A DNA stretch of 29,330 nucleotides from a virus. This document shows positions 1 through 29,330 of this stretch, piece after piece. Positions within the stretch are counted from its first letter, which is position 1, and each line of letters begins with the position of its first letter. The notes under the pieces were generated by a model. It made no database searches and was not told the origin of the DNA. It saw only the letters and a program-made list of their open reading frames with translations. Location: positions 1-29,330 of the IMG/VR virus record IMGVR_UViG_3300022752_000289. One strand, given 5' to 3'. Made by a program: the position numbers and the translations under genes.

Positions 1-2
1 CC

Positions 3-623
3 ATTTGTGCCTTGCAACAAGGCGGCATCCTTGCCGGTAAGTTCGGTGCGAAGATTCCTCGCGTAATCAAGGCACAAATGGAGCCGGAGATCAGGTGGGA
101 GGATGTGTTGGACGACTTCTGGTCTGACACGATGCGTGGCATGGACGAGTTCACGTTCAGACGGTTCAACGCACGACGACTGGCTGATGACTTGTTCATG
201 CCAACAACGTACAGCGATACGCTAGGTGAGATCGTCATTGCGATTGATACGTCAGGCAGTATCGATGAGAAGCAGATCAGCAGAGTTGTATCGCGACTTG
301 TCAATCTGTGTGAGTTGTATCCCCCAAACTCTATCCGTGTTCTCTGGTGGGATACGCAGGTGCATGGCGAGCAACGCTTTGAAGGTAACTACAACGAGAT
401 GCCGAAGATGCTGAAGCCGATGGGCGGCGGTGGTACTCGCGTGTCTTGTGTTAGTCAGTACATGGAGAAGAACAGTATCAATGCAGATGCGGTCATCGTG
501 TTCACCGATGGTCATGTCGAGCATGATGTTAAGTGGGACATTGCTTGTCCTACGTTGTGGCTTGTGACTCATAACAATGGGTTCACACCGCCGCATGGTC
601 GCAAGGTGATGGTGCAAGAGTAA
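3..623 (+). CDS. VWA-like domain protein, C-terminal part (5' end outside window)
   Basis: The reading frame is open to the left edge, so this is the C-terminal ~206 residues of a longer protein. The first in-frame start-like codon (TTG at 12) is probably internal. A von Willebrand A fold is supported by the MIDAS motif D-T-S-G-S (Asp codon at 246-248), a later Thr in the GGGGTRVS stretch, and a second acidic loop, VFTDGHVE. The arrangement matches the VWA-like half of the putative metallopeptidase family COG3864/DUF2201, which in bacteria usually follows a MoxR-type AAA+ ATPase gene. Such pairs are thought to act in metal insertion or protein remodelling. The metallopeptidase-like N-terminal half and any ATPase gene would lie upstream of the window, so neither can be confirmed. 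The stop TAA is followed 7 nt later by a 15-bp palindrome and then the next gene. Confidence 0.75.
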   Translation: MCALQQGGILAGKFGAKIPRVIKAQMEPEIRWEDVLDDFWSDTMRGMDEFTFRRFNARRLADDLFMPTTYSDTLGEIVIAIDTSGSIDEKQISRVVSRLVNLCELYPPNSIRVLWWDTQVHGEQRFEGNYNEMPKMLKPMGGGGTRVSCVSQYMEKNSINADAVIVFTDGHVEHDVKWDIACPTLWLVTHNNGFTPPHGRKVMVQE

Positions 624-630
624 CTAACAT

Positions 631-645
631 CCTGACAATGTCAGG
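631..645. repeat. 15-bp palindrome, copy 1 (between genes)
   Basis: The sequence is CCTGACAATGTCAGG: 7-bp perfect arms around one central base, or 6-bp arms with a 3-nt loop if folded as RNA. It fills most of the 40-nt gap between the VWA gene and the next gene, ending 18 nt before the ATG at 664. Two more copies lie at 1501 and 2089. It could be an operator for a dimeric repressor or a small RNA hairpin near the ribosome binding site. Confidence 0.6.
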
Positions 646-663
646 ACAACAACGAGGTGTGTC

Positions 664-1677
664 ATGGCTAGAAAGATTAAACAGACGTTGGACGTTTCGC
701 AGTTGTTCAATCATGCGTTGGTCAATCCGCAACAACAAGCGGAGATCATACGTAGCGAAGCGTGGCCTATTATTGTTTCCGCTTACTCCGTGTTGGAGGG
801 TGACTTACTTGTTCATCGACTTGGTAACGGCATTGTTCACTTGACTGACAAGAAAGGTATATCCGTAGCGGCAATCCACAAGATGGGTGATGTGTACCGC
901 TTCATGACTGCAGATTCCCCGCTTGCCACTCATGATGTAGATAGTCACGTATATTATTCTACTGAGATGATTAGCAAGCATCCCAAGTACATTGCCAGTA
1001 AGTTGCGCGGACAAACGGACTTAAATAACAAACTAAAAAGGTCTACCGGCGATGCAATTATTAAATTGAATAGCGTGATAAGCCACATGGTTGATCAAGT
1101 TGTGGATAAATGCGCGGGTAAAAGCATGCAGTCCGCTAGTATTTCTTTGAATGATACTGAGGCGACATACGCAGTCAAAGTGATGATGGGAGTATGTTCA
1201 ATACATTCACTCCCGAAACATATCTACGAGCGTATACAAGACAGATACAACGCTTACATGGATATGCTGTCAAAGTTGCACGAAGCAATCGACAAGGCTA
1301 AAGAGTTCTGTGGTACGAACAAGTTTGTGTACTTACCGGCATATAACGGCGGCATACTACTTGGCGCGATCAGTTCTCAGCCTATGCTCGCCGCGCTAGA
1401 TATGTACAAGATAGATAAGTTGCCAACCTCTTACGGCGGCAGTTTTTCGTATGTTGACATGACGATGCCGCTTCAATGGTATCCAAGCATTGAGTCGGTT
1501 CCTGACAATGTCAGGAGTCAGTTGGAGACATCACTCTTGATGTTCAAGGCACACACTGGCTTGGACAAGATGGTGGATGGTGCTGATCGGGTTGGTGTCG
1601 ACAAGATTTTCCTTGATATCAACGCCTACGTCCACGGTAACTATAACTACAAAGACCTGATCATGTTGGATCGATAA
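664..1677 (+). CDS. Hypothetical phage protein, 337 aa
   Basis: The ATG at 664 is preceded by a Shine-Dalgarno-like GAGGT (655-659). I recognise no family. The protein is soluble-looking, with no signal peptide or membrane segment, and mixed alpha/beta in composition. Its middle part (roughly residues 115-220) is helical with scattered Cys. It sits directly after the VWA-domain gene and is followed 2 nt after its stop by the next unknown gene, so the three are probably co-transcribed and may function together. The second copy of the 15-bp palindrome lies inside this gene at 1501-1515, where it encodes Pro-Asp-Asn-Val-Arg. Confidence 0.8.
   Translation: MARKIKQTLDVSQLFNHALVNPQQQAEIIRSEAWPIIVSAYSVLEGDLLVHRLGNGIVHLTDKKGISVAAIHKMGDVYRFMTADSPLATHDVDSHVYYSTEMISKHPKYIASKLRGQTDLNNKLKRSTGDAIIKLNSVISHMVDQVVDKCAGKSMQSASISLNDTEATYAVKVMMGVCSIHSLPKHIYERIQDRYNAYMDMLSKLHEAIDKAKEFCGTNKFVYLPAYNGGILLGAISSQPMLAALDMYKIDKLPTSYGGSFSYVDMTMPLQWYPSIESVPDNVRSQLETSLLMFKAHTGLDKMVDGADRVGVDKIFLDINAYVHGNYNYKDLIMLDR
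1501..1515. repeat. 15-bp palindrome, copy 2 (inside a gene)
   Basis: Identical to copy 1 (CCTGACAATGTCAGG) but placed within the coding sequence of the 664-1677 gene, about 160 nt before its stop. Identity over all 15 bases despite coding constraint argues that the element itself is selected or mobile. Confidence 0.6.
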
Positions 1678-1679
1678 TC

Positions 1680-2093
1680 ATGTCTAGGAGAAATTTCTTT
1701 CATAACATGATTATGGCAGACAACTACAGGTCGCAGTTCGAGCCGATGAATCTTGTGGGGAACCGTATCAAGTTCATTGGTTGGTACGATGCCGATGACA
1801 TTGAGTACACAAACAAATTCTTCAACGTGTACTTGGGTAATCGTTTGATTAGGCGATTTGATGATGCGACCTTGCCCGACTTGATAAAGATCAGGATAGC
1901 CATGATCGGTGCATTACAAGTTCACGATACGCCACCCGATGATTCTTTAGAGGAATCGTATTGGGGTATACAAAGTGCTAAGAATCTAATGGACTTGGGG
2001 TATGGCATAGATAACTGTAGTTACTACGCATTAATAGTTACAGAGGATGAGTTCAAAACTCTACGTGGTTCAACAATCGAAGAGCAGTCCTGA
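1680..2093 (+). CDS. Hypothetical phage protein, 137 aa
   Basis: The ATG at 1680 follows the previous stop by 2 nt, so translational coupling is likely; no strong separate ribosome binding site is seen. The product is a small, acidic soluble protein with no motif I recognise. Its stop codon TGA (2091-2093) lies inside the third copy of the 15-bp palindrome, so the palindrome arm encodes the end of the protein. The function is unknown. Position suggests it belongs with the VWA-domain gene and the 337-aa gene before it. Confidence 0.75.
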   Translation: MSRRNFFHNMIMADNYRSQFEPMNLVGNRIKFIGWYDADDIEYTNKFFNVYLGNRLIRRFDDATLPDLIKIRIAMIGALQVHDTPPDDSLEESYWGIQSAKNLMDLGYGIDNCSYYALIVTEDEFKTLRGSTIEEQS

Positions 2094-2103
2094 CATTGTC
2101 AGG
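2089..2103. repeat. 15-bp palindrome, copy 3 (stop codon / RBS junction)
   Basis: The sequence is CCTGACATTGTCAGG, differing from the other copies only in the central base (T for A), which is exactly the base outside the arms. It contains the stop codon of the upstream gene and merges into the AGGAGGGG ribosome binding site of the VRR-NUC gene (ATG at 2115). A protein bound here, or a hairpin in the mRNA, could affect translation of the nuclease. Confidence 0.6.
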
Positions 2104-2114
2104 AGGGGAGAGAC

Positions 2115-2393
2115 ATGACACCTGAAGGGAAAGTTAAGGCACAAGTGAAGAAGATATTGAATGAGGTAGGAGCCTATTACGCGATGCCGATGGGAACTGG
2201 CTTCTCTTCGTCCGGCACACCGGATTTCCTAGTGTGTTGCGCGGGGAAGTTTTTTGGCATAGAGTGCAAGGCAAATGGTAATATCCCTACCGCACTTCAG
2301 TTAAAGCATTTAGACGACATCCGTAAAGCGGGTGGAGTTGCGCTAGTGATAGATGAGTCAAACGTCAATCAATTAAAGGAACTAATCAAGTGA
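2115..2393 (+). CDS. VRR-NUC domain nuclease
   Basis: This 92-aa protein is a stand-alone VRR-NUC domain of the PD-(D/E)XK nuclease superfamily. The catalytic signature is visible: G-T-P-D at residues 34-37, the E-C-K triad at 50-52, and Gln62 in the following helix. Stand-alone VRR-NUC proteins are common in phages; they are metal-dependent endonucleases thought to process branched or flapped DNA in replication or recombination. The ATG at 2115 has a very strong Shine-Dalgarno (AGGAGGGG, 2101-2108). The gene overlaps the next by 4 nt (GTGA), so the two are probably translated in a coupled way. Confidence 0.88.
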   Translation: MTPEGKVKAQVKKILNEVGAYYAMPMGTGFSSSGTPDFLVCCAGKFFGIECKANGNIPTALQLKHLDDIRKAGGVALVIDESNVNQLKELIK

Positions 2394-2908
2394 AAAAGAG
2401 AAGCATTCGAGAGAAAGTTATTCGCCTCATGGCAGAGCAACCGAAACTCTCGCCCAAAGAAATCGCAAAGAAACTGAACGTCAATCCGCAGTACGTTCAC
2501 ACGATCAAATGGCAGAACAAAAGCAATAGCGATTTTGTGTCCAAAGTATTTGAAAAAACGGGGCTGAAGAAAGAAGGGAAGTATCTCGCCCCCAAACGTA
2601 TCTTTGGCGAATTAACCATGGAACAATTAAAAGAAGAAAACCCAAATAAATTATCTGTCCGAAAATTTGTAGAATCACTCGTAAATACTCCTGCCGATCT
2701 TGTCAACAAACCCCCGCACTACACGGCAGGTGGTATTGATTTCTTAGACTACGCAGAAGCGAAGAATCTCACGGAGAACGCATATCTGTTCAACGTAGTT
2801 AAGTACGTATCACGTGCAGGCAAGAAGGTTGGCTCTGACCCTGTGGAAGATTTGAAGAAGGCAGAGTTCTATCTCAAGCGTGAGATTGCGCGGAGAGAAC
2901 GTGCGTGA
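2390..2908 (+). CDS. HTH-DUF3310 fusion protein
   Basis: The GTG start at 2390 overlaps the preceding TGA. The N-terminal ~40 residues form a helix-turn-helix-like segment (SPKEIAKKLNVNPQYVHTIK), followed by a basic linker. The C-terminal part from about residue 103 is a DUF3310 domain: N-K-P-P-H-Y at 106-111, then a helix with NVVKYVSRAGKK and a final DPVEDLKKAEFYL helix. DUF3310 includes phage T7 gp1.7, linked to nucleotide metabolism and dideoxythymidine sensitivity. The added HTH could target the domain to DNA; this is inference. It overlaps the next gene by 4 nt (GTGA). Confidence 0.82.
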   Translation: MKKRSIREKVIRLMAEQPKLSPKEIAKKLNVNPQYVHTIKWQNKSNSDFVSKVFEKTGLKKEGKYLAPKRIFGELTMEQLKEENPNKLSVRKFVESLVNTPADLVNKPPHYTAGGIDFLDYAEAKNLTENAYLFNVVKYVSRAGKKVGSDPVEDLKKAEFYLKREIARRERA

Positions 2909-3543
2909 ACAGAGTCACCATCTCTCGTAAGCGATTTAGCGAAACCATTTGGGACGTAATCTTTTCCAAAGAAACCCCACGATGGAATGGCATAACTGTA
3001 CGTGACGATTTGCGGTCGAGCGCAGACTACAACACGGGAACCATCTCGCAGAGTGCGGTGTGGGACTTGTACTGCATCGCCAATTACTTCAAGCCTAGGT
3101 TCGTGGCTGAAGTGGGTACGTTCATTGGCACATCCACATGGGCGTTGGCTGATGGCATGGGAGATGGTGAGATTCACACGTGCGATGCGGCGAACGACAT
3201 CGTGCTTGAAAAGCACCCGACCGTAGACATCGTGCAGTACCGCAAGAAAACATCGACCGAGATGTTCAACACGATGGCAAACCGTGGGCTACGGGCTGAC
3301 ATGATTTACTTGGACGGACGATTGGTTGAGGCTGATTACCCGTTGCTTGGAATAATTACAAAGCCCGAGACCATATACGTGTTGGATGACACAGAAGGTA
3401 TTGAGAAAGGCGTTATCAATGCCGCGAATCTGATGGGTTCGTTGTCTGCTACACATCATTTCATTTACCCACACCGCAGTCTGACTGCGATGATTATTCC
3501 GAAGTCGATGATTGAGTTCACCGCGCAGGAGATCATGCAATGA
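2905..3543 (+). CDS. Class I SAM-dependent methyltransferase
   Basis: The protein has 212 aa. The AdoMet-binding glycine-rich motif I is V-A-E-V-G-T-F-I-G-T at about residues 67-76, followed by an acidic loop (HTCDAAND) and a post-motif YLDGRL strand. This order is like the Methyltransf_24 group often found next to glycosyltransferases. The substrate is unknown; small molecule, sugar or protein are all possible. The GTG start at 2905 overlaps the upstream TGA, and its own TGA overlaps the ATG at 3540. It begins the modification cassette that continues to 7995. Confidence 0.72.
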   Translation: MNRVTISRKRFSETIWDVIFSKETPRWNGITVRDDLRSSADYNTGTISQSAVWDLYCIANYFKPRFVAEVGTFIGTSTWALADGMGDGEIHTCDAANDIVLEKHPTVDIVQYRKKTSTEMFNTMANRGLRADMIYLDGRLVEADYPLLGIITKPETIYVLDDTEGIEKGVINAANLMGSLSATHHFIYPHRSLTAMIIPKSMIEFTAQEIMQ

Positions 3544-3662
3544 AACTGTTTGCTTGGTTGTTTAATGCGTTGTTTGGTTGGAGACGACCGGACTATGAAG
3601 AGTGGCGGCATGGGCCGAGTCCCGATTGGGGCGCGAAGCGAAATGGGAGCGATTACTGGTGA
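3540..3662 (+). CDS. Small 40-aa protein with hydrophobic N-terminus
   Basis: A complete 40-codon ORF runs from an ATG overlapping the upstream TGA (ATGA) to a TGA that overlaps the GTG start of the glycosyltransferase (GTGA at 3659-3662). It exactly fills the gap between the two genes with coupled junctions at both ends, which is the main argument that it is real. The first ~14 residues (MKLFAWLFNALFGW) are hydrophobic and aromatic, then Arg-Arg and a polar Trp-rich tail (SDYW end). It could be a small membrane-associated or amphipathic peptide. No family is recognised. Confidence 0.6.
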   Translation: MKLFAWLFNALFGWRRPDYEEWRHGPSPDWGAKRNGSDYW

Positions 3663-5524
3663 GCGATAACAAGCCCCAAACTATTCACGACATGGCTAAC
3701 TATATTTTTAGTGAAGCCACGAAACGTGCGAACGCGGACAACTTCGATGAGGCAGTCGGTGTATACAACAACATCCTCGACATAGCCCATGCCATTCCGG
3801 TTGCGTATTCTCAACGTGGCCGGTGCCATTGGGAGATGCGCCGTTGGTTCCAAGCAAAGAAAGACTTTGAAGAGTCGGTGCGTCTTGACCCAACCAACGA
3901 CGACTTCGCATGGACGCTTGGCCTAATCAACTTGCAACTGAACAAGTTCAAGGAAGGTTGGGAAGGCTACGAGCGACGTTGGGGTAGCAAGGTATTCAAG
4001 TCACCGCGCTTGTCTACTAACAAGCCGCAGTGGAAGCCGGGGATGGAAGCCAAGAAAGTCTTGGTGTGGTGTGAGCAAGGTCTTGGCGATCAGATTATTT
4101 ATTCTTCATTGTTGTTTGAACTGAAGAAGCACGTGGAAGAAGTTACCGCGATGGTCGATGCCCGTCTTGTCGGGCCGTTGTCGCGTGGCCTACCGGGAAT
4201 TAAGTTTCTGCATCACGATGCACGTATTAAGTTAGATGACCATGACGCTCACATTCCGATTGCGAGTCTTGGTTCATACTTTATTAATTCATTGTCGGAC
4301 ATTAAAACGAAAGTTCGACAAGCCTACATGCGCCCCGATAAAGACCGAGTAAAAAGTTTATTCCGTCAAATGGGGTTTACTGAATTCGACCGTGTGATCG
4401 GATTGTCTTGGGCAAGCACGGCTAATGTAGTTGGTAAGCACAAGTCTTGCGCGTTGAAAGACTTGGAGCCGATCTTGGAGTGGGGAAAGCAGAACGGCTA
4501 TAAGTTCCTGTCGTTGCAGTACGGTATCCCGCAGGAAGAGATGGCGGCGTATCCCGAGATCATGCACGTGAAAGATGTCGATATGTTCTTTGACATCGAC
4601 GGCGTATGCGCTGCAATTTCATTGTGTGAGTTCATCGTGTCGGTGAGTAACGTCAACGTACACATGGCAGGGGCGATGGGTAAGTCTGTATATCTGCTTG
4701 ATGCCAACAAGTTATGGTATTGGCACAACCGCATGGGTATTAAAAACCTGTGGTACCCATCCGTAAGAGTTTACCCCCGCGAGAATATGCTTGCGCCGTG
4801 GACTAAGCCGATTGAGCGGGTGCTTGAAGATTTAAAAGGTAAGAAAGAGACCAAGACCCCGACGTTTGTATTCTTTCACGTGGGCGATGACATCTTTCAA
4901 CCACAAAAGATGGTGAGTTCGATTCGGGCAAGCAACCCCGATGCGAAGATCATCATGTGTACGGATGAGACTACGCCCGATGTACTTGGCATAGACAAAC
5001 GTCACGTGGCTCCTTCAGACCGGAACCGGCTCATGATCTCTCGCCTTGCAGGATTCGCTACGCTGAAACTGAACGAACCGGCAATTTATTTGGATACCGA
5101 TATGTTGGTGCAAGATGAGATTGACCCTGTGGCAATCTTGGGTGAGAAAGACGCGGTGTTCTGCCGCCGAGAGTTTGACCGTGACTTGAATATTAATACG
5201 GAAATTAATGGCATTAACATTTCCGAGTACGAAGGAAAGACGATGGATCAAGTCTATCCATTCGTGGCTTGTTCAACTGTTACGAGAGATCACAAACCGT
5301 GGGTGGCGATGCTTGAGTTGCTGGCCTTCTTGGATAAGAAGTTCCACATCTGGTACGGCGATCAAGAAGCCATGAAGTTGTACGCATCAGTCAACACCGA
5401 GCGTGTAGCGGGAATGGGTGAGGCTACGTACGGATGTTTGCCCGAACGGATTGACCCCGCACAACCACCCAAGATTGTGCATTTCAAAGGGCCGTCCCGT
5501 AAGAAACTCTTTGAGGCTGCATGA
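3659..5524 (+). CDS. TPR-glycosyltransferase fusion (GT-B plus GT-A)
   Basis: I place the start at GTG 3659, which gives 621 aa and the GTGA overlap with the small upstream ORF; the in-frame codon at 3602 would run through that ORF. Three parts are visible. Residues ~10-105 are tetratricopeptide-like helices (FDEAVGVYNNIL, WFQAKKDFEESVRLDP). Residues ~130-385 are a GT-B-like region resembling heptosyltransferase/GT9-type TPR proteins, with W-C-E-Q-G-L-G-D-Q. From about residue 400 there is a GT-A-like nucleotide-sugar transferase with the metal-binding D-T-D at 479-481 in a YLDTDMLV strand. It probably transfers sugars to a protein, cell-surface or virion target. Having two catalytic folds in one chain is notable. 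It overlaps the FkbM gene by 4 nt. Confidence 0.8.
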   Translation: MSDNKPQTIHDMANYIFSEATKRANADNFDEAVGVYNNILDIAHAIPVAYSQRGRCHWEMRRWFQAKKDFEESVRLDPTNDDFAWTLGLINLQLNKFKEGWEGYERRWGSKVFKSPRLSTNKPQWKPGMEAKKVLVWCEQGLGDQIIYSSLLFELKKHVEEVTAMVDARLVGPLSRGLPGIKFLHHDARIKLDDHDAHIPIASLGSYFINSLSDIKTKVRQAYMRPDKDRVKSLFRQMGFTEFDRVIGLSWASTANVVGKHKSCALKDLEPILEWGKQNGYKFLSLQYGIPQEEMAAYPEIMHVKDVDMFFDIDGVCAAISLCEFIVSVSNVNVHMAGAMGKSVYLLDANKLWYWHNRMGIKNLWYPSVRVYPRENMLAPWTKPIERVLEDLKGKKETKTPTFVFFHVGDDIFQPQKMVSSIRASNPDAKIIMCTDETTPDVLGIDKRHVAPSDRNRLMISRLAGFATLKLNEPAIYLDTDMLVQDEIDPVAILGEKDAVFCRREFDRDLNINTEINGINISEYEGKTMDQVYPFVACSTVTRDHKPWVAMLELLAFLDKKFHIWYGDQEAMKLYASVNTERVAGMGEATYGCLPERIDPAQPPKIVHFKGPSRKKLFEAA

Positions 5525-6141
5525 AACAAGTACGTGGGTGGTGGCTACCCGATAGCGACACACACTTTGAGCATTACTTCAATGCAATGCAGACAAGTGA
5601 GTACCAAGCCGTAGTACGTAATCTTGCGTTGGCAGCGTGTAAAGAACGCCGGTTGGCGGTTGATGTTGGCGGTCACATTGGTTTGTGGTCGCGCCCGTTG
5701 GCAATGAAGTTTGAACACGTGATTGCGTTTGAACCGGAGCCGTCGAACCATGCATTATTTAAACGCAATGTGCCAGACAAAGTTGCACTGGAGCCTGTTG
5801 CGTTGGGTGCAGAGTTGGGAATGATGAGCGTTCATGTACCGCAGGACAACACAGGCATGGCGCACTTGGTTGAGGGCGATGCAGTACCCGTTGTTTTGTT
5901 AGACAGTTATGCGTTTGAGAACGTGGACTTTATCAAGATCGACTGCGAAGGTTACGAGTATCCGGTGGTGCGTGGTGCGGAACAGACGCTACGTAAGAAC
6001 AATCCTGTTGTAGTCGTCGAACAGAAAGCGCATCCGTACTTTGCTGATAAGTGGAAGCCGACTGCGGCTAAAGAATTCTTGGAGTCACTTGGCTACAAAG
6101 CCGTGGCGTGTATTAACCATGATTGGATTATGAAGAAATGA
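5521..6141 (+). CDS. FkbM family methyltransferase
   Basis: The protein has 206 aa. Motif I is VDVGGHIGLWS (about residues 47-57), followed by AFEPEPSNH and, at about residue 140, the family signature IDCEGYEYPVVRGA with VVVEQKAH after it. FkbM enzymes are AdoMet-dependent O-methyltransferases, often acting on sugars of glycans or polyketides. Its place directly after the glycosyltransferase fusion (ATGA overlap) suggests it methylates the sugar that enzyme adds. Its own TGA overlaps the ATG at 6138. Confidence 0.88.
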   Translation: MKQVRGWWLPDSDTHFEHYFNAMQTSEYQAVVRNLALAACKERRLAVDVGGHIGLWSRPLAMKFEHVIAFEPEPSNHALFKRNVPDKVALEPVALGAELGMMSVHVPQDNTGMAHLVEGDAVPVVLLDSYAFENVDFIKIDCEGYEYPVVRGAEQTLRKNNPVVVVEQKAHPYFADKWKPTAAKEFLESLGYKAVACINHDWIMKK

Positions 6142-6407
6142 ACAAAGCAAGTGTTGACCCGAAGCCGGGTGAAGACGAAGCGTATTTAATTGTACCGGAA
6201 GAACATCGTAAGAGAGTCGTTGCACCGGATACGATTTGGGCCAAGATCGGTGACGACGGAAAGTTGGAAACAATTAGATGGGACATCATCAACATGTATG
6301 CCGCGCAGTACGACGCGCATCCAGACAAGAGAACACAGACTCATGTTATGTGTAAGTTGATGGTGTTGGTGCGGGAAGAAGCACTGAAGGAGGCGCGAGG
6401 TGAGTAA
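6138..6407 (+). CDS. Hypothetical protein, 89 aa
   Basis: I chose the ATG at 6138, which overlaps the FkbM stop as ATGA, over the TTG at 6123, because almost every junction here uses this overlap. The product is a small, charged soluble protein with a middle region containing DTIWAKIGDDGKLETIRWD and a helical C-terminus. No family is recognised. It overlaps the next gene by 8 nt. Confidence 0.7.
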   Translation: MNKASVDPKPGEDEAYLIVPEEHRKRVVAPDTIWAKIGDDGKLETIRWDIINMYAAQYDAHPDKRTQTHVMCKLMVLVREEALKEARGE

Positions 6408-6606
6408 AGAAGAACGTCAGCGTATCTATGAGTACGCGATGGATCGGAAGAACCGTGAGTTAAAGCAGTTAGAAGACACGATCAAGGAACTGCAAAAAGA
6501 CAACGAGCAGGACAAGAAGATGCTGATCGCGGCTGAAGTGTTCCTGTTCCTATTCGGTGTATTCGTCGGTGCGCTACTGATGAAGACGTTTGGAGGGTTG
6601 TCATGA
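6400..6606 (+). CDS. Small coiled-coil membrane protein, 68 aa
   Basis: The GTG start at 6400 is preceded by an AAGGAGGCG-like Shine-Dalgarno at about 6388-6395. The N-terminal ~43 residues are highly charged and helical with heptad-like spacing (KQLEDTIKELQKDNEQ), so probably a short coiled coil. Residues ~45-62 are one transmembrane segment (EVFLFLFGVFVGALLM). The topology is a single-pass protein with a cytoplasmic N-terminal coil. It is paired with a second small membrane protein directly downstream (ATGA overlap), which recalls holin or spanin-like pairs, but no lysis enzyme is nearby, so lysis is not claimed. Confidence 0.7.
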   Translation: MSKEERQRIYEYAMDRKNRELKQLEDTIKELQKDNEQDKKMLIAAEVFLFLFGVFVGALLMKTFGGLS

Positions 6607-6776
6607 ATGTCCAGAATATACGTGTCGAAGTGGCGGTGGCATTGGCTTTCCTATTGGTGGGCGTATGGCTCGGGTACTTTCTTGCGAACCGGACTATACG
6701 TAACAACGCAATACAACAAGAGTGCGCTCATTACGATTCCAAGACGGGTGATTTCATTTGGGGACAACCGCAATGA
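6603..6776 (+). CDS. Small membrane protein, 57 aa
   Basis: A 57-codon ORF from ATG 6603 (ATGA overlap with the previous gene) to TGA 6774-6776 (overlapping the ATG of the oxygenase). Residues ~9-28 form one hydrophobic membrane segment (VEVAVALAFLLVGVWLGYFL), then a short hydrophilic tail with a single Cys and the pattern C-x2-YDSKTGDF-x-W. Tails of this kind occur in many small phage proteins, to my recollection. The exact start/stop coupling at both ends supports a real gene. Confidence 0.68.
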   Translation: MNVQNIRVEVAVALAFLLVGVWLGYFLANRTIRNNAIQQECAHYDSKTGDFIWGQPQ

Positions 6777-7390
6777 ATAACATGATTCAACAAACTGAAA
6801 AACAAATAACCATTTCAGACGATGGCACTGCCGTATTCGATGGGTTTTTCTCCAACGAGTTGTGCGACAACTACATTAAATATTTTAATGACCGAGAGAC
6901 GGCGGGGTTTACGCATGACCGTTGGACAAGTCAGAGAATGAAGCCAATAACTATGCAAGACTCGCAAGCGTTCTTGACTAATGGTGATTTCCTTACTGAT
7001 GTCGATACAAAATTAGTATCAGAACAATTTTTAAAAATATTTTGGGAAGAAATTTATAAAACGTATGTACAAAAATTTTCTGTTTTAGAAAATTACGCTT
7101 CGCATAAAATCTACCATTTAAAATTACAAAAAACCTTGCCTACGCAGGGTTACCATGTTTGGCACTCTGAAAATGGAACCCGTGAAAGTTCTAATCGCAT
7201 TTTAGTTTTTATTTTATATTTGAATGATGTTGAAGAAGGGGGCGAGACCGAGTTCTTGTATATCAAACGAAGAGTGACTGCTAAAAAAGGCAGACTTCTT
7301 TTGTGGCCTTCTGGTTTTACGCACACGCATCGTGGCAACCCACCGTTGTCCGGTGAAAAATATATTATGACCGGTTGGGTAGAGTTTTAA
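6773..7390 (+). CDS. 2OG-Fe(II) oxygenase (prolyl hydroxylase-like), first of pair
   Basis: Starting at ATG 6773, which overlaps the preceding TGA, gives 205 aa. The double-stranded beta-helix core is visible: the metal motif is H131-S-E133 (HxE rather than the usual HxD), the strand LVFILYLNDVEEGGETEF is typical, and the distal ligand is H184 or H186 in FTHTHRGNPP, with a Lys in GEKYIMTGW as likely 2-oxoglutarate contact. Enzymes of this group hydroxylate amino-acid side chains, and related genes are frequent in cyanophages. The gene is clearly AT-richer than its neighbours: in 7021-7080 only 11 of 60 bases are G or C. Its stop overlaps the second oxygenase start (TAATG). Confidence 0.85.
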   Translation: MNNMIQQTEKQITISDDGTAVFDGFFSNELCDNYIKYFNDRETAGFTHDRWTSQRMKPITMQDSQAFLTNGDFLTDVDTKLVSEQFLKIFWEEIYKTYVQKFSVLENYASHKIYHLKLQKTLPTQGYHVWHSENGTRESSNRILVFILYLNDVEEGGETEFLYIKRRVTAKKGRLLLWPSGFTHTHRGNPPLSGEKYIMTGWVEF

Positions 7391-7995
7391 TGTCTATATA
7401 TCAGTTTTTACCCCCCTGCAATTTACTTACTCAACATACTAACTACGTATGGCAAGAAGGTATTTTTACTTCCGAAGAGTTGGATCGAATAGAAAAGATC
7501 GGTGATGCGCTTAAATCTTCAGAAGGCAAAGCGGGAAACAAAAACAATCAAATAGAAACTAATCTGGACGTTAGAAAATGCAAAGTTGCATGGATGGCAA
7601 ACACACCCGAGACAGAATTTGTTTATAACAAACTTGCTGAATATATTAATTTTGCAAACGCAAAATACTATGACTTTGATTTGTTTGGGTTTGTGGAAGA
7701 CTTCCAGTACACCGTCTATGACGGTAGTGAATCACATTACGGTTGGCATTTAGATATGCCTGCATCTGGCAATATGCCATACAGAAAACTTTCATTTGTA
7801 CTGCAACTGTCCGATCCTGCCGATTACGAAGGAGGTAATTTAGAACTATATACATCTTCAAAACCTACGTGCATGGAAAAGAAACGTGGTATTTCACATT
7901 TATTCCCAAGTTACTTGTTGCACCGAGTCACTCCGGTTACGAAAGGTATACGCAAGACGTTGGTAGTGTGGGTTAACGGAAACAGGTTCAAGTGA
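7390..7995 (+). CDS. 2OG-Fe(II) oxygenase (PKHD type), second of pair
   Basis: The ATG at 7390 shares its A with the TAA of the previous gene; 201 aa. The metal-binding triad is visible as H120-L-D122 in YGWHLDM and H178 in LLHRVTPV, with R188 (GIRKTLVVW) ten residues later as the 2-oxoglutarate ligand. FVLQLSDPADYEGGNLEL is the conserved strand before the distal histidine. It belongs to a different subfamily from the oxygenase before it, so the pair is not a simple tandem duplication. Like its partner it is AT-rich. The substrate is unknown; hydroxylation of a protein or nucleotide modification are both possible. Confidence 0.85.
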   Translation: MSIYQFLPPCNLLTQHTNYVWQEGIFTSEELDRIEKIGDALKSSEGKAGNKNNQIETNLDVRKCKVAWMANTPETEFVYNKLAEYINFANAKYYDFDLFGFVEDFQYTVYDGSESHYGWHLDMPASGNMPYRKLSFVLQLSDPADYEGGNLELYTSSKPTCMEKKRGISHLFPSYLLHRVTPVTKGIRKTLVVWVNGNRFK

Positions 7996-8225
7996 TGGAG
8001 ATTGAACATGACATACTGGACTTGATCCGGGACTTACCCGACGAGATCAATGACGCATCGACTACGACGGAGTTCAAGTTCCTCACGGTAGGTAGTGTAT
8101 TGTGGGAATGCCGCGCCGAAATCATTCGGTTGCGACAAGAAGTGGAGGAGTTAAAACATGGCAAAGTTCGTACCCGCGCCCCCAAAAATTCGTACTTGCG
8201 GAGAGTGCAAAAAGACATTCGTTAA
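7995..8225 (+). CDS. Hypothetical acidic protein, 76 aa
   Basis: The ATG at 7995 overlaps the oxygenase TGA (TGATG); the adjacent in-frame GTG at 7992 is a possible alternative. The product is small, with an acidic helical N-terminus (LIRDLPDEIND) and a helical segment IIRLRQEVEELKHGK. The last ~22 codons overlap the next gene in a different frame (68 nt), unusually long for this genome. Either both genes are real or this one is shorter than drawn. No family is recognised. Confidence 0.6.
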   Translation: MEIEHDILDLIRDLPDEINDASTTTEFKFLTVGSVLWECRAEIIRLRQEVEELKHGKVRTRAPKNSYLRRVQKDIR

Positions 8226-8373
8226 CCCCGAGTCTTTCCGTGGTCACAAGTTTAAGTTTGGTGGATGTAGATCAGAAGAAGGTTTGCTTGCCAACAATTA
8301 CAAACTGACCGATAAAGGTTGGAAAATCATAAAGAAGGTGGGGCAAGATGGCGTTCGTTACGCTGGACTTTGA
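8158..8373 (+). CDS. C2HC zinc-finger protein, 71 aa
   Basis: The ATG at 8158 has a good Shine-Dalgarno (GTGGAGGAG). The sequence has a likely zinc site C14-x2-C17-x12-H30-x6-C37, in a finger-like context CGECKKTFVNPESFRGH. The rest, with KLTDKGWKIIKKV, looks like part of a winged-helix. It probably binds nucleic acid. It overlaps the upstream ORF by 68 nt and the DNA polymerase gene by 26 nt, so its translation is likely coupled to the polymerase. Confidence 0.68.
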   Translation: MAKFVPAPPKIRTCGECKKTFVNPESFRGHKFKFGGCRSEEGLLANNYKLTDKGWKIIKKVGQDGVRYAGL

Positions 8374-10216
8374 AACGTACTACGCGAAGGACTTCAGCCT
8401 GTCCAAGATGACGACTGAAGAGTACGTCAATGACGCACGGTTTGAAGTCATCGGCGTTGGTGTGAAGATCGACGACGGTGAAACACGGTGGATAACTGAC
8501 AATGTAGAAGCAGAGTTAAAGAAGATCGATTGGTCAGAGTCAGCCGTTCTTTGCCATAACATGATGTTCGATGGGGCAATCCTTGCGTTCAAGTACGGGA
8601 TAGTTCCTGCGTATTACTTCGACACCCTGTGCATGGCACGGGCGATTCACGGCGTGGATGCAGGGGGTTCACTCGCTGCCCTTGTTACCCGTTACAACTT
8701 GGGCGAGAAAGGCACAGAGGTGGGCAATGCAATTGGTAGACGGCGTAGTGACTTTTCTGGTGAAGACCTTGCTCGGTATGGCAATTATTGTATTAACGAT
8801 GTTGACCTTACCTATAATCTTTTTAATCGGCTTGTTGCGGGGTTTCCTCAACAGGAGTTAGACCTAATCGACATGACGTTGCGGATGTACACGCAACCCG
8901 TGTTCCATGTTGACGAGGCGCTTTTGCTTGGCAGGCTAGATCAGATACGTGATGAGAAGTCTCGCCTGTTAAACGACTTGATCAACGTCCTGAAGGTTGA
9001 TGACGAGGAAGGTGTAAGCAAGAAATTGAGCAGCAACAAACAGTTTGCTGGCGTGCTTGAAGAGTTTGGTGTGTCGCCGCCTATGAAAATCAGCCCAACC
9101 ACGGGCAAGGAGACTTATGCGTTGGCAAAAAACGACGAAGGATTCATCGCCCTTCAGGAACACGAAAACCCCATCGTCCAACAACTCTGCTCTGTCCGAC
9201 TCGGAACTAAGTCAACTATTGAAGAGTCCCGAATCGAGCGGTTCATCGGTATCGGTGCGCGTAACGAAGGACGGCTTCCGATTCCGCTCAAGTACTACGG
9301 GGCGCACACGGGGCGGTGGGCAGGAGCCGACGCCGTAAACTTCCAGAACCTGCCGAGCCGTGACAAGAAGAAGGCCGCACTCAAGAAGTCGGTCGTCGCA
9401 CCACCGGGACACGTGGTAATTAATTGTGACAGTTCACAGATCGAAGCGCGCGTGCTGGCGTGGCTTGCCGGTCAGGACGATGTGACCAAGCAGTTTGCCA
9501 ATGGCGACGATGTGTACTCCATCTTCGCTACTAAGATTTATAAGAAGCCCATCAGTAAAGCGAACCCGATTGAAAGGTTCGTGGGCAAGACCTGCATCTT
9601 GGGATTGGGTTATGGCACCGGAGCGGAGAAACTGCGTCATACCCTTAAGACTCAGCCCCCCGGCGCAGACCTAAAACTTCAGGAATGCGAGAACATCGTA
9701 AAACTTTATCGTGAAACCAACTCCAAGATTCCTGCCCTGTGGAAACAAGCGGACAGGGTACTGAAGGATTTGGTGAACTGGCCCACTGATGACGAAGGTG
9801 ACGCGGGCAAATCATATTATTTAGGAGAGCATAGGTGCCTGTTGGCCGGGCCTATCGGTATAAAATTACCCAATGGCTTATACATCCGTTATCCCAAGTT
9901 ACAAATTGATCCTGATACAAACCGTAAGGTGTACGCATCCCGTAAAGGGGACGTTGATATTTGGGGCGGGGCCGTAGTTGAGAACGTGGTGCAGGCACTC
10001 GCACGGATTATCGTGGGCGAACAGATGCTCATGATTAAAGAAAGATACAGACCAGCCCTTACGGTACACGACGCCGCCGTGATTGTGGTGCCGGAATCTG
10101 AGTTAGATGAAGCACTTGCGTTCATAAGACAAGTAATGTCTACTCCACCACAGTGGGCTAAAGGTTTACCAGTAGCATGTGAAGCCAAGTACGGTCAGTC
10201 ATACGGAGATTGTTAG
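8348..10216 (+). CDS. polA: DNA polymerase I family (family A) with 3'-5' exonuclease
   Basis: This 622-aa phage replicative polymerase acts on the phage genome in the host cytoplasm. The N-terminal DEDD exonuclease shows DFETY (Exo I), CHNMMFD (Exo II) and Y-x3-D in YCINDVDLT (Exo III). The polymerase part has motif A D361-S-S-Q-I-E-A-R, motif B R410-x3-K414-x3-L418-x3-Y422-G and motif C V-H-D575-A-A. There is no 5'-3' exonuclease domain. Two points are of note: the position equal to E. coli Phe762 is Leu418, and motif C reads HDA instead of HDE. The start ATG lies 26 nt inside the zinc-finger gene. Confidence 0.95.
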   Translation: MAFVTLDFETYYAKDFSLSKMTTEEYVNDARFEVIGVGVKIDDGETRWITDNVEAELKKIDWSESAVLCHNMMFDGAILAFKYGIVPAYYFDTLCMARAIHGVDAGGSLAALVTRYNLGEKGTEVGNAIGRRRSDFSGEDLARYGNYCINDVDLTYNLFNRLVAGFPQQELDLIDMTLRMYTQPVFHVDEALLLGRLDQIRDEKSRLLNDLINVLKVDDEEGVSKKLSSNKQFAGVLEEFGVSPPMKISPTTGKETYALAKNDEGFIALQEHENPIVQQLCSVRLGTKSTIEESRIERFIGIGARNEGRLPIPLKYYGAHTGRWAGADAVNFQNLPSRDKKKAALKKSVVAPPGHVVINCDSSQIEARVLAWLAGQDDVTKQFANGDDVYSIFATKIYKKPISKANPIERFVGKTCILGLGYGTGAEKLRHTLKTQPPGADLKLQECENIVKLYRETNSKIPALWKQADRVLKDLVNWPTDDEGDAGKSYYLGEHRCLLAGPIGIKLPNGLYIRYPKLQIDPDTNRKVYASRKGDVDIWGGAVVENVVQALARIIVGEQMLMIKERYRPALTVHDAAVIVVPESELDEALAFIRQVMSTPPQWAKGLPVACEAKYGQSYGDC

Positions 10217-10218
10217 TT

Positions 10219-10704
10219 ATGTTAAGTGGAACACTCAATTCATTCAGAAAGTATTGGCGTGGTATGGCCGAGAAGGACGGTGGGCACTGCCCCGTCTGTG
10301 ATCGGTGGGGTAAGGTCTACGCACGTATTTTGAACAAGACGATGGTCAAGTCATTGATTTGGTTATGCAAAGAACAACAACGTACAAAGTATAAATGGAT
10401 TGATGTGCCCAATACGGGGCCGCGATTCGTAATTCGTAGCAATCAGTTGCCAGTATTAAAGTCGTGGGGACTGGTTGAGCGTTGTCCGAAAGATGCCGCA
10501 GAAGGCGGCGCAAAATACAGTGGGTTGTGGCGACCGACCAATAAGGGTTGGGACTTCTACCACGGCAATATCAAGGTTCCGAAGAAAGCCTTTGCGTACA
10601 ACGATGAGATCGAAGGTTACAGTGAAGAAATAGTTAGCATCCATGAATGCTTTGATACGTACTTTAATTACAGAGAAGTGATGGCAGGAAGGTTTGATGA
10701 TTAA
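10219..10704 (+). CDS. Zinc-binding/winged-helix-like phage protein, 161 aa
   Basis: I chose the ATG at 10219, 2 nt after the polymerase stop, over the TTG at 10210. The N-terminal part has HCPVCDRWGKVYAR, a CxxC knuckle that could be half of a metal site. The middle resembles a winged helix (VIRSNQLPVLKSWGLVER, then WRPTNKGWDFYHG). It probably binds DNA and belongs to the replication module by position. Its end overlaps the nuclease gene by 8 nt. No named family is assigned. Confidence 0.7.
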   Translation: MLSGTLNSFRKYWRGMAEKDGGHCPVCDRWGKVYARILNKTMVKSLIWLCKEQQRTKYKWIDVPNTGPRFVIRSNQLPVLKSWGLVERCPKDAAEGGAKYSGLWRPTNKGWDFYHGNIKVPKKAFAYNDEIEGYSEEIVSIHECFDTYFNYREVMAGRFDD

Positions 10705-11350
10705 TTGGTCATACAGTTCTCTCAAAGACTATCTTAATTGTCCCAAGCAGTATTTCCATACGAAGGTTGCGAAGGATTACACGAAGAAAGTCACTGAACA
10801 GATGCTTTACGGTACCGTGGTACATAAGGCATTGGAGGACTATGTCCGTGACGGCACCCCGTTGGCAAAGAACTACGAGCAATATCAGGCGGCGTTGGAT
10901 GCGCTGCTTACGATCCCCGGTACACGGTATCCCGAGCACAAGATGGGATTGTTACCTGATAAGACCGCATGTGACTTTGACTCCGGGGAGCGTTGGGTTC
11001 GTGGGATTGTTGACCTGCTGATTGTGGACGGTAGCGATGCGTTTATCGTTGACTACAAGACAGGTAGTAACAAGTATCCCGACCCGAAGCAGTTGAAGTT
11101 GATGGCGCTGATGACGTTCGCACACTTCCCTGATGTTAAGGATATCAAGGCAGGATTGTTGTTTATCACGCGCAATTCGTTTGTGCCGGAACAGTACACG
11201 CGAGATCAGATTAATAAGTTGTGGATGGAGTTCGTCCCAAACATTGAAAGATTGAAGTTGTCATACGATAACGATATGTGGCCTGCAAACCCAACCGGCT
11301 TGTGTGGGTGGTGCCCTGTCGATTCATGTAAATTTCATCGGGAGAGATAA
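10697..11350 (+). CDS. PD-(D/E)XK nuclease, Cas4/RecB-like with four-cysteine cluster
   Basis: The ATG at 10697 is preceded by AGGAAGG; 217 aa. RecB-type nuclease motifs are present: YSSLKDYLNCPKQYF at the N-terminus, H43 in GTVVHKALE, D106 in RGIVDLLIVD, and D119-Y-K121 in VDYKTG, with a Gln-containing helix after it. One cysteine near the N-terminus (C15) and three at the C-terminus (C203-x2-C206-x4-C211) are placed as in Cas4 and AddB-like enzymes that bind a 4Fe-4S cluster. Family members degrade or trim DNA ends. Located between the polymerase and the SNF2 helicase, it probably serves phage recombination or end processing. No cas1, cas2 or CRISPR repeats are present. Confidence 0.88.
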   Translation: MINWSYSSLKDYLNCPKQYFHTKVAKDYTKKVTEQMLYGTVVHKALEDYVRDGTPLAKNYEQYQAALDALLTIPGTRYPEHKMGLLPDKTACDFDSGERWVRGIVDLLIVDGSDAFIVDYKTGSNKYPDPKQLKLMALMTFAHFPDVKDIKAGLLFITRNSFVPEQYTRDQINKLWMEFVPNIERLKLSYDNDMWPANPTGLCGWCPVDSCKFHRER

Positions 11351-11605
11351 ATGCCGTATACGAAATCACAGCGTCCGTATAAACACGAATACGCGATGCA
11401 AAAGAAGCGTGGCGAACATGATGACCGCATGGAGCGGCAGCGGGCGCGTCGGTCTTACGATAAAAAAGGTATTAGCCGAAAGGGTAAGGACGTTGCACAC
11501 GTTGTGGCACTCTCTAAAGGCGGTAGCAACAAGACGGGCACTCGGCTAGAATCGCCATCCAAGAATCGTTCGTTCCGTAGAAAACCAAGTGGTGCAATGA
11601 AATAA
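11351..11605 (+). CDS. Small basic HNH-like protein, 84 aa
   Basis: The ATG at 11351 follows the nuclease stop directly. The product is strongly basic. The C-terminal half, GKDVAHVVALSKGGSNKTGTR then NRSFRRKP, matches the layout of short HNH endonuclease-like phage proteins, in which a D-x-H and a later Asn form the metal site. Here the residue before the His is Ala (V-A-H) rather than Asp, and the canonical CxxC knuckles are missing. Catalytic activity is therefore doubtful and DNA binding is more likely. It is followed by the only sizeable gap in the early region. Confidence 0.65.
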   Translation: MPYTKSQRPYKHEYAMQKKRGEHDDRMERQRARRSYDKKGISRKGKDVAHVVALSKGGSNKTGTRLESPSKNRSFRRKPSGAMK

Positions 11606-11781
11606 ATTCACAAGGCGCGAGTGTGAATGGGGAGTCCTCCACTACTTTCTCCCCTCGGTCTGACATATACCGAAACCGCGTCAGTTAACGGCAAGTCCAC
11701 ATCCTACGTGTTACACCTGCGTATGGACTCCTACTTGAGCGTTAACCGGCTGGCCCACGAGACGGGCTTTTAGGAGTTACC
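11606..11781 (+). ncRNA. Non-coding gap with candidate structured RNA
   Basis: This 176-nt stretch has no supported ORF. Complementary arms seen by eye are: GGGGAG 11629-11634 with CTCCCC 11649-11654; CTGAC 11660-11664 with GTCAG 11680-11684, competing with TCGGT 11655-11659 and ACCGA 11669-11673. A long imperfect stem then pairs GTTAACG 11684-11690 with CGTTAAC 11740-11746, CAA 11692-11694 with TTG 11735-11737, GTCCA 11695-11699 with TGGAC 11724-11728, and TACG 11705-11708 with CGTA 11720-11723. A terminator-like hairpin closes the region. It could be a small RNA or a leader controlling the membrane-protein gene at 11782. It is not a tRNA: no T-loop or acceptor pairing is seen. No known riboswitch is recognised. 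Confidence 0.45.
11753..11771 (+). terminator. Weak terminator-like hairpin
   Basis: GCCC (11753-11756) pairs with GGGC (11764-11767) around a 7-nt loop, followed by TTTT. The stem is short (4 bp plus a possible G-T pair), so termination may be partial. It sits just before the AGGAG ribosome binding site of the 11782 gene and after the candidate structured RNA. Confidence 0.4.
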
Positions 11782-11952
11782 ATGACAGTCAATGAAGTTT
11801 TTTATTGGTGCGTAAATTTTTTGAAGTTCTGGGCGGCTCGCCTAGACATGACGTACGAAGAGATTAACGTGTATCTGTTCGTAATTATTTTGCCTGCGAT
11901 ACTCATCGCTCAATTTTTCTTAATCGCAGCGTTGCTGCTACGTAATAAGTAA
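11782..11952 (+). CDS. Small membrane protein, 56 aa
   Basis: The ATG at 11782 has a clear AGGAG (11772-11776) at good spacing. The 56-aa product has an aromatic N-terminus (FYWCVNFLKFW), a short polar stretch with TYEEINVY, then one strong transmembrane segment (FVIILPAILIAQFFLIAALLL) ending in RNK. The TYEEINV-x2-FVI-x2-P pattern resembles small membrane proteins I recall from phages and their hosts; this cannot be checked here. It lies between the structured gap and the SNF2 helicase (12 nt downstream). Confidence 0.68.
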   Translation: MTVNEVFYWCVNFLKFWAARLDMTYEEINVYLFVIILPAILIAQFFLIAALLLRNK

Positions 11953-11964
11953 GTTTGGTGATTC

Positions 11965-13551
11965 ATGCAGTTAATAGAAAACACAGCAGTTAAGTTCAGT
12001 ATTCCTGATAAATTGGCTGATCAGATACATCAGCAAGTCGAGAAGTGTGAGATTGTTGGCAACGGGTACGAGTCAAAAGAAGTCCTGCTTTATTGGGGGC
12101 ACGATGAAATACGTCGAGCCGTTTCAGTTATCGACGAGGCGCAACCCAATACCATACTACCTAAACTGCCGTCGCCTATGCTCCGCGACTACAAGTGGCC
12201 GGGACTGATCACACCGTTTGAGCATCAGAAAGACACGGCGTCTTTCTTATCGCTACGGCAACGTGCGTTCTGCTTCAACGAGGCAGGCACGGGCAAGACC
12301 TCTGCCGCGATATGGGCGGCTGATTACTTGATGAACATGGGTCTCATCAAGCGTGTGCTTGTTATCTGCCCGTTGTCGATTATGTATTCCGCTTGGCAGG
12401 CAGATGTATTCAAGACGGCGATGCACCGCACGTGCGGTGTCGCACACGGGTCAGCAGGCAAGCGTAAGAAAATTATAGAAGAAGGTTACGACTTCACCAT
12501 TATCAACTACGACGGTACGCATGTTGTCTTTCAAGATTTGCTTGCCGCCAAGTTTGACCTGATCATCATTGACGAGGCTAACGCCTACAAGACGGTCAGC
12601 ACTAAACGGTGGAAGACCCTTGCCAAGTTAATTCAACCGACCACATGGTTGTGGATGATGACAGGCACCCCTGCATCACAGTCCCCCATCGATGCGTACG
12701 GTCTGGCTAAATTGGTGTCCCCACAACGTGTACCAAAGTTTTCAACTGCTTGGCGCGACAAGGTTATGTATCAACTCACGCGCTTCAAGTGGCTTCCTAA
12801 ATACACTTATAAGGAAGATGTCTTCTACGCACTACAGCCTGCGGTCAGGTATTCAAAAAAGGACTGCCTTGATTTGCCCCCGCTTGTTTATCAAACACGT
12901 GAAGTACCACTTACGCCACAAGTGCTTAAATACTACAAAGCATTGAAAGCACAACTTTTGATTGAAGCGGCAGGCGAACAAATATCCGCCGTCAATGCAG
13001 CCGCATCGTTACAGAAACTATTACAGATCAGCGGCGGTGCGGTGTATACCGACAAGCATCAGGTTGTTGAATTTGACATTGCTCCGCGACTCAACGCGCT
13101 TAAAGAAGTGCTTGATGAAACGACAAATAAGGTTGTAGTATTTGTCCCGTACCTTCACACTATTGATGTGATCGTGAATTTCTTGAAGAAAGAATCAGTT
13201 ACGAATTCAGTTATCAAAGGTGATGTTAGTGCAAAAGATCGTTCAGTAATCATCGATCAGTTTCAAAAATTAGATGACCCGCGAGTGCTTGTTATTCAAC
13301 CGCAATCTGCCGCGCATGGCATCACGCTAACTGCCGCTGACACGATTGTGTTTTGGTCTCCGGTCATGAGTGTTGAAACGTATTTGCAGTGCATTGGACG
13401 TATTGAGCGAGTTGGGCAGAAGAACGCGATGACAGTCGTGCATCTGCAAGGCTCGGAAGTAGAAAGAAAGATGTACGCCATGCTTCAGGGCAAGGTGGAC
13501 AGTCATCAGAAGATAGTCGATCTGTACAAACAAGAGTTGGAAAATGAGTGA
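11965..13551 (+). CDS. SNF2-family DNA helicase/translocase
   Basis: The protein has 528 aa and the two RecA-like lobes of superfamily 2. Motif I is N105-E-A-G-T-G-K111-T, motif II is IIIDEAN (D203-E204, ending in Asn rather than His/Asp), and motif III is MTGTPASQSP (233-). In the second lobe, QPQSAAHGITLTAAD is motif V and Q-C-I-G-R479-I-E-R482 is motif VI with the arginine fingers. The following VGQK is typical of SNF2. Phage SNF2 proteins are thought to remodel DNA-protein complexes or drive fork remodelling in replication and recombination. The start ATG at 11965 has only a weak ribosome binding site. It overlaps the next gene by 8 nt. Confidence 0.92.
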   Translation: MQLIENTAVKFSIPDKLADQIHQQVEKCEIVGNGYESKEVLLYWGHDEIRRAVSVIDEAQPNTILPKLPSPMLRDYKWPGLITPFEHQKDTASFLSLRQRAFCFNEAGTGKTSAAIWAADYLMNMGLIKRVLVICPLSIMYSAWQADVFKTAMHRTCGVAHGSAGKRKKIIEEGYDFTIINYDGTHVVFQDLLAAKFDLIIIDEANAYKTVSTKRWKTLAKLIQPTTWLWMMTGTPASQSPIDAYGLAKLVSPQRVPKFSTAWRDKVMYQLTRFKWLPKYTYKEDVFYALQPAVRYSKKDCLDLPPLVYQTREVPLTPQVLKYYKALKAQLLIEAAGEQISAVNAAASLQKLLQISGGAVYTDKHQVVEFDIAPRLNALKEVLDETTNKVVVFVPYLHTIDVIVNFLKKESVTNSVIKGDVSAKDRSVIIDQFQKLDDPRVLVIQPQSAAHGITLTAADTIVFWSPVMSVETYLQCIGRIERVGQKNAMTVVHLQGSEVERKMYAMLQGKVDSHQKIVDLYKQELENE

Positions 13552-13951
13552 AACAAATACAGAGCAGTTAGTTGAGACGTATCTCGCTATACGTGGGCAA
13601 CGTGAAAAACTTCTTCGTGAGTATGAAGTTGCCGACGCAGCATTAAAGGTTGATATTGAGAAGTTGGAAGCAGCGCTTCTCTCCGTGTGCAATTCCATCA
13701 ATGCAGATAGCATTAAGACCGCGCACGGAACAGTAATGCGGAAGTTAAACGAACGGTACTTCTGTAGTGATTGGGATAATTTCTACAGTTACGTTTTGAA
13801 TAATGAAGCAGTACAGTTGCTTGAACGTCGCATCCATCAAGGTAATTTCAAGGAACACTTGAAGACCACCGAAGGTGATGGACTCCCACCGGGGGTAAAC
13901 GTGATGCGCGAGTTTGGAGTCACAGTTCGTAAAGCAACCGCTAAGGAGTAA
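13544..13951 (+). CDS. Phage replication-associated protein, 135 aa
   Basis: The ATG at 13544 lies within the SNF2 gene (8-nt overlap). Residues ~6-50 are a long amphipathic helix (coiled coil). Then follow TAHGTVMRKLNERYFCSDWDNFYSYV, a helix LLERRIHQGNFKEHL, and the end GLPPGVNVMREFGVTVRKA. The domain order resembles siphovirus Gp157-like proteins, which sit beside ssDNA-binding protein genes. The identification is weak, but the context (SNF2 before, putative ssDNA-binding protein after) supports a role in replication or recombination. Confidence 0.65.
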   Translation: MSETNTEQLVETYLAIRGQREKLLREYEVADAALKVDIEKLEAALLSVCNSINADSIKTAHGTVMRKLNERYFCSDWDNFYSYVLNNEAVQLLERRIHQGNFKEHLKTTEGDGLPPGVNVMREFGVTVRKATAKE

Positions 13952-13956
13952 TTACA

Positions 13957-14808
13957 GTGAGTAACGATATTATTGCTAGTTTGAAGAACAACATGGCCCT
14001 CGCTCAGACGGGTGGGGTGGACGACGATACCCGTGCAGTAGCCGGTGGTAGCGGCAACGTTTCCAAGCGTATCTCCATCAAGGGCGGCGTGTTCCGCAAG
14101 ATGGCAGGTGGCAAGGAGATCGGTGCCATCGAAGACCGTCACATGAACGTGATCTTCGTGAAGATGGCGCACAACGCGAGCCGCACTTACTACACGGGTG
14201 CGTACAAGGAAGGCGAGAAGGTCGCCCCTGTTTGTTGGTCGTCGGACTCCAAGACCCCCGATGCTGAGGTTAAGAACCCGCAGTCTTCTTCGTGTGAGAC
14301 TTGTCAGTTCAGCGCCAAGGGTTCGGGTCAAGGTGGCACGGGTGCTGCCTGCCGTCTGTCGTGGCGTACTGCTGTAGTTCTCCCGCAGGATGCGGGCGGT
14401 GATGTGATGCAGTTGGTGCTTCCGGCTACGTCGGTGTTCGGTAAGGAAGAAGGTGGCAAGTACCCGTTCCGCGAGTACATCCGTCTGCTTGCCAATAACA
14501 ACATCAGCGCAGGTCGCGTCATTACCAAGATGCAGTTCGACACGAAGTCGCCTGTACCGAAGTTGTTGTTCTCGCCTGTTGGTGCGGTTCCTGAAGAAGA
14601 CGTTGAAGCGATCATGCGTCAGAAGGAATCTAACGCCGCAGATAACGCAGTCAAACTGACTGTCTTCCAAACTGACGAGGCCGCTGCCCCCGCCGCGCCG
14701 AGCAGTGAAGCAACGGAAGCCGAGCCGAAACTCCGCGAGACCGGCAAGAAGGCCGATGGCGGCAACGGTGACGTAGCCGACGTTGTAAAGAAGTGGGCGA
14801 AGAAGTAA
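13957..14808 (+). CDS. Putative zinc-binding phage ssDNA-binding protein
   Basis: The GTG at 13957 has a strong AAGGAG Shine-Dalgarno (13943-13948). The 283-aa protein has a central zinc-ribbon-like set C93-x19-C113-x2-C116-x15-C132 (VCWSSD, SCETCQF, GAACRLSW), then a beta-rich region. Its C-terminus is a low-complexity Ala/Glu stretch followed by a basic KKWAKK end. Similar zinc-containing proteins beside phage polymerase and recombination genes are treated as ssDNA-binding proteins; this is family-level inference. Codon choice (AAG, GGC, ATC, TTC) is distinctly more biased and GC-richer than in its neighbours, as in genes expressed at high level. That would suit a stoichiometric DNA-coating protein. 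Confidence 0.65.
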   Translation: MSNDIIASLKNNMALAQTGGVDDDTRAVAGGSGNVSKRISIKGGVFRKMAGGKEIGAIEDRHMNVIFVKMAHNASRTYYTGAYKEGEKVAPVCWSSDSKTPDAEVKNPQSSSCETCQFSAKGSGQGGTGAACRLSWRTAVVLPQDAGGDVMQLVLPATSVFGKEEGGKYPFREYIRLLANNNISAGRVITKMQFDTKSPVPKLLFSPVGAVPEEDVEAIMRQKESNAADNAVKLTVFQTDEAAAPAAPSSEATEAEPKLRETGKKADGGNGDVADVVKKWAKK

Positions 14809-14817
14809 GGAGTAGCC

Positions 14818-15129
14818 ATGCCTCGCTCATATGGTGACAAGTTCTTACTAGAACTGCGTGACGCTGACCCAACTCGTTTGGGAGTGCAACTTGGACGCAT
14901 ATGTGTCGAGGCCAACCTCCCTGCACTCTACGTATCGAAGGTACTGCAAGTATCCAAGACCACAATTTATGCGTGGTTCCGTGGGCAGTACATTCGTGAG
15001 GAGAAGCGTAAGGTCATAGAAGCATTTATTAATCTTGTCAAGACAGATATGCAGGAAGGATCACTTCCAGCAAAAAATATCATTGATGCCAAGATGTACC
15101 TTGCAGATATGACCGGGGGTACGCTTTAA
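14818..15129 (+). CDS. HTH DNA-binding protein, 103 aa
   Basis: The ATG at 14818 has an AAGGAG-type Shine-Dalgarno 9 nt after the previous stop. The middle holds a helix-turn-helix (PALYVSKVLQVSKTTIYAWF, about residues 35-54), in the Cro/C1-like size range. It could be a transcriptional regulator or an accessory replication protein. It is the last gene before the strong terminator at 15151, so it ends a transcription unit. No palindrome resembling those at 631-2103 is found next to it. Confidence 0.75.
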   Translation: MPRSYGDKFLLELRDADPTRLGVQLGRICVEANLPALYVSKVLQVSKTTIYAWFRGQYIREEKRKVIEAFINLVKTDMQEGSLPAKNIIDAKMYLADMTGGTL

Positions 15130-15150
15130 TCTAGTCACATTTGTCGATTT

Positions 15151-15178
15151 GGCGGGGGACTCACACCCCGCCTTTTTT
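15151..15178 (+). terminator. Strong intrinsic terminator
   Basis: GGCGGGG (15151-15157) pairs perfectly with CCCCGCC (15166-15172) around an 8-nt loop and is followed by six T residues (15173-15178). This is a textbook rho-independent terminator on the + strand. It lies between the HTH gene and the primase-helicase gene, whose start is only 15 nt further on, so primase mRNA must come by read-through or a promoter I cannot see. Confidence 0.88.
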
Positions 15179-15192
15179 ATCTGTAGGCGTGT

Positions 15193-18015
15193 ATGCGAAA
15201 ACAATTTTACGAGAAAGCATTACCGTCGCAGGGTTTGTATTGTGCAGCCGGTATCGATAAGGACGGGCGTACCTATCATCGGTTTGCAGAATCGCTCAGC
15301 GACTTGGAAGACAGGCTTGTTGAACTTCAAGAGGATGGACTCAATGTATTCGTAGCACTCAATACTTTTAATCAGCGTAGTCGTAAAGCCGAGTGCGCTC
15401 AGTATTGCAAGACTTTCTTTATTGATCTTGACGTTGACCCTGATAACGCCAAGAAGTACACAAGCAAAGAAGAAGCGTTGTCAGCACTTGATGACTTCAT
15501 CAAGGTGGCTGAGTTACCCCCGCCTGTGCGCGTTGATTCGGGTAATGGTGTTCATGCGTATTGGATTCTTGATTGCGACGTACCGAGTCAGGAATGGAAA
15601 CAGTACGCCAACAAGTTTAAGAAACTCTGCCTTGACCACCTGAAGATTGACCCTGCGGTTACGGCAGACGTTGCCCGTATCTTGCGTTGCCCTGAGTCCA
15701 TGCACCTCAAGGGTGAACCGAAGCCCGTGCAGTTCTTGGACACGGATTTTGTTGAATACGACTTTGAATTATTTAAAGAATACTTGGGCGTAGTACGTCC
15801 CGATACTACGTCTATCCTTGACCTTATTCCGAAAGGTCTCGACGAAGACACGAAGAAGATTGCCAAGTTTGATAACTACGAAACGTCATTCCAAGATATT
15901 GCTGAAAAGAGTCTTGAAGGAAGTGGCTGCGCTCAGATCAAACATATATTGGTTAGCGCACGTACGCTTGAAGAACCACTGTGGTATGCAGGACTTTCCA
16001 TTGCACGGCATTGCACCGATTGGGAAGAAGCCATCCATTTAATGTCTGAAGACCATCCGGAGTACAGCCGTGAAAACACTATTAAGAAGGCTAATCAAGC
16101 ATTTGGTAAACCGTTCTCCTGCGAGAAGTTCAACGAAATTAGTCCCGGCGTCTGTGAGGGTTGTCCTTTCAGGGGAAGAATTACAAACCCACTTGCAGTC
16201 GGTCGAAGGCTTGTCGAAGCCGAGACAACCGAAACGTATACTGAAGAGGACACAATTCGGATCGAAACGAATCCCCAAGAAATTCCTTCCTTCCCGTCAT
16301 ACCTCAAACCGTTTACCCGAGGAAAGAGTGGCGGAATCTATTACCTGCCCCCACCCGAAGTAGATGAAGAAGGCAACAAACATCAGTCAGACCCGGTACT
16401 GTTGTCTGTCCATGATTTTTTCCCGGTAAAAAGAAAGTACAGCGGTGGGGACGGTGAGATATACGTGATCCGTCTTGTGATGCCACATGAGACCCGCGAG
16501 TTCGACGTACCGATGGAAATATTTAATTCGCTGGAAGGATTTAAGAAAGCACTTAGTAAGGTAGGCATTACGCCTCCTACGCAAAAACTTTGGCCGATGT
16601 TGGTGGACTATATGACTAAATGGGCACATTACCTTCAGGCGCAGGCAGCGGCAGAGATTGTGCGCGGTCAGATGGGTTGGACGGAAGAGAACGATGCGTT
16701 CGTGGTCGGCAAGATGGAGATTCAACGCGATCAGTCCGAACGTAAGACTGCCGTATCCCCGCTCGTCAAGGGCGTGGCTAAGATGTTTGAACCCCGTGGC
16801 TCATACGAGAAGTGGCAGGCGTCGGCTAACGAGTTGAACCGTGAGGGGTTTGAGATGCATGCCTTCGCTATGGCGATGGCGTTTGGCTCCCCGTTGATGC
16901 GGTTCTGTAGCACCAAGGGTATGACGTTCTGCTACAAGGGTAATACGGGTGGCGCAAAGTCGGGTGCCTTGATTGGGGCGGTCAGCGTGTTTGCATCGCC
17001 AACGGATGCGAGCGTCTTTAAGGCAACGGACAACGGGTTCGTGATGCGTGCCCTTAACTTCAAGAACATTTTCTTGGGTATCGACGAGGTCAAGGACAAA
17101 GACCCCAAGGAACTGTCGAACCTGATCCATTCGATTGCCCAAGGTAAGGGCAAGATACGTATGCAGGCAAGCGTTAACGCCGAGCGCGAGCAAGAACTAT
17201 CTGCTGCGTTGATTTCGCTGTGGACTTCAAACGAGTCTATGGTTGATAAGTTGTTTGCTGCAAAGCGTAATCCGACCGGTGAGATGGCACGGTACATGGA
17301 GTACCACATCCCGCGACCTGACTACCTTGCCGATAATCCCGATGCAGGCGCTCTGATATTCGACCCGTTCAACTACAACTATGGTTGGGCAGGGCCGGTG
17401 TTTATTAAAAAGTTAGTGTCGATGAGTGATACAGATATCAAGGACAAGATCGATTACTGGCACAACCGTATACGCAATACGCGGTTTGGCTCTGACGTTT
17501 CCTATCGCTTCTTTGAGAACGCTACATCTGCCGCTTTTGCAGGGCTTGATATTGCCATCGAAGCAGGGATTGTTAATTACGACATTGACCGCATATTTGA
17601 TCAGGTAATACTTCAATCCATCATGGTGAGGGACAAGACTGTGAAAGACAATTCAGTTGACTACGAAGCACTCTTGACGGAGTTCTTCTTTAATAATCAT
17701 ACCGGCATCTTGATCTTTAAGGACGGCAACTGCACAAACGAGATTTACGGTAAATTGGTTGGCAGGGTCGATCTTGATACCGGCCATCAGTACATATCCA
17801 AGACCGCGCTTCGTGAGTTTCTTATCAACACGTGCAAGGTTAGTACGGACGAGATGGAGACGGTGCTTACCAAGAAAGGCGTCCTGCTTGAGACCAAGAA
17901 GATGCGCTTGTCTACCGGATGGAAGGGCGGCGTATGGGCACCGATAGCCTCATACAAGTTTAAGACCGATATACCGAAGGACTTCTTGGAGAAGTTTAGT
18001 GAATCAAAGGCTTGA
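15193..18015 (+). CDS. Primase-helicase (AEP primase plus DUF927-like ATPase)
   Basis: The protein has 940 aa. The N-terminal archaeo-eukaryotic primase (about 1-210) shows F-F-I-D78-L-D80, the S-G-N-G-V-H121 motif and D159 in TADVARILR. A middle part (about 240-335) has an alpha-helical PriCT-like region and a Cys cluster (C311, C323, C326). The C-terminal ATPase (about 500-800) has Walker A G583-N-T-G-G-A-K589-S, where Ala replaces the usual Gly before Lys, Walker B LGID631-E632, and a sensor-like LWTSNES. It resembles DUF927-type phage primase-helicases and would prime and unwind the phage fork. There is no clear ribosome binding site at the ATG, which is only 15 nt after the terminator. 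Confidence 0.9.
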   Translation: MRKQFYEKALPSQGLYCAAGIDKDGRTYHRFAESLSDLEDRLVELQEDGLNVFVALNTFNQRSRKAECAQYCKTFFIDLDVDPDNAKKYTSKEEALSALDDFIKVAELPPPVRVDSGNGVHAYWILDCDVPSQEWKQYANKFKKLCLDHLKIDPAVTADVARILRCPESMHLKGEPKPVQFLDTDFVEYDFELFKEYLGVVRPDTTSILDLIPKGLDEDTKKIAKFDNYETSFQDIAEKSLEGSGCAQIKHILVSARTLEEPLWYAGLSIARHCTDWEEAIHLMSEDHPEYSRENTIKKANQAFGKPFSCEKFNEISPGVCEGCPFRGRITNPLAVGRRLVEAETTETYTEEDTIRIETNPQEIPSFPSYLKPFTRGKSGGIYYLPPPEVDEEGNKHQSDPVLLSVHDFFPVKRKYSGGDGEIYVIRLVMPHETREFDVPMEIFNSLEGFKKALSKVGITPPTQKLWPMLVDYMTKWAHYLQAQAAAEIVRGQMGWTEENDAFVVGKMEIQRDQSERKTAVSPLVKGVAKMFEPRGSYEKWQASANELNREGFEMHAFAMAMAFGSPLMRFCSTKGMTFCYKGNTGGAKSGALIGAVSVFASPTDASVFKATDNGFVMRALNFKNIFLGIDEVKDKDPKELSNLIHSIAQGKGKIRMQASVNAEREQELSAALISLWTSNESMVDKLFAAKRNPTGEMARYMEYHIPRPDYLADNPDAGALIFDPFNYNYGWAGPVFIKKLVSMSDTDIKDKIDYWHNRIRNTRFGSDVSYRFFENATSAAFAGLDIAIEAGIVNYDIDRIFDQVILQSIMVRDKTVKDNSVDYEALLTEFFFNNHTGILIFKDGNCTNEIYGKLVGRVDLDTGHQYISKTALREFLINTCKVSTDEMETVLTKKGVLLETKKMRLSTGWKGGVWAPIASYKFKTDIPKDFLEKFSESKA

Positions 18016-18202
18016 GGAACCGGAATGGATTTTTCCGTTTCAAGGGATGGAGGTAGGTGATTCTTTCTTCATCCCAACTCTCAAGCCTGCGGCTTTGATT
18101 TATGTAGTAGATTCCCGCGCCAAGGTTTACGGCATTAAGGTAAAAGCCTATGCCGTGTCCAAGGAAGGACACCTTGGCGTGAGGGTCTGGCGAACCGCTT
18201 AG
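17999..18202 (+). CDS. Small conserved phage protein, 67 aa
   Basis: The GTG at 17999 overlaps the primase gene by 17 nt. The sequence has PFQGMEVGDSFFIPTL near the N-terminus and ends with GHLGVRVWRTA. This layout (GDSF-x-IP then a GVRVWR end) recurs in many small phage proteins near replication genes, to my knowledge without an assigned function. It is probably a small beta-rich DNA-binding protein. Its TAG overlaps the reverse-strand TAA of the giant gene by 4 bp. Confidence 0.72.
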   Translation: MNQRLEEPEWIFPFQGMEVGDSFFIPTLKPAALIYVVDSRAKVYGIKVKAYAVSKEGHLGVRVWRTA

Positions 18203-21200
18203 AAGAAGTCCTCGTCCTCGTCTTCCAAGTCAGCAACATATTTAGACGTTGCAAGTCTCAGGTTACGAGGTTGACGCACGCCACCTATGGCTTCGGCTGC
18301 TCTACGTTCCCGCTCACGGAAAGACCTTACCAACGTATCGCCTGTAATACCTAGGGACGGGTTGGCCTGATTGAAGGCTCGGATGCTTTCAAGTGCATCC
18401 TCCATAGCCTCGGGGTTATCTGCCTTCCGTGCAGAATAGAACTTGGTAAGCAACGCTACTCGGCGGTTCTTTAATTTTTCGCCAGTCTGATAAGTAGCCC
18501 CCAACTGAGACTGGGATACCGCAAGATCAGCCGGTGCAAATCCAAGAATCTGCATGACGGAGTTGTAAGCGTTTACGTCATCCACCAAAGGTAGTCCGTC
18601 TTTAGTTAGCGCCCCGTCTATGGCGTACCTTGTACCCTTAATCATGTTACGGATCGGCGCTGGCGTAAATTCTTCAAGGCCGCGAACCATATGCCCATTT
18701 GAGAAGTCATCAAACCCACGACGGGCACGTTCAACAAGACCATAAGTCGGGCCAGCGATACGCTCCATTATGTACAACGGGGCACCGATCTCAGCCAATC
18801 GCTTCGGGTCGTCTCGCCAGAGCAAACCGTTGAATCCGGTACGTGAGGCTACGTCGATATTGAACAGTTCGTTGACCGGGCCGTTTAGCCCAAGGGTGCC
18901 AACCGAATCCAAAATCTCTTGTTCAAGATCGTACGGCTCGTCATCATCACCCATCAGCCACGATGCAAGCACCTCTGCAGCGCCGTAAAGCGGCAATCCC
19001 TTGATGCCTGCGAACATATACGTGGCACCGAAGACGCCCAATAACTTCCTTCTTGCCATACTCGTTAGTAACTTGCGCTGATCAGGGTCAGGATCAACCG
19101 CTTCAACGGCGTTTCGCATCGTAATGGCAAGGTTGATGATCATGTTTATGGCATGCGTACGGAAGGTAAGGACGATGCGCCCTATGTCCGTCTGATACAG
19201 GCTGTTGTTGGTCTCGGCAAGGGACGCGCCGTTGACGTCCTTGTTCAGTCGGATGGCTTCTTCAGTAGCCTTGCGAACGCTTGCCTGCCCACGCCCTTGA
19301 GTACGCTGCGATCCATCCGGATTGATGTTACGAGCCAACATGTAAGCAGCAAGCGCCGTTACTTCACGGTTATAACGTTCCGAAGTACGGAAGGCATAAC
19401 TCATGATCAAGTCAACTTTTGCGCTCAACCCTTCGTAACCCTTAATCTTTATGGCTTCTGCCTGCCGCAATTCTTGTTCAGCAGCAGTGCCGACAACCGA
19501 ACGGTTTTCCAACGTGCGATGGAGCAACTCCAACTCACGATTCAACGGGCCAGCGCCAAACGTAGGAGTGGCGTTAAACCGCAATTTGCCTGTTCTAGGA
19601 TCGGTGTACGAATTCTTAAAGTAAATCTTCGTTGCCTGCGCGATGGCAAGCGATGCATCTACAACCCCATACTTGGCAGCAAGAGTAGGCCAAGTCATCA
19701 TTGGAATAATGGTCGTATTAACAATCGCAGATGATACGTTTAAAGCAATACTGAATAAGTAGTTAGCCTTCGACAGAGTGTATACGTACGGCGAATAGTA
19801 CGGGTTCTTTGCAAAAGCAATACGTTCATCAAGGTTAGCCTTGATCTTAGAAGCCAAATCCTGACTTACGTCAGGGAGTTCTGTATATCTAGGATCAGTT
19901 TGTTTATTTGCATCATACTTTTCAAGTTCTGCATTAATATCTTTTCTGATATTTTCAATACGCATCAAGTACTTAAGATTATTTAACTGATGAATTATCG
20001 TGGGTACAGCGTTTCCGTAGACCCCAAGTACATCAGTATCAAATCCAATTCGACCGTAATACGTAACGCCGTTATGCACGAACTGTTTACGTGAACTAAT
20101 TTCTTGACGCAGATTGTTGCCGCCCGGAGCGTAATCAACAAACGTATCGAATATAAAAGCCAAGGTGCTGTCGATGCTCATGTCATCAACACCGGCATCT
20201 CTCAAGGACTTTTCAACCCCGTCAGAGAGTTCTTTCAAAAGCCCCGTAGGTACGCGTCTGGAGACACCCCTTGGGTTCTCAACCATTGACGGTACAAAGT
20301 TACTACCACCTTCGGCAGTTGCCTCCTTTTCGGCAAACATGCGTGCGGCTTCGCTGCTGTAGAGTTTGGATACTTCTCTACCTTCAGCGTCTATCCATCT
20401 AAGTTTGTATTCGCCACCCTGTTCACGACGAAGCGGCAGATAGAACTGCAAGCGATTAGTCTGGAATTGGTTTTGAATACGTTGAGCAACGGCTGGCGAT
20501 AGTTTACTTAACAGTTCCTTAAACTTAATCGCAAACATCTGGTCGCTGTAGTTGCGGTAGTCAGATGCAATGTTAATCATCGTCTGCTGCATGATTGCAG
20601 GCAGCGAATTAAATCGAACCGCTGCTTCGTGCAGTACCTTGTCTTTCTCATTTAGCGCGTTGTACTGGGCGCTATTCACAGGGATACTACGAATCTGGTT
20701 AGACGCAGGGTCAATTTCAAATTTCTTAGATACGTCATTCCATTGGAACAACGGCACCTGCGACAAGTTAACAAGGTGGGCTACCTCGTCAAACTCTTCA
20801 ACATATTGTTGATTATCACGGAATATTTTTCGGTAGTCCGAATAAGTTTTTGCAAACGCCGTTTGCATTTGCGTATCAGACGCAGCCACGCGCTCAAACA
20901 GTTTTTCTAACCGAGCAATACTCGGGGCGTACTTCTCAAACAACTCTGACATGTGGTGCATGGAGAGCGTCTTGAGCCTGAAGTTTTGCATGTTAATCGG
21001 CAGGCGAGATAGGGCGTTTACATTACCCTCCAAAATCTTCTTGGTAGCCTCCGGTGCTTTTTTACTAACGTAATCAAGCGCGTCAGTCAGTGTTTTCTGA
21101 TACTGAGTCCTCATGAAGCGTACGTTGTTGTAACGAGGAATAAGGTTGACCTTACCCGTCAATACTTTGTCATGCGCTTGAATGATGATGTCGGCAACTT

Positions 21201-24200
21201 CGGAGTTGCTGTAAGCAAGGTCTTTACCAACCATGCGGGCTAAGGCACGGGCAAACTTACGAATTAAGGAAGCCGCACGATAGAAAGCGCGACGCCAACT
21301 TGCATCGCGCATCGGGCCATCTTCAGCGTGTTCTGCCAATAACTCTTCTACCGCAAGTGCCTCTCGCTCTGCCTGACTGTACGTATCTTCAGGATATGCA
21401 TCGGGATTGGCGTCCAGCCACGCGTCGGCAGCGGCACGAACTTTGGCGTTCGTACGGTAAATATCATGCATGACTTTGGTAAGTTGCTCACGGAACAACT
21501 GCCCAAGACCGTAGTGCCCAAGCGATTCATGATACAGAACCGCCTTCAGTTCACTCATGCTACGGACGTTATCGGCAACAATGTATACGGTGTCGCCGGA
21601 AGTCATGCCTAACGTATCGGCATACGACTCAGGGTCAACGCCTTCTTCCATCGGCAGTTCTTTATAGTTCTGCACGACGACGATCTTCGGCGCGTTACGC
21701 CAATTTCTAATGAACGCCTCAATAGCCACTTCCGCATCAGCGGCTTTCAGTCCCCGAGTGCCAGACTTTCTACGCTTGAACCGGTTGATTGGGCCTTCAC
21801 GAAAATAAAGAATCTGCTCACGGAAGTTAAGCGGTTTACGTTTACCTTCTGTTTCAGGAGCAAATTCCTCATCCTCCTCAGTACTGGCAAGGCGTTCTAA
21901 AATACGTTCGGCAAGAGCACCTTTTTCATCTGATTCTCCTAAACGTGCTTGCTTGGCTTCACCAACTTGAGTTTCAGCACGGTCAAGATTTTCTTCAATA
22001 CGCTTGAGTTTTTCATAGTCCTTAAGTAATTCTTTTGGAGAAATATCCTTAAGTTTTAAATCATTACTTATTTTTAGTAATTTTGAATAGTAAGTCTTTA
22101 ACTTACCTTCTTCTCGTAAGCGTTTAATAAGTTTGGTAAGAAGTTGAGATATTTCCGTCCTACTGACACTTATACCTCTTGCTTTAACCGCAGGGGTTTC
22201 TTCATCAGCAAAAAGACCAAGTTGTTCCTTAATACGACTTCTTGCATTCTTCACGCCCTCTATCGCAGCGCGAAGTTGGTCAGACATGTAAGTTACTTTC
22301 TTACCGCCAACTGTCTTAGTTTTCGTTTTAGGCAGGCCGGGTTCAACCATGCCGTTAATAAAATTCATTTCGTGCTTAACTAGTTCAGCCTCACGGGAGA
22401 ACGTACTGAATCCGCGAGCGCCGTTATTTGAAAGTTCTAACCGTGCATTATTACGTTCGGCAGCGGTTTTAAATGCTTTATGCGTGATATTGCCATCAGC
22501 ATCTGTATACCTAAGACCGTACTCTCCCATGCCAATTTCCGGCTTAAGGGTAGGAGGTAACGTTCTAAGAATTCGTTCTTCAGCGTCATCCATTTGACGA
22601 CGGGCTTGTTCACCTTTAGTAAGAGGTGCTTCACCCTCTGCAGGCGTCGGCGTCGGTTTCGGAGTAGTTTCTTCTACAGTAGGTTCTACTCGACGGGTCG
22701 GTGCTTCTGGTTTGTATTCGCCTTCAACAACAAAGTAGTTGCTTGCTTCTTTGCCACCTTTGACATTGGTCTTTTGAACAACCGTGCCACTACCAAGCAA
22801 CGCTTCGCGTAGGGTCTTGGCCTTACTCATCGTAATGCCAAGGTGTTTCTGAAGTGAATAAGCCGCACCCTTACCCGTAGAACGAATAAAGGCCACTGCT
22901 CGATTAAGCAGATCAGAGTCTTCTGGAGTACGCTTCTTTTTGTTCTTAGCAAGCCACTCTTCAGCAGGCGTTAGTGTACTAGGGAGTTCGCCCGCTCCTT
23001 CCACAACATCTGCAGCAGACACGCTAGGCTGATCCACTCTTCCGGGTTCAGTTCCTGCAGTTCCTTGTTCGTCGGTTGCAGATCGTTGTGCAAACAGGTC
23101 AGCGCTTCTTCCAACTGTTTCAAGGTCAGTTTCTGCAACACTTGGTGCTGTCTCTCCTGCAGTCTGTTCAGGCCCACGTTCGCCTCCTGCCGGTTCAGTA
23201 ACCGTCGCTTCTTGTTCATATTGAGCCGTTTCTGCTCTTGATACTGCTTGTCTAATTCTTTCGACGGTTTCAACCGGTTTGGCTTTTGACGAAACTTCCA
23301 AACCAAGATTTCTGGCTACGTTATTAACTTTTGCCGGATTAAGAATCATGCCGCCTTTATCAACGGCAGAAAGCAAATCTTTAGCAGTAGTTATTTCTTC
23401 AGGCTCTTCAACCTTTCCCGGTGCGCTGACAGTTTCTTCAACTTTACTTGGTGCGGTAACAGTTTCTTCAGCAGCCGTAACAGCCGGTCGCACAGGCTCG
23501 GGCTGCGTACTCGGCAAACCGGTACCAGCAATTTCCTCGTCTGAATAAACATCAGGCAATCCTTCTTCCCTTCCGGAAGGTTCGTATTCTTGGATTTGCT
23601 TGTCTGAATATCCTTCAGCCATCAAGTAATCAATGGCGTTGTCATCAAGATCGGGCCGTGCCTGACGCAAACGGCGCAGTCGTGCCATGCGACCAAGTTG
23701 AGCATCACGTTCGTACTCAGGAGTACGTTCTTGTTTAAATGGTTGGTAAGGCTCTTCAACTAAGCCAAGTTGCTGTACTTCGCGGTCGCCTTCAGCGATA
23801 CGATCAAGACGGGCCTGCCGCCTTGCTTCAATCTGAGCATCAATTTCTTCATCTGTAAGTTCAGGCTCCTCAACAGAAGGAGCGGCTGGCGGTGTAACAG
23901 ATGGAGTGGGTGCAGCAGGCGGAGTGACCGGAGCCTGCATGGTCTGACCATACATTGACGCCGGAATACCTGCACCTTCAGGGAGTTCTGGCCCAAACAA
24001 CGCTTCTGCATCGCGAGCATACTGGGCAGCAATTTCTTGCTTTTTGGCTTTGTATTCACCAAGACCAGCAGGGCCACCGAAGATTGGAGCAAGAACAGCA
24101 GCACCAATAGCCGCTTGTTTAAATTCTTCCCGTGCGTCCTCGTCCGTAAGGGACAAGCCAGCCTGCCAACGCTCAAGTGCCTGCTGTGCAATTTCTTGCG

Positions 24201-24951
24201 GTACTTCAAACGCAACGCTAAGACCAACGCCTTTAAGAACCTCACCCTTACGAGTCAGGTTTCCTTTCTTGTATGCGTCAATCAGGATGTCAGCGGCTTC
24301 CTCAGCAGTTTTGGGTGAACCAAGCAACCGTTGAGCAATCGGGAACGCACGAAGTGATTTGGCTACGTACGCACCGGGGATAACATCAAGAGCGGCCTGC
24401 CCCAAGGCAGAAGCGGTAGCCTTACCAAGGCTTAGTTCTGGAACTGGCTTCCCTTCTTCCTCGGCGGCTTTTTGCGCTTCAGCCTGCCGTTGCAAGTTTG
24501 AAATTTCATACTGACCTGCGCTAGCACCACCAAACGCGGCGGCGGCACCAATCGGTCCAGTGGGAGCAGCAGCAAACGCTGCGCCAATCGGTGCAACAAG
24601 AGAGCCGAGCGAACTGCCCAGCATTTCTTTAAAGGCTTCCCAGTTCTCGCCCTTGCCAAACCCCCCAACGGATTTGTACTTGGACTCGGCGGCTTTTAGA
24701 AAGGCGTTACGGTTTTCTTTAGTAGGATCAGCAGCGTACGCAGCGGCTTCATCAGCAAGCCCAAGAGAGGTGACTGCTTCTTTAAATGAACCGAAGAACC
24801 CCGCCTTTTCTTTCGGGGCGTTTCCAAGCATCGCCTGTATAGAAAACTGCTGATTAAATGAACTTAATACGTCATTCGGATCAGCGTCTTTAGCGTCTAC
24901 TCGGTACTTATAAAGTTTACCATCCGGCCCACGAATTTTATAAACCGGCAT
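18199..24951 (-). CDS. Giant polyvalent-type virion protein with HExxxH zincin-like domain, 2250 aa
   Basis: A single uninterrupted frame. Residues 1-32 (YKIRGPDGKLYKYRV) resemble the N-terminal tag of large phage virion proteins. Residues ~110-150 are an Ala/Gly-rich hydrophobic stretch. Residues ~330-670 are Pro/Glu/Thr-rich and probably disordered, with a 10-aa tandem repeat. Residues ~675-745 look like a winged helix related to FtsK gamma (AVAFIRSTGKGAAYSLQKHL). Residues ~1080-1240 hold H1141-E-S-L-G-H1146 and, 56 residues later, EELLAE, as in zincins with an HExxxH motif. The C-terminal ~500 residues, with ALNVSSAIVNTT (~1735-1750) and a hydrophobic segment near 1967-2000, resemble the LPD38-type end of polyvalent proteins. 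These are packed in the particle and may enter the host with the DNA. The ATG at 24951 follows the previous stop by 6 nt. Confidence 0.78.
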   Translation of the reverse strand: MPVYKIRGPDGKLYKYRVDAKDADPNDVLSSFNQQFSIQAMLGNAPKEKAGFFGSFKEAVTSLGLADEAAAYAADPTKENRNAFLKAAESKYKSVGGFGKGENWEAFKEMLGSSLGSLVAPIGAAFAAAPTGPIGAAAAFGGASAGQYEISNLQRQAEAQKAAEEEGKPVPELSLGKATASALGQAALDVIPGAYVAKSLRAFPIAQRLLGSPKTAEEAADILIDAYKKGNLTRKGEVLKGVGLSVAFEVPQEIAQQALERWQAGLSLTDEDAREEFKQAAIGAAVLAPIFGGPAGLGEYKAKKQEIAAQYARDAEALFGPELPEGAGIPASMYGQTMQAPVTPPAAPTPSVTPPAAPSVEEPELTDEEIDAQIEARRQARLDRIAEGDREVQQLGLVEEPYQPFKQERTPEYERDAQLGRMARLRRLRQARPDLDDNAIDYLMAEGYSDKQIQEYEPSGREEGLPDVYSDEEIAGTGLPSTQPEPVRPAVTAAEETVTAPSKVEETVSAPGKVEEPEEITTAKDLLSAVDKGGMILNPAKVNNVARNLGLEVSSKAKPVETVERIRQAVSRAETAQYEQEATVTEPAGGERGPEQTAGETAPSVAETDLETVGRSADLFAQRSATDEQGTAGTEPGRVDQPSVSAADVVEGAGELPSTLTPAEEWLAKNKKKRTPEDSDLLNRAVAFIRSTGKGAAYSLQKHLGITMSKAKTLREALLGSGTVVQKTNVKGGKEASNYFVVEGEYKPEAPTRRVEPTVEETTPKPTPTPAEGEAPLTKGEQARRQMDDAEERILRTLPPTLKPEIGMGEYGLRYTDADGNITHKAFKTAAERNNARLELSNNGARGFSTFSREAELVKHEMNFINGMVEPGLPKTKTKTVGGKKVTYMSDQLRAAIEGVKNARSRIKEQLGLFADEETPAVKARGISVSRTEISQLLTKLIKRLREEGKLKTYYSKLLKISNDLKLKDISPKELLKDYEKLKRIEENLDRAETQVGEAKQARLGESDEKGALAERILERLASTEEDEEFAPETEGKRKPLNFREQILYFREGPINRFKRRKSGTRGLKAADAEVAIEAFIRNWRNAPKIVVVQNYKELPMEEGVDPESYADTLGMTSGDTVYIVADNVRSMSELKAVLYHESLGHYGLGQLFREQLTKVMHDIYRTNAKVRAAADAWLDANPDAYPEDTYSQAEREALAVEELLAEHAEDGPMRDASWRRAFYRAASLIRKFARALARMVGKDLAYSNSEVADIIIQAHDKVLTGKVNLIPRYNNVRFMRTQYQKTLTDALDYVSKKAPEATKKILEGNVNALSRLPINMQNFRLKTLSMHHMSELFEKYAPSIARLEKLFERVAASDTQMQTAFAKTYSDYRKIFRDNQQYVEEFDEVAHLVNLSQVPLFQWNDVSKKFEIDPASNQIRSIPVNSAQYNALNEKDKVLHEAAVRFNSLPAIMQQTMINIASDYRNYSDQMFAIKFKELLSKLSPAVAQRIQNQFQTNRLQFYLPLRREQGGEYKLRWIDAEGREVSKLYSSEAARMFAEKEATAEGGSNFVPSMVENPRGVSRRVPTGLLKELSDGVEKSLRDAGVDDMSIDSTLAFIFDTFVDYAPGGNNLRQEISSRKQFVHNGVTYYGRIGFDTDVLGVYGNAVPTIIHQLNNLKYLMRIENIRKDINAELEKYDANKQTDPRYTELPDVSQDLASKIKANLDERIAFAKNPYYSPYVYTLSKANYLFSIALNVSSAIVNTTIIPMMTWPTLAAKYGVVDASLAIAQATKIYFKNSYTDPRTGKLRFNATPTFGAGPLNRELELLHRTLENRSVVGTAAEQELRQAEAIKIKGYEGLSAKVDLIMSYAFRTSERYNREVTALAAYMLARNINPDGSQRTQGRGQASVRKATEEAIRLNKDVNGASLAETNNSLYQTDIGRIVLTFRTHAINMIINLAITMRNAVEAVDPDPDQRKLLTSMARRKLLGVFGATYMFAGIKGLPLYGAAEVLASWLMGDDDEPYDLEQEILDSVGTLGLNGPVNELFNIDVASRTGFNGLLWRDDPKRLAEIGAPLYIMERIAGPTYGLVERARRGFDDFSNGHMVRGLEEFTPAPIRNMIKGTRYAIDGALTKDGLPLVDDVNAYNSVMQILGFAPADLAVSQSQLGATYQTGEKLKNRRVALLTKFYSARKADNPEAMEDALESIRAFNQANPSLGITGDTLVRSFRERERRAAEAIGGVRQPRNLRLATSKYVADLEDEDEDFF
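23405..23464 (-). repeat. 30-nt tandem repeat in the giant gene
   Basis: Two adjacent 30-nt units (23405-23434 and 23435-23464) differ at a few positions and encode VEETV[T/S]AP[S/G]K twice. A partial third unit (TCTTCA) follows. It lies in the Pro/Glu/Thr-rich region, where slippage can change length without breaking the fold. Confidence 0.7.
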
Positions 24952-24957
24952 GGCTTG

Positions 24958-26559
24958 TTAATCCTCTTCTATAGCCTCAATTGTACCGCTAAGCCCTTTA
25001 CCACCGCTCAAACTTCCAAGGAGGTCTTGTAAGGCTTTTCCTTGTTCTTGCTGACTCATTTTATTGTAGCCGGTTATTAACATTGGGGCATTTTGTAAAA
25101 GAGTTTGCATAACTTTTGAACGTTGAATTGAAGCGGCTTCAGCGTATCGTTTATCTTGAGAAGCAAGTTGTGCCGCCGTACGACGATCTGCACCGCTCTC
25201 ACGGGTTTGCAACTCAGCAATACCCTGCTCACTTTGAATACGAGCCATGCCAAGAGCGCGAAGATTTGCCTTCGCTTCTTTCTCCAAGGCATTAGCATCT
25301 TTAATGTTGCCAGCCTTTCGCATCTCTTCGGCTTGATCCAAAGCAAAACGATTGTCGGCAATCCTATCTTTGATCGCTTGGTTCTCTTTCAATGCAGCCT
25401 GATACAACTTGGTACCCGTAGTACCACCGATAGCGGCAGCGCCAAGGAACCCAGTACGATCACGGCCACGACGAGAAGCGGCTTCTGCCATAGCAAAGCC
25501 AGCCTGTGCCAACGCCATGCGCTTGTCTTGCTCCAAACCCTTGCCTGCTTCCATTTCACGCTGAGTAAGGTAATCCCCACGGCGTTTAGAAGCCTCACCA
25601 ATACCTTGTTTTTTCTGCAAGGTTTCTATATCAGCAAGGTTCTGCTCCACTGTTTTTTCAGCGGCAGGTTTTAACTGATTCTCAATATTAGTGTATGCAG
25701 TACGGACGTTACCAAAATTACCGTAACCGCCACCAAGTCCGGGGACCGCTGCACCAGAAGGTTTAGGAGGAGCAGGCCTTTCAACAGGGGGCGCTGCAGG
25801 AACATCAGATACAGGTGCAACATATTTAATACCACGCCGCTCAGCCTCTGCTCTTGCAGCCGCTTCACCTCTGGTGCTGATTTCTTTTTCCTGTGCGCCC
25901 TTACGCTTCATGATCAGTTCTTGGTAGCGAGGTTTGCTTCGCTCCCAGAGAGTTGCCGACGCAGGGTCAACATACGGCGACATCGACACATTTTTCTGCA
26001 ACTGAAGAAGTCCAGCGAGTTCTTTCTCCTCGTCAGACGTAAGCAGGTCACCTTCCGTCACATCTTCAAATGAACTGGTAGGAGCACCAAGCGCTTGAAA
26101 CCCAGAGCGCGGCGTACCGCTCGCCATATGTACAACGTCCCCACCATCAGCGAAGGCAACGATGCCACCGCCAGCAAACTGCGGATACTGCATACGACCG
26201 GCATCAATCGCGCCAAGTCCACGATCCATCGGTTCCGGAGCCGGTGCTCCTGCCTGCATCTGTTGGATGTTGCCGCCCTGACGCATCTGGTCACGGAGTT
26301 GCTGCTGCATCCGCTGTTGCATGTCCATCTGACCGATCTGATCTTTGATCGTAGGCGGAGTTTGCGGAGGCTGAACTTGCTGCTGCTTCAAACGTTGGAA
26401 CTGATTCATCATGGTGTAGAGATCAGTCAGCGGAGCCACGCCTTGCGTAGACATTCCTTTAACGTAGGCAATCGCCTGATCGACGGGCATACCTTTCTGA
26501 ATGGCCTGCTGAAGCGAAGCCATCATCGAACGACCTGTGCTGCTAACCGGACCGAACAT
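24958..26559 (-). CDS. Coiled-coil Gly-rich virion-associated protein, 533 aa
   Basis: The ATG at 26559 directly abuts the previous stop; the Shine-Dalgarno GGGGGG lies inside the upstream gene. Residues ~55-105 are Gln/Met-rich. At ~130-150 there is the Gly-rich motif YPQFAGGGIVAFADGG, followed by a long charged helical region (about 280-500) with Ala/Glu/Lys/Gln coiled-coil character. There is no enzyme motif. The motif FA[D/G]GG is shared with the gene at 28204. Its place in the late operon next to virion-type genes suggests a structural or ejected protein. The exact role is unknown. Confidence 0.7.
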   Translation of the reverse strand: MFGPVSSTGRSMMASLQQAIQKGMPVDQAIAYVKGMSTQGVAPLTDLYTMMNQFQRLKQQQVQPPQTPPTIKDQIGQMDMQQRMQQQLRDQMRQGGNIQQMQAGAPAPEPMDRGLGAIDAGRMQYPQFAGGGIVAFADGGDVVHMASGTPRSGFQALGAPTSSFEDVTEGDLLTSDEEKELAGLLQLQKNVSMSPYVDPASATLWERSKPRYQELIMKRKGAQEKEISTRGEAAARAEAERRGIKYVAPVSDVPAAPPVERPAPPKPSGAAVPGLGGGYGNFGNVRTAYTNIENQLKPAAEKTVEQNLADIETLQKKQGIGEASKRRGDYLTQREMEAGKGLEQDKRMALAQAGFAMAEAASRRGRDRTGFLGAAAIGGTTGTKLYQAALKENQAIKDRIADNRFALDQAEEMRKAGNIKDANALEKEAKANLRALGMARIQSEQGIAELQTRESGADRRTAAQLASQDKRYAEAASIQRSKVMQTLLQNAPMLITGYNKMSQQEQGKALQDLLGSLSGGKGLSGTIEAIEED

Positions 26560-28191
26560 TTATCTACCCCCCGTGGTGCTACCCATGCCACCAAACAGGC
26601 TACCCAATCCTAACCCCACGCCAGCGATCTGTCCGAACAAACTACCGGGCTGCTGGTAAAAATTCTGCGTACTTGCCGTTGAAGGGATGCCACGCAGGAT
26701 GCCCATACCAAACTCAGCCTGACGATACGGGAACTGCTGCTGGTTCAAGAAGTCTTGATACTGTTGGTTAAGCATCTCTTGGCTCAGAGCCTGCTGCTGA
26801 CCGCCAGCGCCCAACAAGGCTTGGTTGATTCCCATCTGCTGCTGGTACTGCTGCATGCCAAGACCGCCCAAGGCACCTGCCGCAGCCAACTGCTGCTGAA
26901 TACCCTGCAGCCCGTAGTTCGCACCGAACTGACGAGATTGCTCGGCAAGGTTAGCACCGGCAAGCCCATACTGAGCGCGTTGCGCGGCGTTCTGTTGCGA
27001 GAACTGATTAGCCTGCGCCAGTTGAGAAAGCGCCTGCTGCTGGTTCTGAAGTTGCGCCGCTTGATTAAGTTGCTGCGCCTGCATGCCCTGACCGGCACCA
27101 AACTCCGAAGCACGTTGTTTGGCGGCTTGATTAAGTTGGGCCGCTTGCAAAGCCGCTTGCTGGTTAGCCAGAGCCGCTTGCATATCTTGTTGCGAACCGA
27201 ACTCAGCCGAACGCTGAAACGCACCTTGGTTAGCCAATTGCGCCTGCAAGTTCTGTCCTGCACCCAATGACTGAATGCCCATCGCCGCTTGCAAGTTTTG
27301 GCGAGCAACATCTTGGATGGCCGCTTGGTTAGCAAGTTCTGCCTGCATTCGTTGGGCTTGATCAACGTTGTACTGTTGCAAACCTTGCTGATAAGCACTT
27401 TGCCGTCCAGTAGCCTCAATATCGCCCATCTGATTAGCCAGATTGCGACGGGCTTCTGCTTCTACCAACGCTTCGCGTGTACCGCCACGGGCACCGGAAC
27501 GAATGCCTGCCGCTTGCAAACCGGGAATCTGTCGTGCGTAGTCTTGAACTGCTGCACGTTTCTGACGCTCAACAACGTCCTGCATGTACGGCGACATGTA
27601 TTGCGCCGCTGCACCAAGACCAAATTGCTGTGCGCCAACAAGCGCAGCCGGACCCATGCGGTACTCTTTGAGCCTTTGCTCACGTACACGCTCTGGATCA
27701 TAGTTATAAGTAGACGCAACTCGCTCAGCCTGAATTTGATCCGGCGAATATGCACCGGGTGCCGAGACTTGCTGATAAGACGTACCCATCCGTTCAAATG
27801 CCGGATCGGTGTAATAGTTTGTATTAGCAGTACCGTTATAGTTAAGTCTACTCGCAGTATCCCCAGCAATCGTTGCAAGGTCAGTTGCTTTTCCAAGTTG
27901 AGACGGGATTCCCATCCCATAAATATTTTCAAAGGCTTTTAACTGTGCGGGAGAAAACTCCGCCGTGCGCTGCCCCGCCACCATTTGTGGCTGACCTTTA
28001 TCGTCCATGACGATGTTGCCGTCGGCGTCACGCTTGGGAACCATGTAAGGCTGATAGCCCAGATTCATCAAGCCACTGCCGGGGACGTTGGGATCGCCAA
28101 ATACGTTGCCTAAAATTTGATAGGCATACGGCTTCATCCAATCCGGAATGTTGGAAGTAACTTGAGTTGTTTCAGTCGGTTGAGTAGCCAT
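26560..28191 (-). CDS. Gln/Ala-rich virion protein with 11-residue repeats, 543 aa
   Basis: The ATG at 28191 has a GGGAGCG Shine-Dalgarno. Residues 1-120 form an N-terminal domain (IPDWMKPYAYQILGNVFG, then RTAEFSPAQLKAFENIYG). From residue 286 to about 484 the sequence is Gln/Ala/Asn-rich with a regular 11-residue periodicity. It ends with FPYRQAEFGMGILRGIPST and a Gly-rich hydrophobic tail. Proteins of this architecture occur in late operons of phages of this type and are likely part of the tail or of an internal/ejected complex. No enzymatic residues are seen. Confidence 0.72.
   Translation of the reverse strand: MATQPTETTQVTSNIPDWMKPYAYQILGNVFGDPNVPGSGLMNLGYQPYMVPKRDADGNIVMDDKGQPQMVAGQRTAEFSPAQLKAFENIYGMGIPSQLGKATDLATIAGDTASRLNYNGTANTNYYTDPAFERMGTSYQQVSAPGAYSPDQIQAERVASTYNYDPERVREQRLKEYRMGPAALVGAQQFGLGAAAQYMSPYMQDVVERQKRAAVQDYARQIPGLQAAGIRSGARGGTREALVEAEARRNLANQMGDIEATGRQSAYQQGLQQYNVDQAQRMQAELANQAAIQDVARQNLQAAMGIQSLGAGQNLQAQLANQGAFQRSAEFGSQQDMQAALANQQAALQAAQLNQAAKQRASEFGAGQGMQAQQLNQAAQLQNQQQALSQLAQANQFSQQNAAQRAQYGLAGANLAEQSRQFGANYGLQGIQQQLAAAGALGGLGMQQYQQQMGINQALLGAGGQQQALSQEMLNQQYQDFLNQQQFPYRQAEFGMGILRGIPSTASTQNFYQQPGSLFGQIAGVGLGLGSLFGGMGSTTGGR
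26740..27336 (-). repeat. Hendecad (11-residue) repeat region in the protein
   Basis: The coding segment for residues ~286-484 splits into about 18 units of 11 residues with one extra residue. Examples are LANQAAIQDVA, LANQGAFQRSA, EFGSQQDMQAA, LANQQAALQAA, LNQAAKQRASE, FGAGQGMQAQQ, LNQAAQLQNQQ. Two of these form a 22-residue superunit that occurs twice. An 11-residue period is typical of right-handed or straight helical coils. Confidence 0.7.
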
Positions 28192-28203
28192 GATCGCTCC
28201 CGA

Positions 28204-29330
28204 TTAGGCAGGTAGCATACGGTCAGCATTTACGGCAGGGGCTTGTTTAGTCTTGCCCGTGCGAGCCTCGCGTAGCCGATCCATCATTGCATAAAGTTTT
28301 TTGGCCCCGGCTTTGGTGGAGCCATTACCGAGATGCGATACCACATCGGCAGGAACGACAAATTCGCCGTCTGCCAGAGCAGCACGTTGTACACGTTTAC
28401 CACGAATTACTGCGGGGATGTCATCCGACATACCGTCGCCGGGGCCATCTAGCAACTTGCCACCCGCCAAGTACTCGGTATCGCCACCGCCAGCAAATCC
28501 AAAATTAACTTCGTTGGTACCAATCTCACCGCCGTCAGCAAACGTTTGATCACCGTAAGGATTGGGCGGAGTGGGAATACCTTGCTGAGTACCTTCAGCC
28601 GGAGGAGCCGGAGGTTGCATCGACTTGGGCAACGCCCCTGCATAGACAGGTTTCTGACTAACGATCTTGTAGTTCTTATCCCCCTTCACTTGGGCATTGC
28701 TGATTGGATTGCCCTGCATGAAGTTATAGATAAGGTCTTTCATCATAAAGTCCTGAACAACCCGCGCCTTGTCGTCTTGCGGGCCAGACCCCATAGAGTT
28801 CAACCACGGTTGAACTGTTGAAGCATAAATCTGTTCAGCGGTTGCGCCTTCTTTAATCTTGCCATCCTTCACCGCATTGTTAATGACTTGCGTCATGTCA
28901 TACAGGAAGTCTTCATTGCCCTTACGCCCGTACGCAGCCTGCCCCGCAAATTCATTTTTATTGGTGCGATAGAAGTTAATAAATCCTTGAGCAAGTTCAG
29001 CAGCAGGTGCCGTACCAAGGCCACGACCTTGATCAACGCCTCTCCAATAATTACGAAGAGCAACGTCACCCATCTCCTTATCTTGAACAAGCGAAGCACC
29101 AATCGCAGCGACAGCGGCGGCGGCGGCGGCCGTAATCGGTCCACCACCAAGTAGCGCAGCGGTAGCAGCAGCATTAGCAGCAGCCTTACCTTCTTTGCCC
29201 TGACTAATTCCTTGGTATGTCTGTTGTGCGCCAAGAGCCGCTGCTAGATAAGGCGCGGCTTTCATAACATTGCTACCAACATTTGAAAGGGTGCTTCCCA
29301 TACCGGATTGAGCAGCCGTTAATCCGGGAA
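28204..29330 (-). CDS. Virion-associated protein with Gly-rich conserved C-terminus (5' end outside window)
   Basis: The frame is open to the right edge (codons before the ATG at 29301 read PGLTAAQSG without a stop), so the N-terminus probably lies outside. The visible part starts with a hydrophobic Ala/Gly-rich region (ANAAATAALLGGGPITAAAAA) that may insert in membranes. A helical domain follows (ALRNYWRGVDQG, EDFLYDMTQVINNAV). The C-terminus has repeated Gly-Gly motifs (FADGGEIG, GFAGGGDTEYLAGG), then GPGDGMSDDIPAVI, LADGEFVVPADVVSHLG and a basic RTGKTKQ end. I recall this C-terminal block from many phage virion proteins, though its function is not established. It heads the visible late operon; its stop lies 12 nt before the next gene. 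Confidence 0.68.
   Translation of the reverse strand, partial: PGLTAAQSGMGSTLSNVGSNVMKAAPYLAAALGAQQTYQGISQGKEGKAAANAAATAALLGGGPITAAAAAAVAAIGASLVQDKEMGDVALRNYWRGVDQGRGLGTAPAAELAQGFINFYRTNKNEFAGQAAYGRKGNEDFLYDMTQVINNAVKDGKIKEGATAEQIYASTVQPWLNSMGSGPQDDKARVVQDFMMKDLIYNFMQGNPISNAQVKGDKNYKIVSQKPVYAGALPKSMQPPAPPAEGTQQGIPTPPNPYGDQTFADGGEIGTNEVNFGFAGGGDTEYLAGGKLLDGPGDGMSDDIPAVIRGKRVQRAALADGEFVVPADVVSHLGNGSTKAGAKKLYAMMDRLREARTGKTKQAPAVNADRMLPA

Follow-up and report, generated by a model that had tools for sequence, protein, structure and literature searches.

The window analysed here is a virus record of 29,330 bases, in which the stop codon of an 84-aa ORF (11605) is separated from the ATG of a 56-aa ORF (11782) by a gap of 176 bases, and the question this locus raises is what the gap encodes and whether its product serves the next gene or works by itself. 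The initial annotation, made from the letters alone, had regarded the gap as a non-coding element with at least three hairpins, either a phage small RNA or a switching leader for the 56-aa protein and the SNF2 gene behind it. The absence of a supported ORF was upheld: the single forward ORF within the gap (11627-11773, 48 aa) was rejected as coding, since a closed ORF of at least 40 aa was present in only 13 of the gaps of 71 relatives. A tRNA search of the window found none, and Rfam scans of the window gave no match, in agreement with the earlier remark that no known riboswitch is recognised.

The energy excess over shuffled sequence that had been proposed as a check was not observed for the whole gap, with a minimum free energy (MFE) of -52.0 kcal/mol in comparison to -49.8 +/- 3.9 kcal/mol for the shuffles (z -0.56). 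The whole-gap MFE is a poor test, because a nested MFE fold cannot include a pseudoknot, and the comparison with relatives was decisive; despite the lack of an MFE excess, the gap thus encodes a genuine, strongly conserved pseudoknotted structured RNA. Five hairpins (P1 to P5) all fold locally and are listed together with the neighbouring genes in Table 1. The long stem P4 lies exactly where it had been placed, has 21 pairs in its local fold (-18.8 kcal/mol, z -2.7) and carries a CU-rich stretch, GGACUCCUACUUG, on its 3' side. P2 is found in many relatives, is variable and is missing from the short ones, and P3 also varies, with a loop of the UUCAU/ACAU type recurring. The short GC hairpin with TTTT ahead of a ribosome binding site was likewise confirmed as P5, which looks terminator-like in the window; in most relatives it is a hairpin without the U-run, and it is absent in L057 and L060, so that P5 as a general terminator was rejected.

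Table 1. Predicted elements of the structured RNA and its neighbouring genes in the window.
Feature	Position	Strand	Description
84-aa basic ORF	11351..11605	+	phrog_4590; usual, not obligatory upstream neighbour of the RNA
P1 hairpin	11606..11628	+	stem 11606-11612 with 11622-11628 (AUUCACA/UGUGAAU), loop A-GGCGCG-AG; local fold -4.2 kcal/mol
Pseudoknot helix, 5' strand GGCGCG	11614..11619	+	pairs with 11677-11682
P2 hairpin	11629..11654	+	11629-11634 with 11649-11654 (GGGGAG/CUCCCC), C/U-rich loop; -10.3 kcal/mol, z -1.7
P3 hairpin	11655..11673	+	11655-11659 with 11669-11673, ACAU in loop; -4.2 kcal/mol, z -1.6
Pseudoknot helix, 3' strand CGCGUC	11677..11682	+	invariant AAC before, CAG after
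P4 long stem	11684..11746	+	11684-11690 with 11740-11746, 11692-11696 with 11733-11737, variable upper stem
P5 hairpin	11752..11768	+	GGCCC ACGAGAC GGGCU, then UUUU (11768-11771), then Shine-Dalgarno (SD) AGGAG
56-aa hydrophobic ORF	11782..11952	+	inserted between the RNA and SNF2
SNF2-type helicase gene	11965..13551	+	usual gene downstream of the RNA

To obtain relatives, IMG/VR was searched with the SNF2 protein and the 84-aa protein, which gave about 160 loci, and a gap of similar size was conserved between the two genes in most of them (71 distinct gaps of 137 to 259 nt, median 172 nt). A covariance model, R1, matched 63 times in the first 81 sources and 47 times in the next 57, once per source, and a strong match to the RNA model is normally single per genome. 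Further contigs came from a pattern scan based on the pseudoknot and were confirmed by R1, and in all, over 100 IMG/VR contigs have the same element, for the most part with the 84-aa ORF on one side and the SNF2 gene on the other. A second, weak match (22 bits) was observed at L178 3345-3417 (-), downstream of the first copy and before a terminase gene.

The covariation proposed earlier as a check turned out to be strong. In alignment A1, in which 54 relative gaps were aligned with MAFFT from sequence only, standard pairs were found in 94.6% of 1186 pair cells in comparison to 73.8% with the 3' letters shuffled and 27% to 42% with the partners slid by one to three columns, and 19 of the 22 pairs showed double-sided changes. 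RNAalifold, run on A1 itself, proposed the long-range helix, P4 and P5, with both-side changes in 19 of 24 pairs. The pseudoknot helix was paired in 100% of cells (54 of 54 sequences, four of six pairs changed on both sides) and in 99.9% over 96 divergent sequences, while all 12 consensus pairs of P4 had changes on both sides among the 54 relatives. The broader alignments A2 and A4, whose fitting to the model biases them in its favour, agree with A1. For P1, an alignment-free arm-swap test over the 54 relatives gave a mean of -8.93 kcal/mol for the sequences' own arms in comparison to -5.72 kcal/mol (sd 0.31) for swapped arms.

These comparisons show the core to be an H-type pseudoknot in which part of the P1 loop pairs with a strand beyond P3, with P2 and P3 lying within the long loop, and P4 and P5 follow this core; all of these elements are supported by covariation. 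The P1 loop consensus A-GGCRYG-AG pairs with CRYGYC (AAC before, CAG after), and compensatory examples include GGCAUG/CAUGCC, GACGCA/UGCGUC, GGCAAG/CUUGCC, GGUAUG/CAUAUC and GGCGAGG/CUUCGUC. The AG/AGUG/AAC/CAG positions flanking the pseudoknot are invariant and the loops drift. Both P1 and the pseudoknot had been missed in the initial annotation, which had instead described a helix of 11660-11664 with 11680-11684; its complementarity is real, but the helix is found in only 7 of 54 relatives (9.4 expected), and as a functional alternative pairing it was dropped, being in conflict with the conserved pseudoknot and itself not conserved. One variant (L091 5987-6113) is without the P1 hairpin, and there the pseudoknot strands form an ordinary helix, GAUACGG/CCGUGUC.

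The gene neighbourhoods were then compared, and the results showed that the same RNA unit occurs beside unrelated genes in phages, prophages, ICE-like regions and Polynucleobacter chromosomes. The RNA is located between a DNA polymerase and a RecB-like nuclease in L101, behind a polymerase plus two small ORFs in L066, after SNF2 in L209, L218, L264, L185 and L220, upstream of terminase genes of other phages in L178, L196 and L214, between a DUF2815-like gene and a different polymerase in L233 and L252, and upstream of a polymerase in L205 (also VRR-NUC) and L215. The 84-aa ORF is not beside the RNA in L040, nor in the terminase, ICE and chromosomal contexts, and of the relatives checked, L043 alone shares the 56-aa ORF with the window, while L271 has an equivalent larger spacing. 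The 84-aa protein is small, basic, conserved in most of these phages and HNH-like by eye (DVAHVVALSKGGSN); it matched no Pfam family and only phrog_4590, whose function is unknown. When the gap and several relatives were compared by BLASTN with cultured phages and plasmids, nothing useful was returned, and the RNA was absent from the four cultured phages that were checked as the nearest by their SNF2, therefore no cultured phage model is at hand.

These contexts bear directly on whether the RNA acts in cis on the early operon, as a leader, attenuator or riboswitch whose pseudoknot would sense something and govern either termination at P5 or exposure of the SD behind it that serves the 56-aa ORF and SNF2. 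Such a leader would suit the position just upstream of SNF2 in most relatives, the P5 hairpin plus UUUU that abuts the SD at 11773 in the window, and the complementarity between ACUCCUA of P4 and the UAGGAGU SD of the 56-aa gene (-12.2 kcal/mol). However, no fixed sense association with one class of downstream gene was found, since the downstream gene varies between relatives and is mostly antisense in Polynucleobacter; P5 is usually without a U-run and can be missing; the alternative helix proposed as the switch is not conserved; and the best seed-RBS duplex in the window (-13.1 kcal/mol) was matched by 72 of 300 shuffled seeds and thus points to no specific target there. In addition, four relatives (L062, L070, L075, L087) have dropped the RNA and kept the gene and promoter. 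We regard a cis-acting leader as unlikely, and a switching leader for the 56-aa protein and SNF2 does not hold as the general function, with the 56-aa ORF confined to two loci and SNF2 not downstream in several relatives. In those four relatives and in L078, all of which lost the RNA, the gap between the 84-aa ORF and SNF2 keeps a sigma-70-like promoter, which suggests a further role for the gap as an internal promoter region.

The bacterial copies provide a second set of contexts. A scan of bacterial genomes gave a match in Polynucleobacter sp. 73C-SIWE, on contig NZ_JACVOK010000002, and in two MAG contigs, and a broader model, R2, found the RNA in 15 of 151 genomes of the Polynucleobacter group (G030); because the searches used strict filters, these counts are lower bounds. 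In Polynucleobacter the RNA stands mostly behind one of two unrelated operons, encoding either two small proteins or a MerR regulator and a VWA protein, it ends in a strong rho-independent terminator, and most of the fetched loci have an antisense gene next; no obvious phage genes were seen at these loci. The RNA follows the gene for the 206-aa protein of the first operon in 9 of the 14 Polynucleobacter genomes carrying this protein, an association without strict dependence, and a fixed protein partner was accordingly rejected. In L334 to L349, which are Polynucleobacter chromosomes, the RNA lies in a variable region with WYL-type regulators nearby, possibly a genomic island. Matches to R2 extend to other Burkholderiales and Pseudomonadota, where most of them lie in prophage or ICE-like regions. 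Three single contigs may be recorded here: L301 (4,373 bases) was assigned to Actinomycetota but is probably misbinned, the RNA being accompanied there by UmuD-like and further genes of proteobacterial appearance; L333 has an sRNA-Xcc1 match (1897-1981 (+), 64.8 bits) near an R2 hit; and L310 has a group I intron (41-262 (+), 52 bits) on a contig with the RNA.

Transcription antitermination in cis, by an HK022 put-like element early in the operon, would explain a structured RNA lying close behind a promoter in the early replication operon of several relatives. It is very improbable in our estimate, as the Polynucleobacter RNA lies at the 3' end of its unit, followed by the terminator and mostly antisense genes, and phage copies are found also in mid-operon and before terminase genes.

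How the RNA is released appears to differ between lineages, and an own promoter or terminator, or hammerheads, can be recognised clearly in some relatives, though not in the window. A consensus sigma-70 promoter was found just upstream of the RNA in L176, L057, L205, L081, L056 and L170. Over all loci, promoter scores were not above shuffled (43 of 110), and a dedicated promoter before every RNA copy was rejected on these scores. In two loci a type II hammerhead lies directly 3' of the RNA (L402 1361-1437 (-) and L405 653-730 (-), with Rfam scores of 53 and 55 bits against a cut-off of 37). In L385 to L387 a complete hammerhead core (CUGANGA, GAAA, closed stems II and III), recognised by pattern and below the Rfam cut-offs, is located about 15 to 63 nt 5' of the RNA with its cleavage site 15 to 22 nt before it. 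These hammerheads, all flanking RNAs of the Proteo-phage-1 type, suggest that ribozymes may define the ends of the RNA or excise it in some lineages. In the window, no convincing promoter lies upstream of the RNA, and averaged over loci the promoter scores do not exceed those of shuffled sequence; release is thus inferred here, and the RNA would probably be freed by processing of the early operon transcript.

As for what the RNA might contact, pyrimidines were found to make up 69% of the P4 loop; of 109 sequences, 42 contain CUUUC where 7 would be expected and 24 contain CCUCC where 6 would be, although shared ancestry could account for part of this enrichment. The CU-rich loop resembles the 3' end of beta-proteobacterial 16S rRNA, i.e. 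the anti-Shine-Dalgarno. Over 82 loci, P4 loops paired better with ribosome-binding-site windows than shuffled loops did (p 5e-5), and no better pairing was observed with random windows (p 0.68); in comparison to reversed loops, the difference at ribosome-binding-site windows was not significant (p 0.15), and the P4 loop of the window alone paired no better than shuffles. Since the loops beat shuffled but not reversed loops, and not in the window alone, pairing of the CU-rich P4 loop with ribosome-binding sites is considered plausible only.

The RNA could instead work by binding a protein, the pseudoknot and P4/P5 then serving as scaffold or decoy and base-pairing being secondary; the partner, from phage or host, might for example be RNA polymerase, a defence protein, or a protein of the ribosomal or Hfq/CsrA type. 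The fold and the invariant AG/AGUG/AAC/CAG positions are very strongly conserved while the loops drift, and the RNA occurs in mobile elements and islands, as might be expected of such a scaffold. On the other hand, the RNA has no constant protein-gene companion; the 84-aa ORF, for one, is not found with it in L040 or in the terminase, ICE and chromosomal contexts. We consider a mainly protein-binding role, with any of these example partners, rather unlikely.

In general, the analysis favours an RNA working by itself, because its neighbours change, downstream genes are antisense, and ribozymes or terminators flank it. We therefore think it probable that the segment from about 11606 to 11772 encodes a structured small RNA, about 170 nt long, which stands on its own, acts in trans and is not a leader specific to the next gene, even though in most phages it lies leader-like on the same strand as, and just upstream of, the early genes. 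The phage small RNA of the initial annotation is thus supported: the element recurs as a unit in many contexts, sometimes with its own promoter, has Polynucleobacter copies, and is abutted by hammerheads in several relatives. Such an RNA would be released by its own promoter and terminator where present and by flanking hammerhead ribozymes in some relatives, and would act in trans; less firmly, the pseudoknot may be a stable scaffold presenting the CU-rich P4 loop, whose consensus, like CUCCUUUC, is a Shine-Dalgarno complement and might pair with the ribosome-binding sites of target mRNAs. If this pairing is true, the RNA would be a widely shared phage tool controlling translation. The fullest version is only tentatively put forward, namely that the window RNA belongs to a large, essentially uncatalogued, phage-borne, trans-acting family with a pseudoknot scaffold and a 16S-tail-like CU-rich loop that controls translation initiation, is cut by hammerheads in some lineages, and was taken up by freshwater Polynucleobacter as small RNA genes of the chromosome.

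With regard to known systems, the window RNA is not described in the searched passages of the 104-motif paper (PMC2864571) or the 26-genome paper (PMC8632094). STAXI (RF01728; Weinberg et al. 2010, PMC2864571) is a pseudoknot RNA found on mobile elements, close to SSB and antirestriction genes, and similarly some relatives of the window RNA stand behind ArdC-like genes; STAXI, however, is described there as a tandem-repeated pseudoknot, in contrast to the single pseudoknot plus P4/P5 of the window RNA, and it gave no match in any Rfam scan. Other structured RNAs of Polynucleobacter are Polynucleobacter-1 (RF01718; PMC2864571) and icd-II, carA and HRC-28-1 (PMC8632094). HRC-28-1, from the same genus, is also a terminator-ended element of 3'-UTR type in PMC8632094, although icd-II, carA and HRC-28-1 sit there in other contexts (icd; carA; PRK05408/rpiA). 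RF01718 had no Rfam match to RNAs of the window family.

Proteo-phage-1 (RF03044), which Rfam types as an sRNA, is reportedly described in a paper, and its name was not met in the literature searched. The window matched no Rfam family at gathering, and RF03044 not even at E up to 10; in Rfam scans of the window, its relatives and host loci, our own RNAs were never above any cut-off, the best for RF03044 among the relatives found with R2 being L378 (23.8 bits, E 4) against a gathering score of 42 bits. The core of the R2-found loci in other bacteria, AAGCCGG-AGUG-...-AAAAAC-CCGGCAG, nevertheless resembles RF03044, and Proteo-phage-1, with AGCCGG..AGUG .. AAAAACaCCGGCAG, and the window RNA, with AAGGCGCGAGUG .. 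AAACCGCGUCAG, share what reads as the same pseudoknot core. A third covariance model, R3, was built from the window and its relatives with the loci found by RF03044 left out. With filters off, R3 found the RF03044 loci L402 (E 3.7e-7; 43.2 bits in RF03044, above that family's cut-off) and L405 (E 5.5e-9), the E-values of our models being rough, with P4 and P5 aligned; R3 missed L403, which is itself just over the RF03044 cut-off, and R2 alone found neither L402 nor L405. The pseudoknot-type core with its AG/AGUG/AAC/CAG flanks covaries in the window and its relatives, and the same letters are present in L402 and L405 aligned to R3. The Rfam model of RF03044 ends right after the pseudoknot and leaves the conserved P4 stem and P5 hairpin unmodelled, as seen against L402 1445-1595 (-).

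Because the independent R3 finds L402 and L405 with P4 and P5 aligned, the window RNA is, as judged from these alignments, a divergent relative of Proteo-phage-1 lying outside the limits of the curated family. It differs from Proteo-phage-1 in having no room for the 5' hairpin of the model, as its core begins one base past the stop codon of the 84-aa ORF and no extra 5' hairpin is present, and in having the extra P2 and P3. L402 and L405, too, carry a P4, with a CUCC loop, and a P5, which there reads GGCC-ACGUAAU-GGCC. Proteo-phage-1, a catalogued phage small RNA without assigned function, is now joined to a wider superfamily, its missing 3' half (P4 and P5) is defined, well over a hundred natural variants are supplied for covariation, and the chromosomal copies in Polynucleobacter offer a place where function can be tested.
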